Shown piece after piece: positions 1 through 60,036 of a stretch of 60,036 nt of DNA. The notes beneath the pieces were generated by a model that saw only the letters and a program-made list of their open reading frames with translations, was not told the DNA's origin and ran no database searches. Each line of letters starts with the position of its first letter. Position 1 is the stretch's first letter. This DNA is from Candidatus Zixiibacteriota bacterium (GTDB lineage Bacteria; Zixibacteria; MSB-5A5; GN15; FEB-12): the NCBI GenBank assembly GCA_019038695.1, contig JAHOYZ010000014.1, positions 1 to 60,036 of the forward strand, in the 5' to 3' direction. The translations under genes and the position numbers were made by a program.

Positions 1-1558
1 GAGAGTCATTTGCGCTTCCATCCATGTGCAGGCCATCATCGAACATTGGAAACGCCTGGTAACCGGTTCCGAAATCTACCATAGCCGTAGTTCCTGCCAG
101 ACCGGAATCAGATGTAATCGTAGAGCGGATAACGACTTGTGTATCAGACTCATGGGGTTCAGGAGGAAAGACAGTGGTTCCACTCAACGTTATCGGATAT
201 ATTTCAATGGTTGCTCCTGGCAGAAGAGTTCTACCATCAAAAGCCGGATAGTCAAGCGGGTATCTATGAACAAGAAACATCAAGGTCGCAATGGGATCTT
301 CTCCCTGGACTGTCGGGCCGGTTCTGCCATCAGGATTCTGATACAACCAGACGACCTCTCCGGCAGGATTAACCTCACGAATCAAGCCGTCGGGACCATT
401 GACCATAATGGTATTGCCGTTGATCAGACGCTGGCATCCTGATCGAACCGGAGCAAAGAATGACTCCGGTGGGTCGGCTGTGAATGACCATATTGGTGAA
501 GAGGGTTCATGAGCTATACCGGGTGGAGGAAGGGGATAGTCTCCAAACTCATCAACCGGCAGTTCAATTTCGACTACCGAGGAGTAATCCCACAGATTCC
601 CATTGTTAAAAACTAGTATATTCCCTGCACCCGGATATCCCTCGGCTGCCCAATGGGCATTGTGTTGATAGGAGAGTTGTTGATCGGTTGAGTCGCCGGC
701 CCGATAAGATTGAGGGTTACCCCAGCGATATAGAATATCCCCACCCATACCCCGGGTACCGCCGGTATGTCCGGAAGCCTGGATTGTGTTTGTGCTGTGA
801 TCTATAACCCAAAACTCATTTGCTAATCGCAGACTGATGGCAATCTGATCAAATCTGGTGTTGTAGTTGACACCATTTGCATGAAGCCAGGAGTCATATT
901 TCATGCCAAAGTTAAGATCCAGCAGTTCGGGATGATCCTCAACAACACCGTAATTGGGTTTGGTGGGATCGAAGTCCTGAATAAGATGGTCCATTATCGA
1001 CCACTCCCATACGATAATTCCCGTGGTCGGACCGGTTGGCATGACTTCAATAATCCCCTCAGCTAGAAGAAGCTCGCCACCAAACGTGGAGATATCTCCT
1101 CCTAAGGCTATGAAGTCGTCCTGGGAGAAATTCTGCCGCACATTCATAAGTACATTTCCATTGGGTAACGGCTGAATATCGTGATGCTGGCTAAAGGAAG
1201 TATCAGTACACATCCAATCCCATATCTTGTTCCCGTCCCAATCATACTTCACTAGGTGAGCTGAAATCTCTCCACCTGCGGTAACCTTACGAACCAGATC
1301 GCCAGTAGGCGAAAGATATGGAAAAGCCAAAAACGAATATGTGGTATCGTCCCACGAATGTACCACCCGTCCGAATTCATCAATCAGATAAACGCAAGAT
1401 GAATTTTGGGATGCAATCAAAGTATAACCATCTGACGATGACGTGTCATACTCAAACAAGCCAACCGTTTGCTCGGCCCGCAGAAGCGTGGTGCCCAGGC
1501 TGAATATAAAAATGGAAACGATAAGTGACACAATGTCGCGACTCTCAGGAAGTCTCAT
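1..1558 (-). CDS. Arylsulfotransferase-like secreted protein, 3' end outside window
   Basis: An open frame runs from an ATG at 1558 to the window edge, about 519 codons with no stop, so the C-terminus is missing. It begins with a signal peptide (MRLPESRDIVSLIVSIFIFS, then a hydrophobic stretch ending near RAEQ). The body resembles the arylsulfotransferase (ASST) propeller family: a GYTLIAS...VYLIDEFGRVVHSW opening, QHHDIQPLPNGNVLM, LHANGVNYN, RGMGGDILYRWGNPQ and SYQHNAHW. A GGAG lies about 10 nt before the start. ASST enzymes move sulfate between phenolic compounds in the periplasm, but many homologues in this group of bacteria have unproven substrates. It lies downstream of the FG-GAP/dockerin gene on the same strand, so both are probably exported. 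Family call fairly sure; activity unknown. Confidence 0.7.
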   Translation of the reverse strand, partial: MRLPESRDIVSLIVSIFIFSLGTTLLRAEQTVGLFEYDTSSSDGYTLIASQNSSCVYLIDEFGRVVHSWDDTTYSFLAFPYLSPTGDLVRKVTAGGEISAHLVKYDWDGNKIWDWMCTDTSFSQHHDIQPLPNGNVLMNVRQNFSQDDFIALGGDISTFGGELLLAEGIIEVMPTGPTTGIIVWEWSIMDHLIQDFDPTKPNYGVVEDHPELLDLNFGMKYDSWLHANGVNYNTRFDQIAISLRLANEFWVIDHSTNTIQASGHTGGTRGMGGDILYRWGNPQSYRAGDSTDQQLSYQHNAHWAAEGYPGAGNILVFNNGNLWDYSSVVEIELPVDEFGDYPLPPPGIAHEPSSPIWSFTADPPESFFAPVRSGCQRLINGNTIMVNGPDGLIREVNPAGEVVWLYQNPDGRTGPTVQGEDPIATLMFLVHRYPLDYPAFDGRTLLPGATIEIYPITLSGTTVFPPEPHESDTQVVIRSTITSDSGLAGTTAMVDFGTGYQAFPMFDDGLHMDGSANDS

Positions 1559-1599
1559 CTGATACAATCTCCGGTTGTCTGGACCATCAATAAACTCAC

Positions 1600-1624
1600 G
1601 CAACAACGAGAACTATCTTGTTGC
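1600..1624 (-). terminator. Hairpin between the FG-GAP gene and the ASST-like gene
   Basis: GCAACAA and TTGTTGC form a perfect 7-bp inverted repeat around an 11-nt loop in the 96-nt gap between the two exported-protein genes. No T-tract follows on the minus strand, so termination is only a possibility; it could equally be a leader structure of the ASST-like gene. Confidence 0.25.
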
Positions 1625-1654
1625 AGTCTCGATCATAATTCGGGTCAGGTTTCC

Positions 1655-3331
1655 CTACCCCTGGGGTTGGCAATTTGGCGGCGGGCCACCTCTAAACAGA
1701 AAGTCCACCATGTAAGTCAGGTCTGCGACCGTCAATCCGTTGGCGCCATCAACGTTGGCCGCCTCGATTACCGGCGGTGGCGGACCGCCTATAAAGAGGT
1801 ATTTTGTGAGGTACGTCAAATCGGCGATATTGGGACCTTCGTCATCAGCGTTTACGTCTCCGGATATGTGCCCTACAAAAACGAACCTGCCAATTGCCGT
1901 AAACGGGGAGCTGTCCAAGTACTCACCGGTTACGGTGTAAGGCAGAGCACTGATGTCAAAAAGAATTCCGTAACCTTCAATGAATTTCTTGGCATGGAAA
2001 ACAACTTCGAGAACCTCAGCATCGAAATCGGGATGAGATGGGTTCACTGCGACTGATACCGGGGTAACAGCGCCATTGATCGAGAGCGATGCGGTATTGA
2101 CGTCAGAGACAATGTAGCCGGAATCAAAATTGCCCAAGTGTAGTATTAGCTCAAGAGGATCTATGGTCTTTGAAAAGAAGCGATACATCGTATCAGGTTC
2201 AGGCGCGGTGGCCGGTATGGTCCCCCACCTGGTTTGATTGAACAGGATCGATACGTCTCCGGATTGCGAATTGGCTACGGCCAGGTCGTTGTCCAAGTCT
2301 CCATCAAGGTCGGCTGCGAAAATTGCTTTAGGACCATCACCTGCCCCAAAATCGAGTGCTGCTGCAAAAGTCCCGTCACCGTTGTTCAGTAGTACCGATA
2401 CGTTACTGGAATTTCCATTCGCAATCGCCAAGTCGTTGTCGTTATCACCATCAAAATCAGCCGATGATACGGAGCTGGGCTCATCTCCGGCTCCATACTC
2501 GATTGATGCTGCAAAGGACCCGTCACCATTGTTCAACAGGATAGAGACGTCATCAGATCTCAGATTCGCCACAGCCAGATCATTATCATTGTCACCGTCA
2601 AAATCGGCTGAGAAAACGGACCAGGGTTCAGTCCCAACACTGTAGATGCTCGAAAGGGCAAAGGTCCCATCACCAGCGTTCAAAAGGATAGCGACATCGT
2701 GTTCAACCTTATTTGCCACTGCCAGATCGTTGTCGTTGTCACCGTCGAGGTCAGCAGCGAATACTGACCAGGCACCATCGCCGGCAGCATAGTTAACTCT
2801 GGGAGCAAAGGTCCCATCGCCATTGTTAAGCAGAATAGAAACGTTATCGGATTGTCGATTAGTGACGGCAATATCGAAGTCGGTATCCCCATCAAGGTCG
2901 GCGGAGAACAGGGCTCGAGGTTTTCCTCCGGCTTGATAATTGGCCGCCGGCGCAAATGTCCCGTCACTATTATTCAACAGAACAGAGACGTTGTTCGAAT
3001 TGGCATTGGTGACCGCCAGATCATTGTCACTGTCTCCGTCAAAGTCGACAGAAATAACACCAGAGGGAAAAGCACCGGTCTCATAATGGACGGCTGGAGA
3101 GAAGATCCCAATGCTGTTATTGAGCAGGACAGAGACGTCGCCGGAAGCGCGATTGGCCACTGCGAGGTCCTTATAACCATCTCCGTTGAAGTCAGCTGAA
3201 AACACCGCTCTCGGGCCGGTTCCGACATCGTAATTGACTGCAGGGTCAAAGAGAGGATCAGCAGACAAAACGGAGCCGGTCAAAGCCAGAATGAGTAGAA
3301 GGGTTAGCAAGGTACAGGCTCTTGTAGTCAT
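1655..3331 (-). CDS. Secreted FG-GAP beta-propeller protein with C-terminal dockerin-like repeats
   Basis: The start is set at the ATG at 3331, not the longer frame to 3400, because it gives a clean signal peptide (MTTRACTLLTLLLILALTGS) and has GGAAAGAG just upstream. The mature protein contains seven near-identical units of 49 residues built on (D/N)xDGDxDxDLAVAN...VS(V/I)LLNN(G/S)DGTF. These are FG-GAP/VCBS calcium-binding blades, and seven fit one closed propeller. A beta-sandwich-like stretch of about 120 residues follows, then a paired dockerin-like tail (NIADLTYLTKYLFIGGPPP and LTVADLTYMVDFLFRGGPPP). Probable role: extracellular binding or scaffold protein; the ligand is unknown. The same C-terminal tag recurs in two genes at the right end of the window. 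Confidence 0.85.
   Translation of the reverse strand: MTTRACTLLTLLLILALTGSVLSADPLFDPAVNYDVGTGPRAVFSADFNGDGYKDLAVANRASGDVSVLLNNSIGIFSPAVHYETGAFPSGVISVDFDGDSDNDLAVTNANSNNVSVLLNNSDGTFAPAANYQAGGKPRALFSADLDGDTDFDIAVTNRQSDNVSILLNNGDGTFAPRVNYAAGDGAWSVFAADLDGDNDNDLAVANKVEHDVAILLNAGDGTFALSSIYSVGTEPWSVFSADFDGDNDNDLAVANLRSDDVSILLNNGDGSFAASIEYGAGDEPSSVSSADFDGDNDNDLAIANGNSSNVSVLLNNGDGTFAAALDFGAGDGPKAIFAADLDGDLDNDLAVANSQSGDVSILFNQTRWGTIPATAPEPDTMYRFFSKTIDPLELILHLGNFDSGYIVSDVNTASLSINGAVTPVSVAVNPSHPDFDAEVLEVVFHAKKFIEGYGILFDISALPYTVTGEYLDSSPFTAIGRFVFVGHISGDVNADDEGPNIADLTYLTKYLFIGGPPPPVIEAANVDGANGLTVADLTYMVDFLFRGGPPPNCQPQG
2230..3262 (-). repeat. Tandem 147-bp repeats coding FG-GAP blades
   Basis: Seven consecutive 147-nt units, the last one partial, encode the 49-residue blades of the propeller. 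They are recognisable at DNA level by recurrent GATCTGGC/CAGATC, GTTGTTCAG-type and CCATCAAG/CCGTCAAA blocks. Unit length is constant and differences are spread through the units, so the array is old rather than a recent expansion. Confidence 0.8.
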
Positions 3332-3425
3332 GTTGCTCTTTCCAGTAATAGGTATGTACAAAGTAGTAACGGGTGCACAAGCATAGTGGCCTGCCGACAC
3401 CTAGCAACAATATACGGGATATTTC

Positions 3426-3758
3426 TCACATGTCAAGTGTGTGATACGTCACCTCGGACGATACTGGTTGTCCAGCTGATAGTTTTTCTTTGAGCACCTC
3501 ATGCGGTGTTTTCCCTTTCAACGAACCGTGTGATCGGCTGAAGTTGTAGAAGTCTTCCCAGACCTTGAGTTTTTGCTTCAAATCAACGTCGTCAGTGTAG
3601 GTGAGTAGCTGATAGAATTCTTGCTTATCAGTCAGATGGGATCGTACGATTATGCCGTTGAGACGTGGTGTTCGTGGCCTGATGTAATCATGACGTATCC
3701 CCAAGTCGGCTAAGTGCCAATGGAACCGGGCCTGGAATTCGTGGCCATTATCTGTCAC
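3426..3758 (-). pseudogene. Remnant of an IS481/IS3-type transposase (C-terminal integrase-core part)
   Basis: The 110-residue frame matches only the end of an rve-type transposase: TDNGHEF (second catalytic Asp), GIRHDYIRPRTPRLNG, then EFYQLL and a WEDFYNFSRSHGSLKG tail. The N-terminal HTH and first catalytic Asp are absent. A stop codon lies two codons upstream of the GTG that opens the frame. Where active relatives read NGKVERSH, this copy reads NGIIVRSH, so the third catalytic acidic residue (Glu) is lost. No terminal inverted repeats were found. It is a dead fragment beside tRNA-Gln. Confidence 0.8.
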
Positions 3759-3827
3759 AAAACGTCACAAACAACCAATTCATGTTCTGGCAACTCTTGT
3801 AATTGAAAGGAGTTAGATAATGAAAAG

Positions 3828-3898
3828 CTGGGAGACAGGGATTCGAACCCCGATTCCACGGTCCAGAGCCGCGTGCCCTACCATTGGACTATCTCCCA
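3828..3898 (-). tRNA. tRNA-Gln (anticodon CTG)
   Basis: The minus strand folds as a full cloverleaf. The acceptor stem is TGGGAGA/TCTCCCA with discriminator G. The D arm is GTCCAATGGTAGGGC. The anticodon stem CGCGG/CCGTG carries loop CTCTGGA, so the anticodon is CTG after the invariant T33. The variable loop is four nt, and the T arm is CGGGG-TTCGAAT-CCCTG. CCA is not encoded; the sequence continues C-TTTT. It reads CAG codons. Confidence 0.95.
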
Positions 3899-3945
3899 GT
3901 ATGATTCACCAAAACAGTCAATAACTGTCCGGCTATGTCGGTGCC

Positions 3946-3973
3946 AATATAGATAGTTAGATCGGCTTGTCAA
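3946..3973 (-). promoter_or_regulatory. Sigma70-type promoter for tRNA-Gln
   Basis: On the minus strand TTGACA (3968-3973) and TATATT (3946-3951) are separated by 16 nt. The predicted start lies about 40 nt before the mature tRNA 5' end. The site sits in the gap after thiN, so the tRNA can be transcribed independently. Confidence 0.55.
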
Positions 3974-3983
3974 GGCTAACGTT

Positions 3984-4652
3984 TTAGTTCATCAAATCCC
4001 AACGGCGACTAAAAAGGCGCACAATCAACGCCCTGCCCTGCACTTGAAACCTCGCTCGCCGAGAAGTGATTCGATTGCGTAAACCGCGCGTCTCCCCCAA
4101 CTTCAGACTGATACCCCGCCCCCGATACTCGGTTCCGGTAATACTCAGAACGACCTTTTCCGACAACGCTAATACTGACACTGTATCCCCCACTTTATCC
4201 GTGAATGTTACAGCGCCATCAACAACCGGTCTGATCTCGTGCATGGGACTGATGATTCGAATGAGTGGTGCCTTCCGGCTCCCAGAGTCGAAAACTCCAT
4301 AAGACACGCAGTGCGTGTTGGCGAGGAGGTGGTCGATCTCTCCGACGCTTGGTTGCACAATGTCGATGGTGCGAGCGCCTATCTCAACACAATAGTCGAT
4401 GGCAAGATGCAGGTCGGTTTTGTCCTTCCGTGACGGATGACGTATAACCGTCGTTGTTTCAGGAAGATCACGTGGAAATCGTTTCAGGGAATCAAAATCA
4501 CCGATTAGAATATCAGGAAACAAACTGGCCTTGCGAAAAAAGCTGTAGCCGCCATCGACAGCCACAGTGCATTTGGAATTGCAGAATTGCCGGTAGAAAG
4601 ACATATCTTGTTGACGGTAGACACCATTCAGGAAAAGCGTGAAACCCTTCAT
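3984..4652 (-). CDS. thiN: Thiamine pyrophosphokinase (thiamine diphosphokinase)
   Basis: Transfers pyrophosphate from ATP to thiamine, making thiamine diphosphate, the cofactor of transketolase encoded 3 kb upstream. At 222 residues it has normal family length. Family features seen are AVDGGYSFFRKA, PDILIGDFDSL at residues 46-56, HPSRKDKTDLHLAIDYC at 72-88, and the GEIDHLLAN segment that lines the thiamine pocket. A short C-terminal beta domain follows. The start codon overlaps the stop of the glucokinase-like gene in an ATGA arrangement, so translation is coupled. It is the last gene of the long minus-strand run beginning at accA. Confidence 0.88.
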   Translation of the reverse strand: MKGFTLFLNGVYRQQDMSFYRQFCNSKCTVAVDGGYSFFRKASLFPDILIGDFDSLKRFPRDLPETTTVIRHPSRKDKTDLHLAIDYCVEIGARTIDIVQPSVGEIDHLLANTHCVSYGVFDSGSRKAPLIRIISPMHEIRPVVDGAVTFTDKVGDTVSVLALSEKVVLSITGTEYRGRGISLKLGETRGLRNRITSRRARFQVQGRALIVRLFSRRWDLMN

Positions 4653-5617
4653 TGCGGTTGTAGTCCCAGCGCGATACAGGCGGCACCGATGAGAGGTGTT
4701 CTTTGCTCAAGAACAACATGCACTGGTATGTCGAGCAAACGTTCTTCCATTTCGCCGCGCCGCGTGAAGCGCTCCATGAAAAAACCCTTGTCCAGAACTG
4801 TGACAATCTCGGATACGATGCTGCCACTGAGATAGATCCCGCCCAGTGTCATTCCGCGCAGAGCAAGATCGGCTGCTTCAGAAGCCAGGCAGTCTATGAA
4901 AATGTCGAGTGTTTCCTCGGCCGTTTCATTTTCTCCAGCCAGAGCCAATTCAACGATCTTGCCCGTACGGACTGAGCCTTCCTGAAACCAGTTCGGTAAT
5001 TCCAGATGACCGGAATCAGATACGAAGCGAAAAATGCGGTTCAAGCCTCGTCGGCTCACAATGTCCCCTACCTCGACCCGTGAATGCTCAGCATACAGAT
5101 ACTGCCATAGTTCGGTTTCAAGCTGGTTGCCAGGAGCAAACCCGGCGTGGGGAGATTCGGTTACAAAAGTGCTGTACCGCTCACCATCATAAACGATCAT
5201 GGTCTCGTCGAGCGAATTATTTATCGTCACCAATCCCTTGTTGGCATTCGGAATCGGATTCCCCTCATTGAGGGTATAAAAACGATCTGGTTTCAGTTCG
5301 AACAAACCCTGGGCGGCAGCGATATGCTCATTGACCAACCGCACTTGCGAAAACGGCAAACGATCAGCAATCTCCTGCCCATCGATGGGCCAGGGAAGAT
5401 ATCGCCCGGGGGATGAGTTATCGTAGATCGGACCGGATACGGCAAAACAGGCAGGCCCCGACTGTCGATCCTGATTACGTAAATAGCGTCGCACCAGCGA
5501 CTCAAAATCGTTGGCGGTATTATTCAGATCAACTTGATTGTTGAGGTGTATCTCCCCCTTGGGACGAGTTACAGTAGCAAGACGCGTAGACTTACTTGTG
5601 ACGTATCCCGCTAACAT
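4649..5617 (-). CDS. Degenerate glucokinase (Glk-family) homologue, probably catalytically impaired
   Basis: The 322-residue protein aligns end to end with bacterial glucokinase, but the signature loops are changed. The phosphate-1 motif usually GDxGGTN reads GYVTSKS. The catalytic Asp of the IND motif is Glu (LVNEHIAAAQG). The GAGTGLG loop reads TINNSLDETM. The GEGGH motif is TESPH. Fold markers remain: GPIYDN, FAPGNQLETEL, LSGSIVSE and PLIGAAC. The frame is intact and its stop overlaps the thiN start, so it is not obviously decaying. It may be a sugar-sensing or structural pseudo-kinase, or a kinase with a different substrate. Upstream of it lies a 179-nt gap in which no gene was seen. Confidence 0.65.
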   Translation of the reverse strand: MLAGYVTSKSTRLATVTRPKGEIHLNNQVDLNNTANDFESLVRRYLRNQDRQSGPACFAVSGPIYDNSSPGRYLPWPIDGQEIADRLPFSQVRLVNEHIAAAQGLFELKPDRFYTLNEGNPIPNANKGLVTINNSLDETMIVYDGERYSTFVTESPHAGFAPGNQLETELWQYLYAEHSRVEVGDIVSRRGLNRIFRFVSDSGHLELPNWFQEGSVRTGKIVELALAGENETAEETLDIFIDCLASEAADLALRGMTLGGIYLSGSIVSEIVTVLDKGFFMERFTRRGEMEERLLDIPVHVVLEQRTPLIGAACIALGLQPQ

Positions 5618-5796
5618 ACTGTCGTACTGTACATTGTGTTACGTACCTAAAGTGTTAGTTGTCCTTGTCCGATAAATCAGGACGCCAACAAAGGTCGGTT
5701 GGCTCTATCGGTGTGTTTCTACACTTCTTATACGTTAAGTATCGACAATTGGTCGGAGAAATCCGAGCAAACATTACCGGCGTTTCCTACGAACGG

Positions 5797-7557
5797 CTAT
5801 TCCAACTGTGAATCGGCTGTATCTCGACCATGTACAATTCGATTCACCCAGTATTCTTCATTGGCAATTATCATCTCAGCCGTCAGCTCTGTCTCCCGGG
5901 GGAACAATTTCACTCTTCGGTTCTTCATCGTAAATACATTAGGACGGAACGACTCCCGATAACCTTCAGGGGGATATCGATCATGGGCCATAAGCCGTTC
6001 TCCGAACGGCTTGGTTTGATGCCGCGCAATCACATAGTCATTCAAACCATAGGCATCAATAATCGCCACATGAGGAAACACCCACCCTGGAATACCGACA
6101 GTCGATGCCACCATGACCGGATAATTGCCGACCGAATGTTCGCCGGTGCGGACGTGCTCGCCTTCGGCACGTGTGACATTGGACTGTCGTTTATATTCGT
6201 AGAATATCTTGTGTTCCTGATGCCTCATACCCACGTGATGCTGGATGAGCCACCTCTGGAGATTATCGAAAGCCACACCATACCAGCGCACGAAGCCGGG
6301 AAACCGTTCGCTGATAGGTATCTGCATTATGTATGTTTCATCGCGCGTCGTGAGATTCTTCGTCATGATCCAATGGGTCCACGGCACCGGCAAGGACAAA
6401 AGGACAAACAGTCCAAGAAGGGTAACTGCCGCTCGGGGTTTGAGGTCCAGCGATGTAAGTAGCCATACGAAAGAGATGAATATTAGCGGGACCCAGAAAC
6501 TATACACGCGATACTCGAAGTGATCGCCACCGATTATTAGCGTGTAGTAAAGCAAATGGATCAGTAGGGTAGCTGTGATCACGGTAGTACAGAGCGGCCG
6601 GTTGAGTTGTGATAGTCTGCCAGCGATTCCAGCCGCAAGACCGTTATTCCCATCTTCAGGCTGCCACGATCGCTGACAGGTCCGCCTTCTTATCCATACT
6701 ACTGCAAGCCAAAGGAAGACCACCAGCCAGACCCAAAGGGCGTATTCAAGTACAAACGAGGCGAAATACCTGATCCCGGCTTCCGGCCACGCTGCAACAT
6801 GTTTCGCGTAGTACGTATTGGGAAGCCACTCGCCATACGTAAGTCGCCGCCACACCAGATGGACTGGAACAGCCATCAGGGGGATAAGGCTAAACAACGA
6901 ACGCGCTCTGTAAAGGCGGTGCTGTATGCTGGCCCGCAACCACACGGCTGCCAACACAATTGTCGCGGCTACCATAATCATGCCATCCGGCCGGGTCAGG
7001 TATGCGAAGACGGCCGCGCTGGTGAATCCAAAGAGCCAGAGGGGACGGTATTTAGTAGTAAAAACACCGATCACAACCCAGAGCATCAGGCTAAAGTTGA
7101 ACATTGCCGTCTCCAAACCGGAGCTGGTCCAGGCCAGAAACGTCCTATTGCTGAGAGTTCCCGCTAGGATCACCGCGAGGAAAACCAAGCGAAGACCGCT
7201 CAACTGCTTGCTTAGGCGCATACGCCGTACGGCTCGAATTGTGAGTAGTAACGTACCCCCGGAAAATAACAGTGATAAGCTGTTGGCCACTTGGGGAGGC
7301 ATCAAACCGAAAACCCGCCAAACCAGATCCAGCACCACAACCCACAGAAAGCTAGTATAGCCTTCCACCGGACGAAATGGTGGCGGATTCCATGTATAAC
7401 CGTACCCCAAGATGCTGTTGCTGACATACCTGAAAGCGATAAAGGCATCATCAGTCAGGAACCAGAACAGTTGCCACCCGAGATATAGACCAACGGCCGA
7501 CCCCATCACAATGATCGTTAAGAAAACGTTTGTCCGATGTGACTCCGACACAATCAC
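5797..7557 (-). CDS. Multi-pass GT-C glycosyltransferase, AftB-like
   Basis: 586 residues with about ten hydrophobic membrane spans. An N-terminal DDAFIAFRYVSN motif after the first span and a WNPPPFRPVEGYTSFLW motif follow the DDA(Y/F)I...VEGYT pattern of polyprenyl-phosphate-sugar-dependent GT-C enzymes such as mycobacterial AftB. The C-terminal soluble part contains IPGWVFPHVAIIDAYGLND, another family hallmark. Predicted to transfer a lipid-linked sugar on the outer face of the inner membrane; donor and acceptor are unknown. It starts with GTG and lies 68 nt after tkt. Confidence 0.7.
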   Translation of the reverse strand: MIVSESHRTNVFLTIIVMGSAVGLYLGWQLFWFLTDDAFIAFRYVSNSILGYGYTWNPPPFRPVEGYTSFLWVVVLDLVWRVFGLMPPQVANSLSLLFSGGTLLLTIRAVRRMRLSKQLSGLRLVFLAVILAGTLSNRTFLAWTSSGLETAMFNFSLMLWVVIGVFTTKYRPLWLFGFTSAAVFAYLTRPDGMIMVAATIVLAAVWLRASIQHRLYRARSLFSLIPLMAVPVHLVWRRLTYGEWLPNTYYAKHVAAWPEAGIRYFASFVLEYALWVWLVVFLWLAVVWIRRRTCQRSWQPEDGNNGLAAGIAGRLSQLNRPLCTTVITATLLIHLLYYTLIIGGDHFEYRVYSFWVPLIFISFVWLLTSLDLKPRAAVTLLGLFVLLSLPVPWTHWIMTKNLTTRDETYIMQIPISERFPGFVRWYGVAFDNLQRWLIQHHVGMRHQEHKIFYEYKRQSNVTRAEGEHVRTGEHSVGNYPVMVASTVGIPGWVFPHVAIIDAYGLNDYVIARHQTKPFGERLMAHDRYPPEGYRESFRPNVFTMKNRRVKLFPRETELTAEMIIANEEYWVNRIVHGRDTADSQLE

Positions 7558-7625
7558 CTTAGAGCGCTACTTGCTGTATGCCTGGTCTGCCTCTTCGCGG
7601 TTCTCTTACACTTGGAAAGAATCCC

Positions 7626-9575
7626 CTACACACGTACCGGTTTGCCTATGATTTGTCTGATGCGGTCGGCCACGCTGTCGGCATCAAGACCCAACATTTT
7701 GAACAAATCGGCTGGTTTGCCTGACGAAGCGTATTCTGTAACTCCGAGTCGAGTAAGTGTGCATCGTGCACCGGATTCCATCAACGCTACACCCAACGCC
7801 GTTCCCAAGCCGGTCTTGACGTTGTGATCTTCAAGCGTTACCAGATGATCATACCGGGCCAGCATCTGAATGTCATCAGCATGCAAATCTGACCAATCGG
7901 ATACATTCACCAAAGCCACCCGGATATCTTTCTCGTTGAGTTTATTCCAGGCTTCAATGGCAACCGTAGCCATATTACCAGCCGCTATCAATGCGACCTT
8001 CTCGCCCGAGCGCAGAGTATCCATACGACCATAGTTGTAAGTATAGTCCTCGCCAAAGAACGGTCGGCCATCCTCGTCGGTGATAATCGGCACCTTAGAC
8101 CTACCCATAATAATTGCGAAACTGCCGGGAGTGCTCAACACATACCGCGTAACTTTGTCAGTTTGGTTAGGATCGGCGGGCGTGATGACTTTCCATCCAA
8201 AGGTCGAGTTGAACAAACCAAAGTAGTCGATACTCTGGTGTGTCTTTCCGTCCTCGCCAACCTGAACACCGGCATGGGTACACCCAAGTTTGACATGGGC
8301 ACGATTGATATCGTTAAGACGGGCTTGATTATAAGTTTCGGCAACGGTGAACATGGCGAAATCGGCCCACACTGCCAGTGCCTTCTCTGCCCCCAATGAT
8401 CCAACTGTAGTGGCCACATTATGTTCCGAGATGCCACACTGGATGAAATTACTTGGGTACTTTTCTGCAAACGCCGCTGTCTTAACCGACCCGGCTAGAT
8501 CGCAATCGAAGACACTCATCACAAAATCGCTCTTATCCATATTGGCACCAGCCACCGACAACAACGCCTTGCCCCATGCAGATCGGTTATCTGACGAATC
8601 GTCGGTTCCATATTGGAGTGGTGTACCCGGATCAACAACTGGAAACGGTGTTTCCTCACGCTTGAACATGGGTGGAGGACCATCAGCACGACGCGTGATA
8701 AGCGCTTTGAAATCACTGTCATCCGAGCCGAGCTGAGCAAGGGCATCACCAAGCATCTCGCGTTTTACTGGCGCACCGTGGTAGCCTTCTTTATTCTCCA
8801 TGAATGACACACCCTTGCCCATCATCGTTCGGGCAAGAATCATGAACGGCGTTTCCGAATCCTGCGACGCCCGATATAGAGCACCATAAATCTGATCGAA
8901 GTCATGGCCGTCAATTTCAATTACATGCCAACCGTCCGACTTCCAATCACGGACTATATCCTGGGGCATGACATCACGAAGGCGGCCGGATATTTGAAGA
9001 CGGTTGTAATCAACGATGGCGGTAAGGTTGGTCAGGCTATACTTTGCGGCCAGACGTCGCGCTTCCGATATCTGCCCCTTCTGCTGCTCACCATCCCCCA
9101 TGGCAACATAGGTGTGAAAACTCTGTCCGGACAATCGCGCATAGAGCGCCTTGCCAATACCAACTGAAAGGCCTTGACCAAGATTACCGGTATCCCATTC
9201 GACTCCAGGGACTGTCTGCTCGACGTGTCCCTCGAAGGGAGAACCAGCCTGGCGGAAACCGTGCAAGCAGGGTACGATGTCAAAAAAACCAGCCGCCGCC
9301 AGCGAAGAATACACGGCTGGTGAAGTGTGACCGTGGGAAATAATGATGCGGTCGCGATCATCTCGACGCGGATTCCTGGGATCCACCCGGGCCATATTGT
9401 ACAGCATCAGGAACACGTCAACCGACGACATAGAACCACCGGGATGTCCGGAGGCGGCAACAGATGTCATTTTCAGGATGTGGCCACGGGATACTCGGGC
9501 CATCTCAGTCAGCTTGTCACGCCATTCACCGGTAAGAGCGCTGTTGGAAAAACCTCGCCAGGGATCGAAAGTCAT
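7626..9575 (-). CDS. tkt: Transketolase
   Basis: Thiamine-diphosphate enzyme of the non-oxidative pentose phosphate pathway. At 649 residues it is a full-length single chain, not the split form. Seen: SGHPGGSMSS at 42-51, the ThDP/metal motif starting GDGEQQKG and ending IVDYN, then the pyrimidine and C-terminal domains (CGISEHN, ADFAMFT, LVTLEDHNVKTGLG). It lies 15 nt after pgi and third in the rpe-pgi-tkt run, so the three interconversion enzymes are likely co-expressed. Its cofactor is made by thiN further down the same strand. Confidence 0.93.
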   Translation of the reverse strand: MTFDPWRGFSNSALTGEWRDKLTEMARVSRGHILKMTSVAASGHPGGSMSSVDVFLMLYNMARVDPRNPRRDDRDRIIISHGHTSPAVYSSLAAAGFFDIVPCLHGFRQAGSPFEGHVEQTVPGVEWDTGNLGQGLSVGIGKALYARLSGQSFHTYVAMGDGEQQKGQISEARRLAAKYSLTNLTAIVDYNRLQISGRLRDVMPQDIVRDWKSDGWHVIEIDGHDFDQIYGALYRASQDSETPFMILARTMMGKGVSFMENKEGYHGAPVKREMLGDALAQLGSDDSDFKALITRRADGPPPMFKREETPFPVVDPGTPLQYGTDDSSDNRSAWGKALLSVAGANMDKSDFVMSVFDCDLAGSVKTAAFAEKYPSNFIQCGISEHNVATTVGSLGAEKALAVWADFAMFTVAETYNQARLNDINRAHVKLGCTHAGVQVGEDGKTHQSIDYFGLFNSTFGWKVITPADPNQTDKVTRYVLSTPGSFAIIMGRSKVPIITDEDGRPFFGEDYTYNYGRMDTLRSGEKVALIAAGNMATVAIEAWNKLNEKDIRVALVNVSDWSDLHADDIQMLARYDHLVTLEDHNVKTGLGTALGVALMESGARCTLTRLGVTEYASSGKPADLFKMLGLDADSVADRIRQIIGKPVRV

Positions 9576-9590
9576 CGCTGCGTATCCTTT

Positions 9591-11312
9591 CTACTTGAGT
9601 GCAGAGCGCACTAGGTTACCAAACTCCTTGAGAGCACGAGCCGGATTACCATTGATAGCAATTGCCAGCATCGGTAGTTTTCGTCCTGCCAGAGCACGGG
9701 CATCGCCAATAGCCTGGGCGGAAATCAACTGACCAAAATCGAAAAACTGACCGGGAATATCAAGTCGGTCATATTTCTCGCGTACAAAAACAACGAACCG
9801 GCCAGTCGGTGGACCACCTTTGTACAACTGTCCTACTGAATGCAGGAAACGGGGTCCATAACCACGTAAGGTGGCTACCTTTTTCTTCCCCTGTATCTGC
9901 GAACGTACTTGGGCAAACTCCTTCTCGACAGCATTATCGGCCTTGAAATAGCCAAGTAACGCCACATACTCCGGCTTTTTCAAACCAGTCAGGAAACGTT
10001 TTACTACTTTGCGGAGATCGCAGATTTCCGCTCGAGTGTAGCGCCTACCGCTATGGCCCACGAGCGATAGGTGCTTGTAACGCGCCGTCGGAGCAGTATT
10101 GTCGAATTGTCCCGATTCCTGGTACGCCTTGAGAATAGCGGTGGTGTTATACTTGCTCTCGGTGACGTTGGGTTCGTCAAATGGATTGATCCCCATGTGA
10201 TACCCAGCGACGGCTGTGGCTGCTTCCCACAATAGGAACTGAGCGCCAAGTTCGTGCATTGAATCCATCTCAATACTGACGACAGGGTAGCCTTTCTTAA
10301 GGAGCTTATTCCTAAGCGACTTGTTCGGGTCAGAACGTTCCGACCTCAGTCGAAGAAAGACAAACAAACGATCCCGGCCATACTTATCCAGAGAGCCAAC
10401 CGGCTCGGCCTCGACCGGGATGACGCCCATGCCATTTTTACCAGTAGATTCGGCCACCAGTTGTTCCACCCACGGCACCAGAGGAGCGGTCTTCTTTGAG
10501 GCCATGAAGGTCAGTTTGTCAATACTCTCAAGTGCTGTCGTCGCCATTAGTGTTCCGAGGACCAGTGCAGGATTAGTCTCCCCTGAACGTTCGCGGATAG
10601 CCTTCTCCATGATGCCCGCACTTTCGAGTAGCATCTTCAAGTCCACACCGGCGAAGAATCCGGGAACCAGTCCAAAATATGACAGCGCCGAATACCGACC
10701 GCCGATGTCAGACGGATTCACAAAGGTCTTCCGGAAATGATGTCGGCGAGACAGTTTCTCCAAATCACTGCCCTTGTCCGTAATGGACACCAGATGCTTG
10801 CCAACCTTCTTCACACCGGCGCGACGGAGCATGTTCATAAAATAGGCCAAATGCGACCGGGTTTCGATTGTTGCTCCCGATTTGGACGCAACGATAAACA
10901 GCGTCTTCCTGGGATCAATCTTGCGGGCTACCGCCTTGATGGCGACCGGATCGGTTGAGTCGATTACATCAAATGACTTCACACGCGGATGAGACTTGAA
11001 GACGATATTGAACAACTCGGGGCAGAGCGATGATCCTCCCATGCCCATAAGCACGATGTGACACAGCCTGTCCGCAAACACGTCTTTACCAAATTGCTCA
11101 ATGCGGCCAACCTGTCGCTTCATGCGCGGAACGATATCAACCCAGCCGAGGCGATTGGCTATCAACTTCTTTAGGGATGCGCTCTTGGCCAATACGCCAG
11201 CCTGACGGATCATAATCTTCGCAGCCACATCGTTCCGGGTGGCACGTCGCATGGCACGAACATATGCTTGATCCTGCCTACCAGCGGTTATCAAGAGATT
11301 GTTTCGCGACAT
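9591..11312 (-). CDS. pgi: Glucose-6-phosphate isomerase
   Basis: Interconverts glucose-6-P and fructose-6-P. 573 residues with two SIS-type sugar-phosphate domains: GMGGSSLCPELF, VASKSGATIET, SDIGGRYSALSYFGL (the first PGI signature) and INPFDEPNVTESK (a divergent form of the second, with QxGVE replaced). This pattern is closer to the PGI half of fused transaldolase-PGI proteins than to E. coli Pgi, but no transaldolase domain is attached. It starts with ATG 16 nt after rpe. Confidence 0.88.
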   Translation of the reverse strand: MSRNNLLITAGRQDQAYVRAMRRATRNDVAAKIMIRQAGVLAKSASLKKLIANRLGWVDIVPRMKRQVGRIEQFGKDVFADRLCHIVLMGMGGSSLCPELFNIVFKSHPRVKSFDVIDSTDPVAIKAVARKIDPRKTLFIVASKSGATIETRSHLAYFMNMLRRAGVKKVGKHLVSITDKGSDLEKLSRRHHFRKTFVNPSDIGGRYSALSYFGLVPGFFAGVDLKMLLESAGIMEKAIRERSGETNPALVLGTLMATTALESIDKLTFMASKKTAPLVPWVEQLVAESTGKNGMGVIPVEAEPVGSLDKYGRDRLFVFLRLRSERSDPNKSLRNKLLKKGYPVVSIEMDSMHELGAQFLLWEAATAVAGYHMGINPFDEPNVTESKYNTTAILKAYQESGQFDNTAPTARYKHLSLVGHSGRRYTRAEICDLRKVVKRFLTGLKKPEYVALLGYFKADNAVEKEFAQVRSQIQGKKKVATLRGYGPRFLHSVGQLYKGGPPTGRFVVFVREKYDRLDIPGQFFDFGQLISAQAIGDARALAGRKLPMLAIAINGNPARALKEFGNLVRSALK

Positions 11313-11328
11313 TTAAAAATCCTTTGTA

Positions 11329-11997
11329 TTATAGTGCGCTTATGTTCCGTGTTAGTGTCGTCTTATCCGCACAACCAAAAAAAGCAGTGCCCATCACAAG
11401 AATATCGGCTCCGGCTCTCACCACCGACTCAGCATTGCCTGCGTCCACACCGCCATCGACCTGAATAGCTGTTTTGAGATGATGACTCTCTATGAACTCG
11501 CGCGCGATATGTACGGCGTTGAGCGCGGAAGGAATGAATTTCTGCCCCCCAAAACCGGGATAGACTGACATAATCAGCAAGAGGTCAACTTCTTCCAGAA
11601 ACGGTAACACTTTTTCTACATCTGTGTCAGGATTGATTGACAAACCCACCTGACAGCCGAAGTTCCTAATCTGATTCACGAGCGGTAACGGTTCGGGCCG
11701 AGCCTCATAGTGAAAGGTAATGCCGTCGGCCCCCGCACGGATGAACGCCTCGAAGTACTTCTCCGGCTCCGAGAGCATCAAGTGTACATCCAGAAAAGTA
11801 TCTGAGAGCTTGTCAATAGTTTTTACGACGCCCGGACCAAACGAAATATTAGGAACGAAATGACCATCCATAATATCAAGATGAAACATGTCGATTCCGG
11901 CCTTGTCCGACTTACGGATTTCCTCACCCAATCGTGAGAAATCAGCGCCCAGTACAGAAGGAGCAAGTCTTGCCATACGACAATTTATGCAGTTCAT
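11329..11997 (-). CDS. rpe: Ribulose-phosphate 3-epimerase
   Basis: Interconverts ribulose-5-P and xylulose-5-P. 222-residue TIM barrel with LAPSVLGADF, DIMDGHFVPNISFGP, DVHLM, MSVYPGFGGQKF and QVDGGVDAGN, i.e. the metal-binding His/Asp pairs and phosphate site are present. The ATG at 11997 has GGAACG about 6 nt upstream; a second ATG seven codons in lacks a ribosome site. It is followed closely by pgi and tkt and preceded by rodA with a 53-nt gap. Confidence 0.92.
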   Translation of the reverse strand: MNCINCRMARLAPSVLGADFSRLGEEIRKSDKAGIDMFHLDIMDGHFVPNISFGPGVVKTIDKLSDTFLDVHLMLSEPEKYFEAFIRAGADGITFHYEARPEPLPLVNQIRNFGCQVGLSINPDTDVEKVLPFLEEVDLLLIMSVYPGFGGQKFIPSALNAVHIAREFIESHHLKTAIQVDGGVDAGNAESVVRAGADILVMGTAFFGCADKTTLTRNISAL

Positions 11998-12050
11998 CTG
12001 CGTTCCGCAACGGAAAATGGTGTGATCAGACTTTGAGGTAAGCGCTACGA

Positions 12051-13268
12051 TCAGTATTCCTGCCAGTGATAATCAGCTGAAACAATCAATGCTACAATCG
12101 TCCAGGAGAGTACCAGAGATGTTCCACCATAGCTAATAAACGGCAAGGCAAGCCCGGTAACGGGCATAACACCCAGGGTCATGCCTACGTTAACCAGTAG
12201 TTGAAGTAGAAATATCGACGACGCTCCAAAAACCACATAAGAGGCAAAACGTGAGCGACACCGAGCGGCAATCCTAATCGCCCGGTACAGAAGATAAGTA
12301 AACAGTGTAATGACAATCATAGCCCCCCACAGTCCAAGCTCTTCGCCAATCACAGAGAAGACGAAATCGGTGTGACGCTCGGGTAAAAAATCAAGACGCG
12401 TTTGAGACCCCTCAAGCAAACCTTTCCCCAATACCCCACCAGACCCAATGGCAATCTTGGATTGAATGATCTGATACCCGGCCCCGCGCGGATCAAGTCC
12501 CGGGTCAAGAAAAGACAGGATGCGAAGTTTCTGATATTCAGCCAATCGATTCCACAAAAATGGTGTCACAATTCCAGAAGCAAGGTTCGTTACAACCGCG
12601 GAGACGCCAAACAACATACCGGGACGGAGCAGAAACAAGATACTCAATAACACCACGAAATACACAGCCCAGGCCAGCCAATGACTGGCCGCCAGCAACG
12701 AAACCAACGGCGAGATAATCAGGAACAGGTGCAATAGTGACAACCCAGACCAAAACCATAAAGCCAGGAGAATCACTGGAAAGACCAGCGAAGTGCCTAG
12801 ATCGGGTTGTTTCAGAATCAGAGCCATGGGAACAACCGTGAGCATAAACGATAATGCCAGTCTTCGTTTGGAAGCAGCCCCCAGTTTTGTATAAGCAAAA
12901 AAACGTGCAAGTGCGAAAACAAGAGTGAGCTTGGCTAGGTCCGATGGCGCCAGATTAATCGGGCCGAACGAAAACCAACGTGAAGCACCCATACGCGTCG
13001 AACCAACAAACAGGACCGCCACCAGAGCCGCTAACATTACTCCGTACAACAGGTAGGCGGTCACATCAAATAGACGCAGAGGGAGATGTACTACGACAGC
13101 AAATACGACTATGGCTATCGCCAACCAAATCAACTGACGCTGGTAATAGTGCTGAGCAAATTCCGAATCGGCATGGTATTGAGCAGACATAATCATGAGC
13201 ACACCAATAAGCGACAGAGCCAACGCTGAGCTGATAAGCTTCCAATCAAGATCACTGTATTTCAACAT
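12051..13268 (-). CDS. rodA: Rod-shape SEDS glycosyltransferase RodA
   Basis: The frame is open far upstream inside mrdA, but the start is placed at the ATG at 13268. From there the protein begins MLKYSDLDWKLISSALALSL, as RodA does, and that ATG overlaps the mrdA stop by one base (TGATG). About 405 residues with roughly ten membrane spans and SEDS markers: LDPGLDPRGAGYQIIQSKIAIGSGG (split over loop 4), FLPERHTDFVFSVIGEE, and a PFISYGGTS end. Polymerises lipid II for sidewall peptidoglycan together with PBP2 encoded immediately upstream. Confidence 0.92.
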   Translation of the reverse strand: MLKYSDLDWKLISSALALSLIGVLMIMSAQYHADSEFAQHYYQRQLIWLAIAIVVFAVVVHLPLRLFDVTAYLLYGVMLAALVAVLFVGSTRMGASRWFSFGPINLAPSDLAKLTLVFALARFFAYTKLGAASKRRLALSFMLTVVPMALILKQPDLGTSLVFPVILLALWFWSGLSLLHLFLIISPLVSLLAASHWLAWAVYFVVLLSILFLLRPGMLFGVSAVVTNLASGIVTPFLWNRLAEYQKLRILSFLDPGLDPRGAGYQIIQSKIAIGSGGVLGKGLLEGSQTRLDFLPERHTDFVFSVIGEELGLWGAMIVITLFTYLLYRAIRIAARCRSRFASYVVFGASSIFLLQLLVNVGMTLGVMPVTGLALPFISYGGTSLVLSWTIVALIVSADYHWQEY

Positions 13269-15082
13269 CAGTCTTTGTCCCCTATCGATGCCGCCGCCAG
13301 ATCGGTAGTGTCGAGCCGCTTCTGCATGTATGACTTGATGATCTCTCCCACTACAGGCACCGCCACTTCGGAGCCGTGACCGGCGTTCTCCACCAGGGCA
13401 CAAACAACAATCTCCGGATTCTCCAGTGGTGCCACACCGACAAACCACGAGTGGTTCTCGCCATGCGGGTTTTGCGCCGTCCCCGTTTTGCCACCTACCG
13501 TGTATTGATCTGTTTGCAGGCTACGTGCAGTGCCGTGTTCCCCTTCGACAACCAACCGAAGCCCCTCGCACAGAACGTCAAGGGTCGAGGGAGTAAATGG
13601 CAGACGGAAAGACACCTCGGGGGCTATGGTAGTTTCTTCTCCGTTGGCGTCCACGATATTCTTCACAATGTGAGGACGATAGACGACACCATCGTTTATT
13701 ATCCCGTTGACAAACTGGACCAGCTGCAGCACCGTAACGAGTACTTCCCCCTGGCCAATACTGTTGTTCATTACAAGGGCTCTGGTCCATTTGTTGGGAC
13801 CAAATCGCTGATCATAATAGGTACTGTTGGGATTAAGCCCGACTTCTTCGCCAGGCAGATCGATTCCAGTTGCCCGACCAAAGCCACAATGACCATAATA
13901 CCGGGAGAGAAGATCAACTCCCAATTTGAGACCAAGCTGATACATGTATATATTACATGACTGTTCAATTGAATGTACCGCGTTGAGCCATCCGTGACCG
14001 TCAGGCCTCCAACAATGAAAAACACGATTCCCGAACTTGTACCCACCCAAACAAGGTTGCAATGTGGACGAAGCCGTGACCAGTCCTTCCTCAAGAGCCG
14101 CCCCGACCGTGACAAACTTGACCGTCGATCCCGGGGGATAGAGACCTTTGAGCGGACGGTTCAGAAGAGGATGTGATGAGTCCGATGAGATATCCTGCCA
14201 AACTGAATCAGGGATTACGGATGAAAAGATATTGGCATCATAGCTGGGATAGGAAGTCATTGCCAATATCTCACCGGTTCGAGGATCGGCGGCGACAATC
14301 GTCCCACAACAAAATGTATCCAGAACATCACTGCACGCCTGCTGCAAATCGAGATCAATTGTCAAAATCAGATCAGCACCCGGCACCGCTGAGACCTCGA
14401 GGCGATCCTCATACTGACCCAAAATCTGTCCAGTAGCCGTAACCTCGATACACGCGGTTCCCTCCTGTCCTCGTAAATGGGAGTCGTAGTATCTCTCCAA
14501 CCCCTTTTTCCCGATCATACTGCCCAGCCTTAGCTCCGGGTATGAATGGCGACCGAGATCCTCGCTTGACACCTCCCCCACATAGCCCGTGAAAGTTTCC
14601 GAACTCATGTTCTCAGGATAGCGACGGACCTGTTCGATCTGGTAGGTTACTCCCGGAAAACGAAAGCTCTGCTCCTCAAGAACCGCAATGATCTCGAAGG
14701 CTGCATCGCGCTTAACCGGGGTGGGTTGGTAGCGATTAACAAGGTTTTTCCTGATTCTCCTTCTAATTTCAAGAGTATCCAAACCAAGCAACTCAGCTAC
14801 GTTTGCAAGCGTCTCATCGGGCACCATTTCAGCCAATACAACCGAGACTGTATACGAAGGTCGATTGTCGATAAGGCGTCTATTCTCGCGGTCGTAAACA
14901 ACTCCGCGGCGCGGTGTAATCGGCACCACTCGAATGCGGTTATTCTCTGATTGGGCGGCTAATTGCGGATGATCAACAATCTGAAGCTTAACGAGACCCG
15001 CTACAAGAAAAATGATGACGGCCGCTATCAAAGCCAAAGCGACCTTTTCCTTCTGCGTAGTTGTAAGTATCAGCTTGTTCAT
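13268..15082 (-). CDS. mrdA: Penicillin-binding protein 2 (elongasome transpeptidase)
   Basis: 604 residues: one N-terminal membrane anchor, dimerisation domain, then transpeptidase domain with all three active-site motifs: SxxK at Ser319-Lys322 (PPGSTVKF), SxN at 375-377 (QSCN) and KTG at 532-534 (GGKTGTAQ). Cross-links sidewall peptidoglycan in the periplasm with RodA, MreC and MreD, whose genes flank it. It begins seven nt after mreD. Confidence 0.94.
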   Translation of the reverse strand: MNKLILTTTQKEKVALALIAAVIIFLVAGLVKLQIVDHPQLAAQSENNRIRVVPITPRRGVVYDRENRRLIDNRPSYTVSVVLAEMVPDETLANVAELLGLDTLEIRRRIRKNLVNRYQPTPVKRDAAFEIIAVLEEQSFRFPGVTYQIEQVRRYPENMSSETFTGYVGEVSSEDLGRHSYPELRLGSMIGKKGLERYYDSHLRGQEGTACIEVTATGQILGQYEDRLEVSAVPGADLILTIDLDLQQACSDVLDTFCCGTIVAADPRTGEILAMTSYPSYDANIFSSVIPDSVWQDISSDSSHPLLNRPLKGLYPPGSTVKFVTVGAALEEGLVTASSTLQPCLGGYKFGNRVFHCWRPDGHGWLNAVHSIEQSCNIYMYQLGLKLGVDLLSRYYGHCGFGRATGIDLPGEEVGLNPNSTYYDQRFGPNKWTRALVMNNSIGQGEVLVTVLQLVQFVNGIINDGVVYRPHIVKNIVDANGEETTIAPEVSFRLPFTPSTLDVLCEGLRLVVEGEHGTARSLQTDQYTVGGKTGTAQNPHGENHSWFVGVAPLENPEIVVCALVENAGHGSEVAVPVVGEIIKSYMQKRLDTTDLAAASIGDKD

Positions 15083-15089
15083 TAGGTAT

Positions 15090-15575
15090 TTAGAAAACGG
15101 ACCTAAGCTTGCGGAAAGTCAGACGACCTTCCAGTACTAGAAAATAGATCCAAGCTAGAACGGTTGTGTAAATTGCACTGGGTAGGGCGCTGACAATGAG
15201 CAGGTGGAAGAACTCCGACCAGTTCATCAGCAGTAAAATAAGAGCGTTGTGCAGAACCACCCCCGCCAGAACCAGAAGAAGCTTCGAATATAGAGATTCA
15301 AGATTGAGGCGTTCACACGCATGGAATGCCGCCAATCCGAGCATAGCAGTTATTACAGCACTACCACCCATTAAATCGGGATAGCCAGCCAGCATGACAA
15401 GCCCGGCAACAAAACCGAACCACATAGATATCAACTCTGATTTGCTGATGGCCACCGCCATGACCAGAAAAGCGGTAAGACTTAGCCCAACACCAAAGAT
15501 ATCGGTCAAATCTTTTAGTATCACCTGGTGACAGGCGATCAACAATAGATAAACCAGATAAGGTATCAGCCTCAT
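15090..15575 (-). CDS. mreD: Rod-shape protein MreD
   Basis: 161 residues, five or six hydrophobic helices, with the weakly conserved MreD pattern (short N-terminal YLLLIACHQ helix, YPDLMGGSAVITAMLGL centre, YTTVLAWIYFLVLEGRLTFRKLR end). Identity rests largely on position: its start overlaps the mreC stop by four nt and mrdA follows. Inner-membrane part of the elongasome. Confidence 0.85.
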   Translation of the reverse strand: MRLIPYLVYLLLIACHQVILKDLTDIFGVGLSLTAFLVMAVAISKSELISMWFGFVAGLVMLAGYPDLMGGSAVITAMLGLAAFHACERLNLESLYSKLLLVLAGVVLHNALILLLMNWSEFFHLLIVSALPSAIYTTVLAWIYFLVLEGRLTFRKLRSVF

Positions 15576-16366
15576 GGTCCGTCCTCAATTCCCAGTATAA
15601 AAAGTTCGTCTATCGCCCAGAAGTTAGCCGCCGGGTCCAGGGTTACACGACAAAATGCTTCGTCCTCGTGCCGCTCCACAGATGTAACCGTGCCAACAAT
15701 CATACCAGGAGGATAAACTCCGCCCAGGCCGGATGACAAGATAGTGTCCCCAACCGCAATGGTACCCTGTAGGGGAAAGTTGTCGAGTATCATTCCGTCG
15801 GAGGTCGAGAACTTTACAATACCCATTTCACGGCTGGATGCGATACGAGCCGCCACCCGATTGGCCGGGTCGGTGAGAAGCTGAACGGTAGCATAATCGG
15901 GCGTTACTGACGAAATACGCCCAATCAATCCGTCCTGGTTGATAACCGGAAGGTTAGGCTCCAATCCGTCAAAGTCGCCCCGGTTGACAATAGCTGCAAC
16001 GGGCGTTTTGTAACCGAAGACCGAGATAACTTCGGTCGGAATTAGACGATAGCCAGGAGATTGCTCAAAACCGAGGGCGGTTCGGAGCCGCTGGTTATCG
16101 CGCAGAACCTCCTCCAACTGGCTGAGCTGAAAGGAAGCTTTGGTCAGGGATGCACGCAGTTCAACATTGTTGGCATCATGGGAGGCCAATAATTCATACG
16201 AACTCTTAATCTTGAAGAAAGGGTAATAGAACCCCGAAAGAAGTGCCTGACCGACTAACTTGTGTACTTTCGGAGGACTAAAGACCAACCCGACCGAAAG
16301 CACAACAACAAAGCCGATATGTATGTTGCGCCAGTGGCGGGAAAACTGAGTCGAAATCCAGCTCAT
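15572..16366 (-). CDS. mreC: Rod-shape protein MreC
   Basis: 264 residues: N-terminal membrane helix, coiled coil (about residues 55-95), then the MreC beta domains with the family segments VISVFGYKTPVAAIVNRGDFDG, NQDGLIGRI, YATVQLLTDP and SSGLGGVYPPGMIVG. Periplasmic scaffold that activates PBP2. Unusually, no mreB precedes it; an EIIA-type gene does. Confidence 0.9.
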   Translation of the reverse strand: MSWISTQFSRHWRNIHIGFVVVLSVGLVFSPPKVHKLVGQALLSGFYYPFFKIKSSYELLASHDANNVELRASLTKASFQLSQLEEVLRDNQRLRTALGFEQSPGYRLIPTEVISVFGYKTPVAAIVNRGDFDGLEPNLPVINQDGLIGRISSVTPDYATVQLLTDPANRVAARIASSREMGIVKFSTSDGMILDNFPLQGTIAVGDTILSSGLGGVYPPGMIVGTVTSVERHEDEAFCRVTLDPAANFWAIDELFILGIEDGP

Positions 16367-16394
16367 TAAGAGGCGTCCTTGCCATCAAATCTCT

Positions 16395-16847
16395 TCAGTC
16401 TACGTCGTCAATCAACTCCAGGACATCACCCGGAGAGGCAGCTTCCAGCAAAAGCCTGCGATTCTCCTCAGATTTCATCAGATACGAGAGGCGAGCCATC
16501 ACGTTCAAGTGTGCTCCGATGGCATCCTCTGGGGCTGCAATCAGGAAAAACAAGTGGACCTTCTTATGGTCCATAGCGTCAAAATCAACGCCCTCCTCGC
16601 TCCGACCAAAACCAATCACAATACCCTTGACCGACTTCGTTTTGGAATGCGGGAATGCCACGCCATAACCGACGCCAGTCGTGACCAGGTTTTCCCGATC
16701 GAGAACATCTGCCAGCAACTGCTCGGCATTTTTGATCATGGGTGAAGTTGACACCATCTCCACTAACTCGGTTATGACATCATCCTTTGTCTGGGCATTC
16801 AGATTGAACTTCACCAGAGTCTCATCGCAAAACTTAGAGAGTTTCAT
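16395..16847 (-). CDS. PTS EIIA-type (PtsN-like) domain protein
   Basis: 150-residue single-domain protein of the fructose/mannitol EIIA family with the phosphorylatable His67 in GVAFPHSKT and the C-terminal LSYLMKSEENRRLLLEA stretch. Stand-alone EIIA proteins of this kind usually take phosphate from a regulatory EI/HPr chain and modulate other systems rather than import sugar. No PTS membrane component is nearby. Its place directly before mreC suggests a regulatory link to wall growth (inference). The name ptsN is avoided because orthology cannot be tested here. Confidence 0.78.
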   Translation of the reverse strand: MKLSKFCDETLVKFNLNAQTKDDVITELVEMVSTSPMIKNAEQLLADVLDRENLVTTGVGYGVAFPHSKTKSVKGIVIGFGRSEEGVDFDAMDHKKVHLFFLIAAPEDAIGAHLNVMARLSYLMKSEENRRLLLEAASPGDVLELIDDVD

Positions 16848-16862
16848 CGACCTTACCTTTAC

Positions 16863-17030
16863 CTACAACTTCCGCGCCTCGTCAATGAGTAAAACAGGGA
16901 CGTTATCAACAACCCTGAACTCCAACCTGCAATTGTCGCAGACGAGACAGTTTCCATCATTTTGACTTTCCAGTTTCCCCTTGCATTTGGGGCAAACCAA
17001 CTTCTCCAACAGATCCTTCGAGAGTTCCAT
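16863..17030 (-). CDS. Trm112-like small zinc-binding protein
   Basis: 55 residues from the ATG at 17030, chosen over an upstream ATG because GGAG lies 8 nt before it. MELSKDLLEKLVCPKCKG followed by two further Cys (CDNC) and NVPVLLIDEARKL is the Trm112/YcaR (UPF0434) pattern, with a four-Cys zinc site at 13, 16, 31 and 34. Such proteins act as small partners or chaperones of larger enzymes; the partner here is unknown. It lies between accA and the EIIA gene, 13 nt from accA. Confidence 0.75.
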   Translation of the reverse strand: MELSKDLLEKLVCPKCKGKLESQNDGNCLVCDNCRLEFRVVDNVPVLLIDEARKL

Positions 17031-17043
17031 ATTTCCAACTCCT

Positions 17044-18003
17044 TCAGTCATCAATCACCCCCATACACCGATATTTCTGCATCCTCTCCGCCAACAGATC
17101 AGCCGTCGATTTCTGCCCTAATTCATCAAGCGCCTTCAGAAGTGCCTCTTTTACGAATTTTGCCGCCCCGGCCGGATCACATTGAGCACCACCCTGAGGC
17201 TCGGGTATAATTGTATCAACAATCTTTAACTCAACCAGGTCCTGCGCAGTTGGCTTCAAGGCCTCCGCTGCCTCAGGAGCCTTGGCGGCGTCACGCCACA
17301 AAATAGCAGCACAGCCCTCCGGCGAGATGACCGAATACCAGGCGTATTGAAGTATCATAATGCGGTCACCAACCCCGATTCCAAGAGCACCACCCGAAGC
17401 ACCTTCACCGATGATCACGACCACTATAGGAACCCTGATACGGGACATCTCACGAATGTTAAAGGCGATAGCTTCCGCCTGTCCGCGTTCTTCCGCACCA
17501 ATCCCGGGGAATGCTCCCGGAGTGTCGACCAGAACAACGATTGGTATCTGGAATTTTTCAGCCAATCGAAACATCCGCAGCGCCTTGCGGTACCCTTCAG
17601 GGTGCGCCATGCCGAAGTTACGCAGAACCTTTTGTTTGGTATCACGACCCTTCTGTTGTCCGATTATCATGACCGGAGAGTCGTCAATAAAGGCCAACCC
17701 TGTTACCATAGCTTTGTCGTCAGCGTAACAACGATCACCGTGCATTTCAATGAAACCGGTAGTCATCAGCTTTACATAATCAAGCAAATAGGGACGCTTG
17801 GGATGCCGTGAGAGCTGTACCATCTGCCAGCGCGTCAGATTTGAGAACGTCTTTTCACGGAGTTTCTCAAGCTTCTTCTCCATGGAGACTATCTCCCCGG
17901 AAAGCTCGATCTCGTTCCCCTGACTGAACTCCTTCATGTCGGAAATCTTCTTTTCCAACTCTACGATAGGTCGTTCAAATTCAAGAAATGGACGATCACT
18001 CAT
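17044..18003 (-). CDS. accA: Acetyl-CoA carboxylase carboxyltransferase subunit alpha
   Basis: 319 residues, normal length. Seen: N-terminal helical FLEFERPIVELEKKISDM, RHPKRPYLLDYVKLM, PEGYRKALRMFRLAEKF, VDTPGAFPGIGAEERGQ and GEGASGGALGIGVGDR. Transfers CO2 from biotin-BCCP to acetyl-CoA with AccD, which is not in this window; accB and accC are about 20 kb away. It heads the minus-strand run that continues through the cell-shape genes. Confidence 0.93.
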   Translation of the reverse strand: MSDRPFLEFERPIVELEKKISDMKEFSQGNEIELSGEIVSMEKKLEKLREKTFSNLTRWQMVQLSRHPKRPYLLDYVKLMTTGFIEMHGDRCYADDKAMVTGLAFIDDSPVMIIGQQKGRDTKQKVLRNFGMAHPEGYRKALRMFRLAEKFQIPIVVLVDTPGAFPGIGAEERGQAEAIAFNIREMSRIRVPIVVVIIGEGASGGALGIGVGDRIMILQYAWYSVISPEGCAAILWRDAAKAPEAAEALKPTAQDLVELKIVDTIIPEPQGGAQCDPAGAAKFVKEALLKALDELGQKSTADLLAERMQKYRCMGVIDD

Positions 18004-18086
18004 AATTGTTCCACAGCTAGTACCACTTATACTCCACAGTCATAAAACCACGGTCGGTATCAGCCCAACCAAAACCACAGCTTTTT

Positions 18087-18114
18087 AAGATACTCAATTG
18101 GGATGCAATTTCAA
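18087..18114 (-). promoter_or_regulatory. Candidate promoter for the accA-led run
   Basis: Minus strand TTGAAA (18109-18114), 16-nt spacer, TATCTT (18087-18092) in the 171-nt gap upstream of accA. An AGTATCTT word is repeated about 45 nt farther upstream, possibly a regulator site. Otherwise no gene was seen in 18004-18174. Confidence 0.4.
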
Positions 18115-18174
18115 CCATAAAAAGACGAGATAAAAGATACTCTAACATAGCTTGAAAGAAATAATATACCGACC

Positions 18175-19089
18175 TTAGGCTCGGTTGACAGGCTGCGGAA
18201 CAGGCAATATCGAAACCACCACAAAATTCATAGCCAGAGCAATCGGCAATAGGCAGTATGATACAAACCCGGGGCTGTGTTTGGTGAAATACTTCCAGAC
18301 CGTCCAGTGGTGATAGAGATTACGCCGGAGCTTACCTGCCCGACTGCCCTTCCCCCACAGGTGTACACCCCCAGCTGATGGCACGTAGTAGTTGGTATAA
18401 CCAGCACTTCCCAGACGGCGACACAAGTCCACGTCCTCCATAAACATAAAGAAACGCCGGTCGAAACCGCCAATTTCTCTAAAAATATCGCTACGGATCA
18501 TCATCATTGTGCCAGCTGCGGCGGGAATCGGAGTTACGGAATCGTAGTCGGGAAGTGTATAATGACGGTTTTTACCAATCAGTTTCGAGAGCATCGAACC
18601 GCGCGAATAGACCATATTGGAAAAACGAGGCAGATGCCGGCAAGTCGGCTGGAAGGACCCATCAGGAAAGCGCATCCGCCCAACAGCAGTGCCTACTTTT
18701 TCCCTGGAGCGAAATACATCAAGCAGTTTCTCTATGGCATAGCCGTCAACCTGAACATCGGGATTAAGAAACAGCAAATAGTCACCGGTAGCATGTTTTG
18801 CTGCCTGGTTACACGCCGCCGCGAAGCCAAGATTGGAAGAGTTGCGGATGACTTGTGCATTCGGGAAATGCTTGCTCACCATCTCCGCAGAATTGTCCGA
18901 AGAACTATTATCGACGCCGATGATTTCCAATGGAGTACCATTAACACCAGCCTTGATGCTCTCCAGGCAACTCTCAAGTGGGGGCATAGAATTATAAGTG
19001 ACGAGTACAATCGACACCGAAGTTGTCTTTTCTGCCAACACTTTCTTTATCCCAGCTTCCCAAATATGGACTTCAGTCGTAGCCACCAA
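18175..19089 (-). CDS. Family 2 glycosyltransferase (rhamnosyltransferase-like)
   Basis: 304 residues. GT-A fold markers: SIVLVTYNSMPPLESCLESI, GVDNSSSDNSAE, NLGFAAACNQA, LFLNPDVQVD (the nucleotide/metal site) and GGFDRRFFMFMEDVDLCRR (acceptor/catalytic region), with a hydrophobic C-terminus. This is the WcaA/RfbF-type pattern of nucleotide-sugar transferases for surface polysaccharide. The ATG start overlaps the upstream gene by 43 nt; a GTG 15 codons in would shorten this, so the start is uncertain. Confidence 0.8.
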   Translation of the reverse strand: MVATTEVHIWEAGIKKVLAEKTTSVSIVLVTYNSMPPLESCLESIKAGVNGTPLEIIGVDNSSSDNSAEMVSKHFPNAQVIRNSSNLGFAAACNQAAKHATGDYLLFLNPDVQVDGYAIEKLLDVFRSREKVGTAVGRMRFPDGSFQPTCRHLPRFSNMVYSRGSMLSKLIGKNRHYTLPDYDSVTPIPAAAGTMMMIRSDIFREIGGFDRRFFMFMEDVDLCRRLGSAGYTNYYVPSAGGVHLWGKGSRAGKLRRNLYHHWTVWKYFTKHSPGFVSYCLLPIALAMNFVVVSILPVPQPVNRA

Positions 19090-19778
19090 ACCATCCAGAT
19101 AGCTTCCCGTACTATCTTCTTAGACATTTTCGACTCTCCTGCTGTCCGATCAACAAAAATAATTGGGATCTCCTTGATTGTGAAGCCATGACTCCAGGTC
19201 CGCATGGACATCTCGATCTGAAACGAATAGCCTGAAGATTGAACGGCATCAAGGTCAATTGTCTCCAATACATTGCGGCGAAAACACTTATACCCTCCGG
19301 TAGCATCCCGTAAAGGTAAACCAGTCACAATTCGAGTATATGTATTTGCAAAGTAAGACAACAGCAGACGCGACATCGGCCAGTTGATCACATTGACACC
19401 GTTGATATAGCGCGAACCAACAACGACATCATACTCTTTGATTTCCTCAAGAAAATCCTTCAGGTACTCGGGGCCATGCGAAAAATCGGCATCCATCTCT
19501 AAAATATAATCGTATTCTCTCTCAATGGCCCACTTGAATCCCGCGATATACGCTTGCCCCAGTCCGTCCTTTTTCTCCCTATGTAATACATTCACCCTGC
19601 TCAATTCTGTCGCCAGCCGTTCTGCGATCTCACCGGTACCGTCCGGTGAGTTGTCATCCACTATCAGGACATGGATCCGCGGATCGAGCGGAAGAACCGC
19701 ATGGGTAATCTTCTCGATATTCTCCCGCTCATTGTAAGTCGGTAGAATTACCAGGGCGCGTTGGGAATGCGGCATCAA
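19047..19778 (-). CDS. Polyprenol-phosphate mannose/glucose synthase-like GT2
   Basis: 243 residues without C-terminal membrane helices. VILPTYNERENIEKI, VDDNSPDGTGEIA, GLGQAYIAGFKWA, MDADFSHGPEYL, GSRYINGV and DATGGYKCFRRNVLE match dolichol-phosphate-mannose-synthase-type enzymes, which load a sugar onto polyprenyl phosphate. Probably supplies the lipid-linked donor for the GT-C proteins in this block. Start overlaps the YfhO-like stop by four nt. Confidence 0.85.
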   Translation of the reverse strand: MMPHSQRALVILPTYNERENIEKITHAVLPLDPRIHVLIVDDNSPDGTGEIAERLATELSRVNVLHREKKDGLGQAYIAGFKWAIEREYDYILEMDADFSHGPEYLKDFLEEIKEYDVVVGSRYINGVNVINWPMSRLLLSYFANTYTRIVTGLPLRDATGGYKCFRRNVLETIDLDAVQSSGYSFQIEMSMRTWSHGFTIKEIPIIFVDRTAGESKMSKKIVREAIWMVWWLRLKSIFGKLG

Positions 19779-22222
19779 TCCAATCCTTCTTTACTCTTCC
19801 GGCGACGAATAGCTCGAAAACCATAGATACTAAAAATACCAAGCAAGTAGAGCGATGTCAACCATGTCACAAGCTTACCGGTCCGATAGCGAGTCGATTT
19901 ATATACGAATGAAACTCCCATTGCTCCTGCCGGAACGGCTACCGCTCGAAGTGACCCGTAAGCCCTCATAAGCGGGGCGGGATGACCGTCAATCGCCACC
20001 TGCCAGGCATCATAATAGTTGTCCGTCAATACCAGTAAACGATTAGCTGTACAGCTCACACCAATCAAAACAGTATCCTCAGCATAGTCGATGATCCACG
20101 CCGAATCACCGGCCAAACTGTCAGTTGCAATGTCGATTGAAGGTTCCTCTTCGAGATATACCAACTGCCGCAGATCATCTGTGCTGTTCATGACCTCGGG
20201 ATATATTTCCTGCCGGTCACCGAATAGCCGGAATTTGTTCACAAGATAGACGCGCGGAAAAGCATTGTCGTTTTGAACTATTGCCGCTCCACCAAACGTT
20301 GCAGCGACTCTCACCGGCGCAGAACCAAAATAACTCTCAGGAAATTGCTGATTAGCTGGGACGGCTAAATATTTCGCTCCCATCAGATTAAGAAACCTCG
20401 GATTCCCCTGGTTGGCCAACTGCGGACCGCCGAGTAAATCATCATACCAGCGCAACTGGTTGCCATGATACCCTACAACCACAGGAACGCGATGGTGCGG
20501 CAACAGATCCTCCTGCATAACACGAATATTCATAACGCGAAAATGTTCATCTGTTTTCTGGGTGAAGAACTGTGTGATCGCGTTTGGCGCGAAGGCCTGA
20601 TGATGGTCGTAGGTTGACACAAAGCGACTATTGAATCGTACTCCGTCGATAACAGGAATAAACGCCAGGGCCACCAGGGCACTCGTCCCCAATTTTCCAG
20701 CTTTGAACAACCAGATGCAAACTGCAGCCAGAGCAGTGAAAACGAAAGACAGCCACGCTCCGCTCTGAATAGCTGGTAGATTGTAATAGGCTAGATCTAG
20801 TTTAGTCATCCCCTGAGATACCTGCATAGTCGCTGCTTCGCTCCAGAACAATGAACACCAGGCTCCGATCATCCCCCGCCCGGCTATACCAAAAAGTACT
20901 GCCAGCAAGAGTAACAACCCCGGAAATCCAAACAGGAGCCAACGGAACTTCCTGTCATCAATAACCTTGGATTCCTGACGTTGGTCAATCAGACGCTGGA
21001 CTCCCATCCCGGCCAACAGAGCGGCGGAAAAACTGAATATGAACATTATCATTGATGGCGCTCGCAACGCCTTGACTTTGGGTATCAGATAATAGAACAC
21101 TTTGAACAGCGGCGTCGTCGCACCCAAAGCATAGAGCAGAACAAACAGGGCTAGTCCTCCAAAGAACCAGGCCTTCTTCCTCCGTGAAAAGAACAGCCCA
21201 AACAACGCCACGAACATTGTCACTACACCGACTGCCTCGGAATTATCCTTGAAGTAATTTTTACCCCAATATGCTGTCTGCGTTTTTTTCGTCGACGTAC
21301 CAGCAAATTCCGGAATCAGCAACGACATAGCCTCTTCCTCATGCAGCGACCACGAGGTTGCCCATTCCCAACCCTTTTTCGAATCGGCGCGAGGCGAGTA
21401 CTCGCTGGTATAAACATATCCCGGATAGAACTGGATCGCGGAAATAAGAAGTCCTATCACAACGGCATAGGTAGTAAGAACTGCCGGACGGGCCAACAGG
21501 CTGATTTTGCCTTTATCTCTCCAGAGCATGACCAAACGATAGAGCGCGTAGAGAGCCACCGCCCACAGTGTGAAATACGACATTTGCGGATGCGGAGAGA
21601 GAATGATGACACCAATAACCAGTCCCAGCAATGAGAAATTAAGAAACGGCTTTTCATCGAAAGCCCGATCTAAAAAGAGCATCACCAGTGGGAAAAGGGT
21701 CGTGACGAAAATCTTGCCGTCGTGACCGGGCGCCACTTGCGAAATCAGGTAAGAGGCAAACATGTAGCACGTCGCCGACAATAGCGCCGCCGTCCGGGAT
21801 AGCCGAAACTGGCGCGCCGCAAAATACATAAACAGGCCTGCGAGAAAAATGTGCAGGAACATGATCATGCCCAGCATACGTGGTAATGAACCGAAAAATT
21901 TCATGATTGAGAGCGGATAGAAAATATCACCGTGGAACGCTTCAATGTACGGCATACCTCCGAAGATGTATGGATTCCACTGGGGTACGGCACCATGCTC
22001 GGCAACATGATCCACAAGCAGTTGTCTAAAGAATACACCAGCCTGAATCTGGTCCGAGCTGTGCAGCATCTGGTCGGAGAATAGAAAGTCGCTGAACAAG
22101 AGAACAAGAGCCAGAAATATAACGACAAAGGCAACCGGTATAAAGTAGGGTGAGTTTTCAATGTCGAAGCTTACCCTCGGGTGAGAACTGGACTTAGGCG
22201 AAAGTTTTCGTTTCCTGGCCAC
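19775..22222 (-). CDS. YfhO-family multi-pass membrane protein (putative GT-C)
   Basis: 815 residues; a short basic N-terminus, then about twelve membrane spans and a periplasmic C-terminal beta domain (RVYLVNKFRLFGDRQEIYPEV, then LVLTDNYYDAWQVAIDGHP) before a last helix and a basic tail. The WNPYIFGGMPYIEAFHGDIFYPL motif and the NYYDAWQ segment are typical of YfhO proteins. In Gram-positives YfhO transfers sugars from lipid carriers onto wall teichoic or lipoteichoic acids. Acceptor here unknown. Confidence 0.75.
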   Translation of the reverse strand: MARKRKLSPKSSSHPRVSFDIENSPYFIPVAFVVIFLALVLLFSDFLFSDQMLHSSDQIQAGVFFRQLLVDHVAEHGAVPQWNPYIFGGMPYIEAFHGDIFYPLSIMKFFGSLPRMLGMIMFLHIFLAGLFMYFAARQFRLSRTAALLSATCYMFASYLISQVAPGHDGKIFVTTLFPLVMLFLDRAFDEKPFLNFSLLGLVIGVIILSPHPQMSYFTLWAVALYALYRLVMLWRDKGKISLLARPAVLTTYAVVIGLLISAIQFYPGYVYTSEYSPRADSKKGWEWATSWSLHEEEAMSLLIPEFAGTSTKKTQTAYWGKNYFKDNSEAVGVVTMFVALFGLFFSRRKKAWFFGGLALFVLLYALGATTPLFKVFYYLIPKVKALRAPSMIMFIFSFSAALLAGMGVQRLIDQRQESKVIDDRKFRWLLFGFPGLLLLLAVLFGIAGRGMIGAWCSLFWSEAATMQVSQGMTKLDLAYYNLPAIQSGAWLSFVFTALAAVCIWLFKAGKLGTSALVALAFIPVIDGVRFNSRFVSTYDHHQAFAPNAITQFFTQKTDEHFRVMNIRVMQEDLLPHHRVPVVVGYHGNQLRWYDDLLGGPQLANQGNPRFLNLMGAKYLAVPANQQFPESYFGSAPVRVAATFGGAAIVQNDNAFPRVYLVNKFRLFGDRQEIYPEVMNSTDDLRQLVYLEEEPSIDIATDSLAGDSAWIIDYAEDTVLIGVSCTANRLLVLTDNYYDAWQVAIDGHPAPLMRAYGSLRAVAVPAGAMGVSFVYKSTRYRTGKLVTWLTSLYLLGIFSIYGFRAIRRRKSKEGLD

Positions 22223-22236
22223 TGGTGAACTCCGTT

Positions 22237-23220
22237 CTATCTCTTTCCAACGGCCAGCGCCAGCAGGGCCGCAGAGGATTCAATAATTATGGCCCACAGT
22301 CGGGCTGCTATCGCCACGGCCGGGCCAATTGGCCCTACAAACGGGATTAGCAATGTCCCCATGACCAACTCACGTGGACCCAGACCGCCGGGAGCTATCA
22401 GTGTCAAATAGCCGATCTGGTAAGCGGCGTTGAACAGACCCACCCCAGCTACCAAACTCAGCCGACTGTCGGGAACAACGGCCCTGACAAACAGCCAAAA
22501 AGCCACCCCGTAGCAAATCCAGCCGATACAATAACCAACGAAGATTGTCAGAGCAACCGTTTTGTCCAGACGAAAATCAATCGCCGGGCGTTTAAATCGG
22601 CGCAACAGGCGATTGCCCAAGGTTATGAAGCGTTGCGGGACTAGCACTAAAGCTAAACAGGCAGCTACCATGGTCCCCGTAAGAATGTATGACGATTGCT
22701 TCCCGAGGAAACTGATCTGGTCTGTCAGAAGCCTCGACTCAAACTGAGCGGCCAATACAAACACCAGAAACGACGCCGGAATAGCAAACATCTGCACCAA
22801 AACAAAGGATGCCCCAGCCTGTTCAGGTGGAATACCTTTCTGTCGAGCGAGATACAACACTCCGAACAACTGCCATACCTTGCCCGGAATGTATCGCCCC
22901 AAATCTGAGAGGTAGATGATGCGAAACGCCTCCCGTAGTCGTAATCGGTGACCGAAGGCACCAATGATACCGCGCCAGACAGAGGCCATTATTGCAAACG
23001 TAACCAGCCCTGTCAGTATCGACGGGATCAGCCAGAAGAAGTCAATGGTCCAGTCAGTCGCCCTGATTTCATCCCAATGAACCGCAACCTGGCGATAGAG
23101 AAAATACAGCAAAACCCCAACGATGAACACCTTCAGAATCGCTACAAGAATTCCGCGAACACCGGTATGTTTGGAGTGGGGCTTTTGTTGCTCGGTCGAA
23201 AGGCTGGGAGTATCAACCAT
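22237..23220 (-). CDS. YbhN/LPG-synthase-TM-type integral membrane protein
   Basis: 327 residues with about eight membrane helices and the family elements SVWRGIIGAFG, YLSDLGRYIPGKVWQLFGV and TLIAPGGLGPRELVMG (UPF0104, shared with the flippase half of MprF). Members are proposed to move lipids or lipid-linked glycans across the membrane; within this block a lipid-sugar flippase role is plausible but inferred. Its stop overlaps the start of nothing downstream; the upstream GT2 gene overlaps its start by eight nt. Confidence 0.78.
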   Translation of the reverse strand: MVDTPSLSTEQQKPHSKHTGVRGILVAILKVFIVGVLLYFLYRQVAVHWDEIRATDWTIDFFWLIPSILTGLVTFAIMASVWRGIIGAFGHRLRLREAFRIIYLSDLGRYIPGKVWQLFGVLYLARQKGIPPEQAGASFVLVQMFAIPASFLVFVLAAQFESRLLTDQISFLGKQSSYILTGTMVAACLALVLVPQRFITLGNRLLRRFKRPAIDFRLDKTVALTIFVGYCIGWICYGVAFWLFVRAVVPDSRLSLVAGVGLFNAAYQIGYLTLIAPGGLGPRELVMGTLLIPFVGPIGPAVAIAARLWAIIIESSAALLALAVGKR

Positions 23221-24184
23221 CGGTCGGTTTCCGCCGTGATTCCCGATCCGTGAGATGACTTAGTGTTCGACGCATATCGGAGACTTCTTCCTTGATCGAA
23301 GTCTGCCCCTCAGCCATGAAACCCATCAGGAACAGCCCAAAACCAAGCCCGGCCAGAAGCACCACCAGGTACAATAACGGTAGTTGCGTCTCCCCCAGCC
23401 AATACTTGAGATATATGGTCCATAACCCAACCAGGAATCCCAATCCGAAAAAGATCGAACCCAGCGACCCAAAAAACATTAATGGCTTGCGCATGAATTT
23501 AATCTGAAATTGGACAGCCAGCATATCCAGCACTCCCACCGGGATGCGCCAGAGGGACGTAAATTTCGATTTGCCCCAGGAGCGATCATAAAGCGGTATC
23601 TTTACTTCCTCAATCGAGTAACCTTCGCTGGCGGCCAGCACCACAAGGTATCGGTGCCAATCCTGGCGCAAGAAAATATGTTCGACCACTTCACGCCGGA
23701 ATGCTTTGCACGAATTGAGATCATGTACCTTGAGTCCGAATATCTTCCTTGAGAGTCCATTGTAAATCGATGAGACAAATCTCTTATTGTACTTACCCTG
23801 TTTCCAGCCCACAGACATATCAGCTCCATCGAGAATTGGCCCAACGAGAGTTGGGATGTCTTCAGGTAAAAACTGTAAGTCCGCGGGATAGAATACGTAA
23901 ACATCTCCCCGTGCGGTGGCAAAACCGGTCTGCAAAGCGGCGGTTAAACCCCGATTCCGCTGGTGAACGGCAAAGCGGATAAAATCATAGCGCTTGGCCG
24001 CTGCTTTGATCTTGATCAGCGTCTCATCGGTTGACCCATCATCAATATAGATCAGTTCGCCGTCAAACGGAGCGGTCTTGAGCATCTCGGCATAAAGCCT
24101 GCAGAACTCATCAATATTGCCCTCCTCGTTCATCGCCGGGACTATTGTTGAGATGAAGAGGTCTGTTTTTCCTTCAGTTGCCAC
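23213..24184 (-). CDS. GtrB/ArnC-like GT2 with two C-terminal membrane helices
   Basis: 323 residues: FISTIVPAMNEEGNIDEF, YIDDGSTDETLIK, GLTAALQTGFATARGD, PADLQFLPEDI (first Asp of the usual DADLQ replaced by Pro), LNSCKAFRREV, then two membrane helices (about 235-300) and a basic tail. This layout is that of undecaprenyl-phosphate glycosyltransferases (GtrB, CsbB, ArnC). The start is GTG with AAGGA nine nt upstream, overlapping the previous gene by 43 nt. Confidence 0.82.
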   Translation of the reverse strand: MATEGKTDLFISTIVPAMNEEGNIDEFCRLYAEMLKTAPFDGELIYIDDGSTDETLIKIKAAAKRYDFIRFAVHQRNRGLTAALQTGFATARGDVYVFYPADLQFLPEDIPTLVGPILDGADMSVGWKQGKYNKRFVSSIYNGLSRKIFGLKVHDLNSCKAFRREVVEHIFLRQDWHRYLVVLAASEGYSIEEVKIPLYDRSWGKSKFTSLWRIPVGVLDMLAVQFQIKFMRKPLMFFGSLGSIFFGLGFLVGLWTIYLKYWLGETQLPLLYLVVLLAGLGFGLFLMGFMAEGQTSIKEEVSDMRRTLSHLTDRESRRKPTDG

Positions 24185-26361
24185 GTATCATTATCCTTAA
24201 GTTCACGCCAAGCCGCAACCAGCTTGTGCACGTTCGGTGCCAGCCGCATCGCCTCTTCATAGAAGCGAAGTGCTTCGGCCTTATACTCCTCATCGGCAGA
24301 GTCTATGTATCTCTTTTTGTAGAACTCAGCTATTTGAGAATTAAGATTGTAATTTGTTGGGGAAAATCCAATTGCTTTTTTGTAGCAACTCTCGGCCAAA
24401 AGAGCATCACCATCTTCCTCGGCCATTGTCCCCACCGCTAGATACCCGGAGAGATTGCGTGGATTCTGAACCAGGAACTCGGCCGCCGCCGCGTGACCTC
24501 CCTTAATATCCCCTCGAAAATAGGAATCAATCGCCTCTTCCATCCGTGAAGGACGATATCCATCGGCCATGGTATTTCCGGTATAACCTGCAATACGAAA
24601 CAAACGAACCTTTTTCCGTCCCACATGGTATGTAAGCACATGAACTGCGCTATCCATGAGGTTGGAGTAATCATCGCGGGCGCGTTTCTCGTTTCCCTTG
24701 TCCAGCAACAGATGAGTGATTGGGAATTGATCGAAAAGCTGCGGGTCGGCTTGCGAGACTCCAAACATATGAATCACGCAGCCAACTTCGTTCTCTACAC
24801 TCATTGCTGGTCCAAGTGGCCCGGATACAACCGCCCCCTGGTTTAGGATCAACCCCAGATCACAGCTGTTGTCATGGACAGTGAAAGCCGCACGTTGCGA
24901 CCAGTTGATAACCAGAGCCGTATCAATTCCGATATTGACAACAACCACCAGAATCACCACCAGCCTCTTCTGCATCGTCAAATAAGGGATATACCTCCAG
25001 AGTCGATGGCGAACGATCAAGCCAATCGCAACGGTTATCAACAAAGCGACCAACCCGAGCCAGAGAATGCTATTATCGAAACTGAAATCCCATCCGTATC
25101 GATCGGACAGTATCTCCGTCGCCTGATACAAGGGGACCAATACCAACGGCAAACAAAGCGGGTAAAATAGGACCGGTGTCTTCATTGGTTCTAATTCTCG
25201 TACTTTCTGCCAGAGCATAGACAACACTATCGCCGCCGCTCCGCACGAAGCATAGACCAACACCAGTTGGTAGCGTAACGGACGGTAGTTCCAGATCATG
25301 AGCGCTCCATAGAAGGCAACGATCATGGCTACGAGAAAGAGATGGCCACCATTGAAGCGGGTGAGACCGCTGCGGTAGAATCGGGGCCGACATATCTGAT
25401 AGAGAATCATTCCGATCAGAACACCCGAGAGTAAAAATACCGACCACATCCGCAAGAAGAGTTTGGAGTCAATTCCGAACGTTACCAGCTTCTCAACAAA
25501 CAGGGGAATAGATTTCAGACCGTCGGGTGATCCATACAGTGACACTGCTTGTTCACCAAAATACCCTGACACCTGGGACTGCATGGGAGCATAGACATAA
25601 AAATACCAAGCCGCCACAACGACAACAAACCCAACTGTAAAAATAGTTGGTTGCAACCATCGTCGAATAGTAGTGATACGGCGCGGCGCGTCAACTCCGT
25701 CTGATGCTGCATCCTCCCCGAGTAGAGTGAAGGTTTGTTTCCCACCGGATGCCCCGAATAACAACTCATAGATGAATAACACTACAAACGGAAACAGAAA
25801 CACTAACCCGATAGCTTTGCCAAAAAACAAACCCACACCCAGGGAGATTCCGGCCAGTAACCAGACTACCGTTTTTTGACTATGTGTCACCAGCACCAAT
25901 GCCAGGAAGACAAAGAAAGCCATACTGTGTTCAAGGAAAGGTAACCGACCATAGAACAGAAGATTGTAGTTGAGCCCGGCCAATAACAAGAACAGCAATC
26001 CAGGGACAACACCTGCTATCCTGCGAATGAACAAGAAGAACAGCAGCAAAGCTCCGAGGGAATAGAGAAAGCCAACGAAGTTCGAGGACCAATTTCCCAC
26101 CCCCATTATCTTGAAGACAACAACCGCCAGCGCTGTCACGCTTGATTTGAGAAAGATCGTCCGTCGATAGTCGTCGAAGGGATCAAAATCTCCCGTCTGT
26201 ATGTAGTTTCGAGCGAAGATTGTATACTGGGCCGGGTCGGTGTAGACATCAGTCGAAGCGGACAATCCTGATGGCGGGTCGGCTTCCAAATGATATAGCC
26301 GCACCAATACCAGCAGCGAAATCACTACCAGAACGGAAATCAGTTCAAGACGCCGATTCAT
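24142..26361 (-). CDS. GT-C-like membrane protein with C-terminal TPR repeats
   Basis: The start at the ATG at 26361 gives MNRRLELISVLVVISLLVLV and a 7-nt gap from the DegT gene; a longer frame would overlap it. About 739 residues: twelve or so membrane helices with STDVYTDPAQYTIFARNYI after the first helix (the acidic loop position of GT-C enzymes), a periplasmic domain, then two or three TPR units (about 630-720: AAEFLVQNPRNLSGYLAVG, ESCYKKAIGFSPTNYNLN, LRFYEEAMRLAPNVHKLV). Predicted lipid-sugar-using transferase; substrate unknown. Confidence 0.65.
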   Translation of the reverse strand: MNRRLELISVLVVISLLVLVRLYHLEADPPSGLSASTDVYTDPAQYTIFARNYIQTGDFDPFDDYRRTIFLKSSVTALAVVVFKIMGVGNWSSNFVGFLYSLGALLLFFLFIRRIAGVVPGLLFLLLAGLNYNLLFYGRLPFLEHSMAFFVFLALVLVTHSQKTVVWLLAGISLGVGLFFGKAIGLVFLFPFVVLFIYELLFGASGGKQTFTLLGEDAASDGVDAPRRITTIRRWLQPTIFTVGFVVVVAAWYFYVYAPMQSQVSGYFGEQAVSLYGSPDGLKSIPLFVEKLVTFGIDSKLFLRMWSVFLLSGVLIGMILYQICRPRFYRSGLTRFNGGHLFLVAMIVAFYGALMIWNYRPLRYQLVLVYASCGAAAIVLSMLWQKVRELEPMKTPVLFYPLCLPLVLVPLYQATEILSDRYGWDFSFDNSILWLGLVALLITVAIGLIVRHRLWRYIPYLTMQKRLVVILVVVVNIGIDTALVINWSQRAAFTVHDNSCDLGLILNQGAVVSGPLGPAMSVENEVGCVIHMFGVSQADPQLFDQFPITHLLLDKGNEKRARDDYSNLMDSAVHVLTYHVGRKKVRLFRIAGYTGNTMADGYRPSRMEEAIDSYFRGDIKGGHAAAAEFLVQNPRNLSGYLAVGTMAEEDGDALLAESCYKKAIGFSPTNYNLNSQIAEFYKKRYIDSADEEYKAEALRFYEEAMRLAPNVHKLVAAWRELKDNDTWQLKEKQTSSSQQ

Positions 26362-26368
26362 AGGGAAT

Positions 26369-27475
26369 CTACCGTCCTTTGAAGAAATCACGGATCCTCT
26401 CGCAAACAAACTCAACCTGTTCCCGCCTCATCTCCGGGAATATCGGTAGCGACAGAATCTCGTCAGCCAATTTCTCGCTGACCGGAAAATCACCTTTGCG
26501 ATAGTTCAAGCCATCGAAAGCTGGCTGCAAGTGTACCGGGATGGGATAGTGTATGATGCTCGGCACCTGATGCTCACCGAGATATGCCTGCAATGCATCG
26601 CGCTCTTCGGTTTCGATTACATATACATGAAATACATTCACATACTCAGGACCAGACTGTGGACAAGTGACCCGAACATCAGCCAACAATTCGTTATACC
26701 AGCCGGCTACAGCCCGACGAGCGACATTCCAGTCATTAAGATGCTTTAGTTTAACGCCGAGTACTGCGCCTTGGATTCCGTCCATGCGGGCATTATAGCC
26801 CAGTATTTCGTGGTGATATTTCTCCTGCGAACCATGATCGCGCAACACACGGACGGATTTAGCGAGTTTTTCATCGTCAGTCGTGACTGCCCCCGCCTCG
26901 CCAAAAGCGCCAAGGTTCTTGGCCGGATAGAACGAGAATGCAGCCATCCGACCCAGCGACCCAGCTCGTTGGCCCTTGTAAGTAGCGCCTTGAGCCTGAG
27001 CAGCATCTTCGAGAATATCAATTCCGTACCTGGCCGCCACTTCGCCAATCGCATCTGTATCAGCTATCTGACCGTACAGATGCACCGGGATAATCACCTT
27101 TGTCTTCTGGGACAGTGACAGTTTCAGCAGCGCCGAATCGATATTCCGAGTGATCGGATCGACATCGACCAGCACCGGCTTCGCTCCCGTATGAGCTATG
27201 GCAGCTACGGTAGCAACAAACGTATTGGCCGCCGTGATGATTTCATCACCGGGGCCAACGTCAAGTGCCTTCAGTGCCAATAACAGCGCATTGGTGCCGC
27301 TGTTCACGCCGACACAGTATCGTACGCCACAGAAAGTAGCAAAGCCACCCTCGAAATCGTTCACAGCCGGTCCAAGTACAAATGCTGAGTTGTTGATTAC
27401 ATCAGCGATCGCATCATCTATCTCAGACTTGATGGACTGATACTGGGCGCTGAGATCAATGTATGGTATTTTCAT
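26369..27475 (-). CDS. DegT/DnrJ/EryC1-family sugar aminotransferase
   Basis: 368-residue fold-type I PLP enzyme. GVNSGTNALLLALKAL (phosphate site), DAAQAQGATYKG, the internal aldimine Lys186 in SFYPAKNLGA, and GYNARMDGIQGAVLGVKL. Family members transaminate nucleotide-linked keto-sugars (FdtB/QdtB type) to aminosugars for surface glycans. Lies 28 nt after pyrC and first in the glycan block. Confidence 0.88.
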   Translation of the reverse strand: MKIPYIDLSAQYQSIKSEIDDAIADVINNSAFVLGPAVNDFEGGFATFCGVRYCVGVNSGTNALLLALKALDVGPGDEIITAANTFVATVAAIAHTGAKPVLVDVDPITRNIDSALLKLSLSQKTKVIIPVHLYGQIADTDAIGEVAARYGIDILEDAAQAQGATYKGQRAGSLGRMAAFSFYPAKNLGAFGEAGAVTTDDEKLAKSVRVLRDHGSQEKYHHEILGYNARMDGIQGAVLGVKLKHLNDWNVARRAVAGWYNELLADVRVTCPQSGPEYVNVFHVYVIETEERDALQAYLGEHQVPSIIHYPIPVHLQPAFDGLNYRKGDFPVSEKLADEILSLPIFPEMRREQVEFVCERIRDFFKGR

Positions 27476-27503
27476 TTCATTGCCTTTGTCTGATCACTCA
27501 TTC

Positions 27504-28817
27504 CTACCGCTCGTACACCACTTTCCCACCGAGGATCGTCTTGAACACCTGACAAGTCAGCCGTCGCCCGATATATGGTGAGTTGCTCGAACGAGAATGG
27601 AACTTGTTGGCTTTAACGGTCCACTTCTTCTCTGGATCAATGATAGTAATATCAGCCACAGTTCCGGCTTCAAGTGTTCCTACCGGAAGATTTAATATCC
27701 GGGCGGGGTTGACAGTCATCTTGCGAATCGCATCAGCCCAACTGAGATAACCTTTGTCGATCAGGTGCGTCTTGATCAGCCCCAGAGTTGTTTCCAGCCC
27801 GATCATCCCGGGGGGGGCCTGGTCGAACTCACAGTCTTTCTCCTCAGCTGAATGCGGAGCATGATCGGAAGCGATACAATCAATGGTACCATCGACCAAT
27901 CCCTCAATGACAGCCACCCGGTCGGTTTCGGTTCGCAGCGGAGGATTGACGCGGAGATTGGTGTTGAACTCTTTGCCTATTTCCGTATCAGATAAAACCA
28001 TGTGATGTGGCGTGGCTTCGGCTGTTACCTTAACACCCTCTTTCTTAGCCTGACGCACTGCCTGAACGGCACCCCGAGTTGTGATATGCTGAATATGCAG
28101 CCGTCCGCCCGTCATCCGACACAGAGCAATATCACGCAACACGGCAACTTCCTCAGCTACCGATGGCGACCCACGCAGGCCAAGCCGGGTTGATTCGAAA
28201 GATTCATTCATTATTCCACCCTCGCTCAACTGCTGATCCTCGGAGTGTTGCATGACCGGAATATCAAACATTCGTGCGTACTCCAAAGCTCTGCGCATCA
28301 TCTCGGCGTTACGAACATAATAGCCATCATCGCTGATCGCCACCGCCCCCATCTGGACCAGATCACCGATTTCGGCCAGCTCTTTGCCTTCGAGTCCTTT
28401 GGTAATTGCGCCCACGACATAGACTCGGGCGGCTGCATTCCGGGCGCGGTCCTGGACAAACTCAACCGTTTCCTGGTTGTCTATACGGGGAGTTGTATTG
28501 GGCATGCAACAGATCGATGTAAACCCACCTGCGGCAGCGGCACGACAACCGCTTTCGACTGTCTCCTCATCTTCTCGGCCGGGCTCACGAAGATGTACAT
28601 GAATGTCGACCAGACCCGGCACCACCAATTTGCCGGTGGCATCGACAATCTGCTCGTCATCAAGCGATCGCATTTCCTGACGGATCGGCGCAGAGTCGGC
28701 CTCAATCATGGCGATTTTTCCATCCTTGATGAAGACGTGAGCATCGCGACCAAACCCCAGGGCGGAATCGATAACCCGCCCGTTCTGAATTACGAGATCG
28801 TATTTCTTGCTGGTCAT
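27504..28817 (-). CDS. pyrC: Dihydroorotase
   Basis: 437 residues, class I type. VDIHVHLREPG (metal ligands), MPNTTPRID, MQHSEDQ, HIQHITTRGAV, ASDHAPHS and the bridging-Lys region around TKGLEG. Cyclises carbamoyl-aspartate to dihydroorotate. Start overlaps the pyrB stop by four nt. Confidence 0.93.
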   Translation of the reverse strand: MTSKKYDLVIQNGRVIDSALGFGRDAHVFIKDGKIAMIEADSAPIRQEMRSLDDEQIVDATGKLVVPGLVDIHVHLREPGREDEETVESGCRAAAAGGFTSICCMPNTTPRIDNQETVEFVQDRARNAAARVYVVGAITKGLEGKELAEIGDLVQMGAVAISDDGYYVRNAEMMRRALEYARMFDIPVMQHSEDQQLSEGGIMNESFESTRLGLRGSPSVAEEVAVLRDIALCRMTGGRLHIQHITTRGAVQAVRQAKKEGVKVTAEATPHHMVLSDTEIGKEFNTNLRVNPPLRTETDRVAVIEGLVDGTIDCIASDHAPHSAEEKDCEFDQAPPGMIGLETTLGLIKTHLIDKGYLSWADAIRKMTVNPARILNLPVGTLEAGTVADITIIDPEKKWTVKANKFHSRSSNSPYIGRRLTCQVFKTILGGKVVYER

Positions 28818-29755
28818 GATACGCCTCCTTCGTCATCCCTGCCCCGCAGCAGATAAAGTACCGCCATTCGCACCGCCTGTCCGTTGGTAACCTGATCGAG
28901 GATAACTGATTTAGCGCCGTCAGCAACATCGCTTGTGATTTCCACACCACGATTAATTGGTCCGGGATGCATGATGGTATAATTTCGCCGCAAACGTTTG
29001 AGTCGATCCTTGTTAACCCCGAACAATCTGGTGTATTCGCGCTGCGATGGGAACAAACCCGCGTGCTGTCGCTCCAGCTGAATACGCATGACATTGACCA
29101 CATCCGCGCCGTCGAGGGCTTCATCTAAATTGGTATAGATATCACAGCCAAACTTCTCAACCTCGTAAGGCAACAATGTCGCCGGACCACAGATAGCTAC
29201 CGAAGCGCCCATCGTCTTGAGACCCCAGATATTGGATCGCAGGACACGCGAGTGAGCAGCATCCCCGATCAACACCACCCGCAGGCCGTCAAGCTTGCCG
29301 TATTTCTTATAAATCGTGTGCATATCGAGCAACGCCTGAGTAGGGTGCTCGTGGGCACCGTCTCCGGCATTGATGATATTGGCGTCTGAAAAACGAGTCA
29401 GAAAATACGGTACACCCGGTGAACTATGGCGCACAACGACCATATCAATCTTCATCGCCTCAATGTTCTGTAGCGTATCCCGTAGAGATTCCCCCTTTTT
29501 CACCGACGACGTCGATGGCGAAAAGCTGACCGTATCGGCCGAAAGACGTTTCTCGGCCAACTCGAACGAGATGCGGGTTCTGGTGGATGGTTCATAGAAG
29601 AGATTTACCACTGTGATTCCACGCAATGTAGGAACTTTCTTGATAGTACGATCCAGGACTTCGCGGAAAGTATCCGCAGTCTCAAGAATCGCTTCAATGT
29701 CCTGGCGGGAAGTTCCTTCGAGGCCGAGTAGATGACGAGAACTAAGTCTACTCAC
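28814..29755 (-). CDS. pyrB: Aspartate carbamoyltransferase catalytic chain
   Basis: 313 residues. Carbamoyl-phosphate motif FYEPSTRTRISFELA, then HPTQALLDMHTI, VLIGDAAHSRVLRSN, MRIQLER and HPGPINRGVEI. Makes carbamoyl-aspartate. No pyrI regulatory gene is present, so this is probably a catalytic-trimer or pyrC-associated type, as expected with pyrR/pyrB/pyrC clustering. Start overlaps the pyrR stop by four nt. Confidence 0.94.
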   Translation of the reverse strand: MSRLSSRHLLGLEGTSRQDIEAILETADTFREVLDRTIKKVPTLRGITVVNLFYEPSTRTRISFELAEKRLSADTVSFSPSTSSVKKGESLRDTLQNIEAMKIDMVVVRHSSPGVPYFLTRFSDANIINAGDGAHEHPTQALLDMHTIYKKYGKLDGLRVVLIGDAAHSRVLRSNIWGLKTMGASVAICGPATLLPYEVEKFGCDIYTNLDEALDGADVVNVMRIQLERQHAGLFPSQREYTRLFGVNKDRLKRLRRNYTIMHPGPINRGVEITSDVADGAKSVILDQVTNGQAVRMAVLYLLRGRDDEGGVS

Positions 29756-30345
29756 TTCTTACCTTCCTTCCCCCTGGCCAATGACACTGAATCTTCGTCC
29801 TCAAGTGCGCCTCTGATGACATATACCCGGTCGGCTCCTTCCGTTTCCGCCACCTCCAGCACTACCCGATCGGTGTGCGCGGTGGGGATATTGATTCCGA
29901 CATAGTCAGCTTTGATCGGCAGCTCGCGATGACCACGATCCACAAGCACAGCCAGTTGGATCGAGCGCGGACGCCCGAAGTCGTTGATCTGATTGAGAGC
30001 GGCTCGAATTGTGCGGCCCGTGAAAAGGACATCGTCGATTAGAATGACGTTGCGATCGACCACATCGAACAGAATCTCCGTCCGCTGGATAATCGGTTGG
30101 TCGAGCTTGGAATGAACGTCATCCCGGTACAGGCTTATGTCCATCAGCCCGACCGGTACTTTGATGCCTTCGATATCCTCAATGATACCGGCGATCCGTC
30201 GCGCAAGATTAACTCCACGCGTAACGACACCGATGATCGCAAGCGATTCGGCTCCGGCGTTGTGTTCTAGAATTTCGTGAGCAACACGCATCAAGGCGCG
30301 TTTGATTTTCTTGTCGTCGAGGATCAGATCATGTTCGGTGGGCAA
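29752..30345 (-). CDS. pyrR: PyrR bifunctional regulator / uracil phosphoribosyltransferase-like
   Basis: 197 residues with the PRPP motif VILIDDVLFTGRTIRAAL, preceded by IGVVTRGVNLARRIA and SLYRDD. In Gram-positives PyrR binds pyr mRNA and controls attenuation. Here translation begins at TTG with GGAGG five nt upstream; no ATG is suitable. The predicted leader is only about 25 nt, too short for a PyrR attenuator in front of this gene, so regulation may be by another route or at translation. Confidence 0.9.
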   Translation of the reverse strand: MPTEHDLILDDKKIKRALMRVAHEILEHNAGAESLAIIGVVTRGVNLARRIAGIIEDIEGIKVPVGLMDISLYRDDVHSKLDQPIIQRTEILFDVVDRNVILIDDVLFTGRTIRAALNQINDFGRPRSIQLAVLVDRGHRELPIKADYVGINIPTAHTDRVVLEVAETEGADRVYVIRGALEDEDSVSLARGKEGKK

Positions 30346-30376
30346 TGAAACCTCCCTCGGGGATATAAAAAGACCT

Positions 30377-30404
30377 TAGATATTACTTGATATATTAACT
30401 GCAA
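30377..30404 (-). promoter_or_regulatory. Candidate promoter of the pyr operon
   Basis: Minus strand TTGCAG (30399-30404), 16-nt spacer, TATCTA (30377-30382), upstream of pyrR and its GGAGG site. Given the tight spacing, transcription could continue through pyrC into the glycan block. Confidence 0.4.
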
Positions 30405-30630
30405 CGTAGTGTTGCTAAAGAGTTTAGGTTGATCGAATAAAGTAGTCACATTGCCTCTTCCTTTGGGACCTCGCAGGATCACCTTAAAAGGGAGCACCAG
30501 TGGTGCGTTTATCGCGTCAAGTTCTTACAGAACCTTGATGTGCATAATAGCCAATTCTGTCCCTCAGTCAAGCTCAGGGATGAAAAAAGGGGAGAAAAAT
30601 GGAGGATGTACAGGAAGTGCTTGCGGACTC
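30405..30630. other. Non-coding gap between the ECF ATPase gene and the pyr promoter
   Basis: No convincing gene. It holds a perfect 6-bp inverted repeat with a one-base centre (GCACCAGTGGTGC, 30494-30506), a possible operator upstream of the pyr promoter, and a weaker hairpin-like CAAGTTCT/AGAACCTTG pair at about 30518-30537. Small open frames here on both strands show no recognisable domain. Confidence 0.35.
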
Positions 30631-32130
30631 CTACCCTCGTGTCCATGTCCTCGGAGAGACGGTAGAAGCGAGATTGTTATCAGCGAAGAAAGCATCGCGC
30701 ATATAGGTTTGGCCGTCGCCGTCCCCATTGAGTTGGAGGATACGGTCAGCCAGAGCATGTAAAAGATCACCGTCGTGCGTAATCACCACCAACCCCTTCC
30801 CCCGTTGGTGAAGGGCACGCGCCAAAGCCACGAACCGCCCGACTCCCTCCAGATCAAGGCCGCAGGTCGGTTCGTCCAACACAATAATCTGGGGCATGAT
30901 CGACAACACCGCCACAAACGCTAACCGTCGCTTCTCTCCCCCGGACAGACGAAACGGATCACGTTCTGAAAACGCCTCTGCATCCAGCCCGATCATGTTG
31001 AGTAGCTGCGCAACTCCTTCCGCATCAAGCGGGCGATTGAAATTCTGTGGTCCAAAAGCCACTTCCTCTGCGCAAGTTGGCAGAAAAAACTGTCGCTCGG
31101 GTTGTTGCAGTACTGCCGACACACGCCCGGCAATGAGATCGGATGCTATTGACTCACCATCGTTATCGAAATAGCCAATCTCTCCCTCGGTCGGAGCGTT
31201 CAAACCGCACAGCATCAACCCCAGAGTGCTCTTGCCCGATCCCGATGATCCTACAATACACGTTGTCTCGCCCGTATTGAAAGTGTAATCGAGGCTTTGC
31301 AGAGTTGGTTTGTCAGCTCCGGGCCAGGTGAAAGCCACATTGCTCAGTTCGATATGATCCACGGTCGGATCAGTTTTGCCATTGCATTCTTCGAGCGTGG
31401 CAGGAATAGAGTACCCGGCGAAGTCACTAATAGACAGCAGTAACCCTGATCGCCCACATAGCTCCCGGTCGCCGAAAACGGACTCAGGTGAAGCATCTGC
31501 TACGAGCCGACCGTCTGCAAAAACAAGAAGCCGATCGTACTGACGTGCGGTCGATGGATACTGGGTGATATGCACTTGAATCATGTCAGGATCGATTCCC
31601 CGTAGTTTGCTCAATTCAGCCTCAAGAGCAATTCGTCCCGGCTGATCCAGAAAAGAATCCGGCTCGTCGAGAATCAGTATCGACGGTTCCGACACCATCA
31701 CCGACGCCAGCGCTACGCGTTGTTTTTCTCCCCCGGATAACTCCGAAGTCAACCGGCGTCGCAAATGTTCGATGCCAAACCGTTCCAGCGTCGCTGTAAC
31801 GCGCCGGTCCATTTCATCCGGGGGAACCTGGTAGTTTTCGAGAACGAAGGCGATTTCCTTATCAACCGTCACCGCCACCATCTGGTTGTCCGGGTTCTGG
31901 AAAAGGATGCCCACGTCCCTGGCAGGACCATTCTCTTCATGGCCGATCCTGACCGCTCCTTGCGTCGGTTCCAGCAATCCAGCCAGCAGGCGCGCTAAGG
32001 TGGTCTTGCCGGACCCGTTGGCTCCCATAACACAGACCGACTCGCCAGCGTGGATTTCCAACGACAGCTTGTCGATTGCCGGGGTATCTCCGCCGGCATA
32101 GACGAATGATATGTCAGTCAATCGTATCAT
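30631..32130 (-). CDS. Fused double ATPase of an energy-coupling-factor transporter
   Basis: About 499 residues with two ABC domains in tandem. Domain 1: GANGSGKTT (36-44), LSGGEKQRVALA, ILILDEPDSFLD. Domain 2: GSSGSGKST, LSGGEKRRLAFVA, IIVLDEPTCGLD. This is the fused EcfA/EcfA' (YkoD-like) layout that powers uptake of vitamins or metals with an EcfT membrane subunit and an S component. Neither EcfT nor an S component is in this window. The ATG at 32130 has no ribosome-binding site because it abuts the T-tract of the gcvPB terminator. Confidence 0.85.
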   Translation of the reverse strand: MIRLTDISFVYAGGDTPAIDKLSLEIHAGESVCVMGANGSGKTTLARLLAGLLEPTQGAVRIGHEENGPARDVGILFQNPDNQMVAVTVDKEIAFVLENYQVPPDEMDRRVTATLERFGIEHLRRRLTSELSGGEKQRVALASVMVSEPSILILDEPDSFLDQPGRIALEAELSKLRGIDPDMIQVHITQYPSTARQYDRLLVFADGRLVADASPESVFGDRELCGRSGLLLSISDFAGYSIPATLEECNGKTDPTVDHIELSNVAFTWPGADKPTLQSLDYTFNTGETTCIVGSSGSGKSTLGLMLCGLNAPTEGEIGYFDNDGESIASDLIAGRVSAVLQQPERQFFLPTCAEEVAFGPQNFNRPLDAEGVAQLLNMIGLDAEAFSERDPFRLSGGEKRRLAFVAVLSIMPQIIVLDEPTCGLDLEGVGRFVALARALHQRGKGLVVITHDGDLLHALADRILQLNGDGDGQTYMRDAFFADNNLASTVSPRTWTRG

Positions 32131-32132
32131 AT

Positions 32133-32164
32133 AAAAAAACCGATGCCCCAAGAAAGGGCACCGG
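32133..32164 (-). terminator. Rho-independent terminator after gcvPB
   Basis: Minus strand: CCGGTGCCC, 7-nt loop, GGGCATCGG (nine pairs including one G-T), then seven T. It starts 23 nt after the gcvPB stop, and its T-tract ends three nt before the ECF ATPase start codon. It closes the gcv transcription unit. Confidence 0.85.
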
Positions 32165-32187
32165 CTCGAAATGACAAGATATTTATC

Positions 32188-33639
32188 TCAATCTTCGAAG
32201 CAGATGTCCAGATTGCGTGTCGCGCTGACTTCATCGAGCCGTCGTACCGGCGTGTCATGTGGCGCGGAAGTGACGATATCCGGGTTCTCCCGAGCCTCCT
32301 GAGCTATTTGCTTCATAATAGCAGCGAAATCATCCAGCGTCTCGCGACTCTCAGTCTCGGTCGGCTCAATCATAATCGCCTCGGGCACGATCAACGGGAA
32401 ATAATTGGTCGGCGGATGCACACCGAAATCAAGCAACCGCTTTGACACATCATAAGTCCGCACCCCGTGCTCCTTCTGCCGTGATCCGGATGCTACAAAT
32501 TCGTGCATACAGGGAACATCGTAAGGCACTTCATAGTCCTCACGCACCAGTTCCTTGAGATAGTTGGCATTGAGTACCGCATTCTCGCTGACCCGTCGCA
32601 GCCCCTTTCCTCCCAGAGTACGGACATAGGCATAAGCCCTGACTTCTATCGCGAAATTGCCGTAACAACTATGCAACCTCCCGATGGACTTGGGGCGATC
32701 GTAATCGTAGAACAGTTGTCCGTTGCTCAATTTGGACAGAACCGGATACGGAAGGAACGGATCGAGCTGAGCTGTCACACCGACTGCCCCGGCTCCCGGA
32801 CCACCACCACCATGAGGCGTAGAGAATGTCTTGTGCAAATTGAAATGCATGATATCGAAGCCAACATCACCCGGTCGAAAAATACCCATGTGGGCGTTCA
32901 GATTGGCTCCATCCATATACATCAAACCACCCCCGGCATGGACGATCTCGGCAATCTCTTTGATATGAGTTTCGAAAAGACCCAGAGTATTCGGATTTGT
33001 CATCATCATCCCGGCCACGTCGTCGTCCATAACCTCTGCTACTGCTTCCGGCGAAATCACGCCTTTGTCGTTTGATTTCACCAGCACAGTCTTATAACCG
33101 ACCGATGTTACCGAGGCAGGATTCGTTCCGTGGGCAGAGTCAGGGATAATGATCTTGGAACGCTCTTGACCCCGGTCAAGATGATAGGCCCGCATGATCA
33201 GAAGACCCGCGAACTCTCCCTGGGCACCGGCCACAGGTTGCAAAGAAACCGACGGAAATGCCGATACTTCGCCAAGATACTGCATTAATTCCCATTGCAA
33301 ACGCAACAGCCCCGACACATTTGCACAGGGGGATAATGGATGCCGTCCCAGGAAGCCGGAATAAGAAGCGGCCACATCGTTTAGCTTCGGATTGTACTTC
33401 ATCGTACACGAGCCAAGCGGGTAAAACCCCTTGTCAATGTGATGGTTCTTCGTCGATAAAGTGACGAAATGCCGCAGCACTTCACCCTCGGTGACTTCCG
33501 GCAACTTCGCCGGTTCTTCACGCAGGAATCGGGAAGCAATACCTGATAGTATCTTCTCTTCGCTTCCAACCGTGCCGGGTAGCGTATAACCCGTTCGCCC
33601 GGCAACGGATTTCTCATATATCACGGTTGTCTTGTTCAT
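32188..33639 (-). CDS. gcvPB: Glycine dehydrogenase (decarboxylating) subunit 2
   Basis: 483 residues; the C-terminal half of the P-protein. PLP Lys270 in HFNLHKTFSTPHGGGGPGAG, with GSCTMKYNPK, DSAHGTNPAS and YMDGANLNA. With subunit 1 (gcvPA) it decarboxylates glycine and passes the aminomethyl group to lipoyl-GcvH. Three genes separate the two subunits. Confidence 0.94.
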   Translation of the reverse strand: MNKTTVIYEKSVAGRTGYTLPGTVGSEEKILSGIASRFLREEPAKLPEVTEGEVLRHFVTLSTKNHHIDKGFYPLGSCTMKYNPKLNDVAASYSGFLGRHPLSPCANVSGLLRLQWELMQYLGEVSAFPSVSLQPVAGAQGEFAGLLIMRAYHLDRGQERSKIIIPDSAHGTNPASVTSVGYKTVLVKSNDKGVISPEAVAEVMDDDVAGMMMTNPNTLGLFETHIKEIAEIVHAGGGLMYMDGANLNAHMGIFRPGDVGFDIMHFNLHKTFSTPHGGGGPGAGAVGVTAQLDPFLPYPVLSKLSNGQLFYDYDRPKSIGRLHSCYGNFAIEVRAYAYVRTLGGKGLRRVSENAVLNANYLKELVREDYEVPYDVPCMHEFVASGSRQKEHGVRTYDVSKRLLDFGVHPPTNYFPLIVPEAIMIEPTETESRETLDDFAAIMKQIAQEARENPDIVTSAPHDTPVRRLDEVSATRNLDICFED

Positions 33640-33677
33640 ACGATCTCAATTCCTCCAGCTCAGCTGGAAGATCATTA

Positions 33678-34553
33678 TCAGCCTTCGTCCTCACTCTTTG
33701 GCTCCGGCTTGGGTTCTTCACCCTTGAGCTTGCTGATCTGCCCTTGAACCCATTCAAGATCTTCCGATTGCGGATACTGCTTGACGAAATCCTCAAAGGC
33801 AGCTATCGCGGAGGACGTATCTCCTTTTTTCTTGAAGATATAACCCCGCCAGATTGTCGATTGCTCGGCAAAATAGGTTCCCTCAAAATCCTTAATAACG
33901 GCCTCATAGGCCGCGATGGCGGTGTCATATTCCTTATCGCCATAGGGAATTCTGGCCAGAGACATACGACATTCACCACTGAGTGAATCAGTCGGGTCGC
34001 CAGCCTTAATCACTTTCTGGAACCATTTAACCGACGCATCGTCACCGCCACGAGATCCGTATTTCTCTGCTATCTTCAGAGCCATTTCGCGATCAAATTC
34101 CTTGTCGATCTTACTCAACAAATCTTCAAGCGTGCCAATTCCGTTGGCATAGTTACGCAGTGTCTGCAGAAGTGTATCAGGCTCTTCGTAATGCACACGG
34201 TCAATTTCGTCCCCTGAGGTTGTAATCAGGACGGAAGTGGGATAGGCGCTAATATGGTATTTCTTTGCCAGGGCAGTATCAACTTCAGCGTTAACCTTAA
34301 CGAGAGCTACTTCATTGGTGAAAAAATCGATTACCTTCGGATTAACGAACACGACCGTGTCGTTCATTTTGCACCATTTGCACCAATCGGTATAAAAGTC
34401 GATCATAATATTACGATCATCACCAACCGCTGCACGGGCTTCTTCAACTGAAGCATAGTACGGTGCAGAGGGCACTACAGTCGAGTCGTCGGTGGCCATC
34501 GCGCTGGACACCAGCAATACAACCATCGTCAGAACCAGTAAGACTTTGCTCAT
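33678..34553 (-). CDS. Exported thioredoxin-fold protein with TPR tail
   Basis: From the ATG at 34553 (GGGAG 5 nt upstream) the protein starts with a signal peptide (MSKVLLVLTMVVLLVSSAMA). A thioredoxin domain follows with active site WCKWC (58-61 region), a cis-Pro in AYPTSVLIT, and about three TPR-like repeats ending EAFEDFVKQYPQSEDLEWVQG. C-terminus is acidic with KPEP. It resembles DUF255/thioredoxin_7 proteins. Periplasmic disulfide chemistry is likely; why it sits in the gcv operon is unknown. Confidence 0.75.
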   Translation of the reverse strand: MSKVLLVLTMVVLLVSSAMATDDSTVVPSAPYYASVEEARAAVGDDRNIMIDFYTDWCKWCKMNDTVVFVNPKVIDFFTNEVALVKVNAEVDTALAKKYHISAYPTSVLITTSGDEIDRVHYEEPDTLLQTLRNYANGIGTLEDLLSKIDKEFDREMALKIAEKYGSRGGDDASVKWFQKVIKAGDPTDSLSGECRMSLARIPYGDKEYDTAIAAYEAVIKDFEGTYFAEQSTIWRGYIFKKKGDTSSAIAAFEDFVKQYPQSEDLEWVQGQISKLKGEEPKPEPKSEDEG

Positions 34554-34592
34554 CATTTCTCCCTTCAACATGTTATTCAATATAGTACTCTA

Positions 34593-34973
34593 TCAATCAT
34601 TCGGTTTGATCAGATCATCTCCAAGTACAGCTTCGAGTATTAAAACTGCCTCAATCTCGAACTCCCGCGGAACAAGAATAGTATTGCCCTCAGAAGAAGA
34701 GAGTCCAAGCCCGGAGCTGAAATCCATCCCCTTTCCAAAAGCACCGAAACTGGATGAGATAACCATCGACGGAATGTTGTTGGAATCAAGCGATCCCTTG
34801 GCCAACTCAGTTTTCATTTGAGATCCTACCTGGCCAACCACCACCCAGCTTTCATCCGGCGTAACAGCCGCCGAAACTAGTGAAGGGAGATTGCTCACTA
34901 ACTCCACACCGCAATCGGGACAGACGGTCACTTCAAATCGGTACTCGTATCGGCAATCGGGGCAGAACGGCAT
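34593..34973 (-). CDS. Zinc-ribbon plus DUF2007-like protein, copy 1
   Basis: 126 residues. Zinc ribbon C4-x2-C7...C18-x2-C21, then a DUF2007 (putative signal-transducing) domain with WVVVGQVGSQMKTELAKGSLDSNNIPSMVIS and ILVPREFEIEAVLILEA. No catalytic motif. Paralogue of the next gene upstream, three nt away. Function unknown. Confidence 0.65.
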   Translation of the reverse strand: MPFCPDCRYEYRFEVTVCPDCGVELVSNLPSLVSAAVTPDESWVVVGQVGSQMKTELAKGSLDSNNIPSMVISSSFGAFGKGMDFSSGLGLSSSEGNTILVPREFEIEAVLILEAVLGDDLIKPND

Positions 34974-34976
34974 CGG

Positions 34977-35330
34977 CTATTTTTTCCTCCGTTGCCAATT
35001 GTCACCAAGGGTCATGTCCAACAATTCCCCAGCCTCCGACGTGTGCACAGTCGGTACGGATATCTGAAACGTCGCGTCTTTGGATTCATAGATTGGGTTG
35101 AGTGGAAGACCGGCGTTTCCAAAAAAACCGGACTTGGAAATCACAGTCGACGGTATGCCCGAAGATCTCAAGGTTTCCCGGGCCGATTCCGCCCACATGC
35201 GGTTTTCAATACTGCCCAGCACCTCCCAGTCGGCCAGATCCTCGGTCACCAACTCGCAACCACAAACATGACAATGAGTGGGAGTGCCATCCAATTCTGC
35301 ATTACATTCAGGACAAGACGCCACTGACAC
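34977..35330 (-). CDS. Zinc-ribbon plus DUF2007-like protein, copy 2
   Basis: 117 residues: C6-x2-C9...C20-x2-C23 zinc ribbon, then WEVLGSIENRMWAESARETLRSSGIPSTVIS and ATFQISVPTVHTSEAGELL, the same domain order as its neighbour. Sequence identity between the two is low, so the duplication is old. Its start lies 23 nt inside gcvPA, so it is translated with the glycine cleavage genes. Confidence 0.65.
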   Translation of the reverse strand: MSVASCPECNAELDGTPTHCHVCGCELVTEDLADWEVLGSIENRMWAESARETLRSSGIPSTVISKSGFFGNAGLPLNPIYESKDATFQISVPTVHTSEAGELLDMTLGDNWQRRKK

Positions 35331-36663
35331 TAAACTCCTTCAAACCGTTGATAAACCGGTCAATCTGGGTGGTAGTACGTTTTTCGGTCAGGGCTACAAT
35401 GAGGCAATTCGCATGGTCAGCGTACCAGCGTCCGGCATCCACACCAGCAAGAATCCCGTGTTTGGCCAAACCTTCAATAATGTCTGCTGCCGGGATTGGT
35501 GTCCTGACCGCAAACTCCCGAACGAAGGATTGATCACCCATAACCTTGAAGCCGTCAATCTTAGAGATAGCCATAGCCGCAGTCTGGGCTTTCTCAGCCG
35601 AAAGCAAAGCCACCTGTCGGAGGCCGGACTTACCCAACAACGAAAAATAAACTGTGGCTATCGTGGCACAAAGAGCCTGATTGGTGCAGATATTTGATGT
35701 CGCTTTCTCGCGCCGAATATGTTGCTCACGAGTCTGCAACACCAGCACAAAACCAGGCTTGCCGTCAATATCGGTCGTCCGTCCGGCAACGCGCCCCGGC
35801 ATACTGCGCACCAGCTTCTTCCGGGTGGCAAAGAAACCCAATAGCGGGCCACCGAATGACATCGGTAGTCCAAGCGGCTGGCCTTCGCCCACCACGATGT
35901 CCGCACCATAGTCGCCGGGTGTCTTAAGCAGGGCTTGTGCGATGGGATCGACTGCCATGATAAGCAACCCACCAGCCTTGTGAATCATGCCCTCAACCGT
36001 CTCAATCTCCTCGAGAAAGCCAAAGAAATTCGGTTGTGCCATCAACACTGCTGCCGTCTTGTTGTCGATGACGGTTTTCAACCGATCAATGTCGGTAACG
36101 CCATCCTTAGTCGGAACAATTACCAGCTCAATTCCTCGTCCAGTGAGATAGGTTCTGGTAACCTCTCGAAACATGGGGCAGACAGCTTCTGAGATCAGTA
36201 CTTTATTGCGACGAGTAGCCTTGACCGCCAGGATTACAGCCTCCGCGGCTGCGGATGCTCCATCATACAGCGAAGCATTGGCCGCATCCATTCCGGTCAA
36301 ACGACAGATATGAGTCTGAAACTCATAAATCACCTGCAATGTACCCTGTGATACTTCCGGCTGGTAAGGCGTGTAGGCCGTCACAAACTCGGGTCGACTC
36401 ACAATTGCGCTCACCGCAGCCGGAATAAAATGATCATAAACTCCACCACCGGCAAAGCTAATCAGTCCGTCTCCGCCCTCTGAAGACATGGCTTCGATCT
36501 CAGACAGCAATTCCATCTCCGAGAGTGAGGGAATATCGAGTGGCCGATCGAGACGCAGTTCCCTGGGGATTGGAGTCAGTAAGTCCTCAACGGTCGAAAC
36601 CCCTATCCGGGCCAGCATCCGACGCTGGTCATCATCTGTGTTAGGTATGTACGGCATATACAT
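35308..36663 (-). CDS. gcvPA: Glycine dehydrogenase (decarboxylating) subunit 1
   Basis: 451 residues; N-terminal half of the P-protein. YMPYIPNTDDDQRRML, SFAGGGVYDHFIPAAV, TAYTPYQPEVSQGTLQ, TGMDAANASLYDGASA, GRTTDIDGKPGFVLVLQTREQHIRREKATSN (in parts). Pairs with gcvPB; lies 33 nt after gcvH. Confidence 0.94.
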   Translation of the reverse strand: MYMPYIPNTDDDQRRMLARIGVSTVEDLLTPIPRELRLDRPLDIPSLSEMELLSEIEAMSSEGGDGLISFAGGGVYDHFIPAAVSAIVSRPEFVTAYTPYQPEVSQGTLQVIYEFQTHICRLTGMDAANASLYDGASAAAEAVILAVKATRRNKVLISEAVCPMFREVTRTYLTGRGIELVIVPTKDGVTDIDRLKTVIDNKTAAVLMAQPNFFGFLEEIETVEGMIHKAGGLLIMAVDPIAQALLKTPGDYGADIVVGEGQPLGLPMSFGGPLLGFFATRKKLVRSMPGRVAGRTTDIDGKPGFVLVLQTREQHIRREKATSNICTNQALCATIATVYFSLLGKSGLRQVALLSAEKAQTAAMAISKIDGFKVMGDQSFVREFAVRTPIPAADIIEGLAKHGILAGVDAGRWYADHANCLIVALTEKRTTTQIDRFINGLKEFSVSGVLS

Positions 36664-36696
36664 CCACCGCGAACCCGGGTGGGCTCGCTACGCCTG

Positions 36697-37077
36697 TCAG
36701 CCGGCGATTAGTTCCTTGTAAGCCTGAGCATCCATCAGCTTGTCCAACTCCGAAGGATCCGACATCTCGACTTTGACAAACCAACCCGCTCCATAGGGAT
36801 CGTTTTTGATGATTTCAGGGTCATCCTCGAGGGCGGTATTGACCTCTACGACTTTACCAGATATCGGTGCAAACAGATCAGCCGCTGCTTTGACAGTCTC
36901 AATAACACCGAAAGCTTCTCCAACTGTTAACTCGTCCCCTTCAGACGGAAGTTCCACGAAAGTAACATCACTAAGTTCTTCCCCCGCGTGATCGGACACG
37001 CCGATAGTGGCAATATTGCCCTCGACGCCGACCCATTCATGATCTTCAGAATATTTCAAATCCGCAGGTATATTCAC
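36697..37077 (-). CDS. gcvH: Glycine cleavage system H protein
   Basis: 126 residues, standard length. Lipoyl-accepting Lys63 in FGVIETVKAAADLFAP, with N-terminal YSEDHEWV and KNDPYGAGWFVKV. Shuttles the aminomethyl group between P, T and L proteins. gcvT and the L protein are not in the window. Lies 14 nt after accC. Confidence 0.95.
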   Translation of the reverse strand: MNIPADLKYSEDHEWVGVEGNIATIGVSDHAGEELSDVTFVELPSEGDELTVGEAFGVIETVKAAADLFAPISGKVVEVNTALEDDPEIIKNDPYGAGWFVKVEMSDPSELDKLMDAQAYKELIAG

Positions 37078-37091
37078 CTAACCCTCCACGC

Positions 37092-38618
37092 TCACTTGTT
37101 GCTGGCTTCTTCTCCGGCTTCATTTTCTGTCATGACAGCATCCTTGACTTCATCGCGTGCGCCTGTGGTCGCGGATCTGGCTGTTTCGACTTCTCCCTCA
37201 CCAGCCCGCTTCATCGTCAGTTTGGCATGCTCTTCTTCCTGAGACTGGCGGTTGGCTCTAAACTTTGTTTCCAGGAATGTATTGTCGTAGTCCCCGGCCA
37301 GGAAGTCGGGGTGCTGGAATATCTCCTGGTGGAAGGGAACGGTAGTCGGGACTCCCTCCACAATAAACTCATCAAGACATCTCCGCATCCGCTTGACCGC
37401 ATCCTCGCGAGTACGCCCCTTGACAATCAGTTTGGCAATCATGGAATCATAGAAGGGCGGAATCTTATAGCCCGTATACATAGCCCGATCAACTCGCACT
37501 CCCGGTCCACCCGGCAAATGTAACCCGGTGATTGTCCCCGGGGTCGGACGGAAATCATGTTCCACATCCTCGGCGTTAATCCGGCACTCGATCACAGCCC
37601 ATTTGGGCTTGATCTCTTCCTGCTTGTATTTGAGCGTCTCGCCCATAGCAACACGAATCTGATCCTGGACCAGATCGACTTCATAGGCTTCCTCCGTCAC
37701 CGGGTGCTCTACCTGGATTCGGGTGTTCATTTCCATGAAGTAGAAATCGCGTTTATCATCGACAAGGAACTCAATAGTACCTACGCCACGGTAGCCAACC
37801 CCTCGAGCGCCTTCCACAGCCGCCGTACCCATCCTTTTTCGCAGATCGTCGGTCATTAATGGCGATGGTGTTTCTTCAATTAATTTCTGGTGACGTCGCT
37901 GGATCGAACAATCACGTTCCCCATAATGGAAGTAATTGCCGGCCTCATCACCTATTAATTGGATTTCGACGTGGTGCGGGTTAAGAACGACCTTTTCCAA
38001 ATACAGGTCGGGATTGCCAAAAGCATTTGCTGATTCGGTGGAAGCAAGCTGGAAACCGCGTTCGAGCTCGGCTACATTACGACAATAGCGCATGCCCTTA
38101 CCTCCGCCGCCAGCGACTGCCTTGAGAATCACCGGATAGCCAATCCCCTCGGCCAGTTGTTCGGCTTCCTGTAAGGAAGATACGATGCCCTCCGATCCGG
38201 GTATGACCGGCACGCCAGCTTTCTTCATAACATTCTTGGCCTGTATCTTGTCCCCAAGCAACCGTATCTGATCGGGAGTGGGACCTATGAATACCAGTCC
38301 GCAGGATTCACATATTTCGGCGAAATCGGCATTCTCGGCTAGGAAACCATATCCGGGATGGATAGCACCGGCGTTGGTAACCTCGGCAGCGGCGATGATG
38401 CGTTTGTAATCAAGGTACGACTCTTTGGCCGGACCTGGTCCAATACAAACATCTTCGTCGGCAAACCGTACATGAAGGGCATCTCGGTCAGCTTCGCTGT
38501 AAACAGCGACCGTGGCCAAATCCAGTTCGCGACAGGCCCGGATGATTCTCAGAGCAATCTCACCCCGGTTGGCTATCAAGACTTTATTAAACAAGGCTAC
38601 ACCTTTCTCAGCAATCAT
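37092..38618 (-). CDS. accC: Biotin carboxylase
   Basis: 508 residues. [34 protein letters not shown], the glycine-rich ATP loop [43 protein letters not shown]. Carboxylates biotin on AccB. A charged extension of about 50 residues after the usual end ([20 protein letters not shown]...) is not typical of AccC. The ATG has GGGGAA just upstream; a TTG eight codons in, closer to the usual N-terminus, is an alternative start. Confidence 0.94.
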
Positions 38619-38653
38619 GTTCCCCGACGGTGACTACAATCGCCAGCCGTTCG

Positions 38654-38665
38654 AGACTATAGTCT
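38654..38665. promoter_or_regulatory. 12-bp perfect palindrome at the accC transcription start
   Basis: AGACTATAGTCT begins three bases downstream of the predicted -10 box of the accC promoter and covers the predicted +1, an ideal position for a repressor. The regulator is unknown. Confidence 0.4.
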
Positions 38666-38668
38666 GGT

Positions 38669-38697
38669 AGTATACACAATTCTACCCGGAAGGACAA
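38669..38697 (-). promoter_or_regulatory. Candidate accC promoter
   Basis: Minus strand TTGTCC (38692-38697), 17-nt spacer, TATACT (38669-38674) in the 254-nt gap after pilT, giving a leader of about 44 nt. The gap holds no gene. It suggests accC-gcv can be transcribed separately from accB-pilT. Confidence 0.45.
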
Positions 38698-38872
38698 CCG
38701 AAAAGGCATTTCGAGTCATCTGCTGTTCTGGTAATATGGAAGAACAAAATGTACCCGAACAGGCCACAATAGCGTCATAATAGCATAAAACACAGCCACA
38801 TACGGGCTACATAAACATAAATACACACAATGAAGATTAGCTGTCTTAGCTCGGAATCTTCTGGAAATCAAC

Positions 38873-40024
38873 TCAATACTTGGACATCCCGCCTATTTGC
38901 TCGGAAGATTCGGCGTCATCACCCTTCTTGATGTCGTCATCCCAACGGTCCGAAGAACCGGTGATCCCCTTGACGCGCAGGTCAAAGTCGTCAGGGTTGC
39001 TGGCGTTGTTTATGGCTTCTTCAAAAGAGATCATATTCTGTTTGTACAGTCTCATCATGGACTGATCAAACGTCTGCATCCCGTACTGAACGAACCCCTG
39101 CTCCATCAATTCGTTGACATCAGACCATTTCTCCGGGTCCATAATGCACTCCCTGATGGCGGCAGAGTTCACCAGTACTTCTACGGCCGGAACCCTACCT
39201 CCATGATCATTTCGTGTCAACAGCCGCTGGCATATAATAGCCTTCAGTGTTCCACCCAGCAGGAGTCTGATCTGCTGGTGCTGATGCGGAGGAAAGAAGG
39301 AAATAACACGACTAATGGTCTCAAGGGCGTTCATAGTATGCAGAGTGGTAAGCACCAGGTGGCCGGTATCAGCGGCCGTCAATGCGATAGACATCGTTTC
39401 GAGATCACGAATTTCACCAATAAGAATGATATCCGGGTCCTGTCGGAAAGCATGGCGCAATGCCGACGAAAACGTCTCTGTATCACCTCCCACCTCACGC
39501 TGAGAGATTATCGATTTCTGATCGCGGTAGATATATTCAATAGGATCTTCCACTGTTAAGATATTGGCACGACGGGTGGAGTTGATTTCCTCAATAAGCG
39601 TGGCCAACGTTGTCGATTTACCAGAGCCAGTGGTTCCGGTAATAATGATGAGACCACGCCTGGTCTGGGCCAGATCCTTGACTACGTCAGGCAAACCAAG
39701 GTCGCCAAAAGCCGGAACCGAGGTACTGACAGCACGAATGGCAATACCGATCGTACCACGCTGACGAAACAGATTTATGCGAAACCGTCCCAGTTTGGCC
39801 ACCGAAAGAGCCAGGTCCGTCTCGTTCTTGCGATGAAATCGCTCCAACTGTTTCTCGCTGAGAATCTGTTGTACGATCTGATCCATCAAATCGATAGTGA
39901 TGGGGTCGGTGGCAATCTGTTCAAGTTCGCCATTAACGCGCAGGTGCGGACGAACACCAACTCTGATGTGAAGGTCCGAAGCCTTGTGGTTGAGCATTTC
40001 AACCAGCATTTGCTTTAGATTCAT
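38873..40024 (-). CDS. pilT: PilT-type twitching/retraction ATPase
   Basis: 383 residues. Walker A GTTGSGKSTT (K136), Asp box and Walker B region RQDPDIILIGEIRD, His box TGHLVLTTLHTMNALETISR, and the PilT AIRECI motif (AAIRECIMDPEK). Powers type IV pilus retraction from the cytoplasmic side. No other pilus gene is in the window; its place between accB and accC is unusual. It starts 27 nt after accB. Confidence 0.9.
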   Translation of the reverse strand: MNLKQMLVEMLNHKASDLHIRVGVRPHLRVNGELEQIATDPITIDLMDQIVQQILSEKQLERFHRKNETDLALSVAKLGRFRINLFRQRGTIGIAIRAVSTSVPAFGDLGLPDVVKDLAQTRRGLIIITGTTGSGKSTTLATLIEEINSTRRANILTVEDPIEYIYRDQKSIISQREVGGDTETFSSALRHAFRQDPDIILIGEIRDLETMSIALTAADTGHLVLTTLHTMNALETISRVISFFPPHQHQQIRLLLGGTLKAIICQRLLTRNDHGGRVPAVEVLVNSAAIRECIMDPEKWSDVNELMEQGFVQYGMQTFDQSMMRLYKQNMISFEEAINNASNPDDFDLRVKGITGSSDRWDDDIKKGDDAESSEQIGGMSKY

Positions 40025-40051
40025 TGGATATCCCTTTCCAATGGGCGACAG

Positions 40052-40531
40052 CTATTCCGGTTCAATCAGAAAAATGGTCTGCCCAAATTCTACCGGTTCG
40101 GCATTCTGAACCAGGATTTTAACCACCCGGCCACTCACTTCAGATTCGATTTCGTTCATGAGTTTCATTGCCTCAACAATACAAACGACCTGGCCGATGT
40201 TGACCTTCTGGTTTAGAGCAGCATAGGGATCAGCATCGGGGGCCGGTGCGGAATAAAATGTTCCCACAATAGGCGACTTGATCGGCACAAGATTACCAAT
40301 ATCATCAGCTACCGGGGAAGCCTCAGGGGTTGCTGCGACCGGAGGAGGAGGAGGAGCGATTGGAGTGGCGGCTGATTGATGTACTACAACTGGTCCGCCG
40401 CTACTGATATCGCTTGCAGAACAATCTCGGTGAGTGATCTTGACCTTACGACCCCAACTGGATACTTCCAACGATGCAATGTCGGAGTCTTCAACCATTC
40501 GGATCAACTTCTTAATGTACTTTTCGTTCAT
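40052..40531 (-). CDS. accB: Biotin carboxyl carrier protein of acetyl-CoA carboxylase
   Basis: About 159 residues from the ATG at 40531, with GAGG ten nt upstream; a longer TTG frame is less likely. N-terminal helical segment, Pro/Ala-rich linker (around 55-75), then the biotinyl domain with Lys123 in EAMKLMNEIES. Carries carboxybiotin between AccC and AccA/AccD. Confidence 0.93.
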   Translation of the reverse strand: MNEKYIKKLIRMVEDSDIASLEVSSWGRKVKITHRDCSASDISSGGPVVVHQSAATPIAPPPPPVAATPEASPVADDIGNLVPIKSPIVGTFYSAPAPDADPYAALNQKVNIGQVVCIVEAMKLMNEIESEVSGRVVKILVQNAEPVEFGQTIFLIEPE

Positions 40532-40738
40532 TACTTTAAGCCTCAATAGAAACTAATGCTGGGTCGGTCCTTAACGAGTGATATCTCGTGGTCCGATTCG
40601 GTAACCGCCGAACCTGCGTATACTCCCTCGAAAAATCAACACATCCCTGGAGGTATCAATACAGGGTCGGAAACCTCAACCCGGTAGCATTCCTGCCCCG
40701 GTCTTCCCAACTCTTTGACAAACAATAATCTACGGTAT

Positions 40739-41833
40739 CTAAAGTTCCAACAAGTTTTTTGGGGTGCGATTAAGCACCCGGCCGCCCGTCCGGGTGACCA
40801 CCACGTCGTCTTCAATCCGAACTCCACCCCAACCGGGAATGTAGATACCCGGCTCAACGGTAACCACTTCGCCTGCAATCAACTTGTCCTTCGATAGCTG
40901 AGACAAGCGTGGGCCAATATGGACAAAGTAACCGATACCGTGACCCGTGCCATGACCAAAGTTCTTCCCATATCCGGCGCGTGTAATGATCTTACGACAG
41001 GCATCATCTACCGCCTTGCCGCTCACTCCGGCCTTAATCTTGCGTACTCCAGCCAACTGGGCCCGCAGCACAATATTATATATTTTCTTCTGGCGCGCTG
41101 TCGCCTTACCAACTACGACTGTGCGGGTTATGTCGGATACATACCCTTTGTAGGTCGCACCAAAATCGAACGTAACAAATTCACCCTTGCGAATCTTTTT
41201 TGTCGAAGCCGCACCGTGTGGCAGAGCAGATCGAGGACCGGAAGCTACTATAGTCTCAAAAGCGGCTATTTCGGAGCCGAGCATCATCATCTGGTATTCA
41301 AGTTCTGCGGCTATCTCGCGTTCGCGAATACCGGGTTGTAAAAGAGCCAGAGTGCGCTCGAAAGCTGCATCGGAGATCTCCACAGCTCGGGCAATATCAG
41401 CCAACTCGGCTTTGTCTTTCACCCAGCCGAGGTCTGCAATGGCAGACCCGCCCCTGGTCAGGAGTACGTCCGGCCAGGCATGTCGCAACTTGCCCTGTAT
41501 CTCAACCGTCATTCGCGAGTGATCAATTCCGTAGCGCATATTTTTTGGCGCCAACTGAGTAAACTCTTTCAGCGCGCCGATAAGATCCCCATCAACAATA
41601 TGGACTCTAGCTCCCTTGATTTCCTTTTTGCATTGTTCGGCATAGCGAAAATCAGTGAAAAAATCGGCTCGTCTGGGGCCGATCACAAGAATGCCAGTTG
41701 AGCCGGAAAAGCCTATGAGATAACGCAACACCGAAGCCCGCCCATCCATCCAGTCAAACTGTGTCAGAATGAGGCCATCCAGATTGTCTTTCTGCATCTT
41801 CTTGCGAAGCAAATTGATCCGTTTTGCTGACAT
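40739..41833 (-). CDS. Xaa-Pro peptidase (M24B, aminopeptidase P / prolidase-like)
   Basis: 364 residues: creatinase-type N-domain, then the pita-bread catalytic domain with all five metal ligands recognisable: FDFGATYKGYVSDITRTV (two Asp), NFGHGTGHGIG (His), VEPGIYIPG (Glu) and RIEDDVVVT (Glu). Cleaves Xaa-Pro bonds in cytosolic peptides. Many bacteria have efp between this gene and accB; here the 207-nt gap contains no efp. Confidence 0.88.
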   Translation of the reverse strand: MSAKRINLLRKKMQKDNLDGLILTQFDWMDGRASVLRYLIGFSGSTGILVIGPRRADFFTDFRYAEQCKKEIKGARVHIVDGDLIGALKEFTQLAPKNMRYGIDHSRMTVEIQGKLRHAWPDVLLTRGGSAIADLGWVKDKAELADIARAVEISDAAFERTLALLQPGIREREIAAELEYQMMMLGSEIAAFETIVASGPRSALPHGAASTKKIRKGEFVTFDFGATYKGYVSDITRTVVVGKATARQKKIYNIVLRAQLAGVRKIKAGVSGKAVDDACRKIITRAGYGKNFGHGTGHGIGYFVHIGPRLSQLSKDKLIAGEVVTVEPGIYIPGWGGVRIEDDVVVTRTGGRVLNRTPKNLLEL

Positions 41834-41834
41834 T

Positions 41835-42467
41835 TTAAGGTTCCTTTGTGATTATCTTTTTCTCTGCATTGTCGAGTTTTTCACGCAAGCGCGGATTGTC
41901 GTCTTTATCCACCAGGTTCTGGAATACGGACGCCGCCAGTCGGTGATGCCCCTGCGACAAATACAGGTCACCCACCGTCTCCGTATAAAATGGTATCTCC
42001 CGCAGCATTTCCGTGGGCATAGCGGCGGCTGTCTCCGTTCGACGATGTATGGTTACCGTTCTGGTCGTCTCGGTTTTTCTCTTTTGCATCTCCGAACGTA
42101 ACCCACAACAACCGGGATCGATTTCAAGAATACGCTGGTAATTGGCCTGTGCGGTTAGTTCATCACCGTCGGCGTACTTGATATCGCCAAGATACTTGAG
42201 CGCTACCAGATGGTCGGGATCAAGGGAAAGCACTCGATAGAACTGTTCGGTCGCTCGCTCCACCTGACCCGCACGATAGAGAACCTCGGCATAGACGAGT
42301 CGTCCTGATACCATGTGAGGTGTATCGCTAAGATACTCACGACAAATCTCCACTGCGCGCGAGTACTTTCCATCAGCCAGAAACCTGGCTGCACGAGCCG
42401 GCCAGTATCCCTGTCGGACAAGCTCATCACGCGAGGATTCGGAATGTTGATCAGACAATGCGAACAT
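41835..42467 (-). CDS. TPR-repeat protein of unknown function
   Basis: About 210 residues. Four to five TPR-like helices pairs: FLADGKYSRAVEICREYLSD, RLVYAEVLYRAGQVERATEQF, ALKYLGDIKYADGDELTAQANY and VGDLYLSQGHHRLAASVFQ, with a basic linker between the third and fourth. No signal peptide or enzyme motif. The ATG at 42467 is preferred, but ribosome sites are weak and an upstream TTG at 42503 is possible. One nt before the peptidase gene. Confidence 0.55.
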   Translation of the reverse strand: MFALSDQHSESSRDELVRQGYWPARAARFLADGKYSRAVEICREYLSDTPHMVSGRLVYAEVLYRAGQVERATEQFYRVLSLDPDHLVALKYLGDIKYADGDELTAQANYQRILEIDPGCCGLRSEMQKRKTETTRTVTIHRRTETAAAMPTEMLREIPFYTETVGDLYLSQGHHRLAASVFQNLVDKDDNPRLREKLDNAEKKIITKEP

Positions 42468-42542
42468 AATTACCAAATTAGGATTCTGTACAAAGAAACG
42501 CAAGTCATGAAATCATATCCCCATGCTGCGGAGCGGGAACCC

Positions 42543-43019
42543 TCAGCTTGTCTTCGTGTGCTTGATAATCCTGCTGGTAGACTGTCCCTTGGTCAGCCGA
42601 ATGCGCCGTACCTTTCCCCCATATGACTTTACAAACTCTGCTCCGACAATCTCTGAAAGCTTGTAGTCAGCTCCTTTGGCAAGTATGTCAGGCTTCACGG
42701 ATTGAATTAGCTTGTCGGGCGTATCTTCGCCAAACACAACAACATAGTCAACCGCCCTAAGAGCCAGAAGAATAGCGGCGCGATCTTGTTGCCGCTGAAG
42801 AGGTCGAGATTGTCCTTTCAAGCGACGTACGGAAGCATCACTATTGAGGCCCACAATCAAAATATCGCCGAGCTTTTTCGCCCGTGCCAGATACTCAACG
42901 TGACCACGATGCAAAATATCAAAGACACCATTAGTAAACACAATGGTATGTCTCTTGCGTTTTAGACCGGCGATTACCGACGCGACCCTGGACCGTGGAA
43001 TGAGATTCTTGGGAGTCAT
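42543..43019 (-). CDS. rfaE2: D-glycero-beta-D-manno-heptose 1-phosphate adenylyltransferase
   Basis: 158 residues, the stand-alone C-terminal half of HldE. Nucleotidyltransferase motif TNGVFDILHRGH (HxGH at 37-40), then VGLNSDASVRRLKG and KPDILAKGADY. Activates heptose-1-P to ADP-heptose for LPS inner core. Follows the matching kinase gene. Confidence 0.92.
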   Translation of the reverse strand: MTPKNLIPRSRVASVIAGLKRKRHTIVFTNGVFDILHRGHVEYLARAKKLGDILIVGLNSDASVRRLKGQSRPLQRQQDRAAILLALRAVDYVVVFGEDTPDKLIQSVKPDILAKGADYKLSEIVGAEFVKSYGGKVRRIRLTKGQSTSRIIKHTKTS

Positions 43020-43069
43020 AGCTGTCTACCGAAGCATTACTGGTTATCTGGCTGGCCAGACCACATTGT

Positions 43070-44152
43070 CTAAGCCTCGACCGCAGTTGATTCCAGATTT
43101 CCGTTTTTGATATTGCGTTGTAGTTCCTTGCGCAGTTGCGCCTTTTTCACGGTTGCTGTGCCCACTTCAGCCACAGTCAGGCCGGCTCCAGTGTTAGCTA
43201 CCACTGCCGCTTCGACCAGATCAGCTCCGGCGCAGACAGCCGACGCAAACAGCGCAATAACCGTATCACCGGCACCCGTGACATCAAACACCTTGCGGGC
43301 AAAAGTGGGAATATGCGTCACGCCACCCCCGTCTTCAAACAGCGACATTCCATCCCCTCCGCGAGTAATCAGAATTGATCGCGCCTGCAACTGTTTGAGC
43401 AACCCGTAACCTACTTCATTCAGGTCGGCAACGGATGCTATTCGACGCCCGTACGCAAAACCAGCTTCATGATGATTCGGAGTTATGAGCGAAACTCGTC
43501 GGTAGTTGGAGAAACGGGACTCATTGGGATCGACACCCACAAAGATATTCTTGTCCTCGCAAACATCAATGACCTTCTTTAGCAGGGACGGCGTCACCAC
43601 TCCTTTACCGTAGTCAGAAATTATCAAAGCACCGATCTCATCTGAAATAGACATAAAACGATCGAATACACATTGTTCGATTTCCGCGTCGAGTTCGTGA
43701 CAATCCTCGCGATCAGCCCGCACAACCTGTTGGCTATGAGCCATGATCCGAGTCTTAATAGTCGTACGCCGGGATTTGTCAGTGACACAGAAATCACTGG
43801 AAATCCCTCGCTGTCCGAGCAGTCTTGTTAGCTTGGCAGCTGCCTCATCTTCCCCCACTGTACCAACCAGCACCGGTTCGTCTCCCAGGGTTCGGATATT
43901 GGCCGCAACATTGGCCGCCCCTCCCAACAGAATCCGGTCGGATGTGACTTCCACGACCGGCACTGGAGCCTCAGGCGAAATACGGTGCACTGACCCAAAC
44001 AGGTATTCGTCGAGCATGATGTCGCCCAGAATCATGACCTTTGCGTGGCCAATCTTCGAAGAAATCTCGTCGAATCGTGCAGCGTCCAGTGACACGGTCT
44101 CATCTCCTGAATCATTTTGCCGATAAACGGCTATTGCTTTCACTTCGGGCAT
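43070..44152 (-). CDS. rfaE1: D-glycero-beta-D-manno-heptose-7-phosphate kinase
   Basis: About 360 residues from the ATG at 44152. PfkB-family sugar kinase: ILGDIMLDEYLFGSV, GGAANVAANIRTLG, DYGKGVV, GVDPNESRF and the catalytic GAGDTVIALFASA. Supplies heptose-1,7-bisphosphate. With rfaE2 it indicates an LPS-type outer membrane. Start codon lies 65 nt from a divergently transcribed gene. Confidence 0.92.
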   Translation of the reverse strand: MPEVKAIAVYRQNDSGDETVSLDAARFDEISSKIGHAKVMILGDIMLDEYLFGSVHRISPEAPVPVVEVTSDRILLGGAANVAANIRTLGDEPVLVGTVGEDEAAAKLTRLLGQRGISSDFCVTDKSRRTTIKTRIMAHSQQVVRADREDCHELDAEIEQCVFDRFMSISDEIGALIISDYGKGVVTPSLLKKVIDVCEDKNIFVGVDPNESRFSNYRRVSLITPNHHEAGFAYGRRIASVADLNEVGYGLLKQLQARSILITRGGDGMSLFEDGGGVTHIPTFARKVFDVTGAGDTVIALFASAVCAGADLVEAAVVANTGAGLTVAEVGTATVKKAQLRKELQRNIKNGNLESTAVEA

Positions 44153-44161
44153 GAATATATT
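44134..44161 (+). promoter_or_regulatory. Candidate promoter for the DUF3467/branching-enzyme pair
   Basis: Plus strand TTGCTT (44134-44139), 16-nt spacer, TATATT (44156-44161), about 50 nt before the start codon. It overlaps the 5' end of the divergent rfaE1, so the two directions could interfere. Confidence 0.4.
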
Positions 44162-44217
44162 ACATTGCCGTGTCTGAAACAAGTGCCTTAAACAGAGCCG
44201 TAAAGAAGAAGGACAAT

Positions 44218-44550
44218 ATGCAGCAATTACCTCCGCAACAGCAGATTGGGGTCGAACTGGACGAGAAAGCAGCCGAAGGAATATACGCCAATCTGGCTAT
44301 GATCCTGCATTCACCTACCGAGATCATCATTGACTTCGCCAGAATCATGCCTCGCGTACAAAAGGCCAAAGTTCTCTCACGCATCATCATGACGCCGATG
44401 CACGCCAAGATGTTGCATAAAACACTGGAGGACAACCTCAAGAAGTTTGAAGGTCAGTACGGCGAGATTAAAATCCATAGCGGACAGCCGCAAACCTCTA
44501 AGAACATAGGCTTCGAATCCGCTACCGACCGCGACACGGAGGAGAAATGA
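44218..44550 (+). CDS. DUF3467-family protein
   Basis: 110 residues from the ATG at 44218 (AAGGA five to six nt upstream). EGIYANLAMILHSPTEIIID, FARIMPRVQKAKVLSRIIMT and MHAKMLHKTLEDNLKKFE are the DUF3467 core. Small cytoplasmic protein without known activity. Its stop overlaps the branching-enzyme start (ATGA), so the two are translated together. Confidence 0.75.
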   Translation: MQQLPPQQQIGVELDEKAAEGIYANLAMILHSPTEIIIDFARIMPRVQKAKVLSRIIMTPMHAKMLHKTLEDNLKKFEGQYGEIKIHSGQPQTSKNIGFESATDRDTEEK

Positions 44551-46283
44551 CCAAAGGATACTTCGCCTTCGTACTCCATAGCCATCTTCCCTACGTAATG
44601 TCGCACGGGCGCTGGCCGCATGGAACAGACTGGCTTAGTGAAGCAACCGCCGAGACATATTTGCCAATGGTCCGTATGCTTGATGAGCTTGTCGCAGAAG
44701 GATACCATCCTAAGCTAACGATAGGACTGTCTCCGGTGCTCTGCGAACAACTGGCTGATGACTCCTTCAAGGATGAATTCACAGACTACCTGCACCAGAA
44801 AATTGAAGCAGCTCAGCTTGATGCTGAAGAGTTTCACAAGTATGGGCAGAAAAGCATGCTGGCAACGGCTCATTTCTGGGAGAAATTCTATGGACAGACC
44901 CGTGAGCAATTCGAGAAGATAGGCCGTTCTATCCTCCCTGAATTTCGGCGTCTACAAGACAGCGGCGTTCTTGAGATCATAACGTGTGGAGCAACACACG
45001 GCTACTATCCCCTTCTCTCACGTGATGAATCCCTGCAAGCTCAGACCAAGATGGCTGTCAAAAATTACAAGCGTCACTTCGGTCGTGCACCTCGCGGACA
45101 ATGGTTGCCCGAGTGCGCCTATCGCCCGCGCTACGAATGGACCCCACCGGTTCCTATCAATGGCCGTACCGACAGCTACCTTCGCAAAGGGTCTGATGAG
45201 TTTCTGACTGAAAATGGTATCGATTTCTTCATCATCGACTCCGTGCTGCTTAAGGGTGGCAAATCGCTGGGAGTCTATATCGATCGGTTCGATGCTCTTA
45301 AGTTGCTCTGGGGACAGTTCGAAGAACAATACAAGCCCCGGGAAGAAGAATTCGATAAAACACCGCGTGAGGTCTACCTGGTCTCCTGCGCGCCGGAAGG
45401 CAAGAAACCAACCGCTATATTCTCCCGCGATCCTGAGACCGGTCTGCTGGTCTGGTCGGGCGAGCATGGCTATCCCGGCGACGGCAGTTATCTTGATTTC
45501 CACAAGAAGCGTTTCCCAGGTGGACACCGCTACTGGGCCGTTACATCATCCAAAGCAGACCTGGCCGACAAAGTGGAATACAATCGCGAGAGCGCCTTGT
45601 CACGTTGCCCGGAAAACGCCAGTCACTATACTTCCAAAGTTGAGGGTATTCTCGCCGAGTACCATGAAACTTCCAAACAACCAGGGATTCTTGTAGCTCC
45701 CTATGATGCCGAGTTGTTCGGTCACTGGTGGTTCGAAGGCCACGACTTCCTCAAGGAAGCTCTCAAAAACATGGAAGATAGCAAGACTGTCGAGATGACC
45801 TTTCTCTCGGACCAACTCGACCGCAAACCTCCTTCCAAGATCATATCTATCCCCGAAGGAAGCTGGGGACAGGGCAACCACCACTACATCTGGCTGAACA
45901 AGCACAACGATTGGACGTGGAAACATATCTACGAGTCCGAAGCCAGGATGTGCGAACTGGCTCGCTACTGGTGTGAGGAGTCTGACCAACAGGACGACGA
46001 ACTGCATGAGCTTCTCAAACAGCTTGCTCGCGAACTCATGTTGATGTCAGCCTCGGATTGGCAGTTTCTTATCTCCACCTGGGCGGCACGTGACTATGCT
46101 GAGTTGCGTATGACAGAACATTACGAGGATTTCAAACGCCTGGCCGCATTGATACAGATAAAGATCGATGGCCAGTCGCTTGATGAAGGCGAAAAGAAAC
46201 TCTTCCATGACTGCCAACAGCGTGACCATCTTTTCGAAGATATTGAGATCGAGTGGTTCGCCGGAGTTGAATTTCCTGCCTGA
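44547..46283 (+). CDS. GH57 alpha-1,4-glucan branching-type enzyme
   Basis: 578 residues. N-terminal FVLHSHLPYVMSHGRWPHG, the nucleophile region GQWLPECAYRPRYEW (Glu189), the acid/base Asp387 in APYDAELFGHWWFEG, and a C-terminal helical domain with DWQFLISTWAARDYA (DUF1957). This matches the GH57 branching-enzyme subfamily (T. kodakarensis type), which makes alpha-1,6 branches in glycogen-like polymers. No glycogen synthase is nearby. Confidence 0.88.
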   Translation: MTKGYFAFVLHSHLPYVMSHGRWPHGTDWLSEATAETYLPMVRMLDELVAEGYHPKLTIGLSPVLCEQLADDSFKDEFTDYLHQKIEAAQLDAEEFHKYGQKSMLATAHFWEKFYGQTREQFEKIGRSILPEFRRLQDSGVLEIITCGATHGYYPLLSRDESLQAQTKMAVKNYKRHFGRAPRGQWLPECAYRPRYEWTPPVPINGRTDSYLRKGSDEFLTENGIDFFIIDSVLLKGGKSLGVYIDRFDALKLLWGQFEEQYKPREEEFDKTPREVYLVSCAPEGKKPTAIFSRDPETGLLVWSGEHGYPGDGSYLDFHKKRFPGGHRYWAVTSSKADLADKVEYNRESALSRCPENASHYTSKVEGILAEYHETSKQPGILVAPYDAELFGHWWFEGHDFLKEALKNMEDSKTVEMTFLSDQLDRKPPSKIISIPEGSWGQGNHHYIWLNKHNDWTWKHIYESEARMCELARYWCEESDQQDDELHELLKQLARELMLMSASDWQFLISTWAARDYAELRMTEHYEDFKRLAALIQIKIDGQSLDEGEKKLFHDCQQRDHLFEDIEIEWFAGVEFPA

Positions 46284-46327
46284 AGAATATCGTTTGACCT
46301 AAGTTTCGCATCAACGCGAATCCACCG

Positions 46328-46354
46328 GGCAGTCGTGGCGAACCCTCGACTGCC
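46328..46354 (+). terminator. Hairpin after the branching-enzyme gene
   Basis: GGCAGTCG and CGACTGCC form a perfect 8-bp stem with an 11-nt loop, 45 nt after the stop. A run of T occurs only about 25 nt later, so it is at best a non-canonical terminator. Confidence 0.35.
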
Positions 46355-46423
46355 TGGTTATGCGACAGCCAATACCGACTTTTTTAGCTTGATTACGCCA
46401 CGTAATGGGTGAAATACTTGTGC

Positions 46424-46639
46424 ATGTCATTATTGAAGCAGGTAAGTAGATGTCCCTATTGTAGGGAGCCCGTGGCTAAAGGAGCCAAACTTTGCAAGCA
46501 TTGTCGCTCTATGATACCGCCACCGAAGGCGAATAAGTTCTGGAAGAAGTTTGACACTTTCCGAACTGGTTTTCTGGCCGGCATCTTGTTTTCGTTGGTA
46601 TTGACTATTCTTTTCTATCGCCATTTCTGGTCAGGGTAA
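46424..46639 (+). CDS. Small zinc-ribbon protein with one membrane helix
   Basis: About 71 residues. CPYCREPVAKGAKLCKHC forms a four-Cys zinc ribbon, followed by a basic linker and a hydrophobic helix (FLAGILFSLVLTILFYRHFW) at the C-terminus. The start may be this ATG or a GTG five codons earlier; ribosome sites are weak. The 3' end overlaps the convergent corC-like gene by 35 nt. Function unknown. Confidence 0.55.
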   Translation: MSLLKQVSRCPYCREPVAKGAKLCKHCRSMIPPPKANKFWKKFDTFRTGFLAGILFSLVLTILFYRHFWSG

Positions 46640-47888
46640 CAGTCACCGATACGATACGCTGCCCATTGATCTTATCGACCACGAATTCCAAATCGTGCCA
46701 CTTGACTATCTGTCCCTTGTGAGGGACGGAACCGACCAGGTCATAGATTAGTCCCCCGACAGTGTCGTAGTCACCCTGCTCATAGTCGATCTCAAGACGC
46801 TCCTGCAAATCTTCGACCATAAGTCCAGCATCCACCTGGTATCGACCATCGGGAAGGACGGTGAATTCAGCTTGTTCAGAATCGTGTTCATCCTGAATCT
46901 CTCCAAAGATTTCCTCGATGATATCCTCAAGCGTCACCAGTCCGGCAAGTCCACCATATTCGTCCACAACCATGGCAATATGAAGACGCCTGCTCTTAAA
47001 CTCGCGCAACAGATCGCTGATAATTTTCGTTTCCGGTACGAAATACGGCTTCCTGAGGAAGGAGCTGATTTCAAATTTCTCGCCCGGTTCAGGAAGACGA
47101 TTAAAGAGATCTTTCACGTATATCAATCCGACAACCTTGTCTATGGAACCGTCGTAGACCGGGTATCGCGAGTGGCCATCCTTCAGAACCAACCGCCGGA
47201 TTCCTCCAAAGGACATTCCGTTGTCGATAGCGGTTATCTGAATACGTGGAATCATAATCTCACGGACGACCGTCTGGTCGAGTTGGAATATCTGGCTGAT
47301 CATCTCTCTCTCGTCTTCTTCAACGAGGGACTCGCTAATACCGGCCTGTTCGGCCAGAGTCTCGATAGCGCGCTCCACTATCTCTTCCTTCTCCTCCTCC
47401 GTAACCAAAGTTTCGCTGGTAACGCTCGCCAGAATACCCCGATACGCCCGAACCAGCGGATAGGCCAGGTAATACACAATGAGTATGAACCACAGATGTT
47501 TTTTCATACGCGGATTGATGGCGTTACGTGATGAGCGGCGTGGGAGATATTCAACAGTCAGAATATAAACAACCCATGTCATTACCAATCCTGTCAATGG
47601 AAGAGCCAACCGCGGCCAGCTGGCGGGAACATCCATCTGATAGAAATAGTGATAGGTCAGGATGCTGATAGTCACTAGGGCGAAGGAATTGTAAACGGCG
47701 GCAATCTGGACAAACAACTGCGGATCATCGGCCAGGCGACGGAGGAAATTATGTCGCATGCCGGTTACATTCGACTGGAGAGTGCTGAGATCGTCCGGGT
47801 CGATATAGACCGCCATCGAATACAGCGACATGATATAGGCCGTTATGTAGGAGATAAGCACAACTGAGCAATATATCAACTCAGGCAT
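46605..47888 (-). CDS. CNNM/CorC-type transporter-associated protein (DUF21, CBS pair, CorC_HlyC)
   Basis: About 427 residues from the ATG at 47888, which has AGGAGGG eight or nine nt upstream; the longer frame overlaps ybeY. Order: four membrane helices (about 1-145), an acidic helix with EEEKEEIVERAIETLA, two CBS domains (REIMIPRIQITAID..., VVDEYGGLAGLVTLEDIIEEIFG), and a C-terminal CorC_HlyC domain ending in NGQRIVSVTVT. Family members are linked to Mg2+/Co2+ efflux. Conserved neighbour of ybeY. Confidence 0.85.
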   Translation of the reverse strand: MPELIYCSVVLISYITAYIMSLYSMAVYIDPDDLSTLQSNVTGMRHNFLRRLADDPQLFVQIAAVYNSFALVTISILTYHYFYQMDVPASWPRLALPLTGLVMTWVVYILTVEYLPRRSSRNAINPRMKKHLWFILIVYYLAYPLVRAYRGILASVTSETLVTEEEKEEIVERAIETLAEQAGISESLVEEDEREMISQIFQLDQTVVREIMIPRIQITAIDNGMSFGGIRRLVLKDGHSRYPVYDGSIDKVVGLIYVKDLFNRLPEPGEKFEISSFLRKPYFVPETKIISDLLREFKSRRLHIAMVVDEYGGLAGLVTLEDIIEEIFGEIQDEHDSEQAEFTVLPDGRYQVDAGLMVEDLQERLEIDYEQGDYDTVGGLIYDLVGSVPHKGQIVKWHDLEFVVDKINGQRIVSVTVTLTRNGDRKE

Positions 47889-48321
47889 CTTGTTTCCCTC
47901 CTGCCACGACAAGATAGCTATCTTCCAAACTCTCCATCTTCTGTCTCTGGTCACTCGTCTCGTGATCATGGCCGAACAGATGAAGTAGTCCGTGACACGT
48001 CAGTCTAAGCAATTCCTGGGACAGGCTGGTTCCAAAACGTCTGGCCTGGCGAGTGGCAGTCGGCGCAGCAATGTAGATCTCGCCAACGATGCGATCGTCG
48101 TTGCCCGGTGAATCGATATTGAATGAAAGGACATCCGTCGGATTATTGATGTTTCTATACTGACTGTTGAGAGAACGCAAACGACTATCGGTCGTCAGGA
48201 TGAGATTAACCTGTCCCTTTGCGGCGGACTTGCTTTCAGCTCTGCATATTGTTTCAAACAGGGCAATAATCTTCTGTCTCGGGACACGTACATTTGTCTC
48301 TCTGAAAATATTGAGCTTCAT
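47881..48321 (-). CDS. ybeY: Endoribonuclease YbeY (rRNA maturation factor)
   Basis: 146 residues. Zinc-binding HGLLHLFGHDH (His110, His114, His120) plus the PTDVLSFNID segment. Acts in 16S rRNA 3' processing and ribosome quality control. Start overlaps the pgpH stop by four nt; phoH-pgpH-ybeY-corC order is widely conserved. Confidence 0.93.
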   Translation of the reverse strand: MKLNIFRETNVRVPRQKIIALFETICRAESKSAAKGQVNLILTTDSRLRSLNSQYRNINNPTDVLSFNIDSPGNDDRIVGEIYIAAPTATRQARRFGTSLSQELLRLTCHGLLHLFGHDHETSDQRQKMESLEDSYLVVAGGKQDA

Positions 48322-50561
48322 TGTATCTCGTCCACCGCGACCTTCTGCGGATATTCAACCCGGTGGTGGAATGCCGCGATAAGGACCTTGGCAAAAGCTT
48401 CCTTGATTTTGGCCAGATCCCTGAGCGTAAGAGGACATTGATTGAGTTCACCCGACTGGAAACGAGCATTGATTATACGCTGAATGAGTGAATCGATCCG
48501 AGCTGGACTGGGACGATCCAGGGTTCGACTGGCCGCCTCGACAGCATCGGCTAACATCGCAATACCGGTTTCTCTTGTCTGTGGTCGCGGTCCGGGATAG
48601 CGGAAGTTATCAATCTCTTCCTCACTCTCTCCCTGCTTCATCGCCTTGTCATAGAAATATGTCTGGACCATCGTACCGTGATGTTCCTCGATAAAATTGA
48701 GAACATCATCGGGCACGTCGGACGCCTCTCCCAGTTGTCGTCCTCGCTTGACGTGCGACGATAAGATCAATGACGACATTGAGGGCGTTAGCGATTCGTG
48801 CTTCGATTTAATGCTCAATTGATTTTCAACGAAGTACTCGGGTATTTCCATCTTCCCTACATCGTGATAATATGCTCCAACCCGCGCCAGAAGCGAGTTG
48901 GCACCAATCGCCTCTGCAGCAGCTTCCGATAAATTGCCAACGATAATAGAGTGCTGGTAAGTTCCCGGAGCTTCCACCGCAAGTCGTTTCAGCAAAGGGT
49001 GATTAAGGTCGGATAGCTCCAATAGGGTAATATCGGTGGTGATACCAAATAATGATTCAAACACCGGCAGCAACCCGATTGTAAGCAACATAGCAATAAA
49101 CCCGTTGGCCAACCCAAAACCGACCTCGGTCATGATATCCGCCTGCGGTGTCACTTTGAAATTTTCGACCAATAGGATGAATAGTGCACACGACAATGAA
49201 GTGATGAGCATAATGCGAAAGAAGTGAGCGCGTCGCCGCACCTGATGGGAGGCAAGAGAGGCAACCGTACCCAACACAATGGTCATGAACACAAGGGTGA
49301 AATCGAATCGGTGCATTACCCCCAGCAATACTGCCAGAACAATAGTGGCCAATATCCCTACTTCGGCATCAAACAAAATCGTTAACATCATGGCCAGAAA
49401 AGCCACCGGATAGAGATACATGGAGACATCCCACTGATTGATGAGATATATGATAGCCAATTGAAGACCAAAGACACCAAGGGTCGTGAGCAATTTGGCG
49501 TTGGAGTAGTATATCTCCCGTCTGAAATAGTAAAGAAACAGATAGAGAGTAGTAAAAGCCATCATCACCAGGAGGATACGAGCCAGGACCGGCAGGAGGT
49601 TGAGGAACCAGCCCTGACGAGACGCCTCAGAGCGTTGAATTGCAACCATCTCCTGAAGCACCCGTTCCTGTCGGTCTCGAACCTTAACACCCGAACGAAC
49701 AACTATGTCACCCTGACGCACAACTTCTTTGATGGGCGTGATATGATCAAGCTCTTCCTGTACGCGGCGGTTGTACTCCGCCATATTGACGTGCAAGCTG
49801 GGCTGCACAAATGATCGTCCGATCAGGTAACAGTATTCAACATCAATCGAATCACTGGCAAAGAGATTATTCAGAGCAGTCAACAGATGGCCATTAGCCA
49901 GAACAACGTCCAACAACCGATCACGATAATATATATTCTCCCGCTCACCCCGTCGAATCAAGACATTCTTGTTCTTGGTATCAGGAATGGCCCCTGTTTG
50001 CTCCAATACACCAACTTTGTAGATGTCTTCGCGGTATATTTCCGTCAAACGGGAACGAACCAGTTCGAGGTTCTCATGTTCAAGTGATTGTTCAATTGCC
50101 GATCTGCTCAACAGGGAGTACCGCTCTGATATTAGTCTCGAACGATCATCGATATCCGAACGCCAACCCGAATCGCTCGACATTGAATCAGCCAGAGATA
50201 GAAAACCATTCAGTTGATTGTAGGCAGCCTGTTCGGCGACAGCATCATGGTCAACTACATACGGCACAGTCAACCGTGCGATATCACGTTCTTCTTCGAG
50301 CTCGCGATCTGTCTTGAATACAGTAATAACAAAAGGCGCGACAATGTCCTCAAGGGCGATTTCGCCACGACGAGGGACATCAAACGGATCAAACAGATCC
50401 TCGCCTGGATAGATCACTCCGATCAGGGCGGAGAGAACTACGAGCATCAGCACTTTCAGAGTGCGCGAGCGGGTCGTGTATACCGGACGCTGGCGACTCT
50501 CGCTCTGCACTTTCAGCAGTCGCTTGACTGCTCTTTTAATTTTCAGCAACAAAGAAAACAT
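48318..50561 (-). CDS. 7TM-HD family phosphohydrolase (PgpH/YqfF-like)
   Basis: 747 residues: one N-terminal helix, a large extracytoplasmic 7TMR-HDED domain (about 60-310), seven membrane helices (about 325-510), then a cytoplasmic HD domain with YQHSI (536), HD at 566-567 in AYYHDVGKMEIPEYF and EEHHGTMVQTYFY. Listeria PgpH degrades c-di-AMP with this layout, so c-di-AMP turnover is likely though unproven here. Confidence 0.87.
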   Translation of the reverse strand: MFSLLLKIKRAVKRLLKVQSESRQRPVYTTRSRTLKVLMLVVLSALIGVIYPGEDLFDPFDVPRRGEIALEDIVAPFVITVFKTDRELEEERDIARLTVPYVVDHDAVAEQAAYNQLNGFLSLADSMSSDSGWRSDIDDRSRLISERYSLLSRSAIEQSLEHENLELVRSRLTEIYREDIYKVGVLEQTGAIPDTKNKNVLIRRGERENIYYRDRLLDVVLANGHLLTALNNLFASDSIDVEYCYLIGRSFVQPSLHVNMAEYNRRVQEELDHITPIKEVVRQGDIVVRSGVKVRDRQERVLQEMVAIQRSEASRQGWFLNLLPVLARILLVMMAFTTLYLFLYYFRREIYYSNAKLLTTLGVFGLQLAIIYLINQWDVSMYLYPVAFLAMMLTILFDAEVGILATIVLAVLLGVMHRFDFTLVFMTIVLGTVASLASHQVRRRAHFFRIMLITSLSCALFILLVENFKVTPQADIMTEVGFGLANGFIAMLLTIGLLPVFESLFGITTDITLLELSDLNHPLLKRLAVEAPGTYQHSIIVGNLSEAAAEAIGANSLLARVGAYYHDVGKMEIPEYFVENQLSIKSKHESLTPSMSSLILSSHVKRGRQLGEASDVPDDVLNFIEEHHGTMVQTYFYDKAMKQGESEEEIDNFRYPGPRPQTRETGIAMLADAVEAASRTLDRPSPARIDSLIQRIINARFQSGELNQCPLTLRDLAKIKEAFAKVLIAAFHHRVEYPQKVAVDEIQ

Positions 50562-50581
50562 GGAACGAATCCGTGTTTCGC

Positions 50582-51568
50582 CTATTTCCTTTTCCGACCA
50601 CGTTTCTCATAAGCATCATAGGCTTTGATGATGCTTTGAACCAGCCGGTGTCGAACAACATCCTTGTCGGTCAAGTACACAAACTCCACACCCTTAATAC
50701 CCTTTACAACCTTCTGAACGCTCACCAGTCCCGAAGTACGCCGGTCATCAAGATCAATTTGCGTAATGTCTCCTGTGACGACCGCTTTTGATTTCTCTCC
50801 GACTCGCGTCAGTAACATTTTCATCTGAGCACTGGTCGTGTTCTGAGCCTCATCCAACACTATAAAAGCATCATTGAGCGTTCGTCCTCGCATAAAGGCC
50901 AGTGGCGCAATCTCAAGCACTCCCATCTCGGTTAGCCGGCGAATCTTGTCTGGAGGTAACATATCATAAAGGGCATCGTAAACCGGCCGTAAGTACGGGT
51001 CAACTTTGGCGCGAATATCACCAGGTAAGAAACCCAGCGACTCGCCTGCTTCCACCGCTGGCCGCGTAAAAATAATCCTCTGAACTCGATCCGCCTTGAG
51101 ATGAGCTACCGCCATAGCTACCGCCAGATATGTTTTCCCAGTTCCGGCGGGACCAATAGAAAACACAAGGTCGTTAGCTTCCACAGCATCGACGTATTTT
51201 GTCTGACCGACAGTTCTGGGCTTGATCTCCTTCTTAAGAGAGCTTGTCAGGAGAGCGCGAGTGGAAAGCTCATCGGCCGGTCCGACGCCGTTTTCCTTGA
51301 CCATCGCCATAGCATAACTCAGATACTGTTCGGTGATGGCATCTCCCTGTCCAATTCTGGTCACGAGATCGTCCAGTAGTCGGACAATATGCTCCACCGT
51401 ATCCGGAGGACCGTCGATTACGACTCGATCCCCGCGTGCAAATACTCTGCTCCCAAAGCTCGCTTCAATCATTCTCAGGAAGGTATCATTTTGACCAAAC
51501 AACAAGCGCTGGTCGATTCCTTCGAGAGTGAAGGTGCGAACTACATGCTCCTCAGGGCCTGGATTCAT
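50582..51568 (-). CDS. phoH: PhoH-family ATPase
   Basis: 328 residues: N-terminal KH-like segment, then P-loop GPAGTGKT (139-146), TRPAVEAGESLGFLPGD, FIVLDEAQNTT and TGDITQIDL. RNA-associated ATPase usually found next to ybeY. Lies 20 nt before pgpH and nine nt after aspS. Confidence 0.92.
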   Translation of the reverse strand: MNPGPEEHVVRTFTLEGIDQRLLFGQNDTFLRMIEASFGSRVFARGDRVVIDGPPDTVEHIVRLLDDLVTRIGQGDAITEQYLSYAMAMVKENGVGPADELSTRALLTSSLKKEIKPRTVGQTKYVDAVEANDLVFSIGPAGTGKTYLAVAMAVAHLKADRVQRIIFTRPAVEAGESLGFLPGDIRAKVDPYLRPVYDALYDMLPPDKIRRLTEMGVLEIAPLAFMRGRTLNDAFIVLDEAQNTTSAQMKMLLTRVGEKSKAVVTGDITQIDLDDRRTSGLVSVQKVVKGIKGVEFVYLTDKDVVRHRLVQSIIKAYDAYEKRGRKRK

Positions 51569-51577
51569 AGCCGGCTG

Positions 51578-53407
51578 CTAAGCCTTGGGTTCCTCCTTTA
51601 TCTGCAAACCCAGTTCATCAAGTTGCGCCTGGTCGATCTCGGCCGGTGAGCCGTCCATCAAAGACAGCGCATTGGTCGTTTTCGGAAACGCAATCACATC
51701 TCTTATACTATCGGTTCCAGTCATCAAAGCAATCAGTCGATCCAACCCGACAGCGACCCCTGCATGCGGTGGAGCACCATACTCCAAAGCCCGTAGCAGG
51801 AAGCCAAACATCCGGTCAGCGCGTTTATTGTCGATACCGATTATCTCCAAGATCCTCTCCTGAAGTTCACGTCGGTTAATCCGCTGACCACCGGAGGCCA
51901 TCTCCCAGCCATTCAATACCAAGTCGTACTGCTGGGCACGTGCCTTCCGCCAGGGATGGTTGAGATCGGATTTTGGCAGGTCGGACTTGAATCCTTCCTC
52001 CACCAAATCCATATCTTCCTCCATAGGGCAGGATACAATGTTGTGTGCGGCTTGTAGCGAATCGGTTTCCTCATCGTGTTCAAAAAGCGGGAACTCGGTG
52101 ATCCACAAGAATCGCCACTGGTTGTCGCCAATCAACTCATGTTCTTTACCAAGATGAAGTCGCAACTGGCCGAGAATAATTTCGGTCTTCTCTTTCTTGT
52201 CCGAAACAATAAACAATGCATCGCCCGCTTCGACCTGCGCCGTAGCACACAGCCGATCCTTGACCTCTTCGCCTATGAATTTCAATATGGGTGACTTGTC
52301 CCCCGCTTCCGCCCGCAGTACGTACGCCAATCCGCCGCCACCAGCCTCTTTTGCAAGCGCGGTAAGATTGTCGATCTGCTTCCGGGAATAAGAACCACCT
52401 CCCTTGAGCACGATTCCTTTGACCACTCCACCCGAAGCGACATTCCCGGCAAAAACCTTAAACTCGCAGTCTTTCACGTCGTCCGTCAGATCGAATATCT
52501 CCATTCCGAACCGGAGGTCAGGCTTGTCGATACCAAACCGTGCGATCGCTTCCCGATAGGTGAGGCGCGGAAACGGCATCTCGATATCAACACCCAGCGT
52601 CCGTTTGAAAAGATCGGCCATCATTCTTTCCGAGACTCCGAAAACATCTTCCGGCGTGGCGAATGACATCTCCAGGTCTATCTGGGTATGTTCCGGCTGA
52701 CGATCCGAACGGAGGTCCTCATCGCGCAGACAGCGAGCAATCTGGAAATATTTGTCGAATCCGGCGCACATGAGAATCTGCTTAAACAATTGGGGTGACT
52801 GTGGCAATGCGTAGAACTTCCCCCTGTACAGTCGGCTGGGAACCACATAGTCACGGGCACCTTCCGGCGTCGAGCGGATCATCAGTGGTGTCTCTATTTC
52901 GTAGAAACCCTGGTCGGACAGATGATTACGCACGGCCTGCGTCGCCTCATGGCGAAACCTAAATTTCTCCTGCACCGACTTGCGACGCAGGTCCAGATAG
53001 CGAAACTCCAAACGAAGTTTATCACTGGCTGTGGTCTCATCCTCGATTACGAAAGGTGGAGTCTCTGATTCCGCCACAATATAGAAGGCATCCGCATTGA
53101 CTTCAATTTCCCCGGTGTCCATACTTGCATTGATAGTACCATCCGGCCGGTGACACACTTCGCCAATGGCCGCTACGACGAATTCATGGCGTGCGCGGTT
53201 CGCCTCCGCCAGCATGTTGTGGTCGAAGGTCTCGGGGTTGATTACAACCTGCGAAATACCGTACCGATCGCGCAAATCGAGAAAAAGTAAACCACCCAGA
53301 TTGCGGTAGCCATCGACCCAGCCATTGAGACAAACACTGGTGCCTACATCTGAGGCCCGCAGTTCTCCGCAGGTGTGGGTTCTTTGTATTTCAGAAAACG
53401 ATATCAC
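51578..53407 (-). CDS. aspS: Aspartyl-tRNA synthetase, bacterial type
   Basis: 609 residues, including the bacterial GAD insertion. OB-fold anticodon domain (CLNGWVDGYRNLGGLLFLDLRD), class II motif 2 region IARCLRDEDLRSDRQPEHTQ (in order) and motif 3 GVAVGLDRLIALM, with QSPQLFKQ. Translation starts at GTG, AGG six nt upstream. Head of the run aspS-phoH-pgpH-ybeY-corC. Confidence 0.95.
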   Translation of the reverse strand: MISFSEIQRTHTCGELRASDVGTSVCLNGWVDGYRNLGGLLFLDLRDRYGISQVVINPETFDHNMLAEANRARHEFVVAAIGEVCHRPDGTINASMDTGEIEVNADAFYIVAESETPPFVIEDETTASDKLRLEFRYLDLRRKSVQEKFRFRHEATQAVRNHLSDQGFYEIETPLMIRSTPEGARDYVVPSRLYRGKFYALPQSPQLFKQILMCAGFDKYFQIARCLRDEDLRSDRQPEHTQIDLEMSFATPEDVFGVSERMMADLFKRTLGVDIEMPFPRLTYREAIARFGIDKPDLRFGMEIFDLTDDVKDCEFKVFAGNVASGGVVKGIVLKGGGSYSRKQIDNLTALAKEAGGGGLAYVLRAEAGDKSPILKFIGEEVKDRLCATAQVEAGDALFIVSDKKEKTEIILGQLRLHLGKEHELIGDNQWRFLWITEFPLFEHDEETDSLQAAHNIVSCPMEEDMDLVEEGFKSDLPKSDLNHPWRKARAQQYDLVLNGWEMASGGQRINRRELQERILEIIGIDNKRADRMFGFLLRALEYGAPPHAGVAVGLDRLIALMTGTDSIRDVIAFPKTTNALSLMDGSPAEIDQAQLDELGLQIKEEPKA

Positions 53408-53494
53408 TTAACCTACCCAACTCATTGTTATCCGTACAATTTATCAATGCCGTAGGCATTCCCCTGCCCCGGCAAGTCGCTCTTGTGCATCGGG

Positions 53495-53523
53495 AAGGTA
53501 CAAACTCGCCTAACCGATGTCAA
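53495..53523 (-). promoter_or_regulatory. Candidate aspS promoter
   Basis: Minus strand perfect TTGACA (53518-53523), 17-nt spacer, TACCTT (53495-53500, weak). Predicted leader about 80 nt, which contains the short palindrome AATGCC-GTA-GGCATT (53446-53460). Confidence 0.4.
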
Positions 53524-53553
53524 GCGGGCACGATTTGCTCGAGATGAAGCGAA

Positions 53554-53633
53554 TTGCCTCACAATAAATGTTACCGAGGGTAGAGAAATAGTGGGAGTCA
53601 AATGATACGTTGCCTCATAATTGATGTTACCGA
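53554..53633. repeat. Pair of 24-nt direct repeats upstream of aspS
   Basis: Copies at 53554-53577 and 53610-53633, 56 nt apart, differing at three central positions only. Confidence 0.7.
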
Positions 53634-53772
53634 AAGGAGACACGGCGGGTGGCATCGGCAACACCGCCGGGTGCCATGCTCAAACTCGTTTGGCAGGCAT
53701 CGCCTGGTTGCATGATTCTTCCGAGGACGTCTTCGTCATGCTGAGCGGAGTCGAAGCATGGCGGCAATCAAT

Positions 53773-53804
53773 CCGGCCCAAACCAGTTTGAGCCGGCCAC
53801 CCAG
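53773..53804. repeat. CCGGCCCAAAC-type palindromic repeat, copy 1
   Basis: CCGGCCCAAAC...GTTTG...GCCGGCCAC; a near copy (27-28 of 32 positions) is at 54604-54635, so it is an interspersed element rather than part of a gene. Confidence 0.7.
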
Positions 53805-54112
53805 TCACGAGAAAAGGCCTTGTTAAACAGGCCAATTGATCCTATATTGTAATCATACCGATTGCGCAATATCATCTTGCACTCACATCTCGGACACAAA
53901 CGCAGAGCGTTGTTGCAAACAAAACGTAGTTGCAGAATACGCTCTCTTCAAATATGTACGGTGGACCTGTCCATGACGGAGGAGCATAATAATTTAGACA
54001 GATAATTTCACCAGGAGATAAACATAGGGTTAGTAGGGCAGAACCCCCGTATGCGCTGACTTAGGTGGGAGGTGTTATAATTCCGGCTTTCTTTGTCATT
54101 CCAGTTTTCTTT

Positions 54113-54139
54113 GTCATTCCGGCGAAAGCCGGAATCCAG
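54113..54139. repeat. REP-like palindrome upstream of the GIY-YIG gene
   Basis: 27 nt, GTCATTCCGGCG...GCCGGAATCCAG. Its reverse complement matches the element directly after the GIY-YIG stop except at the centre, so the gene is bounded by inverted copies. Confidence 0.85.
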
Positions 54140-54174
54140 AGCCGACCCAGGACCTCGATCCGGAAGTTGCATCA

Positions 54175-54465
54175 ATGAATAGACAACCTGCTGTATACAT
54201 TTTGGCAAGCAAACGAAATGGTACGCTTTATATCGGTGTGACTTCAAACCTCATAAAGAGGATATGGGAACACAAAAATAATATGTTAGAAGGATTTACC
54301 AAACGTTACAATGTTCATCAACTGGTTTGGTTTGAATTACACGGAAGTATGGAATCCGCTATTACTCGGGAGAAGCGATTGAAAGATTGGAAACGAAAAT
54401 GGAAACTGGAGTTGATTGAGAGCGGTAATCCAAATTGGCAGGATTTGTATGATAGCATTGTTTGA
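54175..54465 (+). CDS. Single-domain GIY-YIG nuclease
   Basis: 96 residues: VYI (7-9) and YIG (19-21) motifs, catalytic Arg29 (IKRIWEHK), Tyr45, and Glu66 (AITREKRLKDWKR). UvrC N-terminal/UPF0213 type without a DNA-binding partner domain. Base composition is more AT-rich than neighbours. The start has GGAA about nine nt upstream. Inverted REP-like palindromes flank it, the right one beginning at the base after the stop codon, which suggests a small mobile unit. Confidence 0.85.
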   Translation: MNRQPAVYILASKRNGTLYIGVTSNLIKRIWEHKNNMLEGFTKRYNVHQLVWFELHGSMESAITREKRLKDWKRKWKLELIESGNPNWQDLYDSIV

Positions 54466-54492
54466 CTGGATTCCGGCGTGCGCCGGAATGAC
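54466..54492. repeat. REP-like palindrome abutting the GIY-YIG stop codon
   Basis: 27 nt, CTGGATTCCGGCG...CGCCGGAATGAC; inverted partner of 54113-54139. Confidence 0.85.
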
Positions 54493-54517
54493 AGAGACAG
54501 GAGAACCAAATGACCTT

Positions 54518-54545
54518 GTCATGCCGGACTTGATCCGGCATCCAG
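54518..54545. repeat. REP-like palindrome, divergent copy
   Basis: 28 nt, GTCATGCCGG...CCGGCATCCAG, same end sequences as the other copies with a different stem. Confidence 0.75.
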
Positions 54546-54560
54546 TCCTGGATACGAAGA

Positions 54561-54587
54561 CTGGATTCCGGCGTTCGCCGGAATGAC
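54561..54587. repeat. REP-like palindrome, further copy
   Basis: 27 nt, CTGGATTCCGGCG...CGCCGGAATGAC, differing from 54466-54492 by one base at the centre. Confidence 0.85.
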
Positions 54588-54603
54588 AAAAAGAAGGATT
54601 CTT

Positions 54604-54635
54604 CCGGCCCAAACAAGTTTGTGCCGGCCACACAG
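54604..54635. repeat. CCGGCCCAAAC-type palindromic repeat, copy 2
   Basis: Second copy of the element at 53773-53804; palindromic core CAAACAAGTTTG. The two copies bracket the GIY-YIG zone in the same orientation. Confidence 0.7.
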
Positions 54636-54725
54636 CCGGGGACAGGACACCCGATCGGAGGAGTGTCATAGTTTAGACAAATAGACTCATAGACAAACAA
54701 ACATAAATACCACAGGAGGTATGAC

Positions 54726-57482
54726 ATGAAACGCATCGTTCTATTACAGGTTGTCGCGGCCCTGGCACTGGTTGCTCTCACGGCGTCGGTCGTGGTTGCT
54801 GACTGGCATCTCTATGACTGCGAGTACACCCAGCAGGGTTTTCTGAGTGACTCTGATGGCAATGCGCTGGACACTACGGTGTCAATCACCTACGCCATCT
54901 ATGATGATTCCACGTCGGGCGCCCAGCTCTGGATAGAGAATCACCCGACCGTCACCGTTGACTCCGGCCAATTCTCAGTACGGATGGGAAGTATCATTCC
55001 GATACCGGACAGCGCTGTCGCCAGAGGCATAGGTTGGGGGGATACTGCGAGACGCTGGCTGCAAGTCACTATTGACGGCGAAGATATAGAACCCCGCACC
55101 GAGATCGGTGCCGTCCCCCGGGCGCATTTCGCACAGGGCGTGGACGGGCATATCGTTACCGAGCCGTCCTTGATGTACATCCCGGACACAGCGGGGAACC
55201 CAGCCATTGAACTCAGCTCTGATGCCGACGACGGCACCGTGGTAGCCTATAATCGGTTCGAACGCACCAGTGGCGACCTGGTGTCGTCGATTACACAAGC
55301 CTGTAGCGACGCCGCGGCTTTGGTTAATTTTGTCTTCTTCAACACCATGACTGACGACACGAGCGGTGTGAGCATCGTGGTAGACAGCAACGTAGCGTTG
55401 CTCGATGTTACTTACAAGACAACAACAGCTACGATGGGATATGGTATTGCTGTCGACAAGGACTGCGCAGCCATGAGCTTTGTTGCTGGCGACAACAGCA
55501 GTGTGAATATTGTTGTCGATGATATGGGGCCGACCCTTTCATTAGTCGGTTCCGGTCGGGCAGATTCTGTTTCAATTACGAATCTAGGCATAACTTTTCC
55601 CGATGGAAGTTCTCTAACAACTGCCAGTGTAGAAGGAAGCAGTTGTTGGGAATGCCCCGGCACCAGCAACTACACTTACCTGACGGACATCGACGACAGT
55701 GTGGGGATTGGCACTGACACCCCCAGTGAGAAGCTGGAAGTGGTCGGCAATCTGCGTGTTACCGGCCAGGCCAACATCGGTATCTATAATGGTAGTCCCG
55801 GTCAAGGCGCTTTTGTAGCTGGCGGTGGAAACGATGCTACAGGGGATTCGTCAGTTGTTGTCGGTGGTAACAGCAACTCGGCTGATCACTTCTACTCGGC
55901 GGTTGTCGGAGGGTATATGAATGCTGCCCGATATGATTTCGCAATCGTTGGAGGTGGCATATACGACACTGTAAATGCGCTGTATGGAGGTGTATTCTCC
56001 GGTTACTCGAACCTGGCCGGCAATGGGGCCGCCGATACGGCTGCCACAGTAGCCGGTGGCTTTAACAACACAGCCAGTGCCAGGTATTCGTACATTGGAG
56101 GTGGAATGGGCAATACCGCGAGTGGACATTACAGCACTGTCAGCGGCGGTGGCGGCACGAATCCTGTAGACGGAAATGTGGCTTCAGGGATGCAGTCTAC
56201 CGTGGCAGGTGGCATCGGCAACACCGCCACCAACAGCTACGCTTCTATCGGCGGAGGTATTCGTAACATAGCCAGCGGCAGCGACGCTACTATTGCCGGC
56301 GGGTGGCAGAACACCGCCAGCATGAATGCTACTACCGTAGGTGGTGGTGGTAATAACACTGCCTCGGGCTGGGGTGCTACGGTATCAGGCGGTGACGAAA
56401 ACGAAGCCAGCGCTCCCCATTCAACTGTGAGTGGCGGTCGCTACAACGTGGCATCGGGCGAGTTTGCAGGAATTGTGAGCGGCGACTCGAACACTTGTGC
56501 CGGTGATTACTCGGCTATTGGCGGGGGGCAAAATAACTTTGCCGAAAATGCCCACTCCACTGTGGGGGGCGGGAAATATGACACCGCTCTGGCTTTCTTT
56601 TCGGGTGTATTCTCCGGCTGCAACAATGTCGCTGGAGACGACGGCAATGATACTGGTGCGGTAATACTGGGTGGTGTCAAAAACTCCGTGACAGCACCTT
56701 ATTCTGCCATAGTCGGTGGATTCGAGAATATAGTCAGTGAAAGCTATTCGATCATTGGGGGCGGTTACCTGGATACTGTTAGCGGTATGTATAGCGGTAT
56801 CCTCGGCGGATACAAGAACAGTGTCGCCGGTAATTTCTCGGTGATTCCCGGAGGTCAATATAATACGATATCGTCAACGGTTGATTACTCTATGGCTTTC
56901 GGCTGCGAAGTATGCGTTGATAACGATTTTCGGGTGATCTTCTTTGAGGCAGACAGTTCCGGTCGCGTTGGTATCAACCGTGACTGCGATAACGGAGTCA
57001 ACTATCCGATTCACGTCGGAACCGACGTAACGAACGGCAACGGCGCCTACCTGACTGAGGGCGGAGTGTGGACTCTTGGCACCGGCAAGACGTCACGAGG
57101 TGGTATTGAAACACTCGACGGACAGGATGTACTTGGGAGGATAGACCAACTACCAGCCGAAGCCTGGACGTATGCTGGAACCGACGAGCGGCACATTTTC
57201 CCCAGCACCGAGAGTTTCCTTGCCCAATTTGATGTTGGTGATCAGTCGGGTTCTACGGGCCTTGCGGCAGCCGATATGGCCGGGGTAGCGTTGATCGGTG
57301 TACAGGAATTGTATCGCATGGTTCGTCAGCAGCAGGAGCTGGCGCAAACACTTGAGGAGAAAACGGACGAGATAGCACAACTGCGGGCCGAGATGGCTCA
57401 GTTAACCACGCTGGTTGAAATGATACTGGCTCAACAGCACAATTCCGATGGTAGTAACAGTGGACTGGCTTCTAACCGGTAA
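54726..57482 (+). CDS. Large secreted protein with YadA-head-type repeats and S74-like C-terminal chaperone region
   Basis: 918 residues, strong AGGAGG site. Signal peptide (1-26). A beta domain follows (about 27-135: YTQQGFLSDSDGNALDTTVS...ITYAIYDDSTSG, ending EPRTEIGAVPRAHFAQ), then a less repetitive section. From about 355 to 725 there are some twenty units of 14-16 residues on the pattern (S/A)xVxGGxxNxASG, as in left-handed beta-roll heads of trimeric adhesins. The C-terminal 110 residues resemble peptidase-S74 intramolecular chaperones (LDGQDVLGRIDQLPAEAWTY, DERHIFPSTESFLAQF, MAGVALIGVQELYRMV) and end in a coiled coil. The SDxxxK autocleavage motif is not seen and there is no outer-membrane anchor. 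Probable trimeric surface fibre. Confidence 0.75.
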   Translation: MKRIVLLQVVAALALVALTASVVVADWHLYDCEYTQQGFLSDSDGNALDTTVSITYAIYDDSTSGAQLWIENHPTVTVDSGQFSVRMGSIIPIPDSAVARGIGWGDTARRWLQVTIDGEDIEPRTEIGAVPRAHFAQGVDGHIVTEPSLMYIPDTAGNPAIELSSDADDGTVVAYNRFERTSGDLVSSITQACSDAAALVNFVFFNTMTDDTSGVSIVVDSNVALLDVTYKTTTATMGYGIAVDKDCAAMSFVAGDNSSVNIVVDDMGPTLSLVGSGRADSVSITNLGITFPDGSSLTTASVEGSSCWECPGTSNYTYLTDIDDSVGIGTDTPSEKLEVVGNLRVTGQANIGIYNGSPGQGAFVAGGGNDATGDSSVVVGGNSNSADHFYSAVVGGYMNAARYDFAIVGGGIYDTVNALYGGVFSGYSNLAGNGAADTAATVAGGFNNTASARYSYIGGGMGNTASGHYSTVSGGGGTNPVDGNVASGMQSTVAGGIGNTATNSYASIGGGIRNIASGSDATIAGGWQNTASMNATTVGGGGNNTASGWGATVSGGDENEASAPHSTVSGGRYNVASGEFAGIVSGDSNTCAGDYSAIGGGQNNFAENAHSTVGGGKYDTALAFFSGVFSGCNNVAGDDGNDTGAVILGGVKNSVTAPYSAIVGGFENIVSESYSIIGGGYLDTVSGMYSGILGGYKNSVAGNFSVIPGGQYNTISSTVDYSMAFGCEVCVDNDFRVIFFEADSSGRVGINRDCDNGVNYPIHVGTDVTNGNGAYLTEGGVWTLGTGKTSRGGIETLDGQDVLGRIDQLPAEAWTYAGTDERHIFPSTESFLAQFDVGDQSGSTGLAAADMAGVALIGVQELYRMVRQQQELAQTLEEKTDEIAQLRAEMAQLTTLVEMILAQQHNSDGSNSGLASNR

Positions 57483-57494
57483 CCGCAGGAGAAT

Positions 57495-58031
57495 ATGAAG
57501 ATGAAAAAGAGAATCATCATATCGGCCCTGACGGTGGTGGCGCTGTTGTTTGTCATTCACACCGTGATTGGCAGTTCGCCGTTCCCACAGCAGCCAGTGC
57601 CCGAGCGGCAGGATATGCAACTGTCACCGGCCGGGTCGTCAGAGAACTTCGAGTTGGACTGGGAGGTGTTGTCATGCGGTGCGACCGATGGCAGCTCAGC
57701 CAGTTTCAGCATGCTTGGCACCCTGGGTCAGCCCTTCACGGGTTACGGTGAGTCGGTGAGCTTTCAACTCAGCCACGGCTTCTGGCAGGAGCCTGGTGAC
57801 GACGGCACCTGTTGCAACCATGACGGCATTCGCGGCAACGTCGATGACGTCGGCGATATCAATATTGCTGATCTGACCTACCTTGTGGCCTATTTGTTCA
57901 CTGGAGGTCCACCTCCTCAGTGCTTGGAGGAAACTGACGTAAACGGCGATGGCGAGATCAATATAGCTGATTTGACCTATCTGGTTTCGTACTTATTCAC
58001 TGGTGGCCCACCACCGGTGTCGTGTCCGTAG
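57495..58031 (+). CDS. Small secreted protein with C-terminal dockerin-like pair
   Basis: 178 residues. Signal peptide (MKMKKRIIISALTVVALLFV); the start could be this ATG or the next, two codons on. A short domain (FELDWEVLSCGATDGSSASF...GTLGQPFTGYGESVSFQLSHGFW) of the kind found repeatedly in such secreted proteins is followed by GNVDDVGDINIADLTYLV and a second DVNGDGEINIADLTYLVSYL repeat ending TGGPPPVSCP. 12 nt after the YadA-like gene, so likely co-transcribed. Function unknown. Confidence 0.75.
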   Translation: MKMKKRIIISALTVVALLFVIHTVIGSSPFPQQPVPERQDMQLSPAGSSENFELDWEVLSCGATDGSSASFSMLGTLGQPFTGYGESVSFQLSHGFWQEPGDDGTCCNHDGIRGNVDDVGDINIADLTYLVAYLFTGGPPPQCLEETDVNGDGEINIADLTYLVSYLFTGGPPPVSCP

Positions 58032-58194
58032 AAGCTGCGGGTAGCTAAAATAGATTTGAATGGCCACCTCGCCTACAAGACTGTGGAGTTGCCCATAACG
58101 GAGGAAGGTATTAGTTTATAGGGCGGAACCCCCTGGTGGTTCCGCCAGGCATTGCTTGGTTTCTGGCAGGAGCGCTAAGGGCTCCTGCCCTACA
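57940..58194 (+). repeat. 255-nt cassette repeat, copy 1
   Basis: Covers the last dockerin repeat, stop codon and nearly the whole intergenic region to the next gene. Identical to 59782-60036 except A/T at 57965/59807 (a synonymous Ile codon). Contains two hairpins with 9-bp stems (58122-58146 and 58165-58189). Confidence 0.95.
58122..58189 (+). repeat. Twin 9-bp/7-nt hairpins in the cassette spacer
   Basis: GGCGGAACC...GGTTCCGCC (58122-58146) and GGCAGGAGC...GCTCCTGCC (58165-58189), both perfect 9-bp stems with 7-nt loops. No T-tract follows either. Second copies are at 59964-59988 and 60007-60031. Could act as mRNA stabilisers, attenuators or recombination points. Confidence 0.85.
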
Positions 58195-58217
58195 AGATTG
58201 ACTTGCAGGAGATCACG

Positions 58218-59873
58218 ATGAGAAGTTTATTCATTTCCTTTCTGACCATTATTGCTCTGCTGGCTGTAGGTGTGGCCGGCACAACCGCCAATCCGCTCCG
58301 ACTGATGACCACTGCTGAGCAGGAGAATGCTGAAATCAACTTGATACTGGATGATACTGAGAACTATCCAATTGAAGCCTCTGACCTGGTTAAGCAATTT
58401 GAGACTCTGTGGAACAGTGGCAGCTACGAACCCGCGCTTGACCTATTCGATCAACTGACAACGCTAGTCGGTATGGAAAATATCGATGTTGTCACCAGAT
58501 ACCGTACCCACATAACTACTGTGCAGCCCGGCGGGCGGTATACGGAAGTCAACTTCTGCCCATACGATTCCGTTTATGACGTCGAATTGTGTGTCAGTTC
58601 CGAGGATCCAAACATACTCTTCGCATCGGTACTCCATGAAGGTGATGGCTACGTTTGCCAGCTAAAAATGTTCTTCTCTGTTGACGGCGGGAGCAGTTGG
58701 GATTTGACGTCTTCACTCGGATCTGGTGGATGGCATGAATCGATTTCGATGACCTACATTAATGGTTACTGCTATGTTGCCAAACAAACCAGCAGCAACC
58801 GCCTGCGTCTGTTTCGATATAGTAATTCGGATGGCAGCTTGGTCGACTTCCCGGAGGCAGGCACCTACGTAACGATTGCAGCGGTGGATCTGAAGGAGAT
58901 GGTCATTTCTACGGATGAGGACGCGCAACCGTACTTGAGCGTGTTCGGGATGAACTCGGACGGAGACCTTTTTCTCGGCACAGGTTTTGAACCCTTCGAT
59001 GTGTCGGACTGGGGAAGCGGATTCCTGCCGGAAGTCGACGATATCAGCCATGGTTTGGATGGTCTTTACACGGTAGGAGGCACCTACGATAGACTCATCT
59101 CATACTACAGTGAGAGCGATCAACTTAAGCTAGTGTCGTACAGCATGCTTCCTCCTGGTTGGACCGTTCAGAAGACATGGGATATGTATAATATATCCTC
59201 ATCCTGGGTGACATCGCTCAGTTCATACGGAAACAGCATCGCGTGTGTGGCGGATGTCTTCCGCCTTAGCACCGGTCTTAGTGAATGCGTGGTAGCGACC
59301 AACAGGCTGGGCTATTTCGAGTCAGCCTACTTTATGACCCCATATTATAACACTGACTCGATTAAGACTTACACGCCTGCAATTGACATGCGAGGTGGAG
59401 GCGCCGTTGGAGTCTGCTACTTCATGTACAACAGCTCTGCAGGTATGTGGAGCGAGAGGTTTGCCATCGCGCCATTTGATGATTTGGAAGATGTTGAAAC
59501 ACTGCGGGACCGCCCCCAGATGAGTTATACCGACCTATATATGAACCAGGACATCAGGCCGGACTTGAGCTACATTGGCTCCTCCAATTTCGGAATAGTC
59601 TGGGTCGCGGGACACACCAACGACAAAGGCTACTTCACTCGGATGGGCTGTTGTGTCCCCCCCATTCGCGGTAATGTCGACTACGAATTGCCCGATGAAA
59701 TCAACATTGCTGATCTGACCTACCTTGTGTCCTATCTGTTCACTGGAGGATCAGAGCCACCGTGTATGGAAGAAGCTGATATAAACGGCGATGGCGAGAT
59801 CAATATTGCTGATTTGACCTATCTGGTTTCGTACTTATTCACTGGTGGCCCACCACCGGTGTCGTGTCCGTAG
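58218..59873 (+). CDS. Secreted BNR-like beta-propeller protein with dockerin-like pair
   Basis: About 551 residues from the ATG at 58218 (AGGAG seven nt upstream). Signal peptide (MRSLFISFLTIIALLAVGVA), a helical segment, then a likely beta-propeller with a BNR-type Asp box (FFSVDGGSSWD near 160) and many aromatic beta strands. The tail is a dockerin-like pair: INIADLTYLVSYLFTGG and INGDGEINIADLTYLVSY. BNR folds occur in sialidases and related sugar hydrolases, but a full catalytic set is not evident. Shares its last dockerin repeat at DNA level with the preceding gene. Confidence 0.72.
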   Translation: MRSLFISFLTIIALLAVGVAGTTANPLRLMTTAEQENAEINLILDDTENYPIEASDLVKQFETLWNSGSYEPALDLFDQLTTLVGMENIDVVTRYRTHITTVQPGGRYTEVNFCPYDSVYDVELCVSSEDPNILFASVLHEGDGYVCQLKMFFSVDGGSSWDLTSSLGSGGWHESISMTYINGYCYVAKQTSSNRLRLFRYSNSDGSLVDFPEAGTYVTIAAVDLKEMVISTDEDAQPYLSVFGMNSDGDLFLGTGFEPFDVSDWGSGFLPEVDDISHGLDGLYTVGGTYDRLISYYSESDQLKLVSYSMLPPGWTVQKTWDMYNISSSWVTSLSSYGNSIACVADVFRLSTGLSECVVATNRLGYFESAYFMTPYYNTDSIKTYTPAIDMRGGGAVGVCYFMYNSSAGMWSERFAIAPFDDLEDVETLRDRPQMSYTDLYMNQDIRPDLSYIGSSNFGIVWVAGHTNDKGYFTRMGCCVPPIRGNVDYELPDEINIADLTYLVSYLFTGGSEPPCMEEADINGDGEINIADLTYLVSYLFTGGPPPVSCP

Positions 59874-60036
59874 AAGCTGCGGGTAGCTAAAATAGATTTG
59901 AATGGCCACCTCGCCTACAAGACTGTGGAGTTGCCCATAACGGAGGAAGGTATTAGTTTATAGGGCGGAACCCCCTGGTGGTTCCGCCAGGCATTGCTTG
60001 GTTTCTGGCAGGAGCGCTAAGGGCTCCTGCCCTACA
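59782..60036 (+). repeat. 255-nt cassette repeat, copy 2 (continues to window edge)
   Basis: Same sequence as 57940-58194 at a constant 1842-nt offset, still matching at the last base of the window, so a further gene with a start near 60060 is expected. Confidence 0.95.

Follow-up and report, generated by a model that had tools for sequence, protein, structure and literature searches.

Near-identical dockerin ends in neighbouring genes of a Candidatus Zixiibacteriota bacterium point to probable short-tract gene conversion

Two neighbouring dockerin genes and their shared block

The window analysed here is the whole of contig C14 (60,036 nucleotides) from the 3.28-Mb, 58-contig assembly of a Candidatus Zixiibacteriota bacterium (G000). 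The aspartyl-tRNA synthetase of this genome has its closest counterpart in a Zixibacteria genome (57%); a scan with the gene 2 payload gave no match to place the bacterium. At the right end of the contig lie two adjacent genes for exported proteins, with the following features:

57495–58031, + strand: gene 1, exported protein of 178 aa with a signal-peptide-like N-terminus, a small payload and a C-terminal dockerin (open reading frame; Pfam Dockerin_1)
57828–58028, + strand: dockerin of gene 1, two EF-hand-like units (Pfam, translation)
57864–57907, + strand: high-identity patch in dockerin unit 1, compared with 59706–59749 and followed by a linker of 59% identity
57940–58194, + strand: block copy 1 (255 nt: dockerin end, stop codon and 163 nt of spacer)
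58032–58118, + strand (second copy 59874–59960): decayed dockerin-type 3′UTR, hairpin degenerate and T-run lost, homologous to the terminator UTR of dockerin genes on C12, C54, C19 and C7
58119–58194, + strand (second copy 59961–60036): GTAG-type REP doublet of two palindromes, a dispersed repeat whose outer edge coincides with the block's right-hand limit
58195–58217, + strand: gene 2 leader with a GCAGGAG ribosome-binding site, absent from the second copy (sequence comparison)
58218–59873, + strand: gene 2, exported protein of 551 aa with a payload unlike that of gene 1 and a C-terminal dockerin (open reading frame, Pfam)
59664–59870, + strand: dockerin of gene 2 (Pfam, sequence)
59782–60036, + strand: block copy 2 (255 nt), running to the last base of C14, where 55 nt overlap with contig C11

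Both C-termini exceed the cut-off for Pfam Dockerin_1 (PF00404), with scores of 30.2 bits for gene 1 and 24.9 bits for gene 2 against 22.9, and each carries two tandem EF-hand-like units (GDINIADLTYLVAYLF and DVNGDGEINIADLTYLVSYLF in translation). In the PDB, the dockerin matches clostridial cellulosomal dockerins. The payloads that precede the dockerins, about 110 aa long in gene 1 and about 480 aa in gene 2, are unrelated, as the first-pass annotation had noted, with no BLASTP match between them and a positional identity upstream of the block of about 13–30%, falling to chance further up. A Pfam scan of both genes found no recognised enzyme domain. The payload of gene 2 has relatives in four of 40 related genomes and one paralogue on C25, has no match in the one same-genus genome compared or in a PDB sequence search, and gave an unusable single-sequence structure prediction (pLDDT 35).

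Upstream, positions 54726–57482 encode a 918-aa protein with many GG..N.A repeats, a coiled-coil-like C-terminus and a weak, below cut-off match to LbR_Ice_bind; it ends 12 nt before gene 1 and is therefore probably co-transcribed with it. The non-coding stretch further upstream holds dispersed palindromic or short repeats (53772–53804 and 54603–54635; 54464–54493 and 54559–54588), and another, diverged dockerin C-terminus is encoded at the opposite end of the contig (1673–1846, − strand).

At an offset of 1842 nt, 57940–58194 and 59782–60036 agree at 254 of 255 positions, with the sole mismatch at 57965/59807, confirming the near-identical block described previously. Its coding part comprises the last 92 nt including the stop codon, and belongs to a dockerin type that is matched more than 100 times across the genome. 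The extent of the match has to be amended: it takes in the dockerin end and the stop codon but not the entire spacer, covering 163 of 186 nt and leaving the 23 nt that hold the ribosome-binding site (58195–58217) outside. Likewise, in place of a single sharp identity step below a diverged upstream repeat, the region is a mosaic, with 42 of 44 positions identical over 57864–57907 and 19 of 32 over 57908–57939, before the 254 of 255 of the block.

The block is a composite of the last dockerin unit with its stop codon, 87 nt of decayed terminator UTR and a 76-nt GTAG-type REP doublet. A genome search recovers 58032–58118 in full just at the two C14 copies, with the first ~30 nt aligning to the UTR of other dockerin genes; the UTR of the relative on C54 forms a strong intrinsic terminator, and every place returned by the intact UTR as a genome query follows a dockerin gene. 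A terminator search of the C14 spacer found none, the hairpin being degenerate. The spacer matches no RNA family or riboswitch in Rfam, and folds only mildly better than shuffled sequences (z −2.05). The REP doublet is palindromic, intergenic and present at many other loci in both orientations, also in relatives, and ends in GCCCTAC(A), with another copy starting GTAGGGC. This resembles the GTAG-tagged REPs as outlined in PMC3733652, PMC2817692 and PMC3116915, which share the palindrome doublet, the GCCCTAC/GTAGGGC ends, both orientations and the presence of Y1-type transposases; unlike in those outlines, the doublet here sits inside a longer duplicated block. Two Y1-type transposase genes of G000 lie within about 1 kb of dispersed-repeat matches (C13:2604-2909 with C13:3418-3622; C15:85854-86159 with C15:85759 and C15:86311), suggesting that they are REP-associated transposases. 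The first-pass annotation had proposed a portable tag with a regulatory spacer. The portable part is supported by a dockerin and 3′UTR common to unrelated payloads elsewhere in the genome. The spacer as part of a regulatory module is not supported, its 5′ half being a decayed terminator and its 3′ half a REP doublet that is scattered over many unrelated loci.

Dockerin ends elsewhere in the genome and in relatives

These bacteria typically have about 100 dockerin matches per genome, and G000 has more than 100. Across 2346 dockerin gene pairs, the median identity of the 60 nt that follow the stop codon is 46% and the 99th percentile is 72%; the C14 match, with 163 nt of identical non-coding sequence, is therefore not due to chance. 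Five further genes (C12:197, C54, C19, C12:53278 and C7:310910) share UTRs that are 84–97% identical over the 60 nt after the stop codon, with second dockerin units 75–88% and first units 64–92% identical. Their payloads are unrelated, except for those of the paralogues C12:197 and C54, and the payload on C19 is lost at a contig end. A UTR group on C27, C36 and C53, partly due to dispersed repeats, was left out of this count.

A counterpart of the C14 pair is found in G008, a seven-contig genome from another genus of the same family, in which the adjacent genes C1:676943 and C1:679589 share a perfect 170-nt tract at positions −168 to +2, counted from the end of the stop codon, with payloads lacking similarity and unrelated spacers. 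The run comprises 132 polymorphic sites, compared with a 95% permutation-null maximum of 42. For the coding part of the C14 run alone, 47 polymorphic sites against a 95% null maximum of 52 is not significant; the significance of the C14 pair stems from its identical spacer, as the coding part does not single it out. Other pairs in G000 and G001 that reach significance by permutation are not claimed here, because conserved sites are clustered and the null takes no account of this. The two dockerin ends that resemble each other most belong to immediate neighbours in G000 as well as in G008; such neighbours make up 4 of 2346 pairs in G000 and 3 of 406 in G008 (29 of its about 100 dockerin genes examined), giving a joint chance of about 1e-5. 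Both the C14 and the G008 pair thus present a sharp-edged identity tract between otherwise unlike genes, beyond chance, the pattern by which gene conversion was judged. The earlier proposal of a recent duplication or gene conversion of the C-terminal tag is well supported by these data, recurring as it does in another genus. The adjacent dockerin genes C3:294327 and C3:297445 of G008 display the opposite pattern, with UTRs 84% identical over 60 nt and diverged dockerins (69%).

Each genome has its own consensus tag (EINIADLTYLVAYLFTGG in G000, GIDVADLTYLVAYLFTGG in G001, EIKVADLTYLIAYLFRGG in G008 and AVNILDVSYLINYLYKSG in G027), and in balanced samples 81% of dockerins have their nearest counterpart within their own genome, compared with 25% expected by chance. 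By genome, this proportion ranges from about 50–56% in G001, which belongs to the same genus as G000, to 100% in G027. Among 33 INIADL-type dockerin genes of G000 with unrelated payloads, 53% of codons are shared at identical residues, where codon usage predicts 34%; selection at the protein level would not by itself produce such a rise. Over all pairs with unrelated payloads, observed synonymous sharing exceeds the expectation by a factor of 1.28 in G000 (bootstrap 1.20–1.38), 1.18 in G001, 1.12 in G027 and 1.06 in G008.

How the tags may have come to match

Short-tract gene conversion between neighbouring dockerin genes, as part of a lineage-wide homogenisation of the C-terminal tag, is the reading we favour with moderate confidence. 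The last dockerin unit of one gene, its stop codon and 163 nt downstream would recently have been copied onto the neighbour by ectopic homologous recombination, with the dockerin coding sequence as its anchor, leaving the payloads unaltered. Across the lineage, dockerin ends, sometimes together with the terminator, would swap between genes such that tags stay alike whilst payloads vary. We infer gene conversion, rather than another route, as the copying process; for the G008 pair this is close to a direct reading of the alignment. The known pattern of gene conversion and concerted evolution in repeated domains is similar, with short, sharp-edged identical tracts between neighbouring paralogous segments and homogeneity within genomes, although here the C-terminal tag alone is shared and the remaining protein is unrelated. 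Several findings count against conversion. On its right the C14 block ends in a non-homologous junction, where the REP doublet has its edge, and simple conversion of homologous sequences leaves this unexplained. The coding part of the C14 run is not significant by itself, and same-genome nearest neighbours in G001 reach only 50–56%. Furthermore, co-evolution with a receptor can also give rise to a lineage-specific tag consensus.

As the C14 tract covers the UTR and REP doublet and ends at a non-homologous junction, this pair may instead stem from an older segmental duplication that took in either the 3′ end or a whole gene with later replacement of its payload. In the latter case, a dockerin gene with its 3′UTR and REP doublet would have been duplicated in tandem, with one payload then replaced or diverging very fast, which accounts for the inclusion of the UTR and REP doublet and for the right edge. 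Whole-gene paralogues bearing dockerins are known in the genome (C12:197/C54 and C30/C7:298020). However, the payloads retain no trace of similarity in DNA or protein beside an identity of 254/255, and the G008 pair has no shared spacer; we regard tandem duplication as rather doubtful.

The contig end bears on whether the assembly itself could have produced the match. The last 55 nt of C14 are the first 55 nt of C11, and overlaps of exactly 55 nt join seven pairs of contig ends in the assembly, the signature of a k=55 assembly graph; C14 stops at 60036 because the repeat has two continuations in this graph. The array had been expected to continue past the window, which is not supported: beyond the overlap, C11 carries unrelated sequence and then a gene in convergent orientation that can be recognised as isocitrate dehydrogenase, and a genome search with the block found no third near-identical copy. 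A third dockerin cassette beyond the window was therefore rejected. The simplest path runs from gene 1 through copy 1, gene 2 and copy 2 into C11, with two copies and no long array, whilst the 1842-nt unit is possibly present in higher copy number than printed. Elsewhere, a 55-nt overlap also links the right end of C24 to the left end of C19 (L074, L071), with what appears to be a series of three or more dockerin genes, and the start of C19 within a dockerin indicates that dockerin repeats break this assembly. Bubble removal by metagenome assemblers can wipe out differences, such that two similar but non-identical ends might have been collapsed, or repeat paths misjoined, and copy 2 does terminate exactly at a contig end with the k=55 overlap. 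Against this, the mismatch at 57965/59807 survived assembly, the shared path is entered from a linker unique to gene 2, copy 1 is flanked on both sides, and a similar pattern is seen in the seven-contig G008. An assembly artefact is accordingly judged unlikely, and more so than tandem duplication.

Mobilisation driven by the REP doublet and a transposase, in which the doublet took adjoining dockerin DNA along, has positional support only, from the coincidence of its outer edge with the right edge of the block and from the five Y1-type transposase genes exceeding the Pfam cut-off in the genome, including the two on C13 and C15 described above. REP copies at other loci are found without dockerin DNA, however, and the G008 tract lacks any shared repeat, making this route very improbable. 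Least credible of all, and refuted in large part for the C14 pair and its G008 counterpart, is an absence of recent exchange with strong purifying selection keeping the dockerin and mRNA end alike: dockerin protein sequence is indeed strongly conserved inside each genome, but synonymous sites and the non-coding spacer are identical too, and G000 and G001 dockerins, orthologous ones included, share 37% of codons at identical residues, about the codon-usage expectation.

Putative dockerin partners and a proposed evolution of the tag

Dockerins bind cohesins, as is established for cellulosomes, and the tag described here would dock exported proteins to a common partner. One attachment tag for varied exported proteins, as the first-pass annotation envisaged, is the standard meaning of a dockerin, and fits the data here. 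Like cellulosomal type I dockerins (PF00404), these tags are built from a duplicated EF-hand-like unit and sit at the C-terminal end of exported proteins, with many tagged proteins per genome; unlike them, they accompany no cellulosomal enzyme domain in gene 1 or gene 2, cohesin matches are mostly weak, and binding here is putative. The genome holds four scattered cohesin profile matches, of which one is clear at 40.4 bits, and two cohesin-match proteins on C30 also bear a C-terminal dockerin hit. One of these, L373:3569-6913, combines the 40.4-bit match with its C-terminal dockerin hit and is possibly an adaptor between tags. On C10, L371:3259-8592 encodes a protein of 1777 aa that has Ig-like repeats and, at its C-terminus, a Por_Secre_tail (T9SS type A sorting) over the cut-off; two kinds of C-terminal tag therefore coexist in the genome.

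Cellulosome-like use of dockerins and cohesins has been inferred for Ca. Stygibacter of the uncultured phylum Cloacimonadota, in the relevant passages of PMC8542988, which also cite Peer et al. 2009 for non-cellulosomal dockerins. That system similarly pairs dockerin-tagged exported proteins with cohesin-domain proteins, and a T9SS-type tail occurs here as well; those passages describe presence and inferred assembly rather than tag exchange between genes. Dockerins, REP doublets and gene conversion are each already known. A literature search for dockerins in connection with gene conversion or concerted evolution, with most subscription papers outside its coverage, returned nothing relevant.

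More tentatively, we propose a concerted evolution of the attachment tag, in which, throughout this order of uncultured bacteria, the dockerins of dozens to more than 100 unrelated exported proteins per genome would continually be re-homogenised by gene conversion, sometimes together with the terminator. The tag would then drift with its receptor into lineage-specific dialects, and new payload genes would receive the current tag. Tags are presumably kept alike through binding of a common cohesin-type partner. It is predicted that dockerins of the same genome bind one partner, whereas the dockerins of orthologous proteins from different genera cross-bind poorly. If correct, this would provide a DNA-level mechanism for placing one shared attachment tag on unrelated exported proteins, and would account for the differences in tag sequence between lineages.
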